Source: Neoroseomonas oryzicola (lineage in GTDB: Bacteria > Pseudomonadota > Alphaproteobacteria > Acetobacterales > Acetobacteraceae). From it: a stretch of 64,000 nucleotides of DNA. Below are positions 1 to 64,000 of this stretch, one piece after another. The DNA lies in contig NZ_JAAVUP010000005.1 of the NCBI RefSeq assembly GCF_012163135.1, positions 62,001-126,000 on the forward strand. The letters run 5' to 3'. The notes beneath the pieces are model-generated. The model saw nothing but the letters and a program-made list of their open reading frames with translations. It did no database searches and had not been told where the DNA came from. Both the position numbers and the translations under genes were made by a program. Numbering within the stretch: position 1 is the first letter of the stretch; every line of letters begins with the position of its first letter.

Positions 1-170
1 TGGTCGGCGCCGCGGCGCAGGACGCCCCGCGTGAGGAAGACTGAGATGACCTACGCGATCATCGGCCGTCGCCCGGCGGCCATGCGCCGAGAGGGCGCGC
101 CCCAGGGCGGCCCGGCGCGGAGGGCCTCGCCATCGCAGCCTTCCACGTGGCACAGACGGGGGGCGTCGGC

Positions 171-539
171 ATGAAGCCGCGGGACCAGGACAGCCGCCCC
201 GGCCAGGGCGTCCTCAGCCTGCGGATCGACCTGCCCGCAGGACGCATAGGCCCGGGCAAGATCGCGTTGCTCGAGGCCATCGACCGCGAAGGATCGATCT
301 CCGCAGCGGGACGGGCACTCGGGATGAGCTACCGCCGCGCCTGGGACCTGGTCGATGCCCTGAACAAGATCCTCGGCACCTCGGCCGTCGAGGCCAGCAC
401 CGGCGGTTATCGCGGCGGCGGGGCCATGCTGACGGATGCGGGGCGGAACCTCGTGGCCGACTACAGGGCGATCGAGAAGGCCGCGCAGCGGGCCGCCGAA
501 CCGCGGTTGCTGGCGCTGGCGCGGCGGACGAACGGATAG
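171..539 (+). CDS. Single-domain ModE-like winged-helix regulator
   Basis: A 122-residue protein that matches the N-terminal DNA-binding half of the molybdate regulator ModE. The helix-turn-helix runs roughly over residues 25-65, with the LysR/ModE-type core GSISAAGRALGMSYRRAW followed by the wing containing GGYRGGGAMLTDAG. The C-terminal molybdate-binding TOBE domains of full-length ModE are absent, so if it senses molybdate it must do so with a partner; single-domain forms are common in proteobacteria. I chose the ATG at 171 over one at 147 because the homology starts after it and the 147 start has no better ribosome site. No molybdate transporter lies in the window, so a role in molybdenum or formate dehydrogenase control is inferred only from family. 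Confidence 0.75.
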   Translation: MKPRDQDSRPGQGVLSLRIDLPAGRIGPGKIALLEAIDREGSISAAGRALGMSYRRAWDLVDALNKILGTSAVEASTGGYRGGGAMLTDAGRNLVADYRAIEKAAQRAAEPRLLALARRTNG

Positions 540-986
540 TCGGGCGACGGCCCCCCTCGCCGCCCGCAACCTGGCCTTGCGTCGGCAAGATCCGGTTCAC
601 GGGGCGCGAGGGCCGACGCGATCAGCCCGCTGCGTCATCGAGGTTTCGGTCACGCGCTGGGGCTGGCGGGCTCAATCGGCTTCGCGGTGATGATCAACGC
701 ACGCGTCAGTCCTGCGACAAGCTGGCGCGACGTGCGGCCGGGATCGAGACGGATAACGATCCGGATCGGCGGCTTCATACGCGCGCACGGGGCAACGATC
801 CGGGCTCGCTCACGATCCCCAATCGTTCGGACATCCTGCATGCGCGGCCAAGGCCGGCCGCATCTGGGCTGGCTGCGCTCGTTGCCGTCGACCAGTTCGT
901 TGGTCGGATGCCGTGCCGCACGGGGCTCGGGCGCGGAACACCCAATCGGCTTCCCGCTCGATCCTATGCGGTCACGGACGGCGCTC
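540..986. other. 447-nt region without a convincing gene
   Basis: Open frames cross this stretch on both strands, but none shows a recognisable domain or a good ribosome site. It contains short dispersed repeats, such as two copies of AACGATCCGG (in 755-805) and two of CAATCGGCTTC (near 674 and 945). It could hold a degraded gene or regulatory RNA; I see no positive evidence for either. Confidence 0.5.
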
Positions 987-1253
987 TCACATCCCCAGCG
1001 CGCGCCGGTACAGGTCGAGCAGCGTCTCCTGCTCCTCCACCTCGGCCGGCTCCTGCTTGCGGATGCGGATGATCTGGCGGATCACCTTCACGTCGAAGCC
1101 GGCGGACTTCGCTTCCGCCATGATGTCCTTGATGTCGGAGGAGAGCGCCTTCTTCTCCTCCTCGAGGCGCTCCACCCGCTCGATGATCGAGCGCAGCCGG
1201 TCCGCGGCAATGCCGCCGACCTCGGTGTCGTCCTTCGTCGCAGCCTGAGACAT
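987..1253 (-). CDS. DUF2312 (UPF0335) family protein
   Basis: An 88-residue cytosolic protein that is almost entirely helical. It has a charged coiled-coil centre (RLRSIIERVERLEEEKKAL) followed by a conserved segment DIMAEAKSAGFDVKVIRQII and an acidic C-terminus. This is the typical length and pattern of the alphaproteobacterial DUF2312/UPF0335 family, whose function is unknown. The ATG at 1253 is preferred over the longer frame from 1310 because it follows an AGGTAGG-like site and removes a low-complexity Lys/Arg leader. It lies just downstream of the DUF1244 gene on the same strand. From memory, these two small genes often sit close to pyruvate kinase in alphaproteobacteria, as here. Confidence 0.85.
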   Translation of the reverse strand: MSQAATKDDTEVGGIAADRLRSIIERVERLEEEKKALSSDIKDIMAEAKSAGFDVKVIRQIIRIRKQEPAEVEEQETLLDLYRRALGM

Positions 1254-1319
1254 AGACCTACCTGTCGTCTGAAGGGACGCGGGTTTAGCCCTGGGCTTCT
1301 TCGCCATCAATCGTTCCCC

Positions 1320-1631
1320 TCAATGCCCGGGATTGGCCTTGGCGAACTTCGCCTTCTGCTCGGCGCTCGCCTCGGTCTGGTACTTCGCCTGCCATTCCTT
1401 GTAGGGCATGCCGTAGACGATCTCGCGCGCATCCGGGTCGGCAAGGCCGATGCCCTGCGCCTCGGCCGCCTCGCGATACCAGCGCGACAGGCAATTCCTG
1501 CAGAAGCCGGCCAGGTTCATCATGTCGATGTTCTGCACGTCGGTCCGCTCGCGCAGATGCTGGACCAGGCGGCGAAAGGCCGCGGCCTCGAGCTCGGTGC
1601 GCGTCGCGTCGTCCATTTCGGGAACGGCCAT
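1320..1631 (-). CDS. DUF1244 family small protein
   Basis: A 103-residue protein of the DUF1244 family. The diagnostic core is NLAGFCRNCLSRWY, containing a C-x-x-C pair that could bind metal, followed by DPDAREIVYGMPYKEWQ and a lysine/alanine-rich tail. No signal peptide or membrane segment is present. The ATG at 1631 has a GGAG site 11 nt upstream; the same frame stays open further upstream but that part is antisense to the glycerate kinase gene. It is 66 nt upstream of the DUF2312 gene on the same strand, so the two probably share a transcript. The biochemical role of the family is not established. Confidence 0.85.
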   Translation of the reverse strand: MAVPEMDDATRTELEAAAFRRLVQHLRERTDVQNIDMMNLAGFCRNCLSRWYREAAEAQGIGLADPDAREIVYGMPYKEWQAKYQTEASAEQKAKFAKANPGH

Positions 1632-1715
1632 GGTGCGGGTCTCCTCGTCCTGCCGACCTAGATGGCCCATCCGCGCCGCCTTCGCCATACTGGCGGCAGG
1701 GGAGAAGTTATCCAC

Positions 1716-2996
1716 ATGGCCTTCGACGACGCCGCGGCACGGGCCGCGCTCCGCCGCCTCTTCGACGCCGCCGTCGCGGCGGCCGATCCGCGCGTCGTGC
1801 TCGCGCGTCACCTGCCGGAAAGGCCGTCGGGTCGCGTGCTGGTCCTCGGCGCGGGGAAGTCGGCGGCGGTGATGGCGGCGGCCGTCGAAGCGGCCTGGCC
1901 CGATGCGGATCTCTCGGGCCTGGTGGTCACGCGCTACGGCCATGGCCATGCCACCACGCGCATCGAGGTCGCCGAAGCCTCCCACCCCGTGCCGGACGAG
2001 GCCGGCGCGCGCGCGGCGCAACGGATGCTCGACCTCGCCGCCGCGGCGGGGCCGCAGGACCTGGTGCTGTTCCTCGTCTCGGGCGGCGGGTCATCGCTGA
2101 CGACGCTGCCGGCGCCGGGGCTGTCGCTGCCGGACCTCATCGCAGTGAACAAGGCGCTGCTCGCCTCCGGTGCCACGATCCACGAGATGAACTGCATCCG
2201 GCGGCATCTCTCGGCCTTCTCGGGCGGACGGCTCGCGGCGGCAGCGCATCCGGCGCGGGTGGTCACGCTCGCGATCTCGGACGTGCCGGGGGACGACCCG
2301 ACGGTGATCGCCTCGGGGCCGACCGTGCCGGATCCCTCCACTTTCGCCGAGGCACGCGCCCTCGTCGCGCATTACCGCATGGCGCTGCCGGCGGCGGTGA
2401 CGGCGCATCTCGCGGCGGGGGCGGAGGAAAGCCCGAAGCCCGGCGACCCGCGCCTCGGCACGCCGGACTACCGCTTCATCGCGACGCCGCAGATGGCGCT
2501 CGAGGCTGCCGCGGCGGCCGCGCGCACCCTGGGGTTGGCGCCGTTGATCCTCGGCGACGCGCTGGAAGGCGAGGCGCGCGAAGTCGGCACCGTCCTCGCC
2601 GGCATCGCGCTGTCGGCGCGCACCCACGGCCATCCCCTGCCCGCCCCTTGCGTGCTGCTGTCGGGCGGCGAGACCACCGTGACGATCCGCGCCGAGACGC
2701 CCGGACGCGGCGGCCGCAACGGCGAATGCCTGCTGGGCTGCACGCTGGGCCTCGCGGGCGCAGCGGGCGTCTGGGCGCTGATGGGCGACACCGACGGCAT
2801 CGACGGGTCGGAAGAAAATGCGGGCGCGATCGCCGCGCCGGACACGCTCGCGCGGGCGCGCGCGGCGGGTCTCGACCCCCGGGCGCTGCTGTCGGGCCAT
2901 GACAGCCACCGGCTGTTCTCCGCGCTCGGCGACCTGGTGACGACCGGTCCGACCCTGACGAACGTAAACGACTTCCGGGCGATCCTGGTGGCCTGA
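1716..2996 (+). CDS. Glycerate 2-kinase (MOFRL family)
   Basis: A 426-residue kinase that phosphorylates D-glycerate to 2-phosphoglycerate with ATP, at the end of glyoxylate, tartrate and hydroxypyruvate degradation. Sequence signs are VLVLGAGKSA near the N-terminus, the glycine-rich LVSGGGSSL loop, the SDVPGDDPTVIASGPT segment, and the C-terminal MOFRL domain with GGRNGE and TDGIDGSEENAGA. The family is also called GckA or TtuD. The ATG at 1716 is chosen because the conserved N-terminal helix begins there; an AGGGGAG site lies about 14 nt upstream. The next gene, 92 nt downstream on the same strand, is a pyruvate kinase, the same order as ttuD-ttuE of Agrobacterium tartrate operons, which fits conversion of glycerate to pyruvate. 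Confidence 0.9.
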   Translation: MAFDDAAARAALRRLFDAAVAAADPRVVLARHLPERPSGRVLVLGAGKSAAVMAAAVEAAWPDADLSGLVVTRYGHGHATTRIEVAEASHPVPDEAGARAAQRMLDLAAAAGPQDLVLFLVSGGGSSLTTLPAPGLSLPDLIAVNKALLASGATIHEMNCIRRHLSAFSGGRLAAAAHPARVVTLAISDVPGDDPTVIASGPTVPDPSTFAEARALVAHYRMALPAAVTAHLAAGAEESPKPGDPRLGTPDYRFIATPQMALEAAAAAARTLGLAPLILGDALEGEAREVGTVLAGIALSARTHGHPLPAPCVLLSGGETTVTIRAETPGRGGRNGECLLGCTLGLAGAAGVWALMGDTDGIDGSEENAGAIAAPDTLARARAAGLDPRALLSGHDSHRLFSALGDLVTTGPTLTNVNDFRAILVA

Positions 2997-3020
2997 GGGA
3001 TAAGGGCGCGTAAGGGCGCG

Positions 3021-3091
3021 CGATCTTACTTAAATTAAGAATCGGATTTGTCATTCGCCGCCTGGCTTACTCATGCTAAGAAATTGGCATG
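3021..3091 (+). promoter_or_regulatory. Palindrome cluster before and over the pyruvate kinase start
   Basis: The short gap before the HTH-pyruvate kinase gene is markedly AT-richer than its surroundings and holds several inverted repeats. These are CTTAA-A-TTAAG at 3029-3039, CTTA/TAAG arms at 3066-3069 and 3077-3080, and CATGC-N10-GCATG at 3072-3091, the last overlapping the ATG at 3089. A TTGTCA hexamer at 3048 could be a -35 element, but no convincing -10 follows. Just upstream, TAAGGGCGCG is repeated in tandem (3001-3020). The arrangement is compatible with an operator bound by the gene's own HTH domain; that is inference. Confidence 0.45.
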
Positions 3092-4741
3092 CGAGACCCA
3101 GCCCTCGAAGACCTCTTCGCCCGCCGCGGCGCCATCACCCGGATCGCGACCGAGCTCGGCATCTCGACCGCCGCCGTGTCGCAATGGAAGCGGGTGCCGG
3201 ACGACCGGGTGGTGGACGTGGCCCGGATCCTCGGCGTCGCGCCGACCGCCATCCGCCCGGACCTCACCGCCCCGCCGGCGCCGCGCGCCGATGCCCCGGC
3301 CGTCCGCATGGCCCCCCGGCCGGTGTTGCGCCGCCGCCGGCGGACCAAGATCATCGCGACCCTCGGACCGGCCTCCTCCAGCCTCGAGGTGATCGAGCGA
3401 CTGCATCGCGCCGGCGCCGACGTGTTCCGGCTTAACTTTTCCCATGGCAGCCACGAGGACCACGCCGCCCGCATCGCCACGATCCGGGAGGTCGAGCGCC
3501 GCGTCGGCCGCCCGATCGGCATCCTCGCCGACGTGCAGGGCCCGAAGCTCCGGGTCGGGAAGTTCCAGGCCGGGCGGGTGCAACTGCAGACCGGTCAGCC
3601 CTTCCGGCTCGACCTCAATCCGACGCCCGGCGACGTGCGCCGGGTGAACCTGCCGCACACCGAGATCATCCAGGCGGCGCAGATCGGCACGACTCTGCTG
3701 CTCGACGACGGCAAGCTGCGGCTGCGCGTCGTCCGCGCGCGCCCCGACCACCTCGAGACCGAAGTGGTCGTCGGCGGCCCGCTGTCCGACCGCAAGGGCG
3801 TCAACGTGCCGGACGTGATCCTGCCGATCCCCGCCCTGACCGAGAAAGACCGCGCCGATCTCGACTTCGTCCTTCCGCTCGGCATCGAATACATCGGCCT
3901 GTCCTTCGTGCAGCGCGCCGAGGACGTCGCCGAGACCAAGCGCATCGCCGATGGCCGCGCCTGGGTGATGGTGAAGATGGAGAAGCCGCAGGCGGTCGAG
4001 AACCTCGACGCCATCCTGGAACTGACCGATTGCGTGATGGTGGCGCGCGGCGACCTCGGCGTCGAATTGCCGCCCGAGGAAGTGCCGCTGGTGCAGAAGC
4101 GCATCGTCCGCGCGGCACGCGCGCTCGGCAAGCCGGTCGTCGTCGCGACGCAGATGTTGGAATCGATGATCACCGCGCCCTCCCCCACGCGGGCCGAGGT
4201 CAGCGACGTCGGCACGGCGGTCTTCGACGGGGCGGATGCGGTGATGCTCTCGGCCGAGACGGCCGCGGGCCAGTATCCTTACGAAGCGGTCAACATGATG
4301 GACCGCATCGTCGCCCGCGTGGAGCAGGACCCGGATTGGCGGCGCATCACCGACGCCTCCCGGCCCCCGCCCGAGAAGACGAGCGCGGGCGCGATCTCCA
4401 CCGCCGCCCGCCAGGTGGCCGAGACGATCGATGCGGAGGTCATCGCGACCTTCTCCTCCACCGGGTCGACGACGCTGCGTGTGGCGCGGGAGCGGCCGAA
4501 CTGCCCGATCCTCGGCCTGACCGCGAGCGGCCAGACCGCGCGGCGCATGGCGGTGGTCTGGGGCGTGCACCCGCTCGAGGTGAACGAGATCCACTCCATG
4601 ACCGAGATGGTCGCCCGCGCCGTGCGGGCCGCGCAGCACGAAGGCTTCGCCAAGAACGGCGACGAGGTGGTGGTCACCGCAGGCGTGCCCTTCGGCACGC
4701 CGGGGACGACGAATGCGCTGCGGGTGGCGGTGGTGCGGTAG
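3089..4741 (+). CDS. Pyruvate kinase with N-terminal YdaS/Cro-type HTH domain
   Basis: A 550-residue protein in one frame. Residues 8-58 form a Cro/YdaS antitoxin-like helix-turn-helix: GAITRIATELGISTAAVSQW, then a second half ending in the typical RPDL. A proline/alanine linker (59-80) leads to a complete pyruvate kinase of normal length (about 470 residues). It has FRLNFSHGSH (113-122), the catalytic lysine in KMEKP (296-300), GDLGVELP (321-328), QMLESM and TRAEVSDV (355-374) and SAETAAGQYP. It converts phosphoenolpyruvate and ADP to pyruvate and ATP. The only other candidate start, ATG 3308, has no ribosome site and would leave the HTH as an untranslated open frame, so the fusion appears real. 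It follows the glycerate kinase gene and resembles TtuE in context. A possible DNA-binding or autoregulatory role is inference. Confidence 0.88.
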   Translation: MRDPALEDLFARRGAITRIATELGISTAAVSQWKRVPDDRVVDVARILGVAPTAIRPDLTAPPAPRADAPAVRMAPRPVLRRRRRTKIIATLGPASSSLEVIERLHRAGADVFRLNFSHGSHEDHAARIATIREVERRVGRPIGILADVQGPKLRVGKFQAGRVQLQTGQPFRLDLNPTPGDVRRVNLPHTEIIQAAQIGTTLLLDDGKLRLRVVRARPDHLETEVVVGGPLSDRKGVNVPDVILPIPALTEKDRADLDFVLPLGIEYIGLSFVQRAEDVAETKRIADGRAWVMVKMEKPQAVENLDAILELTDCVMVARGDLGVELPPEEVPLVQKRIVRAARALGKPVVVATQMLESMITAPSPTRAEVSDVGTAVFDGADAVMLSAETAAGQYPYEAVNMMDRIVARVEQDPDWRRITDASRPPPEKTSAGAISTAARQVAETIDAEVIATFSSTGSTTLRVARERPNCPILGLTASGQTARRMAVVWGVHPLEVNEIHSMTEMVARAVRAAQHEGFAKNGDEVVVTAGVPFGTPGTTNALRVAVVR

Positions 4742-4755
4742 CCCCCCCACGGGCG

Positions 4756-5709
4756 TCAGGCCATCTCGGCCACCAGGTTCGCCGGCGCCCGCCCCGCGAA
4801 GAAGTCTTCAAGCGCGTCGAGCATGACCTGCGCCTGCGCCCGCTGCGCCGAAAGCGTGAAGGCCGCCATGTGCGGCGTCAGCACCGCGTTCGGCAGGGCG
4901 CGCAGGCGTTCGGGCACATGCGGTTCGTGCTCGAAGACGTCGAGGCCCGCGGCCGCGATCACCCCGTGTTCCAGCGCCTCGGTCAGCGCCGCTTCGTCCA
5001 CCACCAGCCCGCGCGCGACGTTCACCAGCACGCCGTGCTTACCGAGCGCCGCGAGCACCTCGCGGTCGACGGCATGGCGGTTCGCCGCCGTCGCGCGCAC
5101 CGCGACCACCAGCACGTCGCACCATTCGGCGAGGCCGCGCAGCGTCGGGTGGTAACCGTAGGCGATGCCCTCCCGCGGGGACCGTCCGTGGTAGCCGACC
5201 TCCATCTCGAAGGCGGCGGCCCGCGTCGCGACGCGCATGCCGATGGCGCCGAGGCCGTAGATGCCCATCCGCTGCCCGGCCAGGCCCGGCACCAGCGGCA
5301 TGCGCTCCGCCTTGCGGTTCGGCCATTCCCCGGCGCGCAGCATCCGCTCGCCCTTGGTCATGTCGCGCGAAGCGGCGATGACGAGGCCCATGGCGAATTC
5401 CGCCACGCTCGTCGCATTCGCATCCTTCGCATGCGTCACCTGGATGCCCCGCGCCTTCGCCGCGGCGAGGTCCACGCCCTCATACCCCGTGCCGTAGCAG
5501 GCGATCAGGCCGAGATCGGGCAGCGCATCCATCAGCGCCGCATCGGTGCGGTGGCCGCCGATGGTGATCAGCGCGCGGGCGTGGCGCGCCTCGGGCGGGA
5601 CGGTTTCCGGCCGCACGCCGCCGACGGGTCCGTGGACCTCGTAGAGCGCCTCGAGCCGGCCGCGCATGCGCGCGGAGACTCCGAAGGCGAGAAGGATCGG
5701 CTGAGGCAT
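4756..5709 (-). CDS. D-2-hydroxyacid dehydrogenase (glyoxylate/hydroxypyruvate reductase-like)
   Basis: A 317-residue NAD(P)-dependent oxidoreductase of the D-isomer-specific 2-hydroxyacid dehydrogenase family. The Rossmann motif GLGAIG is at 152-157. The catalytic triad is visible as Arg233 in NVARG, Glu262 in EHEP and His280 in LTPHMAAFT. The N-terminal catalytic domain contains ACYGTGYEGVD. Family members of this type reduce glyoxylate or hydroxypyruvate, which fits the neighbouring glycerate kinase and glycolate oxidase genes, but the substrate cannot be fixed from sequence. The ATG at 5709 gives the usual family length. It is convergent with the pyruvate kinase gene, with only 14 nt between the stops. 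Confidence 0.88.
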   Translation of the reverse strand: MPQPILLAFGVSARMRGRLEALYEVHGPVGGVRPETVPPEARHARALITIGGHRTDAALMDALPDLGLIACYGTGYEGVDLAAAKARGIQVTHAKDANATSVAEFAMGLVIAASRDMTKGERMLRAGEWPNRKAERMPLVPGLAGQRMGIYGLGAIGMRVATRAAAFEMEVGYHGRSPREGIAYGYHPTLRGLAEWCDVLVVAVRATAANRHAVDREVLAALGKHGVLVNVARGLVVDEAALTEALEHGVIAAAGLDVFEHEPHVPERLRALPNAVLTPHMAAFTLSAQRAQAQVMLDALEDFFAGRAPANLVAEMA

Positions 5710-5786
5710 CGTGGCGGCTCCGGGCGCTGCGGGCGGCCAGTCTTCGCGGCCGCGATATTGCAGCGCAGCACGCCACGGCTGCGGGC

Positions 5787-6863
5787 TCAACCCCGCGCGC
5801 GGCCCGCCTTCTCGCCCGCGAGCAGCACGCGCTTGCGCTCCACCCCCCAGCGATAGCCGGTCAGGTCGCCATCCTTGCCCACCACGCGATGGCAGGGCAC
5901 GGCGAGCGACACCTTGTTCTGCGCGCAGGCCCGCGCGACGGCGCGCGTCGCCCGCGGCTCGCCGATCTCGGCGGCGAGGCCGGAATAGGTCCGGGTCTCG
6001 CCCAGCGGGATCGCCCGCAGCGCGTCCCACACCCGTTTCTGGAATGCCGTGCCGCGCAGGTCGAGCGGCAGGTCCAGCGCCGCCCGCGGCTCGGCGACGA
6101 AGGCGACGACGCTGCGGATGATGTCCGCGAGGTCCTCGGGCGCATCGACGACCCGCGCCTTGGGGAAGCGCTGCATGACGTCGCCGCGCAGGCCGGCCTC
6201 GTCCTCCCCGAAGCCGATGAAGCAGACGCCCTTGTCGGTCGCGCCCACCATCAGCGGACCGAGGGCGCTGTCGGCGAGTGCGACGCGGATCAACTCGCCC
6301 GCCCCACCGCGCCGCGCGGCACCCGGCGTCATCCCAAGGGTGCGCGTCGTGTCCTCGTAGACGCGGCTCTCGCTGCCGAAGCCGGCCTCCGCGACCGCAT
6401 CCGCGACCCGCGCGCCCGAGGCGAGCGCCGCCGACAGCCGGCGCGCCCTCACGCTCTCGGCGTAGGAACGCGGGGTGACGCCGACGATCTCGCGGAACAG
6501 CCGCAGGAAATGGTGCCGCGCATAGCCCGCGCGATCGGCGAGCGTCGCCAATGACGGGATCGTCTCGCTCTGCTCGATCAGGTCGCAGGCCGCGCGGATC
6601 GCCGCGGCATGGATGCCGGCGCGCTCGCCCTTGGGGTCGCAGCGCTTGCAGGCCCGGAACCCGGCAGCCTCGGCGGTGCCGACATCGGCAAAGAACCGGG
6701 TGTTCCGTCGCAACGGCGGGCGGGAGGGGCAGCCAGGCCGGCAGAACACCCCCTGCGTCGTGACCGCGTAGAGGAACGGCCCGCAGCCCGGCTTCGGGTC
6801 GCGGGCAAGGACGGCGGCCCAGCGGGCGGCGTCGGGATCGGCGGGCGGAAGGGCGTCGGGCAT
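5787..6863 (-). CDS. ada: Ada: methylphosphotriester / O6-methylguanine DNA methyltransferase and regulator
   Basis: A 358-residue adaptive-response protein with all three Ada parts. The N-terminal zinc domain has cysteines 41, 45, 72 and 75 (FCRPGCPSR and CKRCDP), of which the first accepts methyl groups from DNA phosphotriesters. An AraC-type helix-turn-helix follows (about 85-185, LATLADRAGYARHHFLRLF). The C-terminal O6-methylguanine methyltransferase has the active-site VPCHRVVG with Cys324. The start at 6863 is set by a GGAGGAG site six bases upstream; a longer frame from 6878 is disfavoured. In known systems methylated Ada activates its own gene and other alkylation-repair genes. No alkB or alkA lies beside it here. 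Confidence 0.93.
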   Translation of the reverse strand: MPDALPPADPDAARWAAVLARDPKPGCGPFLYAVTTQGVFCRPGCPSRPPLRRNTRFFADVGTAEAAGFRACKRCDPKGERAGIHAAAIRAACDLIEQSETIPSLATLADRAGYARHHFLRLFREIVGVTPRSYAESVRARRLSAALASGARVADAVAEAGFGSESRVYEDTTRTLGMTPGAARRGGAGELIRVALADSALGPLMVGATDKGVCFIGFGEDEAGLRGDVMQRFPKARVVDAPEDLADIIRSVVAFVAEPRAALDLPLDLRGTAFQKRVWDALRAIPLGETRTYSGLAAEIGEPRATRAVARACAQNKVSLAVPCHRVVGKDGDLTGYRWGVERKRVLLAGEKAGRARG

Positions 6864-6919
6864 CGCTCCTCCTCCCATATGGGGCGCCGGGCAGCCATCC
6901 GCCCGTTGCGCCGGAGCAC

Positions 6920-7495
6920 TCAGGTGGCGTCGCCCTCGGCCTTGCGGCGCAGTTCGCGCAGGCGCTGATCGCCGCCCGGCAGGCGAGGGTAGAGCGCCAT
7001 CGCGGCTTCCAGGCTGCGCAGCGCCGCACGGGCGTCGCCGCGCTCCTCCTGCAGGATCGACAGGGTCATCAGCGCACCGAAATGCCGGGGCTCGAGGCGC
7101 AGCGCCTCCTGCAGGTCGCGCGCGGCAGCCGTAGCGTCGCCCAGCGCCGCATAGGCCTGGGCGCGCTGGTGCCAGGCCTCGGCCGAGGTCGGGGAGAGGA
7201 TGATGGCGGCGTCGAAATCCTCGAGCGCCTCGTCATTGGTGCGCGCGGCCAGGTTGCGCGCGCCCCGGCGCAGCAGCAGGACCGCGGCGGGCGAGGCCTG
7301 CGCGACCCAGGCGGCGCGGATGCGGGACTCGACCATGGCGGCCGAGGCCTCGTCGGGGGCGGCCTTCAGCGCCTCGAACAGCGTGTCGAGGTCGGGGCGT
7401 GCGGCGTCCGCCCCGCGGCCGGCGGCCGGTCGCTGCTGCGCCAGCGCGAGGCCGGGAGCGGTCAGCAGGACCAGGAGGACAAGGACGGCGCGCAT
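6920..7495 (-). CDS. Exported TPR-repeat protein
   Basis: A 191-residue protein starting with a clear signal peptide (MRAVLVLLVLLTAPGLALAQ, likely cleaved after ALA). After a short linker, residues about 80-175 contain tandem tetratricopeptide repeats, recognisable by DEALEDFDAAIILSPTSAEA, AAARDLQEALRLEP and ARAALRSLEAAMALYP. It is therefore probably a periplasmic scaffold for protein contacts. Its partner is unknown. It lies 47 nt downstream of the glycolate oxidase subunit gene on the same strand and may share its transcript. Confidence 0.8.
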   Translation of the reverse strand: MRAVLVLLVLLTAPGLALAQQRPAAGRGADAARPDLDTLFEALKAAPDEASAAMVESRIRAAWVAQASPAAVLLLRRGARNLAARTNDEALEDFDAAIILSPTSAEAWHQRAQAYAALGDATAAARDLQEALRLEPRHFGALMTLSILQEERGDARAALRSLEAAMALYPRLPGGDQRLRELRRKAEGDAT

Positions 7496-7542
7496 GGCGC
7501 CATGGTCCCCCCGGCGGGGGCGGCGGGGCAAGTGCCGCGTGA

Positions 7543-8859
7543 TCACGCCGCCGCGCGGGCGCGCGCCACGGCCGCCGGTTCCGGCCCACCCGCCATCCAG
7601 TCCAGCAGTTCGACGGTGTGCACAGCCGGCAGCGCCCCGTCGCCGAGCTGCGTCAGGCAGCCGATATTGCCCGAGGCGATCAGCACCGCCCCGGTCCGCG
7701 CGATGTTGTCCTGCTTGCGCGCCTTGAGCCGCCCCGCGATCTCGGGCTGCAGCAGGTTGTAGGTCCCGGCCGAACCGCAGCAGATGTGGCTTTCCGCCGG
7801 TTCCTTCACGGCGAAGCCCGCGGCCTTGAGCAGCGCCTTGGGCTCGGCGGTGATCTTCTGGCCGTGCTGCAGCGAACAGGCGGCGTGGTAGGCGACCGTC
7901 AGGCCCGGCGCTTCGCGCGTCGGCGCGTAGCCGAAGCGGGTCAGCACCTCGCTGATGTCGGCGGCAAGGCCGGCGACCTTCGCGGCCTGCGCCGCCTCCG
8001 GCTCGCCGCGGAACATGAAGCCGTAGTCCTTCACCGTCGTCCCGCAGCCCGAGGCGTTGATGACGATGGCGTCGAGCCCCTCGCCCTCGATCTCGCGCGA
8101 CCAGGCGGCGATGTTGGCGCGGGCGAAGCGCATCGCCGGATCGTGGTGGCCCATGTGGTGGTCCAGCGCGCCACAGCAGCCCTGGTCCTTCGTCACCACC
8201 ACCTCGATGCCCATGCGGGTCAACAGGCGGATCGTCGCCTCGTTGATCGAGGGGGCGAGCACCTGCTGCGCGCAGCCCATCAGGATGCCGACGCGCCCGC
8301 GCCGCGGACCGATCGCCGGATGCACGCGCGGGCGTTCCACATCCGATGGCGAGGGCACCGAGGCCGGCGCCATGCGCAGCATCGCCCGCAGCCGCTGCGC
8401 CGTCGGCGAGGCACCCGGCACCAGCCCGGCAAAGGGCCGCGCGAACCAGGCGCCGAGCAGCGCCAGGCGGAACCGCGCCGGGTGCGGCAGCAGGAAGGAG
8501 AGCAGCCGGCGCAGCATCCGTTCGGCGCGCGGGCGTTCGTAGGTCCGGTCGATATAGGCCCGCGCATGGTCGACCAGGTGCATGTAGTTCACGCCCGAAG
8601 GGCAGGTCGTCATGCAGGACAGGCAGGACAGGCAGCGGTCGACATGGCGGACCACCTGCTCGGTCGCGGGCTTGCCGCCTTCGAGCATGTCCTTGATCAG
8701 GTAAATGCGCCCGCGCGGGGAATCGAGCTCGTCGCCCAGCAGCAGGAAGGTCGGGCAGGTCGCCGTGCACATCCCGCAATGGACGCAGGTCCGCAGGATG
8801 CGGTTGCTCTCGGCGGTATCCGGATCGGCAAGCTGCGCGGGCGAGAAATTCGTCTGCAT
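7543..8859 (-). CDS. glcF: Glycolate oxidase iron-sulfur subunit
   Basis: A 438-residue protein with two 4Fe-4S ferredoxin motifs near the N-terminus (cysteines 25, 28, 31, 35 in CVHCGMCTATCP and 76, 79, 82, 86 in CLSCLSCMTTCP) and two CCG domains (GCCGALDHH and ICCGSAGTYN). This is the electron-transfer subunit of membrane-associated glycolate dehydrogenase, which oxidises glycolate to glyoxylate with the flavin subunits GlcD and GlcE. Those partners are not in the window; the upstream neighbour is divergent, so glcF begins its own transcript here. That separation is unusual but seen in other genomes. Close lactate-utilisation relatives (LutA) are shorter, which favours the GlcF assignment. 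Confidence 0.88.
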   Translation of the reverse strand: MQTNFSPAQLADPDTAESNRILRTCVHCGMCTATCPTFLLLGDELDSPRGRIYLIKDMLEGGKPATEQVVRHVDRCLSCLSCMTTCPSGVNYMHLVDHARAYIDRTYERPRAERMLRRLLSFLLPHPARFRLALLGAWFARPFAGLVPGASPTAQRLRAMLRMAPASVPSPSDVERPRVHPAIGPRRGRVGILMGCAQQVLAPSINEATIRLLTRMGIEVVVTKDQGCCGALDHHMGHHDPAMRFARANIAAWSREIEGEGLDAIVINASGCGTTVKDYGFMFRGEPEAAQAAKVAGLAADISEVLTRFGYAPTREAPGLTVAYHAACSLQHGQKITAEPKALLKAAGFAVKEPAESHICCGSAGTYNLLQPEIAGRLKARKQDNIARTGAVLIASGNIGCLTQLGDGALPAVHTVELLDWMAGGPEPAAVARARAAA

Positions 8860-8967
8860 GGGCCATTTCTAGGCGAGCCCGGCCCCCTTCGCCAGCAGCC
8901 CGGCCCGTGGACGCGACCGCCGGCCGCCGCCTATCGTCCGGGCAGGATCCAGGGGAGGCTCCGCCGC

Positions 8968-9786
8968 ATGGTCTCGGTCGCGATCGTCGAAATCGCCGCC
9001 TACAGCGTCTTCGCCTTCGCGGGCCTGCTGCTCCTGGTCCAGTGGATCGCGAAGGAGGTCGGGTACCATTTCGGCCACCGCATCGCCGCCCGGAAGGAAA
9101 ACCCCGGCGAGGGCGTCTCGGTCGTGGTCGGCGGCATGCTCGGCCTGCTCGCCTTCGTGCTGGCGCTGACCCTCTCCTTCTCCAGCGCCCGGTTCCAGGA
9201 ACGGCGAGAAGGCACGCTGGCCGAGGCGAACGCGATCGGCACCGCCTGGCTGCAGGCGCAGGCGATCGGGCATCCCAGGGCGACCGAGATCGCCCGGCTG
9301 CTCGAACCCTATGCCGCCGCACGGCGGGATTTCGTGATGGCGGACCGGCTGTCCCCGCAGCTCGATGCGACGACCCGGCGCAGCAACGCCCTGCAATCCG
9401 AGATCTGGGGGCACATGACGGCGCTGGTGCGCGAGCGGCATGATCCGCTGGTGTCCTCGCTGATGAATGCGCTGAACACGACCTTCGACCTCGCGACCGC
9501 GGAACGCTTCGCCTTCGCGCTGACCTTCCCCCCGCAGCTCTTCTGGCTGCTGATCGGCATGTCGATGGTGTCCATGTCGGCCCTCGGCTTCCAGCTGGGG
9601 CTGCGACAGAGGCCGCTGCGCCTGCTGACCTTCCTGCTGCTGGGCATGTGGACGGCGACCATGACCGTCATCCTCGACATGGGCTCCGCCCGGGTCGGGT
9701 CGATCCGCGTCGGGGGCCAGGCCTATGACTGGACGATCCAGGGGTTCCAGGGGGGCGTGACGGTGCCGCCGCTGCCGGCGCGCTGA
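8968..9786 (+). CDS. DUF4239 / bestrophin-like membrane protein
   Basis: A 272-residue inner-membrane protein of the DUF4239 family, distantly linked to bestrophin-type channels. Predicted membrane segments are at about 7-27 and 47-65 (VVVGGMLGLLAFVLALTLSF) and a second pair at about 190-235. A soluble helical region lies between them. The conserved family segment RREGTLAEANAIGTAWLQA follows the second helix. The start at 8968 has an AGGGGAGG site nine bases upstream; the much longer frame open upstream is antisense to glcF. The function is unknown; anion conduction is only a family-level suggestion. Confidence 0.75.
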   Translation: MVSVAIVEIAAYSVFAFAGLLLLVQWIAKEVGYHFGHRIAARKENPGEGVSVVVGGMLGLLAFVLALTLSFSSARFQERREGTLAEANAIGTAWLQAQAIGHPRATEIARLLEPYAAARRDFVMADRLSPQLDATTRRSNALQSEIWGHMTALVRERHDPLVSSLMNALNTTFDLATAERFAFALTFPPQLFWLLIGMSMVSMSALGFQLGLRQRPLRLLTFLLLGMWTATMTVILDMGSARVGSIRVGGQAYDWTIQGFQGGVTVPPLPAR

Positions 9787-9832
9787 GGCACCCTCCCGCC
9801 CACCGGCGGGGCGTGCTATCGCGCCGCTGAGA

Positions 9833-11509
9833 ATGGCTCGCAACGTCACCCTGGACGCCGCAACCGTGGCGCCCCCCGCCCCACAGCGCCGCCGGGCCCC
9901 CGCCTGGGCCTGGGGTTCGCTGCTGATCGCGGCCGCCATCACGGCGCCCCTCGTCGCCGTGATCCTGACCGCGGCGACGGTGCCCGGCGCCAGCTTCGTC
10001 CATATCGCGACCACCACCCTGCCGGAGATGCTGCGCAACTCGGCGCTGCTCGCGCTGCTGGTCGCGCTGATGGCCGGATCGGCGGGGGCGATCTCGGCCT
10101 GGATCGTCTCGACCTGCGAATTCCGCGGGCGCCGGATGCTCGAGGTCGCGCTGCTGCTGCCCATGGCCATGCCGGCCTATCTCTGCGGCTATGTCTACAC
10201 GTGGCTGTTCGACGTGGCGGGACCGGCGCAGGAGGCGTTCCGCAGCCTGACCGGGCTGCGCTACGGGCAGTACTGGGTGCCCGAGATCCGCTCGCTCCCC
10301 GGCGCGGCGCTGATGCTCGCCATGGTGCTCTACCCTTACGTCTACCTGCTCTGCCGCGCGGCCTTCCTGCAGCAGAGCGTCTGCCTGCTCGAGGCCTCCC
10401 GCACCCTCGGGCACGGGCTGCCGCGCACCTTCCTCCATGTCGCGCTGCCGCTGGCGCGGCCCGCGCTCGCGGCCGGCATCGCGCTGGCACTGATGGAGAC
10501 GCTCGCCGATTTCGGCACCGTGCAGCATTTCGGCGTGCGCACCTTCACCACCGGCATCTACGAGGCCTGGTTCGGCATGGACGACCGCGGGGCGGCGGCG
10601 CAGCTCTCCGTTGCGCTGCTCGGCTGTGTCTTCCTGCTGCTGGGGATCGAGCGCATCTCGCGCGGCGGGCGCCGCTTCCACCCCACCACGACCCGTCATC
10701 CGCCGCTGCGCCCGGTCCCGCTGCGCGGGTGGAAGGAAGCGGCGGCGATCGTGGCCTGCGGCATGCCGGTGCTGCTCGGCTTCGGGGTGCCGGCGGGGGC
10801 GCTGGCCTGGCTGGCCGCGACCACCGGCGACCCGCTGGCGGCGGAACGCTTCCTGCCCTTCGCGATCAATTCCCTGACGCTGTCGGGTGTGACGGCGGCA
10901 ATCGCGGTGCTGCTTGCGGCCGCCATGGCCTGGGCGGCGCGGATGCATCCCTCCCCGCTGCGGCGGGCGGCGAACCGGGTGGCCGCACTCGGCTATGCGC
11001 TGCCCGGTTCGGTCATCGCGGTCGGGACGCTGGTGCCCTTCGGGCTGTTCGACAATGCGCTCGATGCCTGGATGCGGGCGCGGTTCGGCGTGTCGACCGG
11101 GCTGCTGCTGTCCGGGACCATGGCGGCGCTGGTCTTCGCCTATCTGGTGCGGTTCCTCGCCGTGGCGCTGTCGGCGGTCGAATCCGGGCTGGCGCGGCTG
11201 AAGCCCTCCTTCTTCGCCGCTGCCCGCGTCCTCGGCCGCACGCCCGGCCAGGCGGTCCGGGAGGTCGAACTGCCGCTCGCCCGCGGCGCGCTGATCACCG
11301 CCGCGGTGCTGGTCTTCGTCGACACCATGAAGGAATTGCCGGCGACGCTCATCGTCCGGCCCTTCGACTTCGATACCCTCGCGGTGCGGATCTACAACCT
11401 GGCGTCGGACGAACGCCTGGCGGAGGCCTCCACCGCCTCCCTGCTGATCGTGCTGGTGGGGCTGCTGCCCGTGATCGCGCTGACCCGGGCGATGCGCGCG
11501 CCCGACTGA
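9833..11509 (+). CDS. Iron(III) ABC transporter permease, fused double-domain
   Basis: A 558-residue inner-membrane permease formed by two fused BPD_transp_1 domains, as in FbpB/SfuB ferric-ion importers. About 12 membrane segments are visible. Each half carries an EAA loop that contacts the ATPase: EASRTLGHGLPRTFLHVALP in the first half and AARVLGRTPGQAVREVELP in the second. The second half also has the typical FVDTMKELPATLIVRPFDF sequence. It is convergent with the bacterioferritin gene, 16 nt away. A matching periplasmic iron-binding gene lies at 12292-13320 on the opposite strand. No ATP-binding subunit is found in the window, so that component must be elsewhere. Thiamine permeases are related, but the iron genes alongside favour iron. 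Confidence 0.85.
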   Translation: MARNVTLDAATVAPPAPQRRRAPAWAWGSLLIAAAITAPLVAVILTAATVPGASFVHIATTTLPEMLRNSALLALLVALMAGSAGAISAWIVSTCEFRGRRMLEVALLLPMAMPAYLCGYVYTWLFDVAGPAQEAFRSLTGLRYGQYWVPEIRSLPGAALMLAMVLYPYVYLLCRAAFLQQSVCLLEASRTLGHGLPRTFLHVALPLARPALAAGIALALMETLADFGTVQHFGVRTFTTGIYEAWFGMDDRGAAAQLSVALLGCVFLLLGIERISRGGRRFHPTTTRHPPLRPVPLRGWKEAAAIVACGMPVLLGFGVPAGALAWLAATTGDPLAAERFLPFAINSLTLSGVTAAIAVLLAAAMAWAARMHPSPLRRAANRVAALGYALPGSVIAVGTLVPFGLFDNALDAWMRARFGVSTGLLLSGTMAALVFAYLVRFLAVALSAVESGLARLKPSFFAAARVLGRTPGQAVREVELPLARGALITAAVLVFVDTMKELPATLIVRPFDFDTLAVRIYNLASDERLAEASTASLLIVLVGLLPVIALTRAMRAPD

Positions 11510-11525
11510 GGCGCGCGCCCGCCGA

Positions 11526-12014
11526 TCAGTGCTCCTGTTCCGGCGCGGCGGCCGAATTGAGCATCGTGTAGCGTTCGATCCCGATGCGCTGGATCAGGTC
11601 GAACTGGGTGTCGACGAAGTCGGCGTGCTTCTCCTCGTCGCGCAGGATCTCGGCGAACAGGTCGCGGGAGACGAAGTCGCGCACGGACTCGCAATAGGCG
11701 ATCGCCTCGCGCAGGTCGGCGATGGCCTTCTCCTCGAGCTTCTGGTCGCATTGCAGGACCTCGAGCACCGACTGGCCGATCAGGACCGGGTTCAGCCGTT
11801 GCACGTTCGGATGCCCGCCGAGGAAGAGGATGCGCTCGATCAGCGCATCCGCATGCTTCATCTCCTCGATCGATTCCTCGTATTCGTGCTTGCCGAGCTT
11901 CGTCACACCCCAATGGCGCAGCATCCGCGCATGCAGGAAGTACTGATTGATTGCGGTGAGCTCGTTGGTGAGCTGGGTGTTCAGGTGCTCGACGACTTTA
12001 GGGTCGCGCAGCAT
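11526..12014 (-). CDS. bfr: Bacterioferritin
   Basis: A 162-residue haem-containing ferritin that stores iron as a ferric mineral in a 24-subunit shell. All expected residues are in register: ferroxidase ligands Glu18, Tyr25, Glu51, His54, Glu94, Glu127 and His130, and the haem-ligating Met52 (EEMKHAD). A GGAG site lies seven to ten bases before the ATG at 12014. It is the last gene of an apparent iron operon (binding protein, Bfd, Bfr), separated from bfd by 87 nt that contain a strong hairpin. Confidence 0.95.
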   Translation of the reverse strand: MLRDPKVVEHLNTQLTNELTAINQYFLHARMLRHWGVTKLGKHEYEESIEEMKHADALIERILFLGGHPNVQRLNPVLIGQSVLEVLQCDQKLEEKAIADLREAIAYCESVRDFVSRDLFAEILRDEEKHADFVDTQFDLIQRIGIERYTMLNSAAAPEQEH

Positions 12015-12052
12015 GGCGTCTTCTCCATCCGGTAGCCGGAACGCACGACGAC

Positions 12053-12086
12053 GCCCCGCGCGCCACGTTCCCGGGGCGCGCGGGGC
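12053..12086 (-). terminator. Hairpin between bfd and bfr
   Basis: A perfect 12-bp GC-only stem (12053-12064 with 12075-12086) around a 10-nt loop. On the bfd/bfr strand it sits 15 nt after the bfd stop and ends 38 nt before the bfr ATG. No U-tract follows, so partial termination, RNA processing or mRNA protection are all possible; it may let bfr be expressed at a different level from bfd. Confidence 0.55.
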
Positions 12087-12101
12087 GAAGTCAACTAACG
12101 A

Positions 12102-12281
12102 TCAGGAGCGCGCGGCGGTCGCGGGCGCGCTGCGCAGCAGCTCGACGATGGTCTTGCAGCAGCAGCCGCACTGGGCGCCGCAGCCGCAGCCTTCGTAGAC
12201 CTCGGCCGGGCGGCTCGCCCCGGCGGCGATGGCCGCGGCGATCTGCGCGTCGGTCAGCCGGTTGCAGTGGCAGACGACCAC
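12102..12281 (-). CDS. bfd: Bacterioferritin-associated ferredoxin
   Basis: A 59-residue [2Fe-2S] protein that reduces stored ferric iron so bacterioferritin can release it. The translation starts (M)VVCHCNRLTDAQIAAAI and continues to a cysteine-rich stretch EGCGCGAQCGCCCKTIVELL, matching the C-x-C...C-x-x-C cluster pattern of Bfd (BFD-like Fer2 domain). The only sensible start is GTG at 12281, 10 nt after the stop of the iron-binding protein gene. The Cys-rich part has extra cysteines (CGCGAQCGCCC) beyond the four needed for the cluster. Position between the iron-binding protein and bfr supports the call. Confidence 0.85.
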   Translation of the reverse strand: MVVCHCNRLTDAQIAAAIAAGASRPAEVYEGCGCGAQCGCCCKTIVELLRSAPATAARS

Positions 12282-12291
12282 GGGCGGGGCC

Positions 12292-13320
12292 TCAGCGCCA
12301 GCCGGACCGCTGCATGATCTGCAGCGCCTGGGCGGCGCGCGCCGGATCGCGCAGCGGCTCGATGCCCTCGGCCCGGAACTCGCCCATGGACCGCAGCAGC
12401 GGGTGCATCGGCGCGCCCGGCACCGCCGGATATTCCATGTTGCCCTGGGCCAGGATCTCCTGCGCCTGGTCGGACACCAGGAATTCCAGGAAGCGGCGCG
12501 CGGCCTCGGGGTGGGGGGAGGTCTTCACCAGCCCGGCGCCGGAGACGTTCACATGCGTGCCGCGGTCGCCCGCCGCCTGGTTCGGGAAGATCACGCCGAT
12601 CCGCGCGAACAGCGCCTGGTCCTCCGGCCGCTCGGACTTGCCGACATGGCCGAGGTAGTAGGTGTTCGAGATCGCGATGCGGCACTGGCCCGAGGGCAGC
12701 GCGCGGAACTGGTCGCGGTCCCCGCCCTGCGGCGGGCGCGCGAGGTTCGCCGCGACGCCGCGCGCCCAGGCCTCGGTCGCCGCCTCGCCATCCGCGGCGA
12801 GCATGCTGGTCGCCAGCGCGATGTTGTAGGGGTGGTTCGAGGCGCGGACGCAGATCTGCCCGCGGAAGCGTGGATCGGCGAGGTCCTCGTAGCGGTTCAG
12901 CCCTTCCGGGCGACCCGCCTGCTTGTCGTACATGATGACGCGGCCGCGCATCGTGATGGCGAACCATTCGCCGTTCGGATCCCGCAGCCCGGCCGGCACG
13001 CGCTGGTCGATCACCTGGCTGTTGTAGCGCTGCAGGACGCCGGCCTGCTCCGCACGGGCGAGGCGCGTCGCGTCCACGGTGATGAAGACATCGGCGGGGC
13101 TGTTCGCGCCCTCGGCGCGGATGCGCGCCACCAGCTGGTCGGCATCGGCCTGGATGGTGCGGACGCGGATGCCCGTCGCGCGGGTGAACGCCTCATAGAG
13201 CTGGGCGTCGGTGTCGTAGTGCCGCGCCGTGTAGACGTTGATCTCCGGCTGCTGTTGCTGCGCCTGCGCGAGGGCGGGCACGGCGACGGCAGCGAGCGCG
13301 AGCAGATGGCGACGGAACAT
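12292..13320 (-). CDS. Periplasmic ferric-iron-binding protein of an ABC importer
   Basis: A 342-residue substrate-binding protein of the FbpA/FutA type. A signal peptide (MFRRHLLALAAVAVPALAQA) is followed by the characteristic INVYTARHYDTD strand. Iron-ligating tyrosines are likely in that motif and in the SNTYYLG pair near residue 215. It would deliver ferric ion to the double permease encoded at 9833-11509. It is the first gene of a transcript continuing into bfd and bfr, linking uptake with storage. Two matching inverted repeats stand 40-78 nt upstream of the ATG and probably mediate iron control. Confidence 0.88.
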   Translation of the reverse strand: MFRRHLLALAAVAVPALAQAQQQQPEINVYTARHYDTDAQLYEAFTRATGIRVRTIQADADQLVARIRAEGANSPADVFITVDATRLARAEQAGVLQRYNSQVIDQRVPAGLRDPNGEWFAITMRGRVIMYDKQAGRPEGLNRYEDLADPRFRGQICVRASNHPYNIALATSMLAADGEAATEAWARGVAANLARPPQGGDRDQFRALPSGQCRIAISNTYYLGHVGKSERPEDQALFARIGVIFPNQAAGDRGTHVNVSGAGLVKTSPHPEAARRFLEFLVSDQAQEILAQGNMEYPAVPGAPMHPLLRSMGEFRAEGIEPLRDPARAAQALQIMQRSGWR

Positions 13321-13359
13321 CGGGAACCTCGTCCTGGTATGGAACGGGGCATATGCCAG

Positions 13360-13398
13360 TTGCGATCCGCTCGCAAGTTCAAATGCGATTAATTCGCA
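13360..13398 (-). promoter_or_regulatory. Two tandem TGCGA-N5-TCGCA operators upstream of the iron operon
   Basis: Two perfect inverted repeats lie before the iron-binding protein gene. TTGCGA-TCCGC-TCGCAA is at 13360-13376 and TGCGA-TTAAT-TCGCA at 13384-13398, with centres 23 bp apart (about two helical turns). The symmetry and spacing resemble alphaproteobacterial Fur/Mur boxes of the TGCAAAT-like 7-1-7 type. Position upstream of iron uptake and storage genes supports an iron-responsive repressor site; the identity of the regulator (Fur, Mur, Irr or RirA) is inference. Confidence 0.6.
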
Positions 13399-13409
13399 AA
13401 ATCTAGTAT

Positions 13410-13433
13410 GGAGGGGCGGCGGCCCGCCCCTCC
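13410..13433 (-). terminator. Terminator after the HpcH/HpaI aldolase gene
   Basis: A perfect 10-bp stem (GGAGGGGCGG with CCGCCCCTCC) closed by a 4-nt loop. Read on the minus strand it lies 7 nt after the aldolase TAG and is followed by ATACTAGATTTT, a moderately T-rich tail. It would insulate the iron promoter from read-through. Confidence 0.65.
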
Positions 13434-13440
13434 CCGGCCG

Positions 13441-14226
13441 CTACTTCTGCAAGCCGCGCAGGAACTTCGCCCGCGCCCCGCCCCCGGCCATCAGGAAGGC
13501 GTGGTCCGACCCGCTCAGCAGGAAGCGTGCGCCGAGCGCGATGTAGTCCGGTGCCACCTTCTCGTCGTAGACGCCGCCCATGCCCATGTGCTTGCCCACC
13601 GCCTTGCAGGCCGCGGCGACCTTGGCATAGGCCGCGCGCACGTCCGGATGGCCGATCTGCCCCGCGATGCCCATCGAGGCCGTGAGGTCCGAGGTCCCGA
13701 TCATCAGCGCGTCGATGCCCGGCACGGCGGCGATGGCCGCGGCGTTCTCGACGGCCTGCGGCGTCTCGATCATCACCGTGATCAGGATCTCGTCGTTCAG
13801 TTCGCGCTGCGCCGCGGCGGTGTCGGCCACCACGAAGCCGTACTGCGCCGGCGGGCCGCCCCAGGAACGTTCACCGACCGGCGGGTAGCGGAAGGCGCGC
13901 GCGACGGCCTCGGCTTCCTCCTTGGTGTCGATATGCGGCACCACCACGCCCATGGCGCCGTTGTCGAGGCAGCGCGTGCCCTCGAACAGCGCGTCCTTGC
14001 AGCAGCGCACGATCGGCGTGACGCCCTGGCTCAGCGCGGCCATGCACATGCGCGTGGCGTCATCGACGCTCATCGCGCCGTGTTCCATGTCGATGAACAG
14101 CCAGTCGAAGCCCGAGACCGCGGCGATCATGCCGACGGCGGGCGTGCGGAGGTGATGCACACCGAAGCCGAGGGCGAGTTCCCCCTTCTCGAGGCGGCGG
14201 CGGGCAAGGTTGGGCGCGAGCGGCAT
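13441..14226 (-). CDS. HpcH/HpaI-family class II aldolase
   Basis: A 261-residue metal-dependent aldolase of the HpaI type, which splits 4-hydroxy-2-oxo acids into pyruvate and an aldehyde. Conserved features are DWLFIDMEHG (41-50, with the general-base His49), the metal ligand Glu in MIETPQAVEN, and Asp in GTSDLTASMG. Length and motif order match 2-keto-3-deoxy-sugar or 4-hydroxy-2-oxoheptanedioate aldolases. The gene stands alone between the iron operon and an esterase gene on the same strand (56 nt gap). The physiological substrate cannot be set from sequence, but the product pyruvate fits the acid-catabolic setting of the window. Confidence 0.85.
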   Translation of the reverse strand: MPLAPNLARRRLEKGELALGFGVHHLRTPAVGMIAAVSGFDWLFIDMEHGAMSVDDATRMCMAALSQGVTPIVRCCKDALFEGTRCLDNGAMGVVVPHIDTKEEAEAVARAFRYPPVGERSWGGPPAQYGFVVADTAAAQRELNDEILITVMIETPQAVENAAAIAAVPGIDALMIGTSDLTASMGIAGQIGHPDVRAAYAKVAAACKAVGKHMGMGGVYDEKVAPDYIALGARFLLSGSDHAFLMAGGGARAKFLRGLQK

Positions 14227-14282
14227 GGGCGTTCCCCGGTGTTTCGTTGGCCGGCCGAGCGCACCACGCGCCGCCGGGCCGG

Positions 14283-15161
14283 TCAATTCGGGGCCAAGCC
14301 GAAGAAGGCGAGGATCTCCGTGCTCGCATGGACGGCCTGCGTCGGCGGGCCGACGATGCGTTCCGGCAGGCGGGACGTGCTGCCCGGCCAGGCATGGCCG
14401 CCGCCGCGCACCTCGATGAAGGCGACGCGCGCGCCGGGGCGGCAGGGCGCGTAGTCGGTGCGCCAGGCGCTGGTGCCGTCGGCCGGGCCGGGATGCGGCA
14501 GCGGGCGCGGCGTGCCGGCGCCGGCGCAACCTTCCCGTGCGGCCCAGAACCGCGCGGCCTCGGTCGCGCCCATGATGCGCCCCACCGCGCGCGGCGCGGT
14601 GCCATCGGCGCCGACCAGGCGGTCCTCCGTGCCATGGATCAGCAGGACCGAGAGCGGCCGCCCAGGACGGCACTGCCGCGACAGCCCCTCCCCCGTCGTC
14701 GCGCCGACGATCGCGATGCCGGCGACGAGGTCGTGCGCCTCGCAGGCCAGCCGCGCCGCCATGAAGCCGCCATTCGACATGCCCGCGACGAACACGCGCG
14801 CCGGATCCGCACCGTGGCGCGAAGCCATCGTCGCCACCAGCGACCGCAGGAAGGCGACGTCGTCCACCCCGTCGCGATCCGCCGGCGTCATGCCCCGCCC
14901 CGAGGCCCAGGACCGCCGGTGCCCGTCCGGCGCGGCGACGATGAACCCGCCCGGACGGATGCCCGCTTCGCGCAGGATCTGCGCGCCCGTCCCGAACCGG
15001 CCATGCAGCAGGATCAGCAGTGGCAGCGGGCGGTCGGCGCGCGGTGCGAGGACTTCGACGCTGCGCGCCTCGGCCCCGGCGCGGAGCGTGATGGTCTCGG
15101 CTCGCGCGGCGACTGCAGCCAGCAGCACCGACAGCACGGCGAGGAGACGAAGGGGCACCAT
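14283..15161 (-). CDS. Secreted PHB-depolymerase-like esterase
   Basis: A 292-residue alpha/beta hydrolase with a signal peptide (MVPLRLLAVLSVLLAAVAARA). It has LLILLHG forming the oxyanion-hole strand, the nucleophile elbow AGMSNGG with Ser, a central aspartate in HGTEDRLV, and the catalytic His in GGGHAWPG. This is the LpqC/poly(3-hydroxybutyrate) depolymerase family, which includes feruloyl and acetylxylan esterases. No substrate-binding domain is attached, so polymer degradation is uncertain. The start at 15161 gives a complete signal peptide. It reads on the same strand as the aldolase gene and could share its transcript. Confidence 0.82.
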   Translation of the reverse strand: MVPLRLLAVLSVLLAAVAARAETITLRAGAEARSVEVLAPRADRPLPLLILLHGRFGTGAQILREAGIRPGGFIVAAPDGHRRSWASGRGMTPADRDGVDDVAFLRSLVATMASRHGADPARVFVAGMSNGGFMAARLACEAHDLVAGIAIVGATTGEGLSRQCRPGRPLSVLLIHGTEDRLVGADGTAPRAVGRIMGATEAARFWAAREGCAGAGTPRPLPHPGPADGTSAWRTDYAPCRPGARVAFIEVRGGGHAWPGSTSRLPERIVGPPTQAVHASTEILAFFGLAPN

Positions 15162-15217
15162 GCAATCGAGCGTAACGAGCAGACGCGTCACGCGGCGTCT
15201 CGAAGGGTAACGGAAGG

Positions 15218-15270
15218 CGGAGGGGCGCCGCCCCTCCGCACCACCCCGCCAAAGGCCGAAAGGCCTTTGG
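15218..15270 (-). repeat. Two-hairpin intergenic repeat, copy 1
   Basis: On the minus strand, six bases after the DNA ligase stop, there is a 9-bp stem CCAAAGGCC / GGCCTTTGG with loop TTTC (15249-15270). A 10-nt linker beginning CGGGG follows, then a second 9-bp stem with a 3-nt loop (15218-15238). The same 53-nt architecture, with the first hairpin identical, recurs at 61025-61077. It probably acts as a terminator or mRNA-end element for the ligase transcript. Confidence 0.8.
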
Positions 15271-15276
15271 AAACCA

Positions 15277-16866
15277 TCACCGGGGGTGGTTCTCGACCAG
15301 GGCGAGGACGGTCTCCAGGCGATCCGCCTCCTCGACCGGCTTGTCGCGGCGAATCCGCGCGATGCGCGGGAAGCGCAGCGCCACGCCGGATTTGTGCCGC
15401 GACGACAATTGCGCGGCGTCGAAGGCGACCTCGAAGACGATGCCCCGATCCACCTCCCGCACCGGGCCGAAGCGGTTGATCGTGTTGTTGCGGATCCAGC
15501 GATCCAGCCAGGCCAGTTCCTCGTCCGTATAGCCGGAATAGGCCTTGCCGATCGGCACCAGTTCCCCGTCCTCCCGCCACACGCCGAAGGTGTAGTCGGA
15601 ATAGAAGGAGGACCGCTTCCCATGCCCGCGCTGCGCATACATCAGCACGGCATCGACGGTGAGCGGATCGCGCTTCCACTTCCACCACAGCCCCTTCACG
15701 CGGCCCGCCACATAGGGCGCATCGCCGCGCTTGAGCATCAGCCCCTCGATCGAAGCCGCCCGCGCCCCGTCCCGCAGCCGCGCCAGCGCATCGAGGCTGT
15801 CGAAGGCGACCAGCGGCGAGACATCCATCCGCGCCGGCGCCACCCGCCCGTGCCAGGCCTCGAGCCGCGCGCGACGCGCGTCGAAGGGCAGCGGGCGCAG
15901 ATCCTCCTCCCCGTCGATCAGGATGTCGTAGAGCCGCACCGCCGCCGGATGCTCCTTCAGCATCCGCGCCGTCACGCTCTTGCGGTTCAGCCGCTGCTGC
16001 AGGTCGGCGAAGGGCGCGACCTCCTCCCCGCGCATCACCAGCAACTCGCCGTCCAGCACGGCGTGGAACTCCATCGCTGCGAGGATCTCCGGGAAGGCCG
16101 CCGAGATGTCCTCCCCGCCGCGCGAGAAGAGTTTGCGCCCGCCCGGCCCGGCGGTGAGCTGCACGCGGATGCCGTCCCACTTCCACTCGGCGCGCCAGTC
16201 CTCGGCACGCAAGGCGGCGATGTCCGTCTCCTCGAGCGGATGGGCCAGCATCAGCGGGCGGAAGACCGGTGCCTCGCGCGGGTCGGGCCGCGGCGCCTGG
16301 CCCGACAGCCATTGGAACAACGACGCATAGGGCGGTGCGACGCCGTGCCAGACCTCCTCGATTTCCTCGACGGCGACGCCCGACCATTCGGCCAACGCGA
16401 CGCGCGCGAGCCGCGCCGAGACGCCGACGCGCAGCCCGCCCGTCACCAGCTTGATCAGCGCGAGCCGCGCGCCGGCATCGAGCGTGTCGAGCCAGCCGGC
16501 GAGCACTGCCGGGATCTCGGCCTTGGGCGTGGTCTCGAGCGCCTCCACCACTTCCGAGAGCAGCGGCGGGGGCGCGTTCACGCCGGCGCGCGGCCGCCAG
16601 ATGAGCGCGACGGTCTCCGCCAGGTCGCCGACATAGTCGTAGGACATCCGCCACAGCTCGGGATCGGTCCGCGCGGCGACGATCTCGCGGATCATCGCGG
16701 GCTTGGCGGCGGAGAAGGTCAGCTCCTCGGTCAGCGCCGCGAGGCCGATGCCGCGTTCCGGGTCCGGCTGGTCCGCGAACCATTGCCGCAGCAGCGCCAG
16801 CTTCGCGTTGCGCCCCGGCGTGAAGACCAGGCGTTCCAGGAGTTCGGCGAAGGCCGGCAGGCTCAT
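15277..16866 (-). CDS. ATP-dependent DNA ligase of the ligase-associated damage-response set
   Basis: A 529-residue ligase. An N-terminal helical DNA-binding domain (about 1-190) is followed by the nucleotidyltransferase core with motif I EWKWDGIRVQ and adenylated Lys229. Further motifs are LDGELL, the EGLMLKRGDAPY motif and the KWKRDPLTVDAVL motif V. The OB-fold follows to the C-terminus. This is the family named cisplatin damage-response ligase (TIGR04120), which seals nicks in a repair pathway with an exonuclease, a helicase and PdeM. Its start overlaps the stop of the exonuclease gene by four bases (ATGA), so the two are translationally coupled. It is not the essential NAD-dependent LigA. 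Confidence 0.92.
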   Translation of the reverse strand: MSLPAFAELLERLVFTPGRNAKLALLRQWFADQPDPERGIGLAALTEELTFSAAKPAMIREIVAARTDPELWRMSYDYVGDLAETVALIWRPRAGVNAPPPLLSEVVEALETTPKAEIPAVLAGWLDTLDAGARLALIKLVTGGLRVGVSARLARVALAEWSGVAVEEIEEVWHGVAPPYASLFQWLSGQAPRPDPREAPVFRPLMLAHPLEETDIAALRAEDWRAEWKWDGIRVQLTAGPGGRKLFSRGGEDISAAFPEILAAMEFHAVLDGELLVMRGEEVAPFADLQQRLNRKSVTARMLKEHPAAVRLYDILIDGEEDLRPLPFDARRARLEAWHGRVAPARMDVSPLVAFDSLDALARLRDGARAASIEGLMLKRGDAPYVAGRVKGLWWKWKRDPLTVDAVLMYAQRGHGKRSSFYSDYTFGVWREDGELVPIGKAYSGYTDEELAWLDRWIRNNTINRFGPVREVDRGIVFEVAFDAAQLSSRHKSGVALRFPRIARIRRDKPVEEADRLETVLALVENHPR

Positions 16867-17906
16867 GCCGCGGGTTCCTCGGCGGGGATGTCCTCCTCCT
16901 CCTCGCCAAGGCCGACGAGATGCAGGGCACGGCCCTTGATGCCGCGCTGCGCCAGGGCGTGGATCAGCGCGTCCTCCCGCCCATGCGTCACCCAGACCTC
17001 GGGGGCCTGGACCTCAGTGCAGGTCGCGAGCAGCTCGTCCCAATCCGCGTGGTCGGAGATCACAAGAGGCAGTTCCACGCCCCCCTGCTTCGCCCGCTGC
17101 CGCACGCGCATCCAGCCGGACGCCACGGCGACGACCGGTTCGGCGAGCCGCCGCGCCCACCGATCCGCGACTGCCCCCGGCGGCGCTAGCACGATCGCGC
17201 CCTTCAGCTCGTCCTTCTTCGCGACCGTCGCCGGTCGCAGCGGGCCGAGCGGAACGCCGAGCTCCTCATAGGTCCGGCACAGCGCCTGGTGCGCCCCGTG
17301 CAGGTGGATCGGCCGGTCCCAGCCGGCCTGGCGCAGCATGGCGATCAGCCGCTGGCATTTCCCGAGCGAATAACAGCCGACGACATGCGTGCGCTCCGGG
17401 AACAGCGCGACCGATCGCAGCAGCCGCGCCATCTCGGCCTCCGGCGGCGGATGGCGGAACACTGGCAGGGCGAAGGTCGCCTCGGTGACGAACAGGTCGC
17501 AGGGCTCGACCTCGAAGCCCGTCGCGGTCGGGTCGGCCTGGCGCTTGTAGTCGCCCGAGACCACCGCCCGCGACCCGCGCCATTCCATGCAGACCTGCGC
17601 GGACCCCAGCACATGCCCCGCCGGCCGCAGCCAGACCCGCACGCCGTTGACGTCCAGCGCGTCCCCGCAGCGCAGCGCCTGCTGGGTGGCCCCGGCCCGG
17701 CCCTCGCCCATGCGTGCCGTCATGATGGCAAGCGTCTCGCGCGTCGCGAGGACATGGGCGTGGCCCGGGCGGGCGTGGTCTGAATGGCCGTGGCTGATCA
17801 CGGCGCGGTCGACAGCACGGGTCGGGTCGATGAAGAAGCCGCCGGGCTCGCAGAAGAGCCCGGCGGGCGTTACGCGCAACCAGTCCTGGGGATGCGGGGC
17901 AGCCAT
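16863..17906 (-). CDS. Ligase-associated DNA damage-response exonuclease (metallo-beta-lactamase fold)
   Basis: A 347-residue nuclease of the beta-CASP/SNM1-like metallo-beta-lactamase superfamily (TIGR04122). The metal site is in SHGHSDHARPGH near residue 40, with the further signature AGHVLGSAQV, SGDYKRQ and the aspartate/histidine in ISDHADWDEL. The C-terminus ends in an acidic tail (GLGEEEEDIPAEEP). It probably trims DNA or RNA ends before ligation. It is the first gene of the exonuclease-ligase pair; the helicase and PdeM of the same set are divergent, starting 580 nt away. Confidence 0.9.
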   Translation of the reverse strand: MAAPHPQDWLRVTPAGLFCEPGGFFIDPTRAVDRAVISHGHSDHARPGHAHVLATRETLAIMTARMGEGRAGATQQALRCGDALDVNGVRVWLRPAGHVLGSAQVCMEWRGSRAVVSGDYKRQADPTATGFEVEPCDLFVTEATFALPVFRHPPPEAEMARLLRSVALFPERTHVVGCYSLGKCQRLIAMLRQAGWDRPIHLHGAHQALCRTYEELGVPLGPLRPATVAKKDELKGAIVLAPPGAVADRWARRLAEPVVAVASGWMRVRQRAKQGGVELPLVISDHADWDELLATCTEVQAPEVWVTHGREDALIHALAQRGIKGRALHLVGLGEEEEDIPAEEPAA

Positions 17907-17945
17907 GGCGCCAAAGGTGCGCCGGCCAGCCCGGCGATCAAGCCC

Positions 17946-18365
17946 TCAGGCGGGAACCAGCAGGAAGAAGCGGCCGAACCGCGCCTTCTCCTGCTTCCAG
18001 GCATTTACGGCCAACGCCACGGAGGTCACGCCCCAGAACACCAGGTACTCGACGCCACCCAGGTTCCACAGCCAGCCCGCGCCCTTGGTCATGACGGTGG
18101 CATAGACCGCGATCGCCATGATCCCGGCCGAGACGAAGCCGAGCCACTTCACCATGACGTTCAGGGTCAGGCCGACGAGGCAGGCGGTTTCGGCGGCGAT
18201 GGCGAGGTAGAGCATCACCTCCCCATAGGGCAGCACCCGGCCGAAGAAGGCCGCGGACCCCGCCATGTTGCCGAGCTTGAAGAGGATGTGCGGCGCATAG
18301 AACAGGCCGCACATGAGCCTCACGACCACCACCGGATCGGTCAGGTCGAAATCGGATTTGCGCAT
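17946..18365 (-). CDS. DoxX-like small membrane protein
   Basis: A 139-residue inner-membrane protein with four predicted membrane segments. It begins LTDPVVVVRLMCGLFYAPHI and continues with GEVMLYLAIAAETACLVGLT and similar hydrophobic stretches, as in the DoxX/DoxD-like family. A GGGAGA site precedes the ATG at 18365. The function is unknown; relatives take part in thiosulfate or redox metabolism or act as membrane factors. It interrupts the otherwise typical ligase-associated repair cluster, lying upstream of the exonuclease gene on the same strand with a 39-nt gap. Confidence 0.72.
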   Translation of the reverse strand: MRKSDFDLTDPVVVVRLMCGLFYAPHILFKLGNMAGSAAFFGRVLPYGEVMLYLAIAAETACLVGLTLNVMVKWLGFVSAGIMAIAVYATVMTKGAGWLWNLGGVEYLVFWGVTSVALAVNAWKQEKARFGRFFLLVPA

Positions 18366-18484
18366 CGGTCGGATCTCCCATCCTCGATGGATGTGCGGCT
18401 TCCTTGCGCCTCCGTTCCGCTCGGCGGTTTGTTGCAGCGCAAACGGCTTTCGCGGCCGATGAATGATCGCCATAGTGCCGGCGA

Positions 18485-21031
18485 ATGAGAACATTACCGG
18501 AACCGTTTGCCGGCTGGTTCGCCGGGCGCGGCTGGACGCCGCGGCCCCACCAGCTTGCGTTGCTGGACGCCGCGGCACGGGGCGAGCACGTGCTGCTGCT
18601 CGCGCCGACCGGCGGCGGCAAGACGCTGGCCGGGTTCCTGCCCTCCCTCGTCGACCTCGCGGGCACGCCGCGGGATGGGCTGCACACGCTCTACATCTCC
18701 CCGCTCAAGGCGCTGGCGGTCGACATCGCGCGCAACCTGACCGCACCGGCGGCCGAGATGGGCCTGCCCATCACGATCGAGACCCGCACCGGCGACACCC
18801 CGGTGAACCGCCGCCAGCGCCAGCGCGAACGCCCGCCCAACCTGCTGCTGACCACGCCCGAGAGCCTGACCCTGCTGCTCTCCCTCCCCGACGCTCCGGA
18901 GATGTTCGCGGGCCTGTCGGCGATCGTGGTGGACGAGGCGCATGCGCTGGCCGGCACCAAGCGCGGGGACCAGTTGGCGCTGTGCATGTCGCGCCTGGGG
19001 ATGCTCGCGCCCGCGGCGCGGCGGGTCGGGCTGTCGGCGACCGTCGCGCATCCCGACCTGCTGCGCGCCTGGATCTCCCCCACTGCCAAGGCCGACGATG
19101 TCCGCCTGATCCAGACCAAGGGCGGGGCGGCGCCGGTCTTCGACCTGCAACTGCCCGAAGGCCGCCTGCCCTGGGGCGGGCATATGGGCCTCGCCTCGGC
19201 GCCGGAGATCTACCGGCGCATCGAGGCCGCCCGCGTCACCATCGTCTTCGTCAACACCCGCGCCCAGGCGGAACTGATCTTCGCCGCGCTGTGGCGGCTG
19301 AACGAAGCCGCGCTGCCCATCGCCATGCATCACGGCAGCCTCGAGATCGGCCTGCGCCGGAAGGTCGAGGCCGCGATGGCCGAAGGCCGGCTGCGCGGCG
19401 TGGTGGCAACCGCCTCGCTCGACCTCGGCATCGACTGGGGCGACGTCGACCAGGTGATCCAGGTGGGCGCGCCCAAGGGCGTGTCCCGCCTGCTGCAGCG
19501 TGTCGGTCGCGCCAATCACCGCATGGACGAACCCTCCCGCGCCGTGCTGGTTCCCGCCAACCGCTTCGAGGTGGTGGAATGCGTCGCGGCGACCGAGGCG
19601 GTGGAGGCCGGCGACCTCGACGGCGAGCCGCCGCGGCCCGGCGGGCTCGACGTGCTGGCGCAGCACGTGCTGGCCATGGCCTGTTCCGCGCCCTTTCGCT
19701 CCGACGATCTCTACGCCGAGGTCACCCGCGCCGGCCCCTATGCCGCGCTGACGCGGCGCGATTTCGACGACGTGGTCGGCTTCGTCGAGGATGGCGGCTA
19801 CGCGCTTGCCGCCTATGACCGATTCCGCCGCCTGTTCCGCGACGCGGAAGGCTTCCTGCACATCCGCGGCCAGGCGGCGGCGCGGCAACTGCGGATGAAC
19901 CTCGGCACCATCGTGGAGCAGCCGCTGCTCAAGGTCCGCCTGCGCGGCGGCGGCGTGCTGGGCGAGGTGGAGGAGTATTTCGTCTCCACCCTCGAGCCCG
20001 GCGACTGCTTCCTCTTCGGCGGGCAGGTGCTGCGCTACGAAAGGCTGGATCCGGCCGCGATCATCGTCTCCCGCGGCGGCGAGGGCGAGCCGCGCGTGCC
20101 GGTCTATGGCGGCAGCCGGATGCCGTTGACGACCTACCTGGCCTCCCGCGTGCGGGCGATCCTGCACGACCCGCGGCGCTGGAAGCACCTGCCCGAGCCG
20201 GTGAAGGAATGGCTGCGCCTGCAGCGGCTGAAGTCCGAACTCCCCCCGCGCGACGGGCTACTGGTCGAGACCTTCCCGCGCGGCGGCAAGTGGTTCCTCG
20301 TTGCCTACACCTTCGAGGGCAAGCTCGCGCACCAGACGTTGGGAATGCTGGTGACGAAGCGGATGGAACGCCTCGGCATGGGCCCGCTCGGCTATGTCGG
20401 GACCGACTACGTGCTCGCCATCTGGTCCGCCTTCGAGCCGAAGGACGTCGCCGCCCTGTTCACCGAGGACATCCTGGGCGACGAGATGGAGGAATGGCTG
20501 GCCGAGTCCTCCATGCTGCGGCGGACCTTCCGCAACATCGCGACGATTGCCGGCCTGATCGAGAAGACCCACCCGGGAGCCGAGAAATCCGGCCGCCAGA
20601 TGACGATGAATTCGGACCTGATCTACGACGTGCTCCGCCGCCACCAGCCCGACCACATCCTGCTGCGCGCCACGCGCGCCGAGGCGGCGCAGGGCCTGAC
20701 CGACATTGCCCGCATCGCGACGTTGCTCGCCCGCGTGCAGGGGCGCATCCGGCATCGCGCCCTGAAGCAGGTCTCGCCCCTGGCCGTCCCGGCGCTGATC
20801 GAGGAAGGCCGCGAATGGGTCGCCGGCGGCGCGGAGGATGCGCTGCTCGCCGAGGCGGCAGCCCTCGTCGAGGATGCGACCGACGGCGCCGAGCATTTTG
20901 CCGAGACGCTGGCCGAGGTCACGGAATCCGTCCCGGTCCGCGGCACCTCGGTCGCGCGGGCCAAGTCGCGCGACCGGCGGCGGGGCGGCCGCTACATCCG
21001 CAGCACGCCCAAGATGGTGAGCGGCCGATGA
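18485..21031 (+). CDS. Ligase-associated DEXH-box helicase (Lhr family)
   Basis: An 848-residue superfamily-2 helicase of the Lhr type (TIGR04121). All motifs are clear: Walker A APTGGGKT, TPESL, VVDEAHAL, LSATVAHP, FVNTRAQAE, ATASLDLGIDWGDVDQVIQ and QRVGRANHRMD. The large C-terminal Lhr-specific region follows, and the end is basic (AKSRDRRRGGRY). It unwinds DNA or RNA-DNA hybrids 3'-5' and works with the ligase, exonuclease and PdeM. The start at 18485 is the first in frame with homology. The stop overlaps the PdeM start (ATGA), showing coupling. It is shorter than the 1,400-1,500-residue mycobacterial Lhr, as expected for this subgroup. Confidence 0.93.
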   Translation: MRTLPEPFAGWFAGRGWTPRPHQLALLDAAARGEHVLLLAPTGGGKTLAGFLPSLVDLAGTPRDGLHTLYISPLKALAVDIARNLTAPAAEMGLPITIETRTGDTPVNRRQRQRERPPNLLLTTPESLTLLLSLPDAPEMFAGLSAIVVDEAHALAGTKRGDQLALCMSRLGMLAPAARRVGLSATVAHPDLLRAWISPTAKADDVRLIQTKGGAAPVFDLQLPEGRLPWGGHMGLASAPEIYRRIEAARVTIVFVNTRAQAELIFAALWRLNEAALPIAMHHGSLEIGLRRKVEAAMAEGRLRGVVATASLDLGIDWGDVDQVIQVGAPKGVSRLLQRVGRANHRMDEPSRAVLVPANRFEVVECVAATEAVEAGDLDGEPPRPGGLDVLAQHVLAMACSAPFRSDDLYAEVTRAGPYAALTRRDFDDVVGFVEDGGYALAAYDRFRRLFRDAEGFLHIRGQAAARQLRMNLGTIVEQPLLKVRLRGGGVLGEVEEYFVSTLEPGDCFLFGGQVLRYERLDPAAIIVSRGGEGEPRVPVYGGSRMPLTTYLASRVRAILHDPRRWKHLPEPVKEWLRLQRLKSELPPRDGLLVETFPRGGKWFLVAYTFEGKLAHQTLGMLVTKRMERLGMGPLGYVGTDYVLAIWSAFEPKDVAALFTEDILGDEMEEWLAESSMLRRTFRNIATIAGLIEKTHPGAEKSGRQMTMNSDLIYDVLRRHQPDHILLRATRAEAAQGLTDIARIATLLARVQGRIRHRALKQVSPLAVPALIEEGREWVAGGAEDALLAEAAALVEDATDGAEHFAETLAEVTESVPVRGTSVARAKSRDRRRGGRYIRSTPKMVSGR

Positions 21032-21783
21032 TCGCGGCCCCCATCCACATCGCCGGGGAGCGGCTCATGCTCGACCCCGCCGGCGTGCTGCACTGGCCGG
21101 CGCGGCGGCTGCTCTGCGTCGCCGACCTGCATTTCGAGAAGGGCAGCGCCCTCGCCACGCGCGGCCGGCTGCTGCCGCCCTACGACACGCGGGAGACGAT
21201 CGCACGGCTGCTGCCGCTGCTGCGCCGCTACGGCCCGCGCCACATCGTCTTCCTGGGGGATTCCTTCCACGACGCCGAAGGGTCCGCCCGCATGGCCGAG
21301 CCCGACCGGACGGCGCTGCTCGCGGCCTTCGCAGGCATCGAGGTCACCTGGGTCGCCGGCAACCACGACCCGACGCCTCCCGCCGGGTTGCCCGGCGCCG
21401 CGGTGGAGGAACTGCGCGACGGCCCGCTGGTCTTCCGCCACATACCGCAGCCGCGCGCGACGGGGGAAATCGCGGGCCACCTGCATCCGCGCGCGACCGC
21501 GCCGACGCGCGCCGGCGGCGTGGCCCGGCCCTGCTTCGTGAGCGACGGAAGGCGCGTGCTGATGCCGGCCTTCGGCGCCTATACCGGCGGACTCGATGCC
21601 GGCGACCCCGCGATCGCCACGCTGTTTCCCCGCGGCGGCCGGGCCTTCCTGATCGGCAGCGAGCGGCTCTACTCTTTCCCCCTGGCGCCGCGGCGGGCGA
21701 GCCTGCCGAAGGACCTCACGAGCTTCGGCAGCGGCCAGGCGGAGCTGCCGCTGTCGGTGACCGCCAGGCTGCGCAACGGCTGA
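21028..21783 (+). CDS. pdeM: Ligase-associated endonuclease/phosphoesterase PdeM
   Basis: A 251-residue calcineurin-like metallophosphoesterase (TIGR04123). The two-metal site is fully represented: VADLHFEKG, GDSFHD, AGNHDPT and AGHLHPRA. It is thought to be a DNA endonuclease or phosphodiesterase in the same repair set as the Lhr-type helicase, whose gene it overlaps by four bases. The C-terminal stretch after residue 225 looks disordered and is not part of the domain. Confidence 0.9.
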   Translation: MIAAPIHIAGERLMLDPAGVLHWPARRLLCVADLHFEKGSALATRGRLLPPYDTRETIARLLPLLRRYGPRHIVFLGDSFHDAEGSARMAEPDRTALLAAFAGIEVTWVAGNHDPTPPAGLPGAAVEELRDGPLVFRHIPQPRATGEIAGHLHPRATAPTRAGGVARPCFVSDGRRVLMPAFGAYTGGLDAGDPAIATLFPRGGRAFLIGSERLYSFPLAPRRASLPKDLTSFGSGQAELPLSVTARLRNG

Positions 21784-21802
21784 CACCAGCGGAGGACGCG
21801 AC

Positions 21803-22150
21803 ATGGCCTATGACGGAAGCTGCCATTGCGGCGCGGTCACCTTTTCCGTGGAGGGCGACGCGCCGACCCAGGCGCTGTCCTGCAACTGCTCGATCTGCCG
21901 CAGGAAGGGGCTGTTGCTGACCTTCGCGCCGCGCAGCAGCCTGACGCTTCGCGGGCAGGAGGCGCTGAAGGCCTACCTCTTCAACACCCACAAGATCGAG
22001 CACCAGTTCTGCACAACCTGCGGCGTGGAACCCTTCGCCTTCGCCGCCGCACCGGATGGCACGCCCTCGGTCGCGATCAACCTGCGCTGTTTGCCGGCCG
22101 TTGATCTCGATACGCTGGAGATCCAGCGCTTCGACGGCGCCAGCCGCTAG
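21803..22150 (+). CDS. GFA-family zinc protein
   Basis: A 115-residue protein of the GFA/CENP-V fold, related to glutathione-dependent formaldehyde-activating enzyme. Zinc ligands are in SCHCGAV, CNCSICRRKG and CTTCGVEPF. Members catalyse glutathione-formaldehyde adduct formation or are uncharacterised; sequence cannot distinguish. A GGAGG site precedes the ATG at 21803. It follows PdeM by 19 nt on the same strand, so it may be co-transcribed with the repair genes, although nothing links it to repair. Confidence 0.85.
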   Translation: MAYDGSCHCGAVTFSVEGDAPTQALSCNCSICRRKGLLLTFAPRSSLTLRGQEALKAYLFNTHKIEHQFCTTCGVEPFAFAAAPDGTPSVAINLRCLPAVDLDTLEIQRFDGASR

Positions 22151-22165
22151 CGTCCCGCCCGTGAA

Positions 22166-22187
22166 GTTCGCCGGATGTCCGGCGAAC
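22166..22187. terminator. Palindromic hairpin between convergent genes
   Basis: GTTCGCCGGA and TCCGGCGAAC form a perfect 10-bp stem separated by only TG. It lies 16 nt after the GFA stop and 47 nt after the Bug receptor stop, so it can act on both strands. There is no T-run. Confidence 0.5.
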
Positions 22188-22233
22188 GGAGCGGATTAGC
22201 AGGTCACTGGACACTGGCGCCGCCGGACGCCCG

Positions 22234-23217
22234 TCACCCCGCGGTGATGTTCGCCTGCTGGGCGATCCGCCGCCAGTTCTCGGTCTCCCGCGCGACGCGG
22301 TCGGCGAGCGCCTCGGCGGTGCTCGGCGCGACGAGTGCGCCGGCCTGGAAGGCGCGGTCGCGCAGCGCCTGGTCGGCCAGGACCTCCCGCAGCTTCTCCG
22401 ACATCATGGCCACCATCGGCGCCGGCACGCCGCGCGGCGCGAAGACCGAGAACCAGACATTGAGGTTGAGGTCCGGCATGCCCTGCTCGGCGGCGGAGGG
22501 AATGTCGGGCATGCCAGGATGCCGCTCGTTCGACGACACGCACAGCGCGCGCAGCTTGCCGTCGCGCACCAGCGGCGTCAGCGGCGGCGGCGAGTTCATG
22601 TAGAACTGGATGCGCCCCGCGATCAGGTCGCGGATGGTCTCCCCCGTGCCGCGATAGGGCACGTGCACCAGGTCGATGCCGGCGCGGTGCTTGAGGTATT
22701 CCGTCCCCATGTGGTGCATCGAGCCGTTGCCGGCGGAGGCGTAGTTCATCTCCCCCGGCTTCTGCTTCGCCAGCGCGATGAACTCCTGCAGCGTGTTCGC
22801 CGGCACCGTCGGATGCGTGACGAACAGCTGGGGCGTGTCGGTGATCTGGCCCACCGCCTGGAAGTCGCGCGTCGGCACGATGTCCCCGATGCCGCCGATG
22901 GCCGGGCGCGCGGTCATGGTCGCGCAGTAGCCGCACAGCAGCGTGGTGCCGTCCGGGGTCGCGCGGAGCACCGATTGCAGCCCGACCACGTCGTTCCCGC
23001 CCGGCCGGTTCTCGACCACCATGGTGGCGCCGAGGGCGCGGCCGAAGGAGTCCGCGACGAGACGGGCGGAGAAGTCCGTGCCGCCACCCGCCGGCGAGGG
23101 CACGACGAGGGTGATCGTCCGCCCCGCGAGGCTCCCCTGTGTCCAGCCGAGGCGCGGCGCGGCAAGGGTAGCGAGCCCGGCGCCGAGCGCGGCCCGGCGC
23201 GATGTCGTGATGGTCAT
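22234..23217 (-). CDS. Bug-type tripartite tricarboxylate receptor
   Basis: A 327-residue periplasmic solute receptor of the TctC/Bug family. A twin-arginine-like signal (MTITTSRRAALGAGLATLA) is followed by the family patterns VVPSPAGGGTDFSARL, VENRPGGNDVVG, HVPYRGTGETIRDLIAG and a late VFAPRGVPAPMV. Bug proteins bind small carboxylates. No TctA or TctB membrane subunits are present nearby, so it is an orphan receptor, as is common in this group. It is the third gene of a minus-strand unit with the SDR and CMD-like genes (23 nt downstream of the latter), so its ligand may be related to their substrate. Confidence 0.88.
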   Translation of the reverse strand: MTITTSRRAALGAGLATLAAPRLGWTQGSLAGRTITLVVPSPAGGGTDFSARLVADSFGRALGATMVVENRPGGNDVVGLQSVLRATPDGTTLLCGYCATMTARPAIGGIGDIVPTRDFQAVGQITDTPQLFVTHPTVPANTLQEFIALAKQKPGEMNYASAGNGSMHHMGTEYLKHRAGIDLVHVPYRGTGETIRDLIAGRIQFYMNSPPPLTPLVRDGKLRALCVSSNERHPGMPDIPSAAEQGMPDLNLNVWFSVFAPRGVPAPMVAMMSEKLREVLADQALRDRAFQAGALVAPSTAEALADRVARETENWRRIAQQANITAG

Positions 23218-23240
23218 TCCTGGCGTTTCCCGGTTGTTGT

Positions 23241-23795
23241 TCAGGTGGCGTCGGGGAAGGGCTTCGGCGCGGGCACCGGCACCTCCCCGACATTCAGGAT
23301 GAAGGACAGCAGCGTGTAGTAGCCGAGCACGGTCAGCAGCTCGACGAAGCGCGCCTCGCCCAGCGCGTCGCGGCCGGCGGCGAAGTCGGCGTCGTCGAGG
23401 CGACCGCGGTCGAGCACCGTGTTCGACAGGCGCCAGACCAGCTGCTCGGTCGCATCGGCGAATCGCGGATCCTCGCCCTGGCGCAGCCGTTCGAGCGGCG
23501 CGGGATCGACGCCGGCCTTCACCGCGATGGGGTGATGCGCGAACCATTCGAACTGCGCCTGCCACCGGCGTGAAACGGTGAGGATCGCGATCTCCCGCAG
23601 CCGATCATCCAGCAGGCCGGAGAAGCGCAGCCCCGCGCCGAGCCGCTGCACCGCGTCCGCCACGGCGGGCGCGCGCAGCAGCACCGTGAAGGGGCCGATC
23701 ACCCCACCGCGCGGACCCGCGGTCATGGCGGCGACGACGGCGCGCTGCGCCTCGTCCAGCGCCTCGGCCGGAAGTTCGGGGAAGCGCGCGCTCAT
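23241..23795 (-). CDS. Carboxymuconolactone decarboxylase-like protein without the AhpD cysteines
   Basis: A 184-residue all-helical protein of the CMD/AhpD superfamily. The core RLREIAILTVSRRWQAQFEWFAHHPIAVKAG matches the family's central helix (shown by LREIAIL and the downstream E-W-F-A-H-H). The redox pair C-x-x-C of AhpD is missing, so a peroxidase role is unlikely; decarboxylase or lactone chemistry is more plausible. Its start overlaps the upstream SDR stop by four bases (ATGA). A second such protein is encoded at 34677-35210 next to another catabolic cluster. Confidence 0.78.
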   Translation of the reverse strand: MSARFPELPAEALDEAQRAVVAAMTAGPRGGVIGPFTVLLRAPAVADAVQRLGAGLRFSGLLDDRLREIAILTVSRRWQAQFEWFAHHPIAVKAGVDPAPLERLRQGEDPRFADATEQLVWRLSNTVLDRGRLDDADFAAGRDALGEARFVELLTVLGYYTLLSFILNVGEVPVPAPKPFPDAT

Positions 23796-24604
23796 GCGCC
23801 TGCGCCCGGCATCATGGCGGACATGCCGCCATCGACGACGATCTCGGTGCCGGTGATGTAGCGCGCCTCGTCCGAGGCGAGGAACAGCACGGCGTGCGCC
23901 ACGTCCCAGCCGGTCCCCATCTTGCCGGTCGGCACCTGCGCGTCGCGCTTGGCGATGAGCGTCGCGGCGTCGTTCGCGCCGAGCTGGCGCAGCAGGCGGT
24001 TCTCGACCAGCGGGGTGTGCATCAGGCCGGGGATGACGACGTTGCAGCGCACGCCCTTGCGCGCCTGGTCCATCGCGACCGACCTGGTCAGGCCGATCAC
24101 GCCCATCTTCGACGCCGAATAGGCGATGTGCGGGCGGTCGCCGCTCATGCGCAGCGCGGCGATGGAGGCGATGTTCACGATCGCCGCCGTCTCGCGTTCC
24201 CGCAGGTAGGGCAGCGCGTGCTTGCAGCCGAGGAAGGCGCTGCGGAGGTTGATGTCGAACTGGCGGTCCCAGACCTCCTCGGACATCGTCTCGGCGCTGC
24301 CGGGGGCCGAACCGCCCACGTTGTTCACCAGGATGTCGAGGCGCCCGAAGGCGGTGATCGCGGCCTCGACGGCGGCCTTCACAGAACCGGATTCCGTCAC
24401 GTCCGCGACATGCGCGACGGCGCGGCCGCCTTCCTTCTCGATGATGCCGACCGTCTCGGCGACCGCCTCGGGGTTGTTGTCGATGCAGAAGACCGCGGCG
24501 CCCTGGCGCGCGAAGAGCACCGCCGTCGCCTTGCCATTGCCCCAGCCCGGACCGACCGAGCCGGCGCCGGTGACGATGGCGACCTTGCCTGTGAGATCGA
24601 GCAC
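23792..24604 (-). CDS. Short-chain dehydrogenase/reductase
   Basis: A 270-residue NAD(P)-dependent SDR. The nucleotide-binding loop is an expanded TGAGSVGPGWGNGKA rather than the standard TGxxxGxG. NNVGG, the catalytic Ser in NIASIA, and Tyr/Lys in YSASKMG are all present, as is the C-terminal IVVDGGMSA. It is the first gene of an operon with the CMD-like protein (4-nt overlap) and the orphan Bug receptor. The substrate is unknown; oxidation of a hydroxy-acid or alcohol is likely. Confidence 0.87.
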   Translation of the reverse strand: MLDLTGKVAIVTGAGSVGPGWGNGKATAVLFARQGAAVFCIDNNPEAVAETVGIIEKEGGRAVAHVADVTESGSVKAAVEAAITAFGRLDILVNNVGGSAPGSAETMSEEVWDRQFDINLRSAFLGCKHALPYLRERETAAIVNIASIAALRMSGDRPHIAYSASKMGVIGLTRSVAMDQARKGVRCNVVIPGLMHTPLVENRLLRQLGANDAATLIAKRDAQVPTGKMGTGWDVAHAVLFLASDEARYITGTEIVVDGGMSAMMPGAGA

Positions 24605-24707
24605 GCTTCCTCCGATGCCGTTCTGCTTGCCGCGTTGGTAGACGCGAGGCCAGGACGCAGCAAGGCGCCCCGCCCGGTCATGCCCGGCAGGGTCGTCGGA
24701 AGGCGCA

Positions 24708-24738
24708 GTCCGGCCGGGGCATCGCGCCCCGGCCGGAC
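24708..24738 (-). terminator. 13-bp hairpin directly after a small gene
   Basis: GTCCGGCCGGGGC and its exact complement form a 13-bp stem with loop ATCGC. On the minus strand it begins one base after the stop of the small gene at 24740. No U-tract follows; the stem itself is very stable. Confidence 0.6.
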
Positions 24739-24739
24739 G

Positions 24740-24934
24740 TCAGTTGCGCGGCGGGTCGGCCAGCAGCGCGAGCACGGCGTGCAGCAGCCGCACCTGGTCG
24801 GTCCGCCCCTGTTCATGCGCCAGGGCAAGGTTCAGTTCGACCGCGGCGGCCGCGTTGCGGAGCGGATCGGCGCCCCGGTCCGATGGCTCGAACGGCGCGC
24901 CCCACCGGAGGCTGCGATCGGCGACGTGGTTCAT
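24740..24934 (-). CDS. Small hypothetical protein (64 aa)
   Basis: A short helical protein beginning MNHVADRSLRWGAPFEP with an alanine/leucine-rich centre (AAAAVELNLALAHEQ) and LLHAVLALLADPP near the end. No family is recognised. Support comes from a strong GGGGGAC ribosome site five bases before the ATG and a perfect hairpin right after the stop, which frame it as an expressed unit. A longer frame to 25036 lacks such a site. No membrane segment or metal motif is apparent. Confidence 0.5.
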   Translation of the reverse strand: MNHVADRSLRWGAPFEPSDRGADPLRNAAAAVELNLALAHEQGRTDQVRLLHAVLALLADPPRN

Positions 24935-25570
24935 CGGTGTCCCCCACCATCCAATGTCCGAAGGACGACCCGGCATCCCCCTGCCGGCCCGCCCCCGCGA
25001 GAGAGGAGGATGCGCATCGAGTCGCGCCTTGCACACTGTCCCGTGAGCGGATTGCGCCGGTGACGCGAATTTCGCGCCAGCTGTTGCACCAAAGACTCAC
25101 CATTGCGTGACCGACCCACACCCCAGGGCGATCAGGCGGCGCCGAAACGCACGCGGAGCGTGCAAATCATACATTAATCTTTTCCGCATTCGGCTGGCGT
25201 GCTTGCAATGGTTGTCGGCACCATCGACTCCGCCCAACCGGGCGAGTCCAGCATCGTAAGCACCACCTCAAGTATCTAATACTTTGCGTCGAGCGGCCTT
25301 AACGCGTCGGTCAGGATGCTTCAGCACTATGGGCGAGCATGACATCGCTGATCGCCGATCCTCAAGTCGCAGTTTCTCTTGCACGAGAATTTTATTTGAT
25401 CTTTTGTGAACAGCATCGATCGAGCATCGATGCACCCTTCGCAGCAGCACCGTCCGGCTGGATCGCCCCCCTCGATCCGGCCGGACGTCAAGGACAGGTG
25501 GACGGATGAAGCGCGCACCCCCCGGCGCGATGTCCATGCCGTCCCGGCGCCCCCCACGCCGGGCCGTGCC
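24935..25570. other. 636-nt intergenic region, AT-richer than its surroundings
   Basis: No credible gene. The part from about 25160 to 25410 contains stretches such as CATACATTAATCTTTT and GAATTTTATTTGATC that are unusual in this GC-rich window and probably include promoters for the downstream acyl-CoA-synthetase-like gene. The direct repeat GCATCGAT occurs at about 25413 and 25424. A long minus-strand frame across the region is the antisense shadow of the next gene. Confidence 0.5.
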
Positions 25571-27166
25571 ATGAACGCGCACCCCCAAGGCATTCCTGGC
25601 CTTTCCCGCGGCATCGGCATCGCCGAGGCCAGCTGCGACAGGTGGGCCGACGGCTCCGGCCGCCTCGCCGTGCTGCACCGTCGCGCCGATGGCTCCGAGG
25701 AGCGCGTCACCTTCGACGCCCTCCGCTCCACCTCGGCCCGCCTGGCCGAGGTGCTGCGCGGCTACGGCGTGAAGCGCGGCGACCGCGTCGCGACGCTGCT
25801 CAAGCCCGGCCCCGATGCGGTGGTCTCGCTGCTCGCGGTGTTGCGGGCCGGGGCGATCGCGGTCCCGCTCGGCCACGCGCTGCGCCATGCCGCCCTCGCC
25901 CATCGTCTGCGGGACTGCGGCGCGGTCGCGCTGATCACCGACGATGGCGGGCTCAGCGACATGGAGGGGATCGTCCCCGGCCTGCCGTCGCTGCGCTTCG
26001 TGATCTCGGCCGGGGCGCCGGCGGTCAACGCCCTGTCGCTCTGGACCGAAGCCCAGCGCGCCGCGGCCGACGCGCCCGGCGCACCGGTTTCGGCCGAGGA
26101 TCCGGCGCTGATCCTCTACGGCACGGACCAGGCCGGGCGGCCGCACGGCGTGCTGCACGCGCATCGCGCGCTCGCCGCCCAGGTCCCGGGCTTCGCGCTG
26201 CTGCACGAAGGCCTGCCGGCCGAGGGCGATCTGCTCTGGACGGAATGCGACTGGGCCGCCGCGGCGACCTGGCTCGATACCGTGCTGCCGGCGCTTAGCC
26301 TCGGCGTGCCGGTGCTCGCCCACGCCGTGCCGGCCACCGAGCCGGCCCGCATCCTCGAGGCCCTGGCGCGCGACGGCGTGCGCAATGCCGTGTTCTCGCC
26401 CGCCACGCTGCGGCGCCTGATGGAAGCCGGCGCCGACGCCGTGCCGGACGGGCTGCGGTTGCGCAGCCTCGCCACCTGGGGCGGGGCGCTCGGTCAGGAT
26501 GTCATCGACTGGGCGGGCGCGGCCTTCGGCGCGCCGCTCAACGACTGCCTGTCGCGGCCAGAATTCGGCATCCTGCTCTGCACCTCCTCGCGTCTTGCGC
26601 CGGCGCGCGCCGGGCGGCTGGGCGGCGCGGCGCCGGGGCGGACCGTCGCGATCCTCGACGCCGAGGGCCACGAGGTACCCGCCGGCCGCTGCGGCGAGAT
26701 CGCCCTGCGCCGCCCGGATCCCGGCCTGTTCGTGGGCTACTGGAAGGGTGCGGAGGTGCCGCCCGCCTCGGACCACGGCAGCCCCTGGGTGCTGACCGGC
26801 GAGACCGGCTTCGTCGACACCGAGGGATGCGTATCGACCGTCCCCCTGCCCGTCGCCGCATCTCGCCATGCCGAGGTGGAGACCTTCCTCCTCGCGCATC
26901 CGGCGGTGGCGCGGGCGACGGTCATCGGGCCGGGCGGGCTGCCCTTCGGTCCGGAGTCCACCGCCATCGTCGTGCCGCGCCAGGGCACGGTGCCGGGCCC
27001 GGACCTCGCGGATGAGCTGCGCGGCTTCCTGCGCGCCCGGCTGTCGAGCGAAGTCTGCCCGCGCCGCGTCGCCTTCGCGCTGGACCTGCCGCCGCCGGGG
27101 CTCGGGCTGATGCCCGCCGCCCTCGGCAAGGCAGTCGGGCTCGGCGGCGGCCCGGCGGAAGGGTGA
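25571..27166 (+). CDS. Acyl-CoA-synthetase-like AMP-binding protein with altered active-site motifs
   Basis: A 531-residue member of the ANL (acyl-CoA synthetase) superfamily. The N-terminal domain pattern CDRWADGSGRLAVLH and DALRSTSARLAEVLRGYGVK is clear. The ATP-binding P-loop, normally TSGTTGxPKGV, reads YGTDQAGRPHGV (183-194), lacking the Ser/Thr run and the lysine. The ribose-binding TGD motif reads TGE. A lysine at about 520 could be the catalytic C-terminal Lys. It may therefore be weakly active, specialised or a non-enzymatic relative. The start is uncertain: GTG 25406 and ATG 25430 are also in frame, but homology begins shortly after 25571. It is convergent with the M20 hydrolase gene. 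Confidence 0.75.
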   Translation: MNAHPQGIPGLSRGIGIAEASCDRWADGSGRLAVLHRRADGSEERVTFDALRSTSARLAEVLRGYGVKRGDRVATLLKPGPDAVVSLLAVLRAGAIAVPLGHALRHAALAHRLRDCGAVALITDDGGLSDMEGIVPGLPSLRFVISAGAPAVNALSLWTEAQRAAADAPGAPVSAEDPALILYGTDQAGRPHGVLHAHRALAAQVPGFALLHEGLPAEGDLLWTECDWAAAATWLDTVLPALSLGVPVLAHAVPATEPARILEALARDGVRNAVFSPATLRRLMEAGADAVPDGLRLRSLATWGGALGQDVIDWAGAAFGAPLNDCLSRPEFGILLCTSSRLAPARAGRLGGAAPGRTVAILDAEGHEVPAGRCGEIALRRPDPGLFVGYWKGAEVPPASDHGSPWVLTGETGFVDTEGCVSTVPLPVAASRHAEVETFLLAHPAVARATVIGPGGLPFGPESTAIVVPRQGTVPGPDLADELRGFLRARLSSEVCPRRVAFALDLPPPGLGLMPAALGKAVGLGGGPAEG

Positions 27167-27172
27167 GGCGGC

Positions 27173-28375
27173 TCAGGCGGAGAGGAACCTCTCCGCCGCG
27201 CTGCCCAGGACCTCGCAGCACAGCGCCAGGTCCTCCTCCTTCGTGTCCTCCGCCCAATGGTGGCTGATGCCGCCGATCGAGGGCGTGAACAGCATCGCCG
27301 CCGGCATGCGCTTGGCGATGTACTGCGCGTCGTGGCCGGCGCCCGAAGGCATGCGCGTCCACGCCCCCGGCGCGAGGTCCTGCGCCGCGGCCTCGAGCGC
27401 GGCCATCATCGCCGGGTCGCAGATCGCCGGCGTGGCGCGCGACTTCTGCGTCAGCGTCGCCGGGCACTTCTCGCGCCGGTTGCTCTCCTGCACCAGGCGG
27501 CGGAGCGTCTGCTCCATCCGCTCCAGCACCGGGACGGCCACGTCGCGGAATTGGAACAGCACCTCGGCCGAGCCGGGAATGATCGACGGTGCACCGGGTT
27601 CGAGCACGATGCGCCCCGTCGTCCAGGTCGAACGCTCGCCGCAGACGCGGGGGAATTCCTGGTCGATGGCCGAGAGAAGGCGGACGGCCGAAAGACCGGC
27701 ATCCTTGCGCTCGGCCATGGTGGTGCCGCCGGCGTGGTCCTGCTGGCCCTCGAAGCGGATCAGCCATTGCCAGATGGCGACGATGCCGGTGACGACGCCG
27801 ACGCGCAGGCCCTGAGATTCCAGGTTCGTCCCCTGCTCGATGTGCATCTCGAAGAAGCCCTTGTGGCGGCCGGGCTCGAGCTGCATGCGCGGCTTGCCGG
27901 CGAGGCCCGCGGCGGCGAGCGCCTCGCGCAGCGGCTGGCCGTCGTTGCGGCTGCGGGAACGGTCGATCTCCTCCTCGGACAACTCGCCGATGATGGAGCG
28001 GGAGCCGAGGAAGCCGCCCTCGAAATGGCCTTCCTCGTCAGCGAAGGCGCAGACATCGACCGGCAGGCCGGCGCGCGCCAGCGCCACGCCCGCGACGACG
28101 CCGAGCGCGCCGTCCAGCCAGCCGGCCTGGTTCTGGCTCTCGATATGGCTGCCGACCAGCAGGTGCGGGCCCGGCCCCTTGTGGCGACCATAGACATTGC
28201 CGATGCCGTCGATCGAGGCCTCGAGCCCGCAGGCGGCGAGCTTCTCCACCAGCCAGTGGCGGCTTTCCATGTCCTGCGGCGAATAGGTCGGCCGGTGCAC
28301 GCCGGTCTTGTAGGCCCCGATCTTGCGGAGGTCGTTCAGGTCCTTGAGGAACTGCTGGGTATCGATACGCGCCAT
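27173..28375 (-). CDS. M20-family Zn-dependent amidohydrolase (N-carbamoyl-amino-acid hydrolase / allantoate amidohydrolase-like)
   Basis: A 400-residue cytosolic hydrolase of the HyuC/AllC group. Metal-binding elements are His77 in GSHIES, Asp88 in WLDGALGV, the FADEEGHFEG pair near 114, HIEQG and the C-terminal His in GGISHHWAED. The usual G-S-H-x-D reads G-S-H-I-E, replacing the conserved Asp by Glu. The dimerisation segment QDHAGGTTMAERKDA is intact. Such enzymes cleave N-carbamoyl-L-amino acids, ureidoglycolate precursors or beta-ureidopropionate. The presence of hydantoinase A/B genes 7-17 kb away fits a ureide or carbamoyl amino acid route, but there is no operon link. Confidence 0.85.
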   Translation of the reverse strand: MARIDTQQFLKDLNDLRKIGAYKTGVHRPTYSPQDMESRHWLVEKLAACGLEASIDGIGNVYGRHKGPGPHLLVGSHIESQNQAGWLDGALGVVAGVALARAGLPVDVCAFADEEGHFEGGFLGSRSIIGELSEEEIDRSRSRNDGQPLREALAAAGLAGKPRMQLEPGRHKGFFEMHIEQGTNLESQGLRVGVVTGIVAIWQWLIRFEGQQDHAGGTTMAERKDAGLSAVRLLSAIDQEFPRVCGERSTWTTGRIVLEPGAPSIIPGSAEVLFQFRDVAVPVLERMEQTLRRLVQESNRREKCPATLTQKSRATPAICDPAMMAALEAAAQDLAPGAWTRMPSGAGHDAQYIAKRMPAAMLFTPSIGGISHHWAEDTKEEDLALCCEVLGSAAERFLSA

Positions 28376-28514
28376 GACGAGGCCCCTTCGGATTCCGGCC
28401 CATGCTGCGGCGCGAAATCCATCGCGGCAAGCCGGGCCTTAACCGGATCGCAACACCACCCACGCTTTTGTTGGGGGGCCGCAAATCGCGGCTTTGGTGT
28501 CGGAGAGGCCGAAA

Positions 28515-28724
28515 ATGACCGACCTGGCTTATGTCCCCCGTCAGCCCGAGCGCGTCGATTCCGTCGCGCTGCTGCAGTCCAACCAGGGCGCGGAACTGCA
28601 TCTGCGCAGCCAGACGGGCGCGCTGCTGCGCGTGCCGCTCGGCGATGCGGACCACCTCAAGGGTCTTGCGGCGCTCGCGATGATGGCGGGCGCCCTCGGC
28701 AGCCTGGCGGCGAAGCCCGCCTGA
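28515..28724 (+). CDS. Small hypothetical protein (69 aa)
   Basis: A short soluble protein beginning MTDLAYVPRQPERVDSVALL and ending in an alanine-rich helix (LKGLAALAMMAGALGSLAAK). A GGAGAG site lies eight bases before the ATG at 28515. No known family is recognised. The centre (LQSNQGAELHLRSQTGALLRVPL) looks like paired beta strands. It is divergent from the M20 hydrolase and convergent, with no gap, with the SDR gene. Confidence 0.55.
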   Translation: MTDLAYVPRQPERVDSVALLQSNQGAELHLRSQTGALLRVPLGDADHLKGLAALAMMAGALGSLAAKPA

Positions 28725-29498
28725 TCACCGGCTCTCGAGCGTCAGCCCGCCATCGACCACGACCGTCTGGCCGGTGACCATCGCGGCGCCGGCCAGCAGG
28801 AAGACCATCACCTCCGCGAGGTCCTCGGGCTGGCAGCGGCGCTTGAGCAGGGCCTTGTCGGCGCTGGCCTGGCGGCGCTCCTCGGTCCATTCCACCATCC
28901 AGGTGGAATCGACCGCGCCAGGTGCGATGGCGTTGACGCGCACCTCCGGTGCCAGCGACCGCGCGAGGTTCTTGGTCAGGTTGATCACCCCGGCCTTGGT
29001 CGCGCCATAGGCCATCGAGGATCCCGGGCTGTCGAGGCCGGCGATCGACGCGACGCTCACCACCGCGCCGCGCGCCGCCTTCAGCGCCGGCGCCGCGGCC
29101 TTGGTGCAGCGGAAGACGCCGAGGAGGTTGACCTTCAGCACGGTGTCCCACAGCTCGTCGGTCAGGCGATCGAGTTCCTGCGGGCGGATGATGCTGCGCG
29201 TGCCGGGCGTGCCGGCATTGTTCACCAGGTAGTCGAGGCGGCCGAGGTCGCGCACCGCCTGTTCCACCATCCGCGGCCCGTCCTGCGCGCAGCCGACATC
29301 GCCCGGCGCCGCGATCACGTCCAGGCCCGCGGCCTTGAGCCGCGCCACCTGCTCCGCACCGCGCGCATCGTCCGCGAGGTGGTTGATCGCCACCTTGCAG
29401 CCATTGGCGGCCAGCATCTCGACCGTCGCGAGGCCGATGCCCGAGGCACCGCCTGTGACGAGCGCCGTCTTGCCCTTGAGGTCGTAGCGGGCGGTCAT
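28725..29498 (-). CDS. Short-chain dehydrogenase/reductase (third gene of TPP-enzyme operon)
   Basis: A 257-residue classical SDR with TGGASGIGLA, NNAGTPG, the serine in SVASIAG, catalytic YGATK and the terminal VVVDGG. It probably uses NAD(P) to interconvert a hydroxy and keto compound. Its start overlaps the stop of the 3-hydroxyacyl-CoA dehydrogenase gene by four bases. The operon order TPP enzyme - 3-hydroxyacyl-CoA dehydrogenase - SDR suggests successive steps on one substrate, which sequence does not identify. Confidence 0.88.
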   Translation of the reverse strand: MTARYDLKGKTALVTGGASGIGLATVEMLAANGCKVAINHLADDARGAEQVARLKAAGLDVIAAPGDVGCAQDGPRMVEQAVRDLGRLDYLVNNAGTPGTRSIIRPQELDRLTDELWDTVLKVNLLGVFRCTKAAAPALKAARGAVVSVASIAGLDSPGSSMAYGATKAGVINLTKNLARSLAPEVRVNAIAPGAVDSTWMVEWTEERRQASADKALLKRRCQPEDLAEVMVFLLAGAAMVTGQTVVVDGGLTLESR

Positions 29499-30457
29499 GC
29501 GTCGCGCTCCAGTCCTGCCATGGTGCCGATGTCGCGGAGCGCCTTGCGCAGCGCCAGCAGGCGGCGGTCGCGCTCCTCGAACAATGTCGCGGGGTCCTTG
29601 CCGCCCCAGTCGTAGAAGCCCGCGCCGGACATGACGCCGGTCGTCCCGGCGGCGACCAGCTTGTCGAGGCTCTCGCTGTGCCCGCGCACCTCGGGCGGCG
29701 TGTACATCTTGTTGCGCAGCGCGTGCTGCATCATCGGCAGGCCGGTGAAGTCAGCCTTGGCGAGCACGCCCAGGATCGGCAGCCGCAGCGCGATGCCGTG
29801 GATGATGGCGGCATCGATCTCCTCGGGCGTCGCCACGCCGTCGTCGAGCAGTTGCTGCACCTCGAGCCCGATCGCCGATTGCAGGCGGTTGGCGATGTAG
29901 CCGGGGACGAATTTCCGCATGACGATGGGCTGCTTGCCCATGGCGGCGCACATGGCGCGCACCGTCTCGATGCAGGCGGGATCGGTTTCCGGCCCGCCGA
30001 CGATGTCCACCAGGTCCACCAGGTAGGGCGGCGTGTACCAGTGGGCGATCAGCGTGCGCCTCTGCCGCGCTGCCGGCATCAGCGGGAAGATGTCGAGGTA
30101 GGAGGTGTTGGAGGCGATGATCGCATCCTTCGGCGCCACCGCGTCGAGTTGCGCGTAGAGGGTGCGCTTGGCGTCTGGGTTCTCGACGATCGCCTCGACG
30201 ATCAGTTCCGCGCCCTCGACGCAATCGGCGAGGCTTTCGTGCCGCGTCACCGCCTGGGCGAGATGGGCGGAAGTCCAGCCTTCGGGCGCCTCGCCCGCCG
30301 CGGCGAGCGTCGCGAGCGCCTTCTCCATCAGCCCCTGCGCCTTGGCGAGCGTCGCGGGACTGCTGTCGGTCAGACGCACCGAATGCCCGCCAAGGGCGAA
30401 GACCAGCGCGAGGGCATGGCCCATCGTACCGGCACCGAGAACTGCGACGCGGGACAT
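29495..30457 (-). CDS. 3-hydroxyacyl-CoA dehydrogenase family protein
   Basis: A 320-residue NAD-dependent dehydrogenase: N-terminal Rossmann domain with VLGAGTMGHALALVFA, then AELIVEAIVEN, SNTSYLDI and AHWYTPPYLVDLVDIV, and a helical C-terminal domain (about 190-290). In canonical enzymes the loop reads SNTSS and the catalytic residue is His in GTHFFNP; here it is AHWYTPPY, as in the lambda-crystallin/carnitine-dehydrogenase-like branch, so the true substrate may be a free hydroxy-acid. The ATG at 30457 follows AAGGAG by seven bases; a TTG at 30463 is in frame but less likely. It begins two bases after the TPP-enzyme stop. Confidence 0.83.
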   Translation of the reverse strand: MSRVAVLGAGTMGHALALVFALGGHSVRLTDSSPATLAKAQGLMEKALATLAAAGEAPEGWTSAHLAQAVTRHESLADCVEGAELIVEAIVENPDAKRTLYAQLDAVAPKDAIIASNTSYLDIFPLMPAARQRRTLIAHWYTPPYLVDLVDIVGGPETDPACIETVRAMCAAMGKQPIVMRKFVPGYIANRLQSAIGLEVQQLLDDGVATPEEIDAAIIHGIALRLPILGVLAKADFTGLPMMQHALRNKMYTPPEVRGHSESLDKLVAAGTTGVMSGAGFYDWGGKDPATLFEERDRRLLALRKALRDIGTMAGLERDA

Positions 30458-30459
30458 GT

Positions 30460-32139
30460 TCAAGCTCCTTCAGGGGCCCAGGGCGCGGGGGCGCGGGCCT
30501 CGATGTCGGTGGCGACGTCCACCACCATGGTGTGGTCGGCAGCCATGGCGCGGCGCAGCGCCGGGCCGATGTCCTCCGGCCGCTCGACGCGGATGCCGTC
30601 GAGACCGAAGGATCGCGCGACCTCGGTGAAGTCGGTCGGGCCGAAGCGCAGCAGCTCGGCCGCGGCATCCGGGCGGTTGCCGGCCTGCCGCACCAGGTTC
30701 GGCCACCCCTGGCCGAAGCCCGAGTTGTTGTTCACCACCAGCGTCACGGCGATGCCGCGCCGGCGCGCCGTCTCGAGTTCCGCGAGGTGGTAGTAGAACG
30801 CGCCGTCCCCCGTCCAGCACACCACCTTGCGATGCGGCGCGGCGCATTTCGCCCCCAGCGCCGCCGGGAAGGACCAGCCCAGCGAACCCGCCGCGCGCAG
30901 GTAGGTCTGCGTCGGTTCGAGGTCGATCAGCGTGCCGGTCCAGATGCCGGAATAGCCGGTATCGGCGACAAGGATGCCGTCCGACGGCAGCGCCACGGTG
31001 ATCTCCGCAGCGAGCCGCGCCGGGTCGATCGGCGATGCCGTGCTGGCGAGGCGCGGCGCGACCTCGGCCCGCCATTCCGCCATGCGCGCCTGGGCCGAGG
31101 CCAGATACGCCCCGTCCCGCGACGGCCTGCCCAGCGCCGCCGCCAGCGCCCGCAGCCCGGCACGCGGATCGGCCTGCACGGCGACGATGGCCGGGTAGGA
31201 TCGGTCGAACTCCAACGGGTCCGCGTCGATCTGCACCACCGCCGCCCCGGCCTTGGGCGTGCGCCAGTAATTGGTCAGCATGTCCCCGGTGTCGGCGCCG
31301 ACCATCAGGATCAGGTCGGCCTCCTGCAGGATGCGGTTGGCCGGCGGCGCGGCATAGGCGCCGGCGACGCCGATGTGCAGCGGATGGCGCGTGGAGACGA
31401 TGCCGCGCGCCCCGAGCGCCGTCGCGATGGGCGCGGCCAGCGCCTCGGCCACCGCGATCAGTTCCGCTCCGCAGCCCGACAGCGCGGCGCCGTCGCCGGC
31501 CACGATAGCGACGCGCGGCGCGGCGAGCAGCGCCTTCGCCGCGGCGGCGATGCTGGCAGGGTCCGGCTCCGGCCGGTGCAGCGGCGTGCGGAAGGCCGAG
31601 AGATCCAGTGGCGGCGTCGCGATCGTCCCGGTCTCGATCACCTCCCCCATCAGGCCGAACAGGTCGAGATGGACGGGCCGCGGCGGCATGGCGGTCGCGG
31701 CGGCGAAGGCCTGGCGCAGCGCGCGCGGCAGGTCGGCCGCATCGGCGATATCGGCACCGTACTTGGTGACCGGCGCGAAGAGCGGCCCGTGATCCAACTC
31801 CTGATAGGCATTGCGATGCTGGTGCGCCGGCACCTTGCGCCCCGTCATGGCGACAATCGGCGTGCGCGCCAGCCAGGCATCCTGCAGCCCGGCCGCGAGG
31901 TTTGCCGCGCCGACCGACTGCGCCGCCACCACGCCCGGGCGCCCCGCGACGCGCGCATAGCCATCGGCCATGTAGACCGCCGCCTTTTCGGTATGCGCGA
32001 GGACAGGCGCGACGCCCGCCTCGGACAATGCCAGCAGCGTGCGTCGCAGCACCGCATCGACGAAGAAGACATGGGTCTGGCCCGACGCCGCGAGGCTCGC
32101 CGCCAACCAGGCGCCGCCGCCCATCGTTCCGCTACTCAT
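30460..32139 (-). CDS. Thiamine-pyrophosphate-dependent decarboxylase/carboligase
   Basis: A 559-residue enzyme of the acetolactate synthase / benzoylformate decarboxylase family. It has the PYR domain with the essential Glu51 in AHTEKAAVYMADGYAR, a central domain (about 190-320), and the PP domain with the metal-TPP motif GDGAFYYHLAEL...NNN. No FAD-type or regulatory-subunit motifs mark it as a true acetolactate synthase, and the substrate remains open (2-oxo-acid decarboxylation or glyoxylate-type carboligation). It is the first gene of an operon with a 3-hydroxyacyl-CoA dehydrogenase-like gene and an SDR. ATG 32139 is chosen; a GGAGGA site lies 12 bases upstream. Confidence 0.85.
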   Translation of the reverse strand: MSSGTMGGGAWLAASLAASGQTHVFFVDAVLRRTLLALSEAGVAPVLAHTEKAAVYMADGYARVAGRPGVVAAQSVGAANLAAGLQDAWLARTPIVAMTGRKVPAHQHRNAYQELDHGPLFAPVTKYGADIADAADLPRALRQAFAAATAMPPRPVHLDLFGLMGEVIETGTIATPPLDLSAFRTPLHRPEPDPASIAAAAKALLAAPRVAIVAGDGAALSGCGAELIAVAEALAAPIATALGARGIVSTRHPLHIGVAGAYAAPPANRILQEADLILMVGADTGDMLTNYWRTPKAGAAVVQIDADPLEFDRSYPAIVAVQADPRAGLRALAAALGRPSRDGAYLASAQARMAEWRAEVAPRLASTASPIDPARLAAEITVALPSDGILVADTGYSGIWTGTLIDLEPTQTYLRAAGSLGWSFPAALGAKCAAPHRKVVCWTGDGAFYYHLAELETARRRGIAVTLVVNNNSGFGQGWPNLVRQAGNRPDAAAELLRFGPTDFTEVARSFGLDGIRVERPEDIGPALRRAMAADHTMVVDVATDIEARAPAPWAPEGA

Positions 32140-32216
32140 GTCGCTTTGGCTTCCTCCTCGCTTGCCGTTAGCCTGCCGCCATAGGCCTGCGCCGACAAGC
32201 AGGCGGGAGGAAACGC

Positions 32217-33149
32217 ATGAGGAAGATGCTGGCCGCACTCGTCGCGGCATGGATGCTGTCTGCCCTGCCCGCCGCCGCGCAGGTGCAGATGATCGTGAAC
32301 TTCGCGGCCGGCGGCCCGACCGACATCGTCGGGCGGCTGATGCAGAACGAGATGGCCGCCGCCCTCGGCCAGCCCGTGGTGGTGCGCAACGTCACCGGCG
32401 CCGGTGGCACGATCGGCACGGCCGAAGCGGCGCGCGCGCGGCCGGACGGGCAGACCATCCTGTTCTCTCCGGTCGGGCCGATGGCGATCCAGCCGCATTT
32501 CCGGCGCGGGCTGTCCTACACGCTCGAGAGCTTCGTGGCGATCTGCCAGGTGGCGGACAGTCCGGTGGTGATGATGACGCCGAAAACGTCGGGGCTGCGG
32601 ACCGTGGCCGACGTGGTCGCGCGGGCCCGCGCGCAGGGCACCGGCTTTCCCTTCGCCTCGACCGGTGCGGGCAGCATCCCGCACATCTCGAACATCGCGC
32701 TCATGCGGCTCGCGAACATCGAGATGAATCACATCCCCTATCGTGGATCGGGCGAGGTGATGCTCGCCTTCCAGCAGGGCCAGGTGCAGCTCTTCACCGA
32801 CCAGACGCTGCTGATCCGGCAATACGACCTGCACCCGATCGCCTTCCTGACCGAGCGGCGCAATCCCGACTTCCCCGACGTGCCGACGATGCGCGAACAG
32901 GGCTACGACCTGGTCTACACGATCTGGTCCGGGCTCTACGCGCCCGCGGGCACGCCGGAACCGATCATGGCGCGGCTGGAAGCGGCCTGCGACCGCACCA
33001 TGCGCAACGCCGAGGTCGTCGCCGGGATGAACCGCGTCGCGCAGCCGATCCTCTATCGCAACCGCGCCGACTTCGCCGCCTTCTCGAATGCGGAGAGCGA
33101 GAAGTTCCGCGCGCTGATCGAGGCCGCGGGGCTACGCTCCGCCGAGTAG
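32217..33149 (+). CDS. Bug-type tripartite tricarboxylate receptor
   Basis: A 310-residue TctC/Bug-family receptor with signal peptide MRKMLAALVAAWMLSALPAAA. It has the patterns VNFAAGGPTDIVGRL, VVRNVTGAGGTIGT, NHIPYRGSGEVML and SGLYAPAGTPEPIM. It binds a small carboxylate in the periplasm. It is divergent from the TPP-enzyme operon (77 nt apart) and followed, 72 nt later, by an N-acyl-D-amino-acid deacylase gene, which suggests an N-acyl amino acid or related acid as ligand (inference). No membrane partners are adjacent. A GGGAGG site precedes the ATG. Confidence 0.88.
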   Translation: MRKMLAALVAAWMLSALPAAAQVQMIVNFAAGGPTDIVGRLMQNEMAAALGQPVVVRNVTGAGGTIGTAEAARARPDGQTILFSPVGPMAIQPHFRRGLSYTLESFVAICQVADSPVVMMTPKTSGLRTVADVVARARAQGTGFPFASTGAGSIPHISNIALMRLANIEMNHIPYRGSGEVMLAFQQGQVQLFTDQTLLIRQYDLHPIAFLTERRNPDFPDVPTMREQGYDLVYTIWSGLYAPAGTPEPIMARLEAACDRTMRNAEVVAGMNRVAQPILYRNRADFAAFSNAESEKFRALIEAAGLRSAE

Positions 33150-33221
33150 CCTCCGGGGCGCGCTTTCCGCCCTCGAAGCGCTGCTGCATGCTGCGCGCCG
33201 CCCCCGACAGGAGACCGGCGC

Positions 33222-34673
33222 ATGGCGCTCCGCTGCGACCTCATCATCCGTGATGCGACGATCGTCGACGGCTCGGGTCGCCCCGGGTTCCGCGGGGATG
33301 TGGGGGTGCAGGGCGAGCGCATCGCCGCGGTCGGCGACCTCGGCGCGGCAAGCGGCGCGCGGGAGGTCCTGGCCGGCGGACGTGTCCTCGCGCCGGGCTT
33401 CATCGATGCACACACGCATGACGACCAGATCGTCCTGCAGGGCGCGGAATGCATGTGCTGCAAGCTGTCGCAGGGCATCACATGCGTCGTGGTGGGCAAT
33501 TGCGGCATCAGCCTCTCGCCCATGCGCCTCGCCTCGCGCCCGCCGGCGCCGCTCGACCAGGTCTGCGCCCCGGAATGGTGGAAGTTCGGATCCTTCGGGG
33601 AATACGCCGACCACCTGCGGCGCGAACCGCCGGCCGTGAACGCGCTGGCGCTGATCGGCCACATGTCGCTGCGCGTCGGCGTCATGGAGGGCGATACCCA
33701 GCGCGCCGCGACCGATGGCGAGGCGGAGCGGATGCGCGCCCTGCTCGCCGAGAGCCTGGCCGAGGGCGCGGCCGGCTTCTCGACCGGCCTGTTCTATCCG
33801 CCGTCGAAGCACGCGCCGACCGAGGAGGTCATCGCCATCGCCGAGGCGCTGCGCGCCCAGCGCGGCCTCTATGTGACGCACATGCGCGACGAGGCGAATG
33901 GCGTGCTCGACAGCATCGCGGAGACCCTGCGCATCGGCGAGGCCGTCGGCGCCCCCGTCGTCATCAGCCACCACAAATGCGCCCAGCCCGAGAACCACGG
34001 GCGGTCGCGCGAGACGCTGCCGATGATCGAGCAGGCCGCCGTGCGCCAGGCGGTCGCCTTCGACGTCTATCCCTACACCGCGGCCTCGACCTCGCTGGCC
34101 GCGCGCGACCCGCGGCCGGACATTCCCGTGCAGGTGACGAACTCCCTGCCCCATCCGGAGATGGCCGGGCGGATGCTGGCCGACATCGCCGCGGAATGGG
34201 GCGCAAGCCTGATGGAGGCGCGCGACCGCCTGCTGCCGGCCTCGGGCATCTTCCACAACATGAGCGAGGAGGATGTCCGCCGCATCATGGCGCATCCGCT
34301 GTCGATGATCGGCAGCGATGGCGGGCCGCTCGCGAAGAAGCCGCACCCCCGGCTGTGGGGCACCTTCCCGCGCGTGCTCGGTCACTACGTACGCGAAATC
34401 GGCCTGATGGATCTCGAGACCGCGATCCACAAGATGACGGGGCGCACGGCGATGATCTTCGGCATCGCCGATCGCGGCACCATCGCGCCCGGCGCCTTCG
34501 CCGACCTCGTGCTGCTGGATGCCGCCACGGTGAAGGACCGCTCCACCTGGGAGGATCCCATCCAGCCCGCGGACGGGATCCTCGAGACCTGGGTGAACGG
34601 GCAGAGCGCCTATGTCCACGGCGCCGGCGTGACCGGCGCGCGGGCGGGGCGGCTGCTGCGCCGCGCGGCCTGA
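33222..34673 (+). CDS. N-acyl-D-amino-acid deacylase (D-aminoacylase family)
   Basis: A 483-residue amidohydrolase that removes acyl groups from N-acyl-D-amino acids. Metal site elements are PGFIDAHTHDD (His64, His66), the cysteine in VVVGNCG (Cys94), TGLFYPP, VTHMRDE, SHHKC and the late SMIGSDGG aspartate. These match D-aminoacylase, in which Cys replaces carboxylated lysine. It follows a Bug receptor gene on the same strand. It ends three bases before the convergent CMD-like gene. Confidence 0.88.
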   Translation: MALRCDLIIRDATIVDGSGRPGFRGDVGVQGERIAAVGDLGAASGAREVLAGGRVLAPGFIDAHTHDDQIVLQGAECMCCKLSQGITCVVVGNCGISLSPMRLASRPPAPLDQVCAPEWWKFGSFGEYADHLRREPPAVNALALIGHMSLRVGVMEGDTQRAATDGEAERMRALLAESLAEGAAGFSTGLFYPPSKHAPTEEVIAIAEALRAQRGLYVTHMRDEANGVLDSIAETLRIGEAVGAPVVISHHKCAQPENHGRSRETLPMIEQAAVRQAVAFDVYPYTAASTSLAARDPRPDIPVQVTNSLPHPEMAGRMLADIAAEWGASLMEARDRLLPASGIFHNMSEEDVRRIMAHPLSMIGSDGGPLAKKPHPRLWGTFPRVLGHYVREIGLMDLETAIHKMTGRTAMIFGIADRGTIAPGAFADLVLLDAATVKDRSTWEDPIQPADGILETWVNGQSAYVHGAGVTGARAGRLLRRAA

Positions 34674-34676
34674 GGT

Positions 34677-35210
34677 TCAGGCGTCGGGCAGCGGGTCGCT
34701 GCCCTTGATCTCCAGCGCCTCGAGCACGCGGGAGACGCAGTTGTAGCCCGCGATGGTCACGGTCAGCTCGACCAGCTGGCGCGGCGGGAACAGATCGCGC
34801 ACCGCGCGGGCGACGTCGTCCGGCACATGGACCTTCCGCGTCATCGCGTCGCAATAGGCGAGCGCGGCGCGTTCGGCCGCGTCGAACACGTCGCTGCCTT
34901 CCCAGTCGCGCAGCGCATCGAGTTGCGCCTGGGTCGCGCCTTCCTGCAGGGCGAGCGGCGCATGCGCCTCCCACTCATAGGGCGCGTCATTGATCGCCGC
35001 GACGCGGCACATGACGAGCTCGCGGATCTTGCCCGGCAGCGTCGACTTCCAGCGCACGGCGTCGAACATGGTGATCCAGCCCTGCGCGATCGGCGGGGCG
35101 TGCAGCAGCATGCGGTGCAGGTGGCCGATCTTCTTGCGCGAGGCGCGGATCGTCTCTGCCGCCTCCCGGTGTTCGGGCAGGGCGGGATCGGCGTAGGGAA
35201 TGCGGGCCAT
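34677..35210 (-). CDS. Carboxymuconolactone decarboxylase-like protein
   Basis: A 177-residue helical protein of the CMD superfamily: a conserved LPGKIRELVMCRVAAINDAPYEWEAH block (KIRELVM, E-W-E-A-H) and ALAYCDAMTRK further on. The AhpD C-x-x-C is absent. It is not especially similar to the CMD-like protein at 23241-23795, so the two are not a recent duplication. It is the last gene of the long TRAP-hydantoinase operon, 49 nt after the MaoC-like gene, with GGAGG before its ATG. Confidence 0.78.
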   Translation of the reverse strand: MARIPYADPALPEHREAAETIRASRKKIGHLHRMLLHAPPIAQGWITMFDAVRWKSTLPGKIRELVMCRVAAINDAPYEWEAHAPLALQEGATQAQLDALRDWEGSDVFDAAERAALAYCDAMTRKVHVPDDVARAVRDLFPPRQLVELTVTIAGYNCVSRVLEALEIKGSDPLPDA

Positions 35211-35259
35211 GGTTTCCTCCGTCGCGCCGAGTGTGGCGCGAGGGTCCCGCCCCGTGAAG

Positions 35260-35736
35260 TCAGGCCGGACGGCGGCGCAGCAGGTAGCGTTGGCGGCCTT
35301 CCATCACCAGCACGCCCTTCTGGTTGTGGACCGTGCTGCGCAGGCCGAGGACGCCCGTGGTCCGCTGCGGCGTGACCTCATCCACCTCGAGCGCCGCATA
35401 GAGCGTGTCGCCGACGAAGACCGGATGGAGGAAGCGGGAGGATTGCTCGAGGAATCCCTTGAGGCTCTCCTCCACCATATGCGGGAACATGCCCGCCCCG
35501 GCCGCGGTCTGGATCACGACCTGGTAGCCATGGGCGAGCATGTGCGGCATGCCCCGCGCCCGGCAGTATTCCACGTCGTAATGGACCGGGTGGTTGTCGC
35601 CGGACGCTGCCTGGAAGGCGAGGAAGATCGCCTCCGTCATCGTCCGGCTTGGCAGGAGGAAACGTTCGCTGAGGACGAAGTCCTCGAACCAGCGCTGCTG
35701 CGGCACCATGCGGTGCGCGGCCGGGTCGAAGGTCAC
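35260..35736 (-). CDS. MaoC-like hydratase/dehydratase
   Basis: A 158-residue hot-dog-fold protein. The catalytic signature is FQAASGDNHPVHYDVEYCRA followed by MLAHG, with Asp and His of the (R)-hydratase motif. It would hydrate an enoyl-CoA or similar unsaturated acid. The start is set at GTG 35736, whose TG-A overlaps the stop of the hydantoinase B gene (GTGA); the internal ATG at 35709 is possible but would lose this coupling. The longer frame upstream is antisense-phase noise within hyuB. Confidence 0.82.
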   Translation of the reverse strand: MTFDPAAHRMVPQQRWFEDFVLSERFLLPSRTMTEAIFLAFQAASGDNHPVHYDVEYCRARGMPHMLAHGYQVVIQTAAGAGMFPHMVEESLKGFLEQSSRFLHPVFVGDTLYAALEVDEVTPQRTTGVLGLRSTVHNQKGVLVMEGRQRYLLRRRPA

Positions 35737-37361
35737 GACACGTAGCCGAGTGTGCGGTCGCGGGCGACCTCGGCCGGGTCGCGCGCCGCCGGATCGCCGA
35801 AGCCGCCGCCGCCCGAGGTCTCGAGGCGCACGATGTCGCCCTTCAGCAGGCGGACGCCGTCCGATTTCGGCGCGATGGGCGTCTCCGCGCCGTCGCGGAT
35901 CCGCACCAGCCGCCCGAGACTGCCCGGCCTGCCACCCGCGAGGCCGTAGGGCGGGAAGCGGAAGCGATCCATGTTGGCGGTGAAGACGCCGGCGGGGCTG
36001 TCGAGCCGCCATTCGCGGAACAGCCCGAGCCCGCCCCGATGCTTCCCCGCCCCGCCCGAGCCCGGCAGCAAGCCGTAGCGCGTGATGGTGAGCGGCATCT
36101 GGCTCTCGATCATCTCGACCGGGATGTTGGCGTTGTTGTGCATGCCGAAGGACCACGCATTGACGCCGTCCTTCGCGGGATTGGCGCCGGTGCCACCGAT
36201 CTCGATCTCGACCAGCACCTCGCGCCCGCCATCCTCGGCTTCGGTCTGGAAGGTCGCGACGTAGGAGCCGCCGTAATAGGCCGCGGGCATGCGGTCCGGC
36301 AGCGCCTGGTGCAGGCAGCCGAACATGACGTTCGCCAGGCGATGCGACACCGCCACGCGATGCGCGACCGAAGCGGGCGCGCGGCAGGAGGTGACGCTGC
36401 CGTCCCGATGGGTGATGCGGATCGGCCGGTAGCAGCCGGCATTGGCCGGCATGGCGCCATCCGTCGCGGCGATGATCGAGTAGTAGACCGCGCAGTTCGA
36501 CATGGCCGGCGTGCAGTTGATCGGCCCGCGCTGCTGGTCGGCGCAGCCTGTCAGGTCGACCTCGATCTCCTCGCCCGTCACGGTCAGCACGGCATGCAGG
36601 CGCACGGGATCGCCGCTGACGCCGTCCTCGTCGAGGAAATCCTCGAACTCGTAGCGGCCATCGGGCATCGCACGGATGGCAGCGCGCATCGCCGCCTCGC
36701 TCATGTCGAGGATGCGGGCGGTCGCCTCCAGCAGCCCCTCGGCGCCGTAGCGCTGCGCGAGACGGCGGATCGAGGCTGCACCGACCTCGAGGCTCGCCAG
36801 CTGCGACTGCAGGTCGCCCAGCATCAGCGCCGGCTTGCGCACGTTCTGGCCGATCATCTCCCAGACCGCGCGGTTCAGCCGGCCGTCCTCGATCAGCTTC
36901 AGTGGAGGGATGCGGATGCCTTCCTGGAAGACCTCGGTCGCCGTGGCGGCGTAGGAGCCCGGCGCCATGCCGCCCATGTCGATGTGATGGCACAACGCGC
37001 CGACATAGGCGACGCGCTTGCCCTCATGCATGACCGGCTTGAAGACCAGCACGTCGTTCAGGTGCTGCGCGCCGCAATAGGGATCGTTGGTCGCGACGAC
37101 GTCGTTCTCGCCCCATTCCTCGGCATTGACGAAGCGGTCGAGCAAGGTCCGCAGCGCGGCACCCATCGAATTGAGATGCTGCGGGATGCGCGCCGACTGC
37201 GCGACGTTGTTGCCCTCGGCGTCGAAGACGGCGGTGGAGTAGTCGAGCAGTTCCCGCACGATGGTGGAACGGCTGGTGCGCCAGATGGTGATGTCCATCT
37301 CGGCCGCTGCGGCGGTCAGCGCGTTGCGGATGACCTCGATCTCGATCGGGCCGAGCGTCAT
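35733..37361 (-). CDS. hyuB: Hydantoinase B / 5-oxoprolinase subunit
   Basis: A 542-residue subunit that pairs with HyuA in ATP-dependent opening of hydantoins, 5-oxoproline, N-methylhydantoin or in acetone-carboxylase-like reactions. Characteristic sequences are [39 protein letters not shown], and the C-terminal GGGGFGDP. It overlaps the end of hyuA (ATGA) and the start of the MaoC-like gene (GTGA). The substrate is not predictable; the same operon encodes a TRAP importer, so an anionic or amide ligand is likely. Confidence 0.9.
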
Positions 37362-39427
37362 GGCGTGTCCCTCCGCGCGATCAGCGTGCCCGCGGCGCCG
37401 AGCTCGGCCGTCCAGCCGCGCGCGATCCAATGCGTGGCGAAGGCTTCCTCGACCACCGCGGGGCCTTCGATGGTATCGGCGAAGGTGAGCGCCTCGCGAT
37501 CCCAGACCGGAATGTCGCGCCAGGCGCCGCCTTCGAAGGCGCGGCGCGTGCCCTTGCGCGCGGGGCGCTCGGCGGGTGGCGGATCGCCTGGTTCGGGCTT
37601 GTCCAGCAGGCCGGTGGCGATGGCGCGGATGGTCACGATCTCCACCGGATCGCCGGGATTGGCGTAGGAGAAGCGTTGGCGATGCGTGGCGTGGAAGGCC
37701 TCGACCAGCGCGGCGAGATCACCGGAATCGGGGGCCGCGACCTCGCCCCATGGGATCAACAGTTCGAAGGCCTGGCCGTGGTAGCGCATGTCCGCCGCGA
37801 TCGAGACGCGGCGGCGTTCCGGCGGGATGCCGTCGGCGGCGAGGCGCGCATCGGCTTCCGCCCGCAGCGCGGCGATCACTTCGATGACCTGCGGCAGGTT
37901 CGCCGGTTCGGCGCGCATCACGCGGGACCGCGCGATGTCCTGCGTCAGGTCCGAGAACAGGATGCCATAGGCCGAGAGCGTGCCGGGCTCGCGCGGGAAG
38001 GCGACCTCCTTCATCCCGAGCTCGGCGGCCACGTCCGTCGCATGAAGTCCACCGGCACCGCCGAAGGACAGCAGGCAGAAGTCGCGCGGATCGAGACCCT
38101 TCTCGAACAGCGACAGGCGGATCGCCGCGCCGAGATTGGCGTTGACCACCGTCAGGATGCCTTCCGCCGCTTCCTCGACGCCGAGACGCAGCGGCCCCCC
38201 GACCTTCGCCTCCAGCGCCGCGCGGGTGGCCGGCATGTCGAGCTTCATCATGCCGCCGAGGAAGAAGTCCGGATCGAGCCGCCCCAGCGCCAGGTTCGCG
38301 TCGGTCACCGTCGGTTCCGTGCCGCCGCGGCCATAGGCGACCGGCCCCGGCCGGGCGCCGGCGCTGCGCGGGCCGACCGTGAGCCGCCCTCCGGCATCCA
38401 CCGCGGCGATGGATCCGCCGCCGGCGCCGATGGTGCGCATCTCGACCATCGGCAGGCGCACGGGCAGCCGGTCGATCTCGCCCTGGGTGATGACCGAAAC
38501 GCGCCCATCCTGCACCACCGAGACGTCGTAGGAGGTCCCGCCCATGTCGACAGCGACCAGGTTCGGCCGCGACAGCAGCGCCGAGAGCCGCCCTGCGGCC
38601 AGCGTCCCGCCCGACGGCCCGGACAGCAGCAGCCGCGCCGGCTGTTCCGCCGCGACGCGCAGGCTGCACACGCCGCCATTCGACTGCACGAGGAAGACAA
38701 GGGGGTGGAAGCCGCCCTCGCCCAGCCGCGCCTCGAGCCGATCGAGATAGGCCTTCACCACCGGCACCAGCAGCGCATTCAGGACGGTGGTGGAGGTACG
38801 TTCGTACTCGCGGATCTCGGGCGAGATGTCCGACGACAGCGACACCGGCAGGTCCGGCCGCGCCGCGCGCAGCATCGCCGCGAGGCGCTGCTCATGCGCC
38901 GGATTGGCGTAGGCGTGCAGCAGCGAGACGGCGACGCAGTCGGCCCCGAGCGCCGCGATGCGGTCCAGCAGCGCCGGCACCGCGGATTCATCCAGCGCGA
39001 TCTCCGCCGTGCCGTCCGCGCGCATCCGTTCCGTCACCCCGAGGCGCCGGTCGCGCGGGATCAGCGTCGGAAAGGGTTCCGGCGCCAGGCCGTAGATGTC
39101 GCGCCGGACGTGCCGGTTGATCTCGAGCACGTCCTCGAAGCCCGCCGTGGTCAGCAGGACGCCCTTGGCGAGCTTCCGCTCCAGCACCGCATTCGTCGCG
39201 ATGGTCGTGCCGTGCAGCAGCAGCCCGACATCGGCGAGGGCGAAGCCGAAGCGCTCGGCGGCCTCGGTCACTCCGCGCATCAGGCCGATGGACGGATCCT
39301 CCGGCGTCGTCGGCGTCTTCCACGCGCGTGCGATGCCGTTGCGGGCGTCGAGGATCTGCAGATCGGTGAAGGTGCCGCCGATATCGACCGCGATGCGGAC
39401 GGGGCGGGCATTGTCGGTGCTGGTCAC
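37358..39427 (-). CDS. hyuA: Hydantoinase A / 5-oxoprolinase subunit
   Basis: A 689-residue ATP-binding subunit of the hydantoinase/oxoprolinase family. The actin-like phosphate loop VDIGGTFTDL is at the N-terminus, followed by HGTTIATNAVLERK, SPEIREYERTSTTVLNA, VDMGGTSYDVS, GAGGGSIA and FGGAGGLHA. The start is GTG 39427 with an AGGAA site, 21 nt after the TRAP permease stop. It works with the following hyuB. The operon layout TRAP - hyuA - hyuB - maoC indicates uptake followed by ring or amide cleavage and then CoA-type processing. Sequence differs clearly from the second HyuA at 43707. Confidence 0.9.
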   Translation of the reverse strand: MTSTDNARPVRIAVDIGGTFTDLQILDARNGIARAWKTPTTPEDPSIGLMRGVTEAAERFGFALADVGLLLHGTTIATNAVLERKLAKGVLLTTAGFEDVLEINRHVRRDIYGLAPEPFPTLIPRDRRLGVTERMRADGTAEIALDESAVPALLDRIAALGADCVAVSLLHAYANPAHEQRLAAMLRAARPDLPVSLSSDISPEIREYERTSTTVLNALLVPVVKAYLDRLEARLGEGGFHPLVFLVQSNGGVCSLRVAAEQPARLLLSGPSGGTLAAGRLSALLSRPNLVAVDMGGTSYDVSVVQDGRVSVITQGEIDRLPVRLPMVEMRTIGAGGGSIAAVDAGGRLTVGPRSAGARPGPVAYGRGGTEPTVTDANLALGRLDPDFFLGGMMKLDMPATRAALEAKVGGPLRLGVEEAAEGILTVVNANLGAAIRLSLFEKGLDPRDFCLLSFGGAGGLHATDVAAELGMKEVAFPREPGTLSAYGILFSDLTQDIARSRVMRAEPANLPQVIEVIAALRAEADARLAADGIPPERRRVSIAADMRYHGQAFELLIPWGEVAAPDSGDLAALVEAFHATHRQRFSYANPGDPVEIVTIRAIATGLLDKPEPGDPPPAERPARKGTRRAFEGGAWRDIPVWDREALTFADTIEGPAVVEEAFATHWIARGWTAELGAAGTLIARRDTP

Positions 39428-39448
39428 GCGGGACGTTCCTGAATTCGT

Positions 39449-40813
39449 TCAGCCCATCACGGCTGGCAGCCAGAGCGCAAGGCCGGGGAAGATCATGAGG
39501 ATGGCGACGGCCAGAAGATAGACCGCCAGGAAGGGCATCACGCCGATGAAGACGTCGGTGATCGGCCCGGGCCGGGATCGCATGCCCTGCAACACATACA
39601 TCACCGTCCCGTCCGGCGGGCTGATCTGGGCGATCTCGACCAGCATGGTCACGATGACGCCGAACCAGATCGGGTCGTAGCCGAGGGCAACCACGATCGG
39701 GAACACCACCGGGACGGTGGTGATGATCATGGAGAAACCCTCCATGAAGGTCCCGAGAGCGACATAGAGCGCGATGATGCAGAGCATGATGCCCCACGGC
39801 GGGATCGGCAGCCCGGCGATCAGCCCGGCCAGCGCCTGAGGCACGTTGATGATGGTGAGGATGTAGTTCAGCAGGTAGGCGCCGAACAGGATCAACCCCA
39901 GCAGCGCAGTGTTGCGCGCCGTCGCCTCGGCCGAGGCGTTCAGCATACGGAAGGTCAGCTTGCGCTCGATGGCTGCGAAGCCGGCGGCGCCGACGACGCC
40001 GAGGGCGGCGGCCTCGGTCGGGGTCGCGAAGCCGCCATAGATCGACCCGAGCACCAGCAGGATCAGCAGCAGCGTCGGCACCAGATCCACCAGCGCGCGG
40101 ATCTTCACCCCGAGCGGCAGGCGCTCTGGCTTCTCCATCGGATTGCGGATGCCGTGCCAGAGGATGACGAGGATGAAGAGCCCCGTCACCAGCACCGAGG
40201 GAATGATCGCCGCGATATAGAGCGCGCCGACCGAGGTCTCGGTGATCAGCCCGTAGATGATGAAGGTGATCCCCGGTGGGATCAGGTTGCCGAGCGCCCC
40301 GCCGGCGGCGAGCGAGCCCAGCACCATCCGCTGGCTGTACTTGGTGTCCTGGAAATAGGGGAGCGCCACCGAGCCCATGGTCGCCGCCGTCGCCACCGAG
40401 GAGCCCGAGATCGCCGAGAACACCGCGCAGGAGACGATGTTGGTGTGCAGCAACCCGCCAGGCATCCGGTTCAGCCAGACGTTCAGCGCGCGATACAGCC
40501 GGTCCGATAGGCCCGCCCGTAGCAGGATCTCGCCCATCAGCAGGAAGAGCGGCACGGCGACGAGCACGAAGTTCGACGACGGCGCCCAGAGCGTCTGCCC
40601 CAGGAAGGCCCACCAGGGCCGGTCGGAGAACAGCAGCCCCGTCAGCACGCCGAGCGCGCCGAGCACCGCCGCGATGTAGACGCCGGATCCGAAGAAGACG
40701 ACGAAGACGCCGGTCAGCATCAGGATCTCGGCGACCGGCAGCGCCTGGCCGGTGGTCGCCGCGGCGAAGATGGTGACGGCGAGCAGCGCCAGCAGGAAGA
40801 CGATGGCGATCAC
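39449..40813 (-). CDS. dctM: TRAP transporter large permease (DctM)
   Basis: A 454-residue inner-membrane protein with about 12-13 membrane segments, the sodium-coupled channel part of a TRAP importer. Family marks include FLLMGEILLRAGLSDRLY, SAISGSSVATAATMGSVALP, LIPPGITFIIYG and PTEAAALGVVGA. The start is GTG 40813 overlapping the DctQ stop (GTGA). It acts with DctQ and the DctP receptor encoded just upstream in the same operon. Confidence 0.92.
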   Translation of the reverse strand: MIAIVFLLALLAVTIFAAATTGQALPVAEILMLTGVFVVFFGSGVYIAAVLGALGVLTGLLFSDRPWWAFLGQTLWAPSSNFVLVAVPLFLLMGEILLRAGLSDRLYRALNVWLNRMPGGLLHTNIVSCAVFSAISGSSVATAATMGSVALPYFQDTKYSQRMVLGSLAAGGALGNLIPPGITFIIYGLITETSVGALYIAAIIPSVLVTGLFILVILWHGIRNPMEKPERLPLGVKIRALVDLVPTLLLILLVLGSIYGGFATPTEAAALGVVGAAGFAAIERKLTFRMLNASAEATARNTALLGLILFGAYLLNYILTIINVPQALAGLIAGLPIPPWGIMLCIIALYVALGTFMEGFSMIITTVPVVFPIVVALGYDPIWFGVIVTMLVEIAQISPPDGTVMYVLQGMRSRPGPITDVFIGVMPFLAVYLLAVAILMIFPGLALWLPAVMG

Positions 40814-41454
40814 GGGTGCGGCGGCTCCTCGCCCTCATGTGCCATGGCCACGGCTTCGAGCGCTTCCTCCGTCTCGTCCTCGAGCGTGCGGGAGCCGAGC
40901 AGGCCGTCGAGCGACGCCCCCTCCCCGCAGGCCAGCGCAAGGGAGGCTTCCAGCATCAGCACCAGGCAGGACATGACGAAGGCCGAGATCCCGAAGGCCC
41001 AGATGCCTTGCGGCCAGACCATTTCGATGCGCAGGGCGGAGTTGTCATGCGCGTTGAACAGCGCGCTTTCGTCCACCAGTTCCCACGCCGCCCAGACGAT
41101 CAGGATCGACAGCGCCGTCAGCAGCCCGAGCGCGAAGAGGTGCAGCGGCGCGCGCACTTGCACCGGCAGCCGGTTCACGAAGACGTCGACGCGGATATGC
41201 GCCCGGCGGAACAGCGTGTGGCCGAGCGACCAGGCGATGCCGCCCGCCAGGATGTACCCCGTGACCTCGACCGTCGCCTGGGAGGAGAAGCCGAGGAAAT
41301 ACCGCGCGACGATGTCGAAGGTGATGAAGAGCGCGCAGACGAAGTAGGCCCACCCGGCGATGTAGGCCATCAGCGCCGCCGCCGCGGCGACCGCGCGCCG
41401 CAGCGCACGGACCGCCTGCAGCGGCGCCGGGGATGGGGTGACGGCGCCGCTCAC
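40810..41454 (-). CDS. dctQ: TRAP transporter small permease (DctQ)
   Basis: A 214-residue membrane protein with four predicted helices (for example YIAGWAYFVCALFITFDIVA and LFALGLLTALSILIVWAAW) and the DctQ motif TVEVTGYILAGGIAWSLG. A 35-residue acidic tail after the last helix is longer than usual. The start is GTG 41454, because its TG-A overlaps the DctP stop; the far longer open frame upstream is a shadow of dctP. It couples DctP to DctM. Confidence 0.88.
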   Translation of the reverse strand: MSGAVTPSPAPLQAVRALRRAVAAAAALMAYIAGWAYFVCALFITFDIVARYFLGFSSQATVEVTGYILAGGIAWSLGHTLFRRAHIRVDVFVNRLPVQVRAPLHLFALGLLTALSILIVWAAWELVDESALFNAHDNSALRIEMVWPQGIWAFGISAFVMSCLVLMLEASLALACGEGASLDGLLGSRTLEDETEEALEAVAMAHEGEEPPHP

Positions 41455-42521
41455 CCGCCGAAGCGCACGCCGGAGATGGGCGCGATCACCTCGTTGTAGG
41501 TCTCGCCGCAGCGCGCGCCGCAGCGGCGCACCCAGCCGGGCAGCACGACCTCGCGGAAGATCCGCTGCGTTTCCGCCTTGTCGGCGTCGGTCGCGACGAC
41601 CTCGGTCATCGGGCGGGCGGCGACGTTGTGGATGCGGCATTCCGCGGCGCGGCCGATGTTGCAGTCGATGCCGTCCCGCGTCGCCGCGGCACCGAGCGCC
41701 CATTGCGCATCCGAGACTTCCTTCATCGTCGCTTCCATGAAGGCCCGCACCTGCGGATCGAGGCGGTTCCACCAGGCGAGATTCACGAGATACCCCGCCA
41801 CCGCCCAGGACACCGGCATGTTCGAGATATGCGTCGTCACTTCCGGCCAGCGCGCCGCGGCGCCGGAACCCGACCCGGTGATGGCGCAGTCGACCACGCC
41901 GCGCTCGAGGGCGGAGTAGACCTCGGGGAAACCGATGCTGACCGGCTGCGCGCCGAGCGCGGTGAAGTAATCGACCAGCGAATTGCCGAAGGTGCGGATG
42001 CGCCGGCCGCGCAGGTCCGGCAGGCTCGTGAAGGCGGCCCGGCAGAATACCACCTGCGCCGGGAAGGGATAGAGGGCGACGAGCCGCGTGCCGAAGCGCT
42101 CGAGGTCGCGGTTCGCCGCGGGGATGATCGCCTCGGCGATCCGCTGTGCGTCGCGGATGTCGGGCGCGAGGCCCGCGAGGTCCACGCCGTCCAGGATCGG
42201 CACGTCGCCCGACAGCGTCGTCAGCGTGCCGGCGCCGATCTCGACCTGGCCCGACCGGACCAGCCGCACGATCTCGTTGCCGGCAAGGTTGCGCTCGGCA
42301 TGCGTCGACAACGTCACCTGGACGCGGCCGTTGCTGCGCTGCGCCGTCGCGTCGCGCAGGATGGGCTGGTCGACGCGGGTGTATTGCGGCTGCGTCGGCA
42401 GCGGCTGCGTCACCGCGGCGATCCGCACCTGCGGGCCGGCCGACAGGCTCGGCGCCTGGGCCAGGGCGGGGAGAGTCACAGCAGCCGAGGCGACAAGCCC
42501 GGCAATCATCCGTCGCAGCAT
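41451..42521 (-). CDS. dctP: TRAP transporter substrate-binding protein (DctP)
   Basis: A 356-residue periplasmic receptor. The signal peptide MLRRMIAGLVASAAVTLPALA is followed by DctP patterns: IVRLVRSGQVEIGAGTL, FRAAFTSLPDLRGRRIRTFG-type segment (here CRAAFTSLPDLRGRRIR), GFPEVYSALERGVVDCAI and the helix pair near the end. The Arg in the RIR segment normally pairs with the ligand carboxylate. A GGAGGAGG site precedes the ATG at 42521. It is the first gene of the operon dctP-dctQ-dctM-hyuA-hyuB-maoC-CMD, and is divergent from a Bug-hyuA-hyuB unit. Confidence 0.9.
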   Translation of the reverse strand: MLRRMIAGLVASAAVTLPALAQAPSLSAGPQVRIAAVTQPLPTQPQYTRVDQPILRDATAQRSNGRVQVTLSTHAERNLAGNEIVRLVRSGQVEIGAGTLTTLSGDVPILDGVDLAGLAPDIRDAQRIAEAIIPAANRDLERFGTRLVALYPFPAQVVFCRAAFTSLPDLRGRRIRTFGNSLVDYFTALGAQPVSIGFPEVYSALERGVVDCAITGSGSGAAARWPEVTTHISNMPVSWAVAGYLVNLAWWNRLDPQVRAFMEATMKEVSDAQWALGAAATRDGIDCNIGRAAECRIHNVAARPMTEVVATDADKAETQRIFREVVLPGWVRRCGARCGETYNEVIAPISGVRFGG

Positions 42522-42754
42522 CGCGACCTCCTCCTGTTGACCGGGGCCGGATCTCGCGTCCGCCACCGGCATGCATCGGATCACGGGGCGTGGAAGGCGT
42601 CGAGGGGGCATGCCGCGGGAATGAACACGCCACGACATGCGCTGCATCCGCGCGCGGCAGCACGGTGTTGCGCTGCACGCCGCGGAAGCACGTCGGGGGG
42701 TTTCGCCGCGACCGGTGCTGGACCATGCTCGCCGCCACGACAACGGAGCGCGCC

Positions 42755-43714
42755 ATGACCATTCGTCGCCGCGGAGTGCTCGCCGCCGGGCTGGGGCTGC
42801 CATTCGCCGCGCGGGCGCAGGGACCGGGCGGGTATCCGAACCGGCCGCTGCGCCTGATCGTTCCCTTCCCGCCGGGCGGGGGCGTCGACCTGACGGCCCG
42901 GCTGCTGGCCGAACCGCTGTCCCGCGAACTTGGCGAGACGGTGGTGATCGAGAACCGCGGCGGCGCCGGCGGCGTGATCGGCGTCGAGGCGATGAGCCGC
43001 GCCGCGCCGGACGGCTACACGCTCTCGCTCGATGGCGCCGGCACCATCACCGCCGGTCCGCATCTGCGTCGCCTGCCCTATGAGGCTATGCAGTTGTCCC
43101 ACATCACGCGCCTGGTCCGCATGCCTTTCATCGTGGCGGTGCGGACCGACCTGCCGGCGAACACGCTGCAGGAATTCCTCGACCTCGCGAAGCGGCAGGA
43201 GCTGCGCTACGCCTCGGGCGGCCTCGGCACCAGCCAGCACCTGACCGGTGAGCTGTTCAACCAGATGGCGCGGATCAACATGATCCACGTGCCCTATCGC
43301 GGCACGGGGCCGGCGCTGAACGATCTCGCGGCCAAGGTGGTCGATGTCTATTTCGGCGATCCGGCGACGCTGTCCATCGTCAATGGCGGCGGGGCGCGGG
43401 CGATCGCCGTCACCTCCCCGCAGCGCTGGCCGCTGCTGCCGAACGTCCCGGCGGTGGCCGAGGGCGTGCCGGGCTACGAGAGCGAGAACTGGTACGGCCT
43501 CGCCGGGCCACCCGGCATGCCGCCCGAGATCGTGCGCTTCCTGCACGCCGCGGTGGTGAAGGTGATGCGCGACCCCGCGAACGCCGCGCGCTTCGACGAT
43601 GCCGGGCTGCACCCGGCGGTGATGGACCTCGCAGACTACGATGCCTTCCTGCGCGCCGATTCCGCGCGGTGGGAACGCGTGGTGAGAACAGGGAATATCC
43701 GTATCGATGGGTGA
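42755..43714 (+). CDS. Bug-type tripartite tricarboxylate receptor
   Basis: A 319-residue TctC/Bug receptor. An arginine-rich export signal MTIRRRGVLAAGLGLPFAARA is followed by LIVPFPPGGGVDLTARLLAE, VIENRGGAGGVIGVEA, HVPYRGTGPALNDLAAK and GLAGPPGMPPEIV. The start at 42755 has GGAG seven bases before; the longer frame upstream runs through the divergent promoter. Its stop overlaps the start of hyuA by eight bases, so receptor and hydantoinase genes are one operon and probably share a substrate. Confidence 0.9.
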   Translation: MTIRRRGVLAAGLGLPFAARAQGPGGYPNRPLRLIVPFPPGGGVDLTARLLAEPLSRELGETVVIENRGGAGGVIGVEAMSRAAPDGYTLSLDGAGTITAGPHLRRLPYEAMQLSHITRLVRMPFIVAVRTDLPANTLQEFLDLAKRQELRYASGGLGTSQHLTGELFNQMARINMIHVPYRGTGPALNDLAAKVVDVYFGDPATLSIVNGGGARAIAVTSPQRWPLLPNVPAVAEGVPGYESENWYGLAGPPGMPPEIVRFLHAAVVKVMRDPANAARFDDAGLHPAVMDLADYDAFLRADSARWERVVRTGNIRIDG

Positions 43715-45779
43715 GTCACGCCTGGCCGTCGACATTGGCGGCACCTTCACCGACCTGGTGCTGCAGACACCGCGCGGCACGCATGAGATGAAACTGCTCA
43801 CCACGCCCGAGGCGCCGGAACGCGCGGTGCTCGACGGGGCGAAGGCCATCCTGGCCGCAGCCGGTTGCGCGCCGGGCGAAATCGGCCTGGTGGTGCATGG
43901 CACCACGCTCGCGACCAATGCGCTGATCGAACGCAAGGGCGCGCCGACCGCGCTGCTGACGACGGAAGGTTTTCGCGACTCTGTCGAGATGGCCTACGAG
44001 CACCGCTTCGAGCAGTACGACCTGTCCATGCAGCGGCCGGAGCCGCTGGTGCCACGCGACCTGCGCCTCGGCGTGAAGGAGCGCATCGCGGCGGATGGGT
44101 CGGTGCTGCTGCCGCTGGACGAGGCCGCGCTGCGCGCCACCGCGCGGACTCTTGCCTCCCGCGGCATCCAGGCCGTGGCGATCTGCTTCCTGCATTCCTT
44201 CACCAACCCCGCGCATGAACGTCGCGCGGCGGCGATCGTGGCGGAGGAGATGCCGGGCGCAGCGATCACCATCTCCTGCGAGGTCGCGCCCGAGATCCGC
44301 GAATACGAGCGCGCCTCGACCACCATCGCCAATGCCTATGTCCTGCCGCTGATGGGGCGGTATCTCGCCGCGCTCGAAGGCGGGCTGAAGGATGCGGGGC
44401 TCGATTGCCCGCTCCTGCTGATGATGTCCTCGGGCGGCGTCACCACGGTCGATACGGCGAAGCGCTTCCCGGTGCGCCTGGTGGAAAGCGGCCCGGCGGG
44501 CGGCGCCATCCTCGCCCAGGCGGTCGCGGCGGAAAACGGGCTGAAGCAGGTGCTCGCCTTCGACATGGGCGGCACCACGGCGAAGCTGACGCTGATCGAC
44601 GATCTCGACTTTCAGCGCAGCCGATCCTTCGAGGTCGCGCGCGCCTATCGCTTCATCCAGGGCAGCGGCCTGCCGGTGCGCATCCCGGTGATCGAACTGG
44701 TCGAAATCGGTGCCGGCGGCGGGTCCATCGCGCGCGTCGATGCGCTGGGCCGTATTCTGGTCGGCCCCGACAGCGCGGGCAGCGTGCCCGGCCCCGCCTG
44801 CTACGGGCGCGGGGGCACCGAACCGACAGTGACCGACGCCGACGCGACGCTCGGGCGGCTCGATCCGTCCCGCTTCGCGGGCGGCTCCATCGGCCTCGAT
44901 GCCGCGAAGGCCGAAGCCGCGGTGGCGGGCCGCGTCGCCGCACCGCTCGGCATGGCGCCGTTGCAAGGTGCCGTCGGTATCGCCGAGATCGTCGACGAGA
45001 CCATGGCGAACGCTGCCCGCGTCCATGCCGTGGAGAACGGCAAGGACACGGCCGGGCGCGCCATGATCGCCTTCGGCGGCGCGGCGCCGCTGCATGCCGC
45101 GCGGCTGGCGCAGAAGCTCGGCATCGACCGCGTCGTGGTGCCGGTCGGCGCCGGCGTGGGCTCGGCGCACGGCTTCCTGCGTGCGCCGATCGCCTATGAG
45201 GTGGTGCGCAGCCGGCACATGCGCCTCGACGCCTTCGATCCGGAGGCGCTGAATGCCCTCTTCGCCGAGATGCGCGCCGAGGCCGAGGCCGTCGTCCGCA
45301 TGGGCGCGCCGAGCGAGGCCCTGACGGAAACGCGCACTGCTTTCATGCGCTACCGCGGCCAGGGTCACGAGATCGCCGTCGCCCTGCCCGCCCGTGCCTA
45401 CGCCGCATCGGACACCGCCATCCTGCGTGCGGGCTTCGAGGCCGCCTACACCGCGCTGTTCGGCCGCGTCATCCCGCGGCTCGAGGTCGAGGCGATGACC
45501 TTCGCCCTCGCCCTGTCCGCCGCGCGCCCCCTGCCCGAGGCGGCCCTGCCGCCCCCGGCGCAGCAGGCCCCGTCGCCGCGCGGCAGGCGCGACGTCACCG
45601 ACCCCGCGACGGGTGCCACGGACGGCGCCGCCGTGCATGAACGCGCGGCCCTCGCCCCGGGCATGGCCATCCCCGGCCCCGCCCTGATCGTCGAGGACGG
45701 CACCACCACCGTCGTCCCGCGTGGCTTCGCCGCCCGCGTCAACGCGCTGCACCAGCTCGTCCTGGAGGCCCAGGCATGA
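43707..45779 (+). CDS. hyuA: Hydantoinase A / 5-oxoprolinase subunit (second pair)
   Basis: A 690-residue ATP-binding subunit with VDIGGTFTDLV, HGTTLATNALIERKG, APEIREYERASTTIANAY, FDMGGTTAKLTLIDD, GAGGGSIARVD and FGGAAPLHA. The MGGTTAK motif differs from MGGTSYD in the other copy, placing the two in different subfamilies. It overlaps the Bug receptor gene (8 nt) and the hyuB gene (ATGA). It would use ATP to activate and open a cyclic amide or similar substrate with HyuB. Confidence 0.9.
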   Translation: MGESRLAVDIGGTFTDLVLQTPRGTHEMKLLTTPEAPERAVLDGAKAILAAAGCAPGEIGLVVHGTTLATNALIERKGAPTALLTTEGFRDSVEMAYEHRFEQYDLSMQRPEPLVPRDLRLGVKERIAADGSVLLPLDEAALRATARTLASRGIQAVAICFLHSFTNPAHERRAAAIVAEEMPGAAITISCEVAPEIREYERASTTIANAYVLPLMGRYLAALEGGLKDAGLDCPLLLMMSSGGVTTVDTAKRFPVRLVESGPAGGAILAQAVAAENGLKQVLAFDMGGTTAKLTLIDDLDFQRSRSFEVARAYRFIQGSGLPVRIPVIELVEIGAGGGSIARVDALGRILVGPDSAGSVPGPACYGRGGTEPTVTDADATLGRLDPSRFAGGSIGLDAAKAEAAVAGRVAAPLGMAPLQGAVGIAEIVDETMANAARVHAVENGKDTAGRAMIAFGGAAPLHAARLAQKLGIDRVVVPVGAGVGSAHGFLRAPIAYEVVRSRHMRLDAFDPEALNALFAEMRAEAEAVVRMGAPSEALTETRTAFMRYRGQGHEIAVALPARAYAASDTAILRAGFEAAYTALFGRVIPRLEVEAMTFALALSAARPLPEAALPPPAQQAPSPRGRRDVTDPATGATDGAAVHERAALAPGMAIPGPALIVEDGTTTVVPRGFAARVNALHQLVLEAQA

Positions 45780-47386
45780 CCACCGACATCCGCTTCCAGG
45801 TGATGTGGAACCGCCTGCTCTCCGTGGTGGAGGAACAGGCCCGCACCCTCGTCCGCACCGCCTTCTCCACCTCGGCGCGCGAGGCCGGGGACATCTCCGC
45901 CGGCGTCTTCGACCTCGAGGGCCGGATGCTCGCCCAGGCGGTGACGGGCACGCCGGGCCACGTGAATTCCATGGCGCGCAGCGTCGTCCACTTCATCCGG
46001 GAATTTCCGGTCGAGACGATGAAGCCGGGCGACCACTACATCACCAACGATCCCTGGAAGGGGACCGGGCATCTCTACGACCTGGTCGTCACCTCGCCGG
46101 CCTTCCATAACGGCAAGCTCGTTGCGCTGTTCTCGTCGACGACGCACCTGGTGGACATCGGCGGCGTCGGCCAGTCGGCCGAAGGCAAGCAGGTCTTCCA
46201 CGAAGGGCTGTTCCTGCCGCTGATCCCCCTCGCCCGCGAAGGTGTAGTGGATGAGACGGTCATGCGCATCATCCGCGCCAATGTCCGCGAACCGGTGCAG
46301 GTCGAAGGCGACGTCTTCGCGCTCATGGCCTGCAACGAGACGGGCGAGCGGCGCCTGTCGGCCATGATGGCCGAGAACGGCCTCGGCGACCTCGACGAGC
46401 TCGGCCACTACATCATCAGCCGCTCCCGCGCCGGGATGACCGCGGCGATCCAGAAGCTGCCCAAGGGCACCTGGAAGTCCCACATGCGGATCGACGGCGT
46501 GAACGAGCCGATCGACCTGCATGCGACAGTCACCATCGCCGACGACCACATCGCGGTGGATTACGACGGCACCTCGGCCGCGGTGCCCTTCGGCATCAAC
46601 TGCCCGCTCTGCTACACCGAGGCCTACACCGCCTTCGGCGTGAAATGCGTGGTCGGCGCCGAGATCCCGAACAATGCGGGCACGCTGGACGCCGTCATCG
46701 TCACGGCGCCCGAGGGCTCGATCGTCAACGCGCCCTTCCCCTTCCCCGTCACCGCGCGGTCGACCATGGGGCACATGCTGCCCGACGTGGTCTATGGCGC
46801 GCTCGACCAGGCAATCCCGGGGCGCGTGCCGGCGGAGGGCACCTCCAACCTTTGGAACCTGAAGCTCGGCGCCGGTCCCGGCTACACGGGGCCGAAGGGA
46901 CCCGCCTTCATGATCACCTCCTTCCACTCGGGCGGGACCGGGGCGCGGCCGAACCTCGACGGGCTGTCGGCCACGCCCTTCCCCTCGGGCGTCCGCAACG
47001 TGCCGGTCGAGGTGACGGAAGCGATCACGCCGCTGGTCTTCTGGAAGAAGGAGTTGCGCGAGGGCTCGGGTGGTGCGGGCCGCCAGCGCGGCGGCCTCGG
47101 CCAGGTCATTGAGGTCGGCCGTCGCGACGACGAGGCCTTCGGCATCTTCGCGACCTTCGAACGGGTCAAGCATCCGGCGCGTGGGCGATCGGGCGGGGCG
47201 AACGGGGCGCCGGGGCGGCTCTCCCTCGCCTCGGGCACCGAGCTGAAGCCCAAGGGCTTCCACGTCGTGCCCGCGGGGGACCGCATCGTGGTCGAGATGC
47301 CCGGCGGCGGCGGCTATGGCGCCCCGGCCGAGCGCGACCCGGCGGTTGCCGCACGCGACCGTGCCCTCGGCTACACGCGGGAGTGA
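45776..47386 (+). CDS. hyuB: Hydantoinase B / 5-oxoprolinase subunit (second pair)
   Basis: A 536-residue HyuB partner of the preceding HyuA. Signatures are SVVEEQARTLVRTAFSTSAR, DHYITNDPWKGTGHLYD, FSSTTHLVDIGG and the terminal GGGGYGAPAERDP. The start overlaps hyuA by four bases. Compared with the other HyuB, the N-terminal region EEQARTLVRTAFS rather than [15 protein letters not shown] marks a separate lineage. The operon Bug-hyuA-hyuB ends here, 13 nt from a convergent gene. Confidence 0.9.
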   Translation: MTTDIRFQVMWNRLLSVVEEQARTLVRTAFSTSAREAGDISAGVFDLEGRMLAQAVTGTPGHVNSMARSVVHFIREFPVETMKPGDHYITNDPWKGTGHLYDLVVTSPAFHNGKLVALFSSTTHLVDIGGVGQSAEGKQVFHEGLFLPLIPLAREGVVDETVMRIIRANVREPVQVEGDVFALMACNETGERRLSAMMAENGLGDLDELGHYIISRSRAGMTAAIQKLPKGTWKSHMRIDGVNEPIDLHATVTIADDHIAVDYDGTSAAVPFGINCPLCYTEAYTAFGVKCVVGAEIPNNAGTLDAVIVTAPEGSIVNAPFPFPVTARSTMGHMLPDVVYGALDQAIPGRVPAEGTSNLWNLKLGAGPGYTGPKGPAFMITSFHSGGTGARPNLDGLSATPFPSGVRNVPVEVTEAITPLVFWKKELREGSGGAGRQRGGLGQVIEVGRRDDEAFGIFATFERVKHPARGRSGGANGAPGRLSLASGTELKPKGFHVVPAGDRIVVEMPGGGGYGAPAERDPAVAARDRALGYTRE

Positions 47387-47399
47387 CGGCGCCCCGGGC

Positions 47400-48410
47400 C
47401 TAGGGGGCGATCAGCGAGCTTCGCCAGGACAGCCGCGCCTCCGGCTGCGCCTCGACCAGCACGGCGCGGATGTCCGCATCGCCCGGCACCATGATCCGCG
47501 TCGCATAGGGGATCGTCCCGCCCCGACCGTCCGAGGGCCAGGACTGCGCTAAATACTGATGCCCGTCCCCGTGCAGCAGCAGCACTGGGCGGCGGAAAGC
47601 GGCCGCGCCTGCCGCGAAGCGGTCGAGCACGGCGCCGATGTCATAGGGTAGGTCGCGGACCAGGCGGGTCCCGGCCTCGCCGCCCTGGGCGCGCGGCCGC
47701 GCGCGGCACTCCGTCGCCGCGACCATGTGACAGGGATGCCAGAGGTCGGCGGTGAAGGCGAAGACTAGGGCACGGGCGCGCTGACGCTGCGCCTCCCCGA
47801 AACTCGCATCGATCCAGGCGGCGGCGGCCTCGGCGAGGCGCGGCAGGATCGGCAGGGCCTCGGGATGGACCTGGCGCGTGCCCGGCACATCGGGCCGCGG
47901 CACGGCGGGCAGGTTCAGCGTCGCGAAGACCACGCCGGCATGGGTCCAGCGGGCGTTCTCGGTCTCCTCCACATGCGGGCCGCGCAGGCCGCCCTGCCGG
48001 GCAAGGCGGATCGGGCGCCCGCCGAAGGAGGTCGGGCCGGAGAAGAACGCCTCCCGCAACCGGCCGAGCGCATCGGCGGGACCGCTCTCGGCCGCGCTGC
48101 GCGGAACGCAGTCGGTCCAGTCGTTGTCGCCGGGGACGGCGACGAGCGCGCGGTCGAAGCGTGCGAAGATCCGTTGCGGGCGCGCGACGAGCAATTCCTC
48201 CACGCAGGGCTCCCGCGACGCCTTGCCGTTGCCGAGGAAGATGGTGAAGGCAGGCCCCTGGCGGTTGATCGCGGCGACGAGGGCCAGCACACGCGCCTCG
48301 TCCTCCGCCCGGAACGGCATCCCCCCGAAGGCGGCGAAGGCGAAGCCCTGCCCGCGCGCCGGCAGGACGAGCAGCAAGGCGAGGCCGAGGCCGGCGATCC
48401 AGGCGCGCAT
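47400..48410 (-). CDS. Exported metallophosphoesterase-like protein with substituted metal ligands
   Basis: A 336-residue protein with signal peptide [20 protein letters not shown]. The fold of calcineurin-like phosphoesterases is evident from [17 protein letters not shown], the intact [10 protein letters not shown] (92-101) and LLHGDGHQY. However, the first metal motif reads FGGMPF where relatives have G-D-x-P-Y, and the second reads GNGK where relatives have G-D-x-K, removing two aspartates. Loss of metal binding and activity is therefore likely, or activity is altered. Its role is unknown. It is convergent with hyuB and divergent from queA. Confidence 0.72.
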
Positions 48411-48491
48411 CCCGCCATCCTGGCCGCCGCGGGGCCGGGCGGGAAGCGCCGCCAGGTTGCGCCAGGCGCGCCCCCGGGCTACCCGCCCGCC

Positions 48492-49553
48492 GTGCCCGCC
48501 GACGCCCCCCCGCTCCGCACCGCGGATTTCGACTTCGCCCTGCCCGAGGACCTGATCGCCCAGGCCCCCGCCCGGCCACGCGACGCCGCGCGTATGCTGG
48601 TGGTCCGCCAGGACGGCATCGCCGATGCCGGGGTGCGCGACCTGCCCGGCCTGCTGCGGCCCGGCGACGTCATGGTGGTCAACGACACCAAGGTCATTCC
48701 CGCCCGCCTGCACGCCCGGCGCGGCGCCGCGCGGGTCGAGGTCATGCTCAACCGCGCCGAGGGCGGCGGCCTCTGGCACGCCCTGATCCGCAACGCCCGC
48801 CGCCTGCGGGACGGCGACACCATCGTCGTCGAGGGCGCCGAGGACTGCACCGCCCGGGTCGTCGGCGCACCGGAAGGCGGGGCGGCGCTGCTCGATTTCG
48901 GGCCCGACCAGGGGCTGCTGGCCGCGGCGCTCGAGAAGGCCGGGGAGATCCCCCTGCCCCCCTACATCGCCCGCCCCGCAGGCCCGACGGCCGAGGACGC
49001 CGCCGACTACCAGCCCATCTTCGCCGAACGCCCCGGCGCGGTGGCCGCGCCGACCGCCAGCCTGCACTTCACCGAGGCGCTCCTCGGGGCCATATCCGCC
49101 CGTGGCGTGGCGCGGGCGACCGTCACGCTGCATGTCGGGGCCGGAACCTTCCTGCCGCTGCGCAGCGACGACCCCCGGGCGCACAACCTTCACGCCGAAT
49201 GGGGCGAGGTGACCGAGGAAGCCGCCGCCACGATCAATGCCGCGCGCGCCGCCGGCGGGCGTATCGTCGCGATCGGCACCACTGCGCTGCGCCTGCTGGA
49301 AAGCGCGGCGGGGGAGGATGGCACCGTCCGCCCCTTCCGCGGCCTGACCGACCTGTTCCTGTTGCCCGGCCACCGCTTCCGGACCGCCGACCTGCTGATG
49401 ACCAACTTCCATTTGCCGAAGAGCACGCTGTTCATGCTGGTCTGCGCCTTCTCCGGCACGGAGCGGATGAAGGCGGCCTACGCCCATGCCGTCGCGCAGC
49501 GCTACCGCTTCTACTCCTATGGCGATGCCTCGCTTCTGGAGCGTGCGGCATGA
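48492..49553 (+). CDS. queA: S-adenosylmethionine:tRNA ribosyltransferase-isomerase
   Basis: A 353-residue enzyme that adds the cyclopentenediol-forming ribosyl unit of SAM to 7-aminomethyl-7-deazaguanine in tRNA to give epoxyqueuosine. Family signatures are [14 protein letters not shown] near the start, [45 protein letters not shown] and [15 protein letters not shown]. No ATG exists in the right place; GTG at 48492 gives full family length. It overlaps tgt by four bases, and tgt overlaps queF, so the three queuosine genes form one tight operon. Confidence 0.95.
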
Positions 49554-50677
49554 CGCTGCACTGGACGAAGGCCGCGACGGACGGCGCGGCGCGCGCGGGC
49601 GTGCTGCACACGGCGCATGGCGAGGTCCCGACGCCGGTCTTCATGCCCGTCGGCACCGCCGGCACGGTGAAGGCCATGACGGCCGATGCCGTGCGCAGCA
49701 CGGGCGCGCGCATGGTGCTCGGCAACACCTACCACCTGATGCTACGGCCCGGGGCGGAGCGCGTCGCGCGGCTCGGCGGACTGCACCGGATGATGGATTG
49801 GCACGGGCCGATCCTGACCGATTCCGGCGGCTTCCAGGTCATGTCGCTGTCCGGCCTGCGGAAGATGGACGAACAGGGCGTCACCTTCCAAAGCCATATC
49901 GACGGATCGAAACACAGGCTGACGCCGGAACGCAGCGTCGAGATCCAGCGCCTGCTCGGCGCCGACGTGACCATGTGCCTCGACGAATGCACGCCCTTCC
50001 CCGCGACCGAGAAGCAGGCGGCGGATTCCATGCGCCTGTCGATGCGCTGGGCCGCGCGCTGCCGCGATGCCTTCGTCGAACGCGACGGCCATGGGCTGTT
50101 CGGCATCGTCCAGGGCAGCACCTATCCGGACCTGCGCGCCGAGAGCGCGGATTCGCTGACGCGCATCGGCTTCGAGGGTTATGCCGTGGGCGGCCTCGCC
50201 GTCGGCGAGGGGCAGGAGATGATGTTCTCCGTCCTCGACACCACCGTCCCCCTGCTGCCCGCCGGCAAGGCGCGGTACCTGATGGGCGTCGGCACGCCGT
50301 CGGACCTGGTCGGCGCCGTGCGGCGCGGGATAGACATGTTCGACTGCGTGATGCCGACGCGATCGGGCCGGACCGGGCGGGCCTACACGCGGCGCGGCGT
50401 GCTCAACATCCGCAACGCCCGGCATGCCGAGGATGACAGTCCGCTCGACCCGGATTGTTCCTGCCCGGCCTGCCGGCGGCATTCCCGCGCCTATCTCCAT
50501 CACCTGTTCAAGGCGGGGGAGATGCTCGGGCCGATGCTGCTGACCTGGCACAACATCCAGTACTACCAGGACCTGATGGCCGACCTCCGGACCGCCATCC
50601 TGGAAGGCCGTTTCGAGGAGACCGCCGCGCGGATCGCCGCCGGCTGGCAGGCAGGCGAAGAGGAGAAGGCGGCATGA
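49550..50677 (+). CDS. tgt: tRNA-guanine transglycosylase
   Basis: A 375-residue enzyme that exchanges guanine-34 for preQ1 in tRNAs with GUN anticodons. The catalytic Asp is in [12 protein letters not shown] (Asp91) and the second in [10 protein letters not shown]. The preQ1 pocket CLDECTPFP is present. The zinc site is formed by CSCPAC and the histidine in RAYLHHL near the C-terminus. Located between queA and queF with four-base overlaps on both sides. Confidence 0.96.
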
Positions 50678-51147
50678 GCGGCGCCCCCGACCACGAATAC
50701 AGCGGCCTGACGCAGCTCGGCCAGCCGACGCGCCTGCCATCCAGCCCCGAGGAAGCGGTGCTCGAGCGCGTGCCCGCGCCGCACAAGGGGCTGCGCTACT
50801 GCGTGCGCTTCACCGCGCCGGAATTCACCTCGCTCTGCCCGCTGACCGGCCAGCCGGACTTCGCGCATCTCGTCATCGACTACGTGCCGCGGGACTGGAT
50901 CGTCGAGAGCAAGTCGTTGAAGCAATACCTCGCCGCCTTCCGCAACCACGGGGCGTTCCACGAGGCCTGCACGCTCGACATCGCGCAGCGGCTGGTGGGG
51001 CTACTCGATCCGGTGTGGCTGCGCATCGGCGGCTATTGGTATCCGCGCGGGGGCATCCCGATCGACGTCTTCTGGCAGTCGGGCGCACCACCGGACGGGG
51101 TGTGGATCCCGCCGCAGGAGGTCCAGCCCTATCGCGGGCGGGGCTGA
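50674..51147 (+). CDS. queF: NADPH-dependent 7-cyano-7-deazaguanine reductase
   Basis: A 157-residue unimodular QueF that reduces preQ0 to preQ1, supplying the base used by Tgt. The nucleophilic Cys55 is in [13 protein letters not shown], with Asp62 just after, and the NADPH motif ESKSLKQY is at 78-85. Length is that of the short (type I) QueF, not the 280-residue E. coli form. It is the last gene of the queA-tgt-queF operon; queC, queD and queE are not in the window. Confidence 0.95.
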
Positions 51148-51199
51148 CGCTGGGCGGCTCCGTGGCGAAGCCGATGGCCGCGCGATAGACTTTCCCGCG

Positions 51200-51709
51200 A
51201 TGACCTGTCGCAGCACCACGCCCCGTCACGCGATGCCCTTCCGCGCCGGAGCGGCCATCGCGCTGCTGGCCGCCATCGGCCTCGCGACGCCCCTCGCCGC
51301 CCAGGTGCCGCCGTCCGACACGCCGCGCGGCCCGCCGCTGCGCGCGGAGCCGGGCGATTGGTGGGGCGACGTGCACCGCTGGACCGGGTCCGACGAGACC
51401 CGCCCGCGCGCGGCGCGCCCCGCTTCCCCGCCGCCGCAATCGGCGGCCGCGCCGCCTCCGGCGCCACGCCGCGCCGCACCGGCGCCCGAGGGCGGTGCGC
51501 GAACCGCCATCACCAACGCCAACCGCCGTTCCAACGTCCGGCAGGAACCGTCGCTCAACGCGCCGGTGGTGCGCTCGATCCCGCCCAATACCCTGCTGAA
51601 CGTCTTCGACGAGGCGCCGGACGGCTGGTACCAGGTCGGCGAGGACGCCCCGGTCGGCTGGATGCACCGGTCCGCGATGCAGCGCCCGCCGGCCGCCGAG
51701 CGCCCCTGA
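51200..51709 (+). CDS. Exported SH3-domain protein
   Basis: A protein of up to 169 residues with a signal peptide (AGAAIALLAAIGLATPLAAQ), a proline/alanine-rich linker (about 50-95) and a C-terminal bacterial SH3 domain (NANRRSNVRQEPSLNAPVV to VGWMHRSAM). SH3b domains usually bind peptidoglycan or partner proteins in the periplasm. Two ATGs compete: 51200 and 51233; the second gives a more standard signal peptide (MPFRAGA), but neither has a clear ribosome site. It follows queF by 52 nt without obvious connection. Confidence 0.7.
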   Translation: MTCRSTTPRHAMPFRAGAAIALLAAIGLATPLAAQVPPSDTPRGPPLRAEPGDWWGDVHRWTGSDETRPRAARPASPPPQSAAAPPPAPRRAAPAPEGGARTAITNANRRSNVRQEPSLNAPVVRSIPPNTLLNVFDEAPDGWYQVGEDAPVGWMHRSAMQRPPAAERP

Positions 51710-51730
51710 GCGGGGCGCCCGGCCTCGCCG

Positions 51731-53761
51731 TCAGGACCTGAAGTACCACTGCTCCGGATGGCCGCCCCAGGGCGTGCGGATGTGCTGCGACACGCCGGTG
51801 CGTGCCGGCACGTTCTCGAGCCGCTCGCTGACCACGCGCACCCCCATGAATGCGGGCGAGAGGCCGACCAGCCCGATCCCCCATTGCTGCTCGACCGCGA
51901 GCTTCCAGATCTCCTTGGCCGTCTGCGTCCGCTCCGCGAGGCGCTGCCCGGCGGCCGCGCGCATCAGCTGGAAGGCGCGCAGCATCTCGGGTTCGGTCGG
52001 CGCGGTGCCGCGTTCGCCGTTCGATGCGAACCACAGCGCATGGGCATTGCCCATGACGCCCGCCGTTGGGTCCACCGGCAGGGCGTAGCGCGGATATAGG
52101 TAGAGGCTCTCCGTCCCGTTGTTGGTCCACATCAGGATCTGGTTCTGGTCGTTCAGCGCGCGGGTGATGGCGAGGCTGCGTTCCATCACCTTCACGTCGC
52201 CCGCGATGCCGATCTGGCGCCAGTGCTGGACGATCATCTCAGCCTGCTGCGGCCAGGTCGGCGAGAGCGTCTGCGCCACCGCGATCTCGATGCGCAGGCG
52301 CTGGCCGTTGTCGCGGCGCAGGCGGTACCCCTCGCGGTCCTTGCGCGTCAGCCCGACCGCATCGAGCAGCTGGTTCGCCTGGCGAGGATCATGGGTGGAC
52401 CACTTCGTCCGCCATTCCTCGCCCGGGCTTTCGGGGATGATGCGGTCCGGGATGACCGATCCCGGCGTGCCGAGGCCGAGCCAGAACGCCTCGTTCAACT
52501 GCTCCCGGTCGATGCCGAGCGACAGCCCACGGCGGAACCGCGCATCGGCGAGCAGCGCGCCGATCTCCCGGTCCTCCGTGTAGGTGAGGTTCGGGAAGAG
52601 CACCGAATCCCCGCCGTTGAAACCGGGGTCGAGATGCACGCGGTAGCGGCTGCGCTGCCGGTTCTCGAGCAGGATCGGCAGCTTGCCGAGGTCGATGAAG
52701 CGTTCCTGATAGTCGTAGTCGCCGGCGATGGCGCGCAGGTTCACGACCTCAGGGTTCTCGGCCAGCGTCAGCTGCACGCGGTCGATATAGGGCAGCTGGT
52801 TGCCCTCGGTGTCGACCGCATAGAAGAAAGGATTACGTTCGAGCACCCATTGCTGGCCGGTGATCGGCTGGACCATCCGCCAGGCGGCGAGCGTCGGCAG
52901 GTCGCGGTTCAGCCGCCAGTCCGACCGCGCGCGAAACAGCTGCACCCAGGTCGTGAATCCCGCCGCCCGCGCCTGGGCGTTGAGCTGCTCCATCGGCGTG
53001 TATTTTGGCAGGAACTGGCTGAGGTAGTGCTTCGGCGCATAGACGCTGTAGGCGCGCCCGTCCGACTGCTGCCGCGTCTGGCCGCCGCCGACCAGCGTGT
53101 CGCCGGCCAGCAGGTAGGGAAACAGGTAGTTCGGATCCTCGAAGACGAAGGCGACGGTGTGATCGTCCACCTTCTCGACGCGGCCGGGCTTGCCGTTGGC
53201 GGCCATCTCGGGCGCCGGCGCCGCGACCAGGTCGCGGTTCTGGTAGAGGTCCTCAAACCAGAACACCCAGTCATCGGCGGTGAAGGGCGTGCCGTCCGAC
53301 CAGCGCATGCCGCGGCGCAGCTGCACGATGGTGCGGCGGCCGTCGTCGCTGACCTCGAAGCCCCGGCACAGGCAGGGGGCGATCTCGGTCCCGGTCTTGT
53401 CGAAGAAGAACGGCTTGTCCGCGGACATGATGCGGTTGCCGTTCTCGCTGTCGCCGGGGCCGATGAAGCCACGGCGCCAGGTGCCGCCATAGCGGCCGAC
53501 GCTGCGCAGCGGCTGGATCACCATCAGGTCCTGCGGCAGGCGCTGGTCGACCGGCGGCAGGCGTCCGGCGCGCACCTGCTCGGCGAGCATCGGCGCCTCG
53601 TTGAACCGCGTGGGGCGGCGGGCGGGATCGTCGATCAGCGTCGGGCCTTCCAGTTCCCCCACCAAGCCCGATTCCCGCACCTGCCCCGCCGATTGCGCCA
53701 AGGCGGCGGAAGCGAGGCCCGTCGTCGCCATCAGGGCCACACTGAATTCGCGTCGCTTCAT
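51731..53761 (-). CDS. Oligopeptide ABC transporter substrate-binding protein
   Basis: A 676-residue extracytoplasmic receptor of SBP family 5 (OppA/DppA), longer than the usual 500-550. The signal peptide is MKRREFSVALMATTGLASAALA. The family pattern LRRGMRWSDGTPFTADDWVFWFEDL is represented by WSDGTPFTADD and the later ARFRRGLSLGIDREQ. Length and the PNLTYTEDREIG segment place it in a large-receptor subgroup. It is the last gene of the operon oppB-oppC-oppD-oppF-SBP; the receptor in final position is notable. A GGGAGG site precedes the ATG. Confidence 0.9.
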   Translation of the reverse strand: MKRREFSVALMATTGLASAALAQSAGQVRESGLVGELEGPTLIDDPARRPTRFNEAPMLAEQVRAGRLPPVDQRLPQDLMVIQPLRSVGRYGGTWRRGFIGPGDSENGNRIMSADKPFFFDKTGTEIAPCLCRGFEVSDDGRRTIVQLRRGMRWSDGTPFTADDWVFWFEDLYQNRDLVAAPAPEMAANGKPGRVEKVDDHTVAFVFEDPNYLFPYLLAGDTLVGGGQTRQQSDGRAYSVYAPKHYLSQFLPKYTPMEQLNAQARAAGFTTWVQLFRARSDWRLNRDLPTLAAWRMVQPITGQQWVLERNPFFYAVDTEGNQLPYIDRVQLTLAENPEVVNLRAIAGDYDYQERFIDLGKLPILLENRQRSRYRVHLDPGFNGGDSVLFPNLTYTEDREIGALLADARFRRGLSLGIDREQLNEAFWLGLGTPGSVIPDRIIPESPGEEWRTKWSTHDPRQANQLLDAVGLTRKDREGYRLRRDNGQRLRIEIAVAQTLSPTWPQQAEMIVQHWRQIGIAGDVKVMERSLAITRALNDQNQILMWTNNGTESLYLYPRYALPVDPTAGVMGNAHALWFASNGERGTAPTEPEMLRAFQLMRAAAGQRLAERTQTAKEIWKLAVEQQWGIGLVGLSPAFMGVRVVSERLENVPARTGVSQHIRTPWGGHPEQWYFRS

Positions 53762-53781
53762 CTCGTCCTCCCTTGGAATGC

Positions 53782-54780
53782 CTAGGCCACGCCGGTGAGC
53801 TCGATCTCCTGCGCGCGGTGGCAGCTTGCCCATCGTCCCGGGGCCACTTCGGTCAGTTCGGGGCGCTCCACCCGGCAGCGGTCCTGCGCGTAGGGGCAGC
53901 GCGGATGGAAGGCGCAGCCGGGCGGCGGCTTCGCGGGGTCCGCGACCTCGCCGCTCGCCTTCATCTGGCGGCCGCGGCGCATCGGGTCGGGCGCCGGAAC
54001 GGCGGCGAGCAGCGTCTCGGTGTAGGGATGTCGCGGTGCGCGATACAGCGCGTCGGTCGGCGCGACCTCGACGATGCGCCCGACATACATCACCGCAACC
54101 CGGTCGCTGACATGGCGCACGACGCTGAGGTCATGCGCGACGAACAGCATCGACAGCTTCAGACGGTCCTGCAGGTCGAGCATCAGGTTGATGATCTGCG
54201 CCTGCACCGAGACGTCGAGCGCGGAGACCGGCTCATCCGCCACCACCAGGCGCGGATTCAGCGCCAGAGCCCGCGCGATGCCGATGCGCTGACGCTGCCC
54301 GCCCGAGAAGGCATGCGGGAAGCGCGTGCGGGCGACCGCGGGCATCTGCACCAGGTCCAGCAATTCGAGCACCCGCGCATTGCGCTCGGCCGCCGGGACG
54401 CCGTTGACCTTCAGCGGCTCTGCGATGATGTCGCCCACCATCATGCGCGGGTTCAGCGAGGAATAGGGATCCTGGAAGATCATCTGCAGGTGCCGCCGCA
54501 GCGGCCGCAGGGCGCGCTTGGGCAGCGTCGCGAGATCGACCGTCCCGCCCTGGCCGGGATCGAAGCGGATGCTGCCGGATGTCGGCGCCAGCGCGCGCAG
54601 GATGCAGCGGGAGACGGTGGTCTTGCCGCAGCCGCTCTCGCCCACCAGCGCGAGCGTCTCGCCTTCCGCGATGTGGAAGGACACGCCGTCGACCGCCCGC
54701 ACCCGCGCGACCTCACGCCGCAGCAGCCCGGCATGGATCGGATAGTGCTTCCTGAGATCCGTGACCTCGAGGACGTTCAT
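53782..54780 (-). CDS. oppF: Oligopeptide ABC transporter ATPase (OppF-like)
   Basis: A 332-residue ATP-binding subunit. Walker [11 protein letters not shown]-loop [12 protein letters not shown], signature [15 protein letters not shown], Walker [13 protein letters not shown] and the switch His in FVAHDLSVV are all present. The C-terminal oligo-HPY domain has [15 protein letters not shown], which can bind an iron-sulfur cluster in relatives. Its start overlaps the OppD stop (ATGA). Confidence 0.93.
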
Positions 54781-55775
54781 GCCGGCACCTCGAGGAAACA
54801 GGAGGCGCCAGCCTCGCCCGGCCGCAGGGGTGGCGGCAGCGCGGCATCGCAGCGCCCGGGCATGAAGTCGCCGCAGCGCGGATGGAAGGGGCAGCCCGAG
54901 GGCCTCGCCCCCGGATGCGGCACCGCCCCGCCGATAGTGGCCAGGCGCTGGCGCGGCGTCGCGAGGATCGAGGGCACCGCCCGCAGCAGCGCCCGCGTAT
55001 AGGGATGTCGCGGCGCCGCGAACAGGTCCGCGACCGGCGCGTATTCCACCACGCGGCCGAGATACATGACCGCCACCTCGTCGCACATCTCGGCGATCAC
55101 GCCCATGTCGTGGGTGATCAGCATCAGCGCGATGTTCTTCTCGCGCTGCAGGCGTCGCAGCAGGTCAAGGACCTGCGCCTGGGTGGTGACGTCGAGGGCG
55201 GTGGTCGGCTCGTCCGCGATGAGGATGTCCGGATCACCCGCCAGCGCCATGGCGATGCCGACGCGCTGGCGCAGCCCGCCGCTCAGCTGGAAGGGATAGG
55301 CGTCGATGCGCAGTTCCGGGCGCGGGATGCCGACCTCGCGCAGCAACTCGATCGCCCGGTCGCGCGCAGCGGCCTTGGAAAGGTCGCTGTGGGCGCGGAC
55401 GGCCTCGATGATCTGGTTGCCGACGGTGTAGTGGACCGACAGCGCCGTCATCGGCTCCTGGAAGATCAGCCCGATCCGGCCGCCGCGGATGCCGCGCATG
55501 CGGCGGGATTCCGGGTCGATCGCGATCAGGTCGGCTTCCTCGGTCGTGCCGGGGTCGAGAAGCGCCCGGCCGCCCACGATCCGTCCCGGCCGGTCGACGA
55601 TGCGCAGGATGGACCGCGCCGTGACCGACTTGCCGCAGCCGGATTCGCCGACGATGCCAAGCGTTCGCCCGGCATGAAGGTCGAAGGACACGCCTTCCAG
55701 CGCGCGCACCGTGCCCTGCTCCATCTCGAAATGCACCGCGAGGTCGCGGACTGCGAGGGATGTGCGTTCAGCCAT
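54777..55775 (-). CDS. oppD: Oligopeptide ABC transporter ATPase (OppD-like)
   Basis: A 332-residue ATPase paired with OppF. Walker A is [10 protein letters not shown], the Q-loop [11 protein letters not shown], the signature [15 protein letters not shown] (with LRQ in place of the usual MRQ), Walker [13 protein letters not shown], and the switch His is in ITHDMGVI. The C-terminal cysteine motif reads [16 protein letters not shown]. It overlaps the end of oppC by eight bases. Confidence 0.93.
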
Positions 55776-56871
55776 AGGGATCCGCCGCGTCGCGCAGCCC
55801 GTCGCCGAGGAAATTGAAGGCCAGGATCACCAGGATGACCGGCACCGCCGCCGAGAGCAGCCAGGGCGCATTGGCCAGCACCTGGATGTTCTGCGCGTCC
55901 TGCAACAGGATCCCCCAGGAGATCGCCGGCGGCCGCAAACCGAGGCCGAGGAAGGAGAGCGCCGTCTCGCTCACGATCATCGCCGGCAGCGCGAGGCTGA
56001 CCGCCGCGATGATGTGGGAGGCGAAGGAGGGCAGCATGTGGCGGAAGATGATCCGCCCCTGGCTGGCGCCGGCGAGTTCGGCCGCGACGACGAAATCTTC
56101 CTCCCGCAGCGAGAGGAACCGCCCGCGTACCACGCGCGCCAGGTCCGTCCAGCCGATCAGCGAGATGATGATGGTGATCGCGAAATAGACCTGCGTGGTG
56201 CTCCAGGTATTGGGCAGCGCGGCGGCGAGGCCCATCCACAGCGGGATGGTGGGGATCGATCGCAGCACCTCGATGACGCGCTGGATCAGGGTGTCGACCC
56301 AACCGCCATAGAGTCCCGATACCCCGCCCAGGATGATGCCGAGCAGCAGGCTGAGGGTAACGCCAGCGAGGCCGATCGACAGCGACACCCGCGTGGCGAC
56401 GATCATGCGGGAGAAGAGGTCGCGCCCGAGTTGGTCGGTCCCGAGCAGGAAGATGCCGTCGGTGCGCTGCCCACCCTCGATGCCGATCAGGTGGATGTCG
56501 GTCTCGAACAGGCCGAGCAGGTTGTAGGTATAGCCGCGTGTGAATAGCCGCACCGGCAGCTTGCGGTTCGGGTCGGGCGTGTAGATCAGCTGAAAGGTCT
56601 GCCGGTCCCGAACCCCGCGCAACCCGTAGACATGCGGGTTGAAGCCGTCCTCGTCGAACAGGTGGATCGACTGGGGCGGGATGAAGGACCGCCGCGCATC
56701 CGTGGCATGCGGGTCGTTGATCGCGAGGAAATCCGCGAAGGCCGCCACCAGGTAGAACAGCACGATGATGAAGAGGCTGACCACCGCGAGCCGGTGCCGC
56801 CGGAAGCGCCACCAGGTCAGGCGAAGCTGCGTCGCCTCCGCCCAGCGGTCCTGTGCCGCGGTCGCGCTCAT
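55768..56871 (-). CDS. oppC: Oligopeptide ABC transporter permease (OppC-like) with large periplasmic insert
   Basis: A 367-residue permease. The first membrane helix (LAVVSLFIIVLFYLVAAFAD) is followed by an insert of about 90 residues (roughly 50-140) rich in polar residues and including HLFDEDGFNPHVYGLRG, before the standard BPD domain with GTDQLGRDLFSRMI and the EAA loop AAELAGASQGRIIFRHMLP. The insert is expected to face the periplasm and could contact the unusually large receptor. The start at 56871 overlaps the OppB stop (ATGA); a longer frame from 56907 is disfavoured. Confidence 0.9.
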   Translation of the reverse strand: MSATAAQDRWAEATQLRLTWWRFRRHRLAVVSLFIIVLFYLVAAFADFLAINDPHATDARRSFIPPQSIHLFDEDGFNPHVYGLRGVRDRQTFQLIYTPDPNRKLPVRLFTRGYTYNLLGLFETDIHLIGIEGGQRTDGIFLLGTDQLGRDLFSRMIVATRVSLSIGLAGVTLSLLLGIILGGVSGLYGGWVDTLIQRVIEVLRSIPTIPLWMGLAAALPNTWSTTQVYFAITIIISLIGWTDLARVVRGRFLSLREEDFVVAAELAGASQGRIIFRHMLPSFASHIIAAVSLALPAMIVSETALSFLGLGLRPPAISWGILLQDAQNIQVLANAPWLLSAAVPVILVILAFNFLGDGLRDAADPYG

Positions 56872-57860
56872 GCCCGCCCCTCCAGCCGGATGCGGGGGTC
56901 GATCCACATCAGCAGCAGGTCCGAGATCAGCGTCCCGATCACCGTCATGACGCCGAGCAGCAGCACGATGGCCCCGGCGAGGAACATGTCCTGCGCCACC
57001 AGCGCCTGCAGCAGTAGCGGCCCGACGGTCGGCAGGCCGAGCACCAGAGACACCACGATGCTGCCCGAGACGAGATAGGGAAACAGGTAGGCGATGGAAC
57101 TCGCAAAGGGGTTGAGCGCCGCGCGCACCGGATACTTCAGCACCACGCGCCGTTCCGAGATGCCCTTCGCCCGCGCGGTGACGACATAGGGCCGCCGCAG
57201 CTCATCGAGCAGGTTCGCGCGCATGATGCGGATGAGCTGCGCGGTGCCCGCCAACGCCAACACCGCCGCGGGCAGCGGCAGGTGCTTCATCAGGTCCCAC
57301 ACGCGCCCCCAGGACCAGGGCGCCTGCACATACTCCGGCGAGAAGAGCCCGCCCACGCTGAGCCCGAGATAGCGGAAGCCGAGATACATCAGGATGAGCG
57401 CGAGCAGGAAGTTCGGCACCGCGAGCCCGATGAAGCCTAGCGTGGTGAAGACATAGTCCCCGATCGAATACTGCCGCACCGCGGAATAGATCCCGATCGG
57501 CAGCGCGATCGCCCAGGTGAGGAATAGCGCGGCGAGCGAGACCACCATCGTCAGCCACAGCCGGTCGCCGATCACCTCGCTGACTGGCCGCCGCCAGACC
57601 ATTGAGACGCCGAAATCCCCCTGCAGCACGCGTCCCATCCAGCGCGCGTACTGCACGATGACCGGCCGATCGAGCCCATATTCCACGCGCATCGCCGCCG
57701 CCTGTTCCTGCGAGACGGAACTCCCGCTCGCGGTCAGGTTCGCGATATAGGCATCGACGAAGTCGCCCGGCGGCAGGCGGATGATCACGAAGGTCAGCGC
57801 CGAGATGAAGATGCAGGTGACGACCGCGAGGCCGAGGCGCTGCAGCAGATAGCTCAGCAT
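56868..57860 (-). CDS. oppB: Oligopeptide ABC transporter permease (OppB-like)
   Basis: A 330-residue inner-membrane permease with six predicted helices and the OppB/DppB pattern: MLSYLLQRLGLAVVTCIFIS at the N-terminus, RLPPGDFVDAYIA, LGLDRPVIVQYARWMGRVLQGDFG-type sequence (YGLDRPVIVQYARWM here) and the EAA loop TARAKGISERRVVLKYPVR. It is the first gene of the transporter operon. Its upstream region (57861-57983) also contains the terminator of the TRAP genes. Confidence 0.92.
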   Translation of the reverse strand: MLSYLLQRLGLAVVTCIFISALTFVIIRLPPGDFVDAYIANLTASGSSVSQEQAAAMRVEYGLDRPVIVQYARWMGRVLQGDFGVSMVWRRPVSEVIGDRLWLTMVVSLAALFLTWAIALPIGIYSAVRQYSIGDYVFTTLGFIGLAVPNFLLALILMYLGFRYLGLSVGGLFSPEYVQAPWSWGRVWDLMKHLPLPAAVLALAGTAQLIRIMRANLLDELRRPYVVTARAKGISERRVVLKYPVRAALNPFASSIAYLFPYLVSGSIVVSLVLGLPTVGPLLLQALVAQDMFLAGAIVLLLGVMTVIGTLISDLLLMWIDPRIRLEGRA

Positions 57861-57958
57861 GAACGCCGCCGTCGCGACCGCGCGCTGGCCATGGCTTCGC
57901 TTCCTCCGTCCGTCCCGGTCCGTGCCGGCGGTTGTCCAGACTAAACAACAGGGTCAGG

Positions 57959-57981
57959 GGTGCGGCAAGCCGTGCCGCACC
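57959..57981 (-). terminator. Terminator after the second TRAP operon
   Basis: GGTGCGGCA and TGCCGCACC form a perfect 9-bp stem with loop AGCCG, two bases after the DctM stop on the minus strand. It is followed by CCCTGACCCTGTTGTTTAGT, which is moderately T-rich. It probably separates the TRAP genes from the oligopeptide operon. Confidence 0.65.
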
Positions 57982-57983
57982 TC

Positions 57984-59261
57984 TCAGCGATAGATCAGCG
58001 TCGGCAGAAACAGCACCATCTCGGGCCAGAAGGTCACGAGGCCGAGGCAGATGAACAACGGGATCAGGAAGGGCGCGCAGGCCTTCGTCGTCTCCTCGAA
58101 CGTCATGCCCGACACGCGCGCGAGGATGTAGAGCACCATGCCCACCGGCGGCGTCAGCAGGCCGATCATCAGGTTCAGCACCATGATCAGGCCGAAATGC
58201 ACAGGATCGACGCCGATCTGCGTCATCAGCGGCAGCAGCACCGGGACCAGGATGGTGATGGCGGCGATGGTCTCGAGGAAGCAGCCCACCACCAGCAGCA
58301 GGATGTTCACCAGCAGCAGGACGACGATGGGATTGCTGCTGACCGAAAGCACCGCCTCCGCCACCGATTCCGTGACCCGCGTCGTCGTCACCAGCCAGCC
58401 GAAGATGGAAGCGCCTGCGACGATCAGCAGCACGACCGCGGTGGTCTCGATCGTCTCCATCGTCACGCGCAGCAGGCCGCGCCAGGACAGCGTGCGATAG
58501 ACCACGGTGCCGAGCAGCAGCGCGTAGAAGGTCGCGGCGATGGCGGCTTCCGTCGGCGTGAAGGCGCCGGTCGTCATGCCGCCCACCAGCAGCACCGGGG
58601 TCATGAGCGGCAGGAAGGCGCGCTTGCCGGTGTGCATCAGCCGCGCCCAGCGGAATTCCGCGTCGCGGTCGAAGCCGCGGCGATGCGCGACCCAGGCCAC
58701 CGAGCCCATCAGCGTCACCGCCATCAGCAACCCCGGGATCACGCCCGCCGCGAAAAGCTGCCCGATCGAGGTATTCGCCGAGACGCCGTAGATCACCATC
58801 GGCAGCGAGGGCGGGATGATCGGGCCGATGGTCGCCGAGGCACCGGTCAGCCCGACCGCGAAGGGCAGCGGGTAGCCGTGCTCCTTCATCGCCTTGATCT
58901 CGATGTTGCCGAGCCCGCCGGCATCCGCGACCGCGGTGCCCGACATGCCGGCGAAGATCACGCTGCCCACCACGTTCACATGGCCGAGCCCGCCCTTGAG
59001 CCAGCCGACCAGGGCGGTCGCGAAGGAATAGATGCGCTCCGTGATGCCGGCGCTGTTCATCAGGCTGCCGGACATGACGAAGAACGGGATCGCCAGCAGT
59101 GGGAAGCTGTCGACGCCCGAGGCCATGCGGTGCAGCACCACCAGCGGCGGCACCGACTGGTCGAACCACACATAGATCAGCGAGGCGCCACCCAGCGCGA
59201 CAGCCACCGGCACGCCGATCGCCATCAGGCCGAGGAAGGCGAGGAAGAGGATCCAGGTCAC
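57984..59261 (-). CDS. dctM: TRAP transporter large permease (DctM), second system
   Basis: A 425-residue membrane protein with 12 predicted helices, the ion-coupled translocation subunit. Marks are IPFFVMSGSLMNSAGITERI, FAGMSGTAVADAGGLGNIEI, GPIIPPSLPMVIYG and TPTEAAIAATFY. The start is GTG 59261. It closely follows dctQ (10 nt). With the DctP at 61087-62064 it completes a TRAP system split by an enolase-superfamily gene on the other strand. Confidence 0.92.
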   Translation of the reverse strand: MTWILFLAFLGLMAIGVPVAVALGGASLIYVWFDQSVPPLVVLHRMASGVDSFPLLAIPFFVMSGSLMNSAGITERIYSFATALVGWLKGGLGHVNVVGSVIFAGMSGTAVADAGGLGNIEIKAMKEHGYPLPFAVGLTGASATIGPIIPPSLPMVIYGVSANTSIGQLFAAGVIPGLLMAVTLMGSVAWVAHRRGFDRDAEFRWARLMHTGKRAFLPLMTPVLLVGGMTTGAFTPTEAAIAATFYALLLGTVVYRTLSWRGLLRVTMETIETTAVVLLIVAGASIFGWLVTTTRVTESVAEAVLSVSSNPIVVLLLVNILLLVVGCFLETIAAITILVPVLLPLMTQIGVDPVHFGLIMVLNLMIGLLTPPVGMVLYILARVSGMTFEETTKACAPFLIPLFICLGLVTFWPEMVLFLPTLIYR

Positions 59262-59271
59262 CGCCGCCCCC

Positions 59272-59835
59272 TCAGATATGCACGCCGGCGGTGGGGTCGG
59301 CCTCGGCCGGTTCGCCCGCGCGGAAGCGGCGCCAGGCGGCCTGGACCGCGCGGAGCGTCGTCAGCACCAGGCCGAACAGGATCGCCCAGTAGACATAGGA
59401 CAGCGGCCAGTCGATCACGACCATGGGCTGGAAGCGCATCGCCTCGGCCACCTGCCAGCACAGCCAGACCGACACAGCGTAGAAGGCGATGGTCAGCGCC
59501 GCGGCAAGGAGGTGCATCCACCGCCGCGGCCCGGGCGGCAGCGCATTGGGCAGGAATTCGACGGCGATGTGGGTGCCCCGGCGCGCGGCCATCGCACTGC
59601 CGGTGAAGGTCAGCGCCATCAGGACGTAGCGCGCGATCTCCTCGGTCCAGGCGATGCTGTCGTTGAGGATGTAGCGGCTGAAGAACTGCAGGAAGACGAT
59701 GCCGGCCAGGGCCCAGAACAGCAGGAAGGACAGCCAGTCCTCGGGCGCCATGTCGACGGGGGGCTCGGGCGCCTCGGCCTCGTCCCGGGTCAGTTCGACG
59801 AAGAGCTCCTCGTCGTCGCTCCGTGGCGTCGCCAA
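59272..59835 (-). CDS. dctQ: TRAP transporter small permease (DctQ), second system
   Basis: A 187-residue membrane protein with four helices and the DctQ core DSIAWTEEIARYVLMALTFT followed by GSAMAARRGTHIAVEFL. The start is TTG 59835, chosen because a GGGGAGGAAG site lies about eight bases upstream; ATG 59751 has no site but would also yield the full domain. An acidic leader of about 28 residues precedes the first helix. Confidence 0.85.
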   Translation of the reverse strand: MATPRSDDEELFVELTRDEAEAPEPPVDMAPEDWLSFLLFWALAGIVFLQFFSRYILNDSIAWTEEIARYVLMALTFTGSAMAARRGTHIAVEFLPNALPPGPRRWMHLLAAALTIAFYAVSVWLCWQVAEAMRFQPMVVIDWPLSYVYWAILFGLVLTTLRAVQAAWRRFRAGEPAEADPTAGVHI

Positions 59836-59872
59836 GACCGCTTCCTCCCCTCGTTATGATCTGGGCATGATA

Positions 59873-59884
59873 CTGCTATAGCAG
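59873..59884. promoter_or_regulatory. CTGCTATAGCAG palindrome in the divergent TRAP/enolase promoter
   Basis: A perfect 12-bp palindrome midway between the dctQ start (59835) and the dehydratase-like gene start (59899). It is 14 nt before the latter. Its symmetric form and location suggest an operator for a substrate-responsive regulator such as a GntR-family protein; no regulator gene is adjacent. Confidence 0.45.
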
Positions 59885-59898
59885 ATGGGGGAATGCCA

Positions 59899-61011
59899 AT
59901 GGCCAAGATCGCGCGCGTCGAGATCCAGCAGGTGGACCTCGCACCCAAGGTCGCGCGCAGCGACGCCATCCAGGCCTTCCTCGCCCAGGAAACGCCGATC
60001 CTGCGCATCACCGACACGGATGGGGCGACGGGGACGGGCTACTGCTACACGATCGGCCAGGGCGGGTCCTCGGTGGTGGCGCTGCTGCGGGACCATTTCG
60101 GCCCGCGCCTGATCGGGCGCGAGGCCGAGGCGATCGAGGCGATCTGGCAGGACCTCTTCATGGGCAGCCATGCGCTGTCGGTCGGGCCGCTGACGGCGCT
60201 GTCGCTCGCCGCCGTGGACACCGCGCTGTGGGACCTGCGCGGGATCCGCACGGCGCGGCCGCTGCACCTCCTCGCGGGCGGCGCGAAGCCCGCGATCCCC
60301 GTCTACACGACCGAGGGCGGCTGGCTGCACATGTCGCAGGCGGAGATCGTCGCCGAGGCCGAGGCCGCCGTCGCGTCGGGCTTCGCGGGCACCAAGATCA
60401 AGGTGGGCCGTCCGCGGCTGCAGGAGGACATCGCGCGGCTTTCGGCGGTGCGCGCGGCGGTCGGCGACGCGTTCCAGATCATGACCGACGCCAACCAGGG
60501 CTTCACGGTCGCCGAGGCCGTCCGCCGCGCCGGCGCCTTCGAGGCAGCGGGCCTCGACCTCGCCTGGTACGAGGAGCCGCTGCCGGCCGAGGATGTCGAG
60601 GGCCATGTGCGCCTGTCGGCCGCGACGCGCATCCCCGTCGCGGTGGGCGAGAGCCTCTATCACCCCGCCCAGTTCCGCGACTACCTGGCGCGCGGCGCGT
60701 GCTCGGTGGTGCAGGTCGATGTCGCGCGCATCGGCGGCATCACGCCCTGGCTGAAGGTCGCGCACATGGCCGAGGCCTTCAACGTGCCGGTGTGCCCGCA
60801 CTTCCTGATGGAACTTCACCTGCCGCTGGTCTGCGCCGTCCCGAATGGCGCCTGGCTGGAGCATATCCCTCAGTTGGACGACATCGCGACGAGCCGCGTG
60901 GAGGTCCGCGACGGCCTCGCCGCCCCGCCCGCGGCCCCCGGGAACGGCATCGCCTGGGACTGGGACGCCATCGCCGCGAAGCGCGCCTTCACCCCGCTGG
61001 TCCTGACCTGA
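59899..61011 (+). CDS. Enolase-superfamily acid-sugar dehydratase/racemase (mandelate racemase subgroup)
   Basis: A 370-residue enzyme. Numbering matches mandelate racemase closely: general bases Lys166/Lys168 (TKIKVG) and His301 (CPHFLMEL), metal ligands Asp197 (TDANQG), Glu225 (YEEPLP) and Glu251 (VGES), and Asp274 of the His-Asp dyad (QVDVARIGG). It abstracts a proton alpha to a carboxylate; in this context a dehydration of an aldonate or aldarate is likely. ATG 59899 is preferred because the GGGGGA site is seven bases away; ATG 59893 is immediately at the site. It is flanked by TRAP transporter genes on the other strand, so its substrate is probably what they import. Confidence 0.88.
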   Translation: MAKIARVEIQQVDLAPKVARSDAIQAFLAQETPILRITDTDGATGTGYCYTIGQGGSSVVALLRDHFGPRLIGREAEAIEAIWQDLFMGSHALSVGPLTALSLAAVDTALWDLRGIRTARPLHLLAGGAKPAIPVYTTEGGWLHMSQAEIVAEAEAAVASGFAGTKIKVGRPRLQEDIARLSAVRAAVGDAFQIMTDANQGFTVAEAVRRAGAFEAAGLDLAWYEEPLPAEDVEGHVRLSAATRIPVAVGESLYHPAQFRDYLARGACSVVQVDVARIGGITPWLKVAHMAEAFNVPVCPHFLMELHLPLVCAVPNGAWLEHIPQLDDIATSRVEVRDGLAAPPAAPGNGIAWDWDAIAAKRAFTPLVLT

Positions 61012-61024
61012 AAAGTCCCGGTTC

Positions 61025-61077
61025 CCAAAGGCCTTTCGGCCTTTGGTGGGGGTTTTCGAGGGGGCAAGGCCCCCTCG
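61025..61077 (+). repeat. Two-hairpin intergenic repeat, copy 2
   Basis: Thirteen bases after the stop of the dehydratase-like gene: the 9-bp stem CCAAAGGCC / GGCCTTTGG with loop TTTC (61025-61046), a 10-nt linker TGGGGGTTTT, then a 9-bp stem CGAGGGGGC / GCCCCCTCG with loop AAG (61057-61077). It has the same layout and spacing as the copy at 15218-15270. Confidence 0.8.
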
Positions 61078-61086
61078 TCCCGTCGC

Positions 61087-62064
61087 TTACCGGATCGCCT
61101 GCAGCCGGTCGTACTGCTCCCGCGTCCAGCCTGCGCCCGCGGCCGCATCGTTGTGCAGCGGCAGCGCCGCCGCGCGGAACGCCTCGCGGTCGGGCCGCTG
61201 CACCGTCTTCCCCTGCCCTTCGAACCACGGCGGCAGGGCGAGCTCCGCCTGGCGGATCTCGTTCGTCGCGCGGTCGGAGGCTTCCTTCAGCACCTGGGTG
61301 AAGGTCTGCTTGTCCGCGTCGTTGAGCCGCCGCCAGGTGCTGCCCGAGAGGATCGTGAGCAGGCTTTCGGTGATGTGCCCGGTCAGCGAGATGTGCGTCT
61401 GCACCTCGTAGAACTTCTTGGCCTGGATCGTCGGCAGCGGGTTCTCCTGCCCGTCCACCGTGCCCTGCTGGAGGGCGAGGTAGACCTCGGCGAAGGCGAT
61501 GGGCGTGGCGTTGGCGCCGACCGAGCGGGTGAACATCAGGAAGAGCGGCGCCTGCGGCACGCGCAGCTTCATCCCGCGCATGTCCTCGGGCTTCATGATG
61601 GAACGGTTCGCGGTGACGTGGCGTTCGCCGTAGTAGGTGAGCGCGAGGGCCTGGTTGCCGGTCTGCCGGTTGTAGCCGCCCATCATGTCCTGCAGCAGGT
61701 CGCTGCGGCGATAGGCCATGAAGTGGTCGAAGTCCCGCAGCGCATAGGGCGCGTTGGTGATCGCGATCGGCTTGTACGTCGCGCCGGCGAAGGCGACGCC
61801 GGTGTAGATCATGTCGACGGTGCCGAGGGCGAGTCCTTGGTTGATCGTCGGCTCGTTGCCGAGGGCCGAGGCCGGGAAGACCTCGATCGCCCAGCGGTTG
61901 TTGGTGCGCTGCTGGATCTGCTGGGCCGCCCAGACCGCCTGGGTGTGGTAGGGCTCGTTGGTCTCGTAGACATGCGCCCAGCGCAGCCGCGTCTGGGCCT
62001 GCGCGGCGCTGCCGAGCAGCGCGGGCGCGGCCAAGGCCGCACCGATGACGGTCCTGCGATGCAT
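61087..62064 (-). CDS. dctP: TRAP transporter substrate-binding protein (DctP), second system
   Basis: A 325-residue periplasmic receptor with signal peptide MHRRTVIGAALAAPALLGSAAQA. DctP/TakP features are RWAHVYETNEPYHTQAVWAA, FPASALGNEPTINQGLALGTVDM, MKPEDMRGMKLRVPQAPLFL and YLALQQGTVDGQENPLPTI. The Arg in GMKLRVPQ probably binds the ligand carboxylate. It reads on the same strand as dctQM but is separated from them by the oppositely oriented dehydratase-like gene, so it needs its own promoter (62065-62235). Confidence 0.9.
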   Translation of the reverse strand: MHRRTVIGAALAAPALLGSAAQAQTRLRWAHVYETNEPYHTQAVWAAQQIQQRTNNRWAIEVFPASALGNEPTINQGLALGTVDMIYTGVAFAGATYKPIAITNAPYALRDFDHFMAYRRSDLLQDMMGGYNRQTGNQALALTYYGERHVTANRSIMKPEDMRGMKLRVPQAPLFLMFTRSVGANATPIAFAEVYLALQQGTVDGQENPLPTIQAKKFYEVQTHISLTGHITESLLTILSGSTWRRLNDADKQTFTQVLKEASDRATNEIRQAELALPPWFEGQGKTVQRPDREAFRAAALPLHNDAAAGAGWTREQYDRLQAIR

Positions 62065-62235
62065 CCTGGTGATCCTCCCTCGGGGCTGGGTCGCGTCCAT
62101 GCGCGGCCCTTGAGCGCAAGGATGCGGCGGGTCGCGGCGCGGAGGCAAGGCTGCCGTTCCGGTTGCGCAGCGCCACACCCCTTGCGCGGGGCGGCCGGTC
62201 CCGTCCAATCACGCGCGACCACGGGGGAAGCGACG

Positions 62236-63513
62236 ATGCTGCACTGGACCGAACGACGTCTGACCGACGGGGCGGCGATCGCCCCGGATGAGCGCCTGCC
62301 CTGGCCGCAGACCTTCGCGATGGGGCTGCAGCATGTCGTCGCGATGTTCGGCGCGACCGTGCTGGCGCCGCGGCTGATGGGCTTCGACGCCAACATCGCC
62401 ATCCTGATGAGCGGCATCGGCACGATGCTGTTCTTCGTCATCACGCGGGGCAAGGTGCCGAGCTACCTCGGATCCTCCTTCGCCTTCATCGCGGTGGTGC
62501 TGGCCGCGACGGGCTTCGCAGGCGGGGGGCCGAATCCGAATCTCGGCGTGGCGCTGGGCGGCATCGTGGCCTGCGGGGCGCTCTATGCGCTGATCGGCCT
62601 CGCGGTGATGGCGGTCGGGACGGGCTGGATCGAACGGCTGATGCCGCCGGCCGTGACCGGGGCGGTGGTCGCGGTGATCGGGCTCAACCTCGCGGCCATC
62701 CCGGTGAAGAACATGGCGCCGACCGGCTTCGACGCCTGGATGCAGGCGATGACCTTCGTCGTCCTGGCGCTGGTCGCGGTGAAGACGCGCGGCATGGTGC
62801 AGCGGCTGCTGATCCTGGTCGGGTTGATCCTCGCCAGCGTGATCTACGCGGTGCTGACGAACGGGCTGGGGTTCGGTACGCCTGTCGACCTCGCGCCGGT
62901 GGCCAATGCGCCGTGGTTCGGCATGCCCGGCTTCGCAGCGCCGGTCTTCTCGGCCCAGGCGATACTGCTGATCGCCCCGGTCGCGATCGTGCTGGTGGCG
63001 GAGAACCTCGGGCACCTCAAGGCGGTCGCGGCGATGACGGGGCGGGACATGGACCCGCATATCGGGCGCGCCTTCGTGGGCGACGGCGTCGCGACGATGA
63101 TCGCAGGTGCCTCCGGCGGCACGGGCGTGACAACCTATGCCGAGAACATCGGCGTGATGGCGGCGACGCGCGTCTACTCGACGGCGGTCTTCGTCGTGGC
63201 AGCGATGGTGGCAGTGGTCCTGGGCTTCTCCCCGAAGTTCGGCGCGCTGATCCAGGCCATCCCGCTGGCGGTCATGGGCGGGGTGTCGATCGTGGTGTTC
63301 GGGCTGATCACCATCGCCGGGGCGCGGATCTGGGTCGACAACAAGGTCGACTTCGCCAATCCGGCGAACCTGATGACGGTCGCGATCGCGCTGGTCCTCG
63401 GCACCGGCGACTTCACGCTGCGCTTCGGGGATTTCGCCCTGGGCGGCATCGGCACCGCGACCTTCGGCGCGATCCTGCTGCACCTGGTGCTGGGCGGGCG
63501 GGCGGCGCGCTAG
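62236..63513 (+). CDS. Uracil/xanthine permease (NCS2 family)
   Basis: A 425-residue inner-membrane nucleobase symporter with 12-14 helices. Family features include LPWPQTFAMGLQHVVAMFGATVLAP, PSYLGSSFAFI, LVAENLGHLKAV (the substrate-site Glu), and the signature GASGGTGVTTYAENIGVMAATRVYS-type block (here GGTGVTTYAENIG). The pattern is that of UraA/PyrP uracil permeases, with xanthine permeases as the alternative. The start at 62236 has a GGGGGAAG site. It is divergent from dctP. Confidence 0.92.
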   Translation: MLHWTERRLTDGAAIAPDERLPWPQTFAMGLQHVVAMFGATVLAPRLMGFDANIAILMSGIGTMLFFVITRGKVPSYLGSSFAFIAVVLAATGFAGGGPNPNLGVALGGIVACGALYALIGLAVMAVGTGWIERLMPPAVTGAVVAVIGLNLAAIPVKNMAPTGFDAWMQAMTFVVLALVAVKTRGMVQRLLILVGLILASVIYAVLTNGLGFGTPVDLAPVANAPWFGMPGFAAPVFSAQAILLIAPVAIVLVAENLGHLKAVAAMTGRDMDPHIGRAFVGDGVATMIAGASGGTGVTTYAENIGVMAATRVYSTAVFVVAAMVAVVLGFSPKFGALIQAIPLAVMGGVSIVVFGLITIAGARIWVDNKVDFANPANLMTVAIALVLGTGDFTLRFGDFALGGIGTATFGAILLHLVLGGRAAR

Positions 63514-63533
63514 GCGGCGCCCGCCCCGCGCAG

Positions 63534-63929
63534 TCACGGCGCCAGGATCATCACCTTGGTCTGGCTCGGCACGATGCGCGCGCCGACCATGTTCGTGCTG
63601 TTCTGCATCGACATCGAGGTCAGCCGCGTCGCCGGCGACCCCGCCACCAGCACGGTCAAGGCGCCGAGGAGGTGGCGCGACGGCCCCATCACGGTGCCCG
63701 AGGCGACGCCCGTCGCCACCCCTGCGTTGTCGCCATTCGTTATCGGCGTGACGGTGGCCATGGTGTGCATGGGACCGACGCCGATGATGGTGGTGAACTG
63801 GCTCGGGACCGCCGTCGATCCCTCGGCGACGTTGGGATAGGGGATCGGCAGCGGCGCTGGCAGCGCCGGTGTCAGGCAGACATCCGGGAAGGCCATGTCC
63901 ATCCCGCCCATCTGGCAATTGGCGAACAT
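63534..63929 (-). CDS. DUF4150 PAAR-like protein
   Basis: A 131-residue protein of the DUF4150 (PAAR-like) family: MFANCQMGGMDMAFPDVC followed by TPALPAPLPIPYPNVA, VPSQFTTIIGVGPMHTMATV and GPSRHLLGALTVLVAGSPATRL. These proteins are thought to cap the type VI secretion spike or join effectors to it. The gene lies directly downstream (10 nt) of another gene that enters from the right edge, suggesting a secretion locus continuing outside the window. It is convergent with the permease gene. Confidence 0.85.
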   Translation of the reverse strand: MFANCQMGGMDMAFPDVCLTPALPAPLPIPYPNVAEGSTAVPSQFTTIIGVGPMHTMATVTPITNGDNAGVATGVASGTVMGPSRHLLGALTVLVAGSPATRLTSMSMQNSTNMVGARIVPSQTKVMILAP

Positions 63930-63939
63930 CGCGCTGTCC

Positions 63940-63999
63940 TCAGCCCAGGTGGATCTGATCGGCGCGCAGCTTGACCAGCGCGCCGCCCTGCAGCGTCAC
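63940..63999 (-). CDS. C-terminal end of a gene entering from the right edge
   Basis: Nineteen residues plus stop are visible: VTLQGGALVKLRADQIHLG. The repeated beta-strand character and the ending QIHLG resemble the C-termini of type VI secretion accessory proteins (DUF3540 or VgrG-like) that precede DUF4150 genes. The gene start lies outside the window, so the identity is only suggested by this tail and by its neighbour. Confidence 0.4.
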   Translation of the reverse strand: MTLQGGALVKLRADQIHLG

Positions 64000-64000
64000 C

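Follow-up and report, generated by a model that had tools for sequence, protein, structure and literature searches.

The pyruvate kinase gene (pyk) of Neoroseomonas oryzicola, contained in the 64,000-nucleotide stretch of DNA analysed here (the window), encodes a helix-turn-helix (HTH) of the phage Cro type and a full-length pyruvate kinase in one polypeptide, and is preceded by two copies of a conserved palindrome, CTTA-N7-TAAG. Within the sets examined, such paired palindromes are restricted to the fused genes. The fusion protein is likely to be an active pyruvate kinase and at the same time, through an HTH captured from a phage Cro, the repressor of its own gene, acting probably also at pckA (PEP carboxykinase).

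Fusion of a Cro-type HTH to pyruvate kinase

The gene forms a single open frame for 550 amino acids with an ATG start and no internal stop, and its parts are as follows.

3089..4741, forward strand: pyk, HTH-pyruvate kinase fusion, 550 aa (open reading frame, Pfam and TIGRFAM scores; the genome's only PF00224 match)
3089..3262, forward strand: P22-Cro-type HTH, residues 1-58 (Pfam scores, selection, profile match to 1rzs; AAVSQW is residues 28-33)
3263..3328, forward strand: Pro/Ala-rich variable linker, residues 59-80 (mean entropy 1.93; pooled pN/pS 0.49)
3338..4291, forward strand: pyruvate kinase barrel domain, residues 84-401 (Pfam)
4391..4726, forward strand: pyruvate kinase C-terminal domain, residues 435-546 (Pfam)

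Both kinase domains were assigned to pyruvate kinase, PF00224 with 374 bits at residues 84-401 (cut-off 30) and PF02887 with 126 bits at 435-546 (cut-off 28), and the fusion protein gave 505.6 bits with TIGR01064 (cut-off 306.4). The single PF00224 match in the whole genome (5.3 Mb, 99.6% complete) is this fusion, which suggests that it is catalytically active. The N-terminal domain scored with PF14549 (P22_Cro; cut-off 30.2) 36.3 bits as the isolated N-terminal 77 residues and 29.7 bits, slightly below the cut-off, within the whole protein, and in the genome search 29.2 bits at pyk, or 36.1 bits with the neighbours in frame; no other P22_Cro match above the cut-off was detected elsewhere in the genome by this profile search. 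The likeness of the HTH to P22 Cro and DicC (PF14549) is one of sequence, its profile matching the solved structure of P22 Cro (1rzs) with an E-value of 3e-7. The sequence-only reading had described a YdaS/Cro-type HTH joined in one frame to a full pyruvate kinase. The joining was confirmed by the reading frame, by Pfam and by conservation in relatives; of the family name, the Cro part holds in the form of P22-Cro-like, and the YdaS part was abandoned at 23.8 bits or less with PF15943 (cut-off 30), P22 Cro-type being the better name. The YdaS label is present on many deposited relatives, and the carph-isopro profile (NF046037) gave 22.7 bits with this HTH (cut-off 38), below its threshold.

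Among the best 120 of 7999 scored deposited relatives, 115 carried both P22_Cro and pyruvate kinase labels. A total of 80 loci were kept out of 530 relatives found in the genome collection, and 62 of these were fused, 17 were unfused and one (L080) was cut off; the 62 loci and the window make up the 63 fused genes treated below. Of the named relatives among these loci, Neoroseomonas marina is the closest (L026, 98%). Recurrence of the same architecture in deposited relatives and genome loci rules out a sequencing or frameshift error as the source of the join. Purifying selection acts on the HTH. Over 13 chosen pairs, the pooled pN/pS was 0.16 in residues 1-58, compared with 0.49 in the linker and 0.085 in the kinase, and the helix AAVSQW was invariant in all 63 fused genes. 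The low pN/pS of residues 1-58 also rejects the HTH as a chance reading of upstream DNA. Orthologs consistently starting at residues 74-85, named by the sequence-only reading as evidence against the fusion, were seen in some annotations only: public entries of 475-477 residues exist (P0043, P0067, P0076), and the two whose sequences were read start near residue 74-76. The short public annotations for N. soli and N. terrae are probably truncated, because the DNA of both species (L005, L011) encodes residues 1-550 in frame.

In a sample of the order, a pyk match was found in 245 of 250 genomes and at least 44 alignments began at residue 1; these genomes partly repeat named species (L179 is identical to L070, and L163 to L081) and are not independent samples. 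On a quick tree of the kinase core with 101 rows (100 labelled), in which 33 of 96 inner branches are open, the fused/unfused label needs four changes, and one gain of the fusion followed by about three losses is one possible history among several. In a survey of the class (385 genomes, five of the same family including the own genome), residues 1-126 were covered, among the matches listed, only by the own genome; the match in G481 (residues 18-125) was read as having no HTH, and the other long partial matches, in G626 and G761, each contained an internal stop.

Paired palindromes at the predicted pyk promoter

Upstream alignments and motif counts identified two predicted operators, and an alignment anchored on the second of them indicated putative promoter elements by eye.

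3025..3039, no strand assigned: predicted operator 1, CTTA-N7-TAAG
3054..3059, forward strand: predicted -35 element, TTCGCC
3066..3080, no strand assigned: predicted operator 2, CTTA-N7-TAAG, beginning 23 bp before the ATG
3077..3082, forward strand: predicted -10 element, TAAGAA (consensus TAAGNT), 17 bp after the -35 element

Within 130 bp upstream of the 63 fused genes there were 91 perfect copies of CTTA-N7-TAAG, versus none, either perfect or at 7/8 positions, upstream of the 17 unfused loci. Other spacers between 0 and 15 gave 0-6 perfect sites each in the fused set except for spacer 12 with 28, an excess read as an extra (third) TAAG beside operator 2. With the threshold lowered to 7/8, spacer 7 gave 123 matches in the fused set and the others 2-29 except for spacer 12 with 58; at this level the unfused loci had no match at any spacer from 0 to 15. 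After removal of upstream regions at least 80% alike, 47 were left, and in these operator 2 was sought 20-26 bp before the ATG and operator 1 35-46 bp further up, with a threshold of 7/8. Of the 47 regions, 43 had operator 2 and 40 had operator 1; in 37 both were present, at a distance of 37-42 bp that was exactly 41 bp in 24 cases. The eight bases of the half-sites were nearly invariant in this alignment, the last base of operator 2 being C in some regions, and the 7-bp spacers varied except for a preference for A or T in the middle of operator 1.

The same association was observed in the tree set, where the best site matched at 8/8 in 60 of 65 fused genes, at 7/8 in three and at 6/8 in two, versus 8/8 in none of 35 unfused genes, 7/8 in two (L074, L170) and lower in 33. 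Poor sites despite an HTH were seen in L053 and L180 (best 6/8) and in L054, L070 and L179 (7/8; L179 repeats L070). In the order sample, which overlaps the named species, a site of at least 7/8 was found for 13 of 14 fused versus one of 26 unfused genes. A sign test on the tree had four independent contrasts with all branches and one with the well-supported branches, which puts significance out of reach.

In the fused loci, the 715,564 bases outside the upstream stretch contained no perfect CTTA-N7-TAAG. The count in the whole genome was not above the control (four versus five for the reversed motif), and two of the four lie at pyk; the looser STTA-N7-TAAS occurred five times in 5.3 Mb versus 32 for the reversed control, twice at pyk and once upstream of pckA. 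The operator pair was found once in the whole genome (control 0). Among 21 genomes of the genus, 2-6 perfect sites were counted in each versus 5-43 for the reversed control. In the 64-kb window by itself, two sites with one mismatch or less were reached in 16 of 100 shuffles and are not rare by chance; what argues for operators is therefore their conservation, their position and their occurrence together with the domain. A palindromic site beside the own gene, as is expected for the P22_Cro type, is present at pyk.

The predicted -10 element overlaps the right half of operator 2. A weakly conserved -35-like block, TGGC, lies 17-18 bp ahead of TAAGNT in the alignment on operator 2; the final T of TAAGNT is conserved in 37 of the 46 rows of the alignment and absent from the window, whose -10 element (TAAGAA) is weaker than the consensus. 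Because operator 2 covers this predicted element, a bound protein would block the polymerase, and repression is the likely sign of control. Between positions -18 and -4 (15 bases) of the 63 fused genes, AGGAGG was matched at no more than four of six positions (scored without a control set), as expected from a leaderless mRNA, and we infer that the pyk mRNA begins at or near the ATG. With conserved palindromes in the 3021-3091 DNA, the earlier suggestion of a moonlighting regulator is upheld as a prediction for its own gene. The proposed control of the glycerate kinase pathway is not supported, since the sites lie behind the gene which the reading had so named (ending at 2996) and ahead of pyk, and glycerate kinase was rejected as a target.

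Origin of the HTH and a parallel fusion

With residues 1-73 as the query, 14 short relatives were found. One of these Cro-like sequences, P0127, is 62% identical to the window HTH and is found, itself identical, on three viral contigs; CTTAGACATGCTAAG, a site of the same kind as the pyk operators, is located at -23 before it on all three, and as the sequences agree they count as one observation. One of these contigs (L355) also carries a divergent XRE-type gene. Matches to P0127 were obtained in 106 of 397 genomes of the family, many of them pyk fusions, others stand-alone genes and some fusions of the TorD or CcdA type, and 34 non-pyk loci were read (22 stand-alone; 12 TorD-, CcdA- or coiled-coil-type fusions). 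All nine stand-alone genes with the helix AVS[QK]W had TTA-N7-TAA at -23 or -24 before the presumed start (L199 and L200 are near-identical, and L208 and L209 come from one genome), versus one of the other 13, at -33 (L214), the helix classes having been defined visually, with the sites already known. The motif was absent upstream of the 12 fusions of other types and from four more distant viral matches. In the three neighbourhoods read, those of L199, L201 and L205, a divergent XRE-type repressor gene, identified by reading, adjoins the stand-alone gene. DicA and DicC act as CI and Cro (PMC10448788). The stand-alone relatives of P22 Cro/DicC type have a divergent XRE-type neighbour where read and, in many cases, a palindrome at -23 or -24; the window HTH differs from P22 Cro and DicC in being fused to an enzyme and in lying before metabolic genes instead of in a lysis-lysogeny switch. 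The most likely origin is the capture by pyk of a phage cro, along with the promoter and self-operator of that gene.

The HTH had also been called antitoxin-type, and this did not stand, its nearest stand-alone relatives being phage Cro-like; an antitoxin origin was rejected because the stand-alone genes read adjoin a divergent XRE-type gene, the three contigs with the closest relative are classed as viral, and four CcdA-like fusions are without the motif. The same HTH family is joined to a TorD/nitrate-reductase-delta-like chaperone in same-family genomes (L193-L196, L204, L225; L193 by Pfam, the rest by reading) and to a CcdA-type antitoxin domain (L202, L203, L206, L226; L202 by Pfam, the rest by reading). 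A relative in Komagataeibacter phage phiKM1 has a different helix (VTPGAVCQW), and TTA-N7-TAA is absent upstream of it, where another palindrome was seen by eye; this Cro-like frame (L361; LC644974.1, 7111-7287) lies beside an annotated XRE regulator and is itself unannotated in the record.

The own genome contains a second fusion of this kind, in which a carph-isopro HTH (NF046037, 66.4 bits, cut-off 38) is joined to CarA, the small subunit of carbamoyl-phosphate synthase. Like pyk, it has an N-terminal HTH on a metabolic enzyme and paired palindromes about 39 bp apart, and it differs in the enzyme and in the operator, TGGGAA-N5-TTCCCA. HTH-CarA was matched in 58 of 60 genomes of the family, and the 30 best were examined as loci (L118/L251, at G000 C12:410230-410958, and L252-L280), candidates for a second enzyme-repressor. 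All 30 had TGGGAA-N5-TTCCCA at 9/12 or better near the CarA start, and 27 had a second copy 36-44 bp (once 50 bp) further up, typically about 39 bp. At 11/12 or better, spacer 5 gave 43 sites and other spacers 0-1, with the motif drawn from the same loci, and none was found in 105,451 other bases. Among seven late-starting CarA matches, five had an in-frame HTH and two sites, G146 had neither, and in one the contig ended. Enzymes equipped with their own HTH and a paired operator thus seem to have evolved on two or more occasions.

Predicted self-control of pyk and candidate control of pckA

In the mechanism proposed, an HTH dimer would bind CTTA-N7-TAAG, and the two sites at the pyk promoter, about four helical turns apart, would be occupied with the downstream one over the predicted -10 element. 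Pyruvate kinases are usually tetramers; one tetramer could thus offer two pairs of HTHs and occupy the two sites simultaneously, so that a sufficient amount of enzyme would shut its own pyk promoter. The same protein probably also binds the pckA site, linking the enzyme that consumes PEP with the one that forms it.

The pckA site, which was noticed in the genome scan before its conservation was tested, is located 179 bp ahead of pckA, a gene identified by reading, and falls inside the 3' end of the preceding gene. The pckA gene was recovered from 22 of 23 genomes of the genus and from 29 of 30 in the set of other genera and unfused relatives (G019 gave none). It is probably the second target of the fusion protein; that the HTH controls pyk only, and that the pckA sites are coincidental or those of another regulator, appears rather unlikely, with evidence on both sides. 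A perfect site is present at -178 to -194 in 11 of the 22 genus genomes, where it has been kept within a coding sequence with TTA, a codon rarely used for leucine (12 times out of 2854 in the 63 pyk genes); the site is missing in the other 11, namely G074 and G103 with GC-rich codons and nine more, and its position differs between genera. In nine of 17 fused genomes of other genera, TTA-N7-TAA was located no more than about 200 bp from pckA, in eight of them in the form CTTA-N7-TAAT, the right half of which coincides with a TAAT shared by some unfused relatives (G121, G097), and when CTTA-N7-TAAG was sought at 7/8 over 400 bp before pckA one unfused genome (G160) matched too. Against coincidence, the core TTA-N7-TAA upstream of pckA was present in 20 of 39 fused versus none of 12 unfused genomes (Fisher p = 0.003 for other genera and 0.0015 for all, relatedness ignored) and is specific to spacer 7, the other spacers from 3 to 12 giving 0-2 per group.

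A box resembling GTAACC-N4-GGTTCG, perhaps belonging to another regulator, precedes the Cro-type pckA site in several genomes (e.g. L295, L297, L317, L319). A further site in G000 lies inside a sugar-isomerase-like gene (L085; named by reading), and CTTATGGGCCGTAAC, at L346:1501-1515 (G000 C1:1003693-1003707), is located shortly before a gene for an Fnr/Crp-like regulator (by reading), a possible further target.

Three other readings concern pyk itself. The HTH might have lost DNA binding and be kept as a structural, oligomerising or allosteric appendage; this is very improbable, given the invariant AAVSQW under purifying selection and the upstream palindromes, which accompany the domain and agree with those before its stand-alone relatives, even if DNA binding by the fused HTH is a prediction and a few fused genes have poor sites. 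The palindromes might instead be operators of another, unlinked regulator, having arrived with the captured cro promoter, since promoter and HTH could be inherited together and a phage CI-type partner shares the operators of Cro (PMC10448788). From genus to genus, however, the half-sites are almost unchanged although the promoter around them has diverged, which calls for a resident binder, the obvious one being the HTH itself, and the genome has no other P22_Cro match above the cut-off; this alternative is hardly to be expected either. Somewhat less improbable, and compatible with the preferred reading, is the formation of two products, the full-length fusion and a kinase without the HTH from an internal start near residue 74: Met74 is found in 43 of the 63 fused genes and some public annotations begin near there, but it is not kept in 20. 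Autorepression by the fused HTH is thus the reading retained, and the self-control of pyk is very probably real, a well-supported prediction from the DNA evidence. As a bolder and tentative extension, a real possibility and not yet a probability, the protein may be a self-sensing PEP-pyruvate switch, in which the tetramer would bridge the operators with four HTH arms, a kinase shape altered by metabolites would alter DNA binding, and both pyk and pckA would be set in this way; together with CarA it may represent an unrecognised class of core metabolic enzymes that captured phage-type HTHs with paired operators and so acquired direct feedback at the level of the enzyme.

NadR is a bifunctional enzyme-repressor. 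PutA and BirA are described as moonlighting enzymes and DNA-binding regulators (PMC6978683). Like these trigger enzymes, the pyk fusion combines an enzyme and a DNA-binding part in one polypeptide with candidate sites at related genes, a likeness found at the level of sequence, and it differs in its components, with pyruvate kinase as the enzyme and a phage Cro for DNA binding. BzdR, an HTH-XRE domain fused to a shikimate kinase-like domain, senses benzoyl-CoA and has no detectable kinase activity (PMC3602430); in both cases an HTH was recruited by a kinase, whereas the window fusion keeps the full kinase and is the genome's only pyruvate kinase gene. No paper on a DNA-binding pyruvate kinase or on carph-isopro was recognised in searches of one open-access library.

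Pyruvate kinase is one of the control points of glycolysis, and the open-access library searched yielded no report of this enzyme directly controlling a gene. The present case would be one of a phage repressor and its operator turned into a metabolic feedback loop, and it offers an exact test system, in which the domain and the 15-bp site are both defined and relatives occur in nature that have neither. The parallel of HTH-CarA suggests that such capture has taken place more than once.
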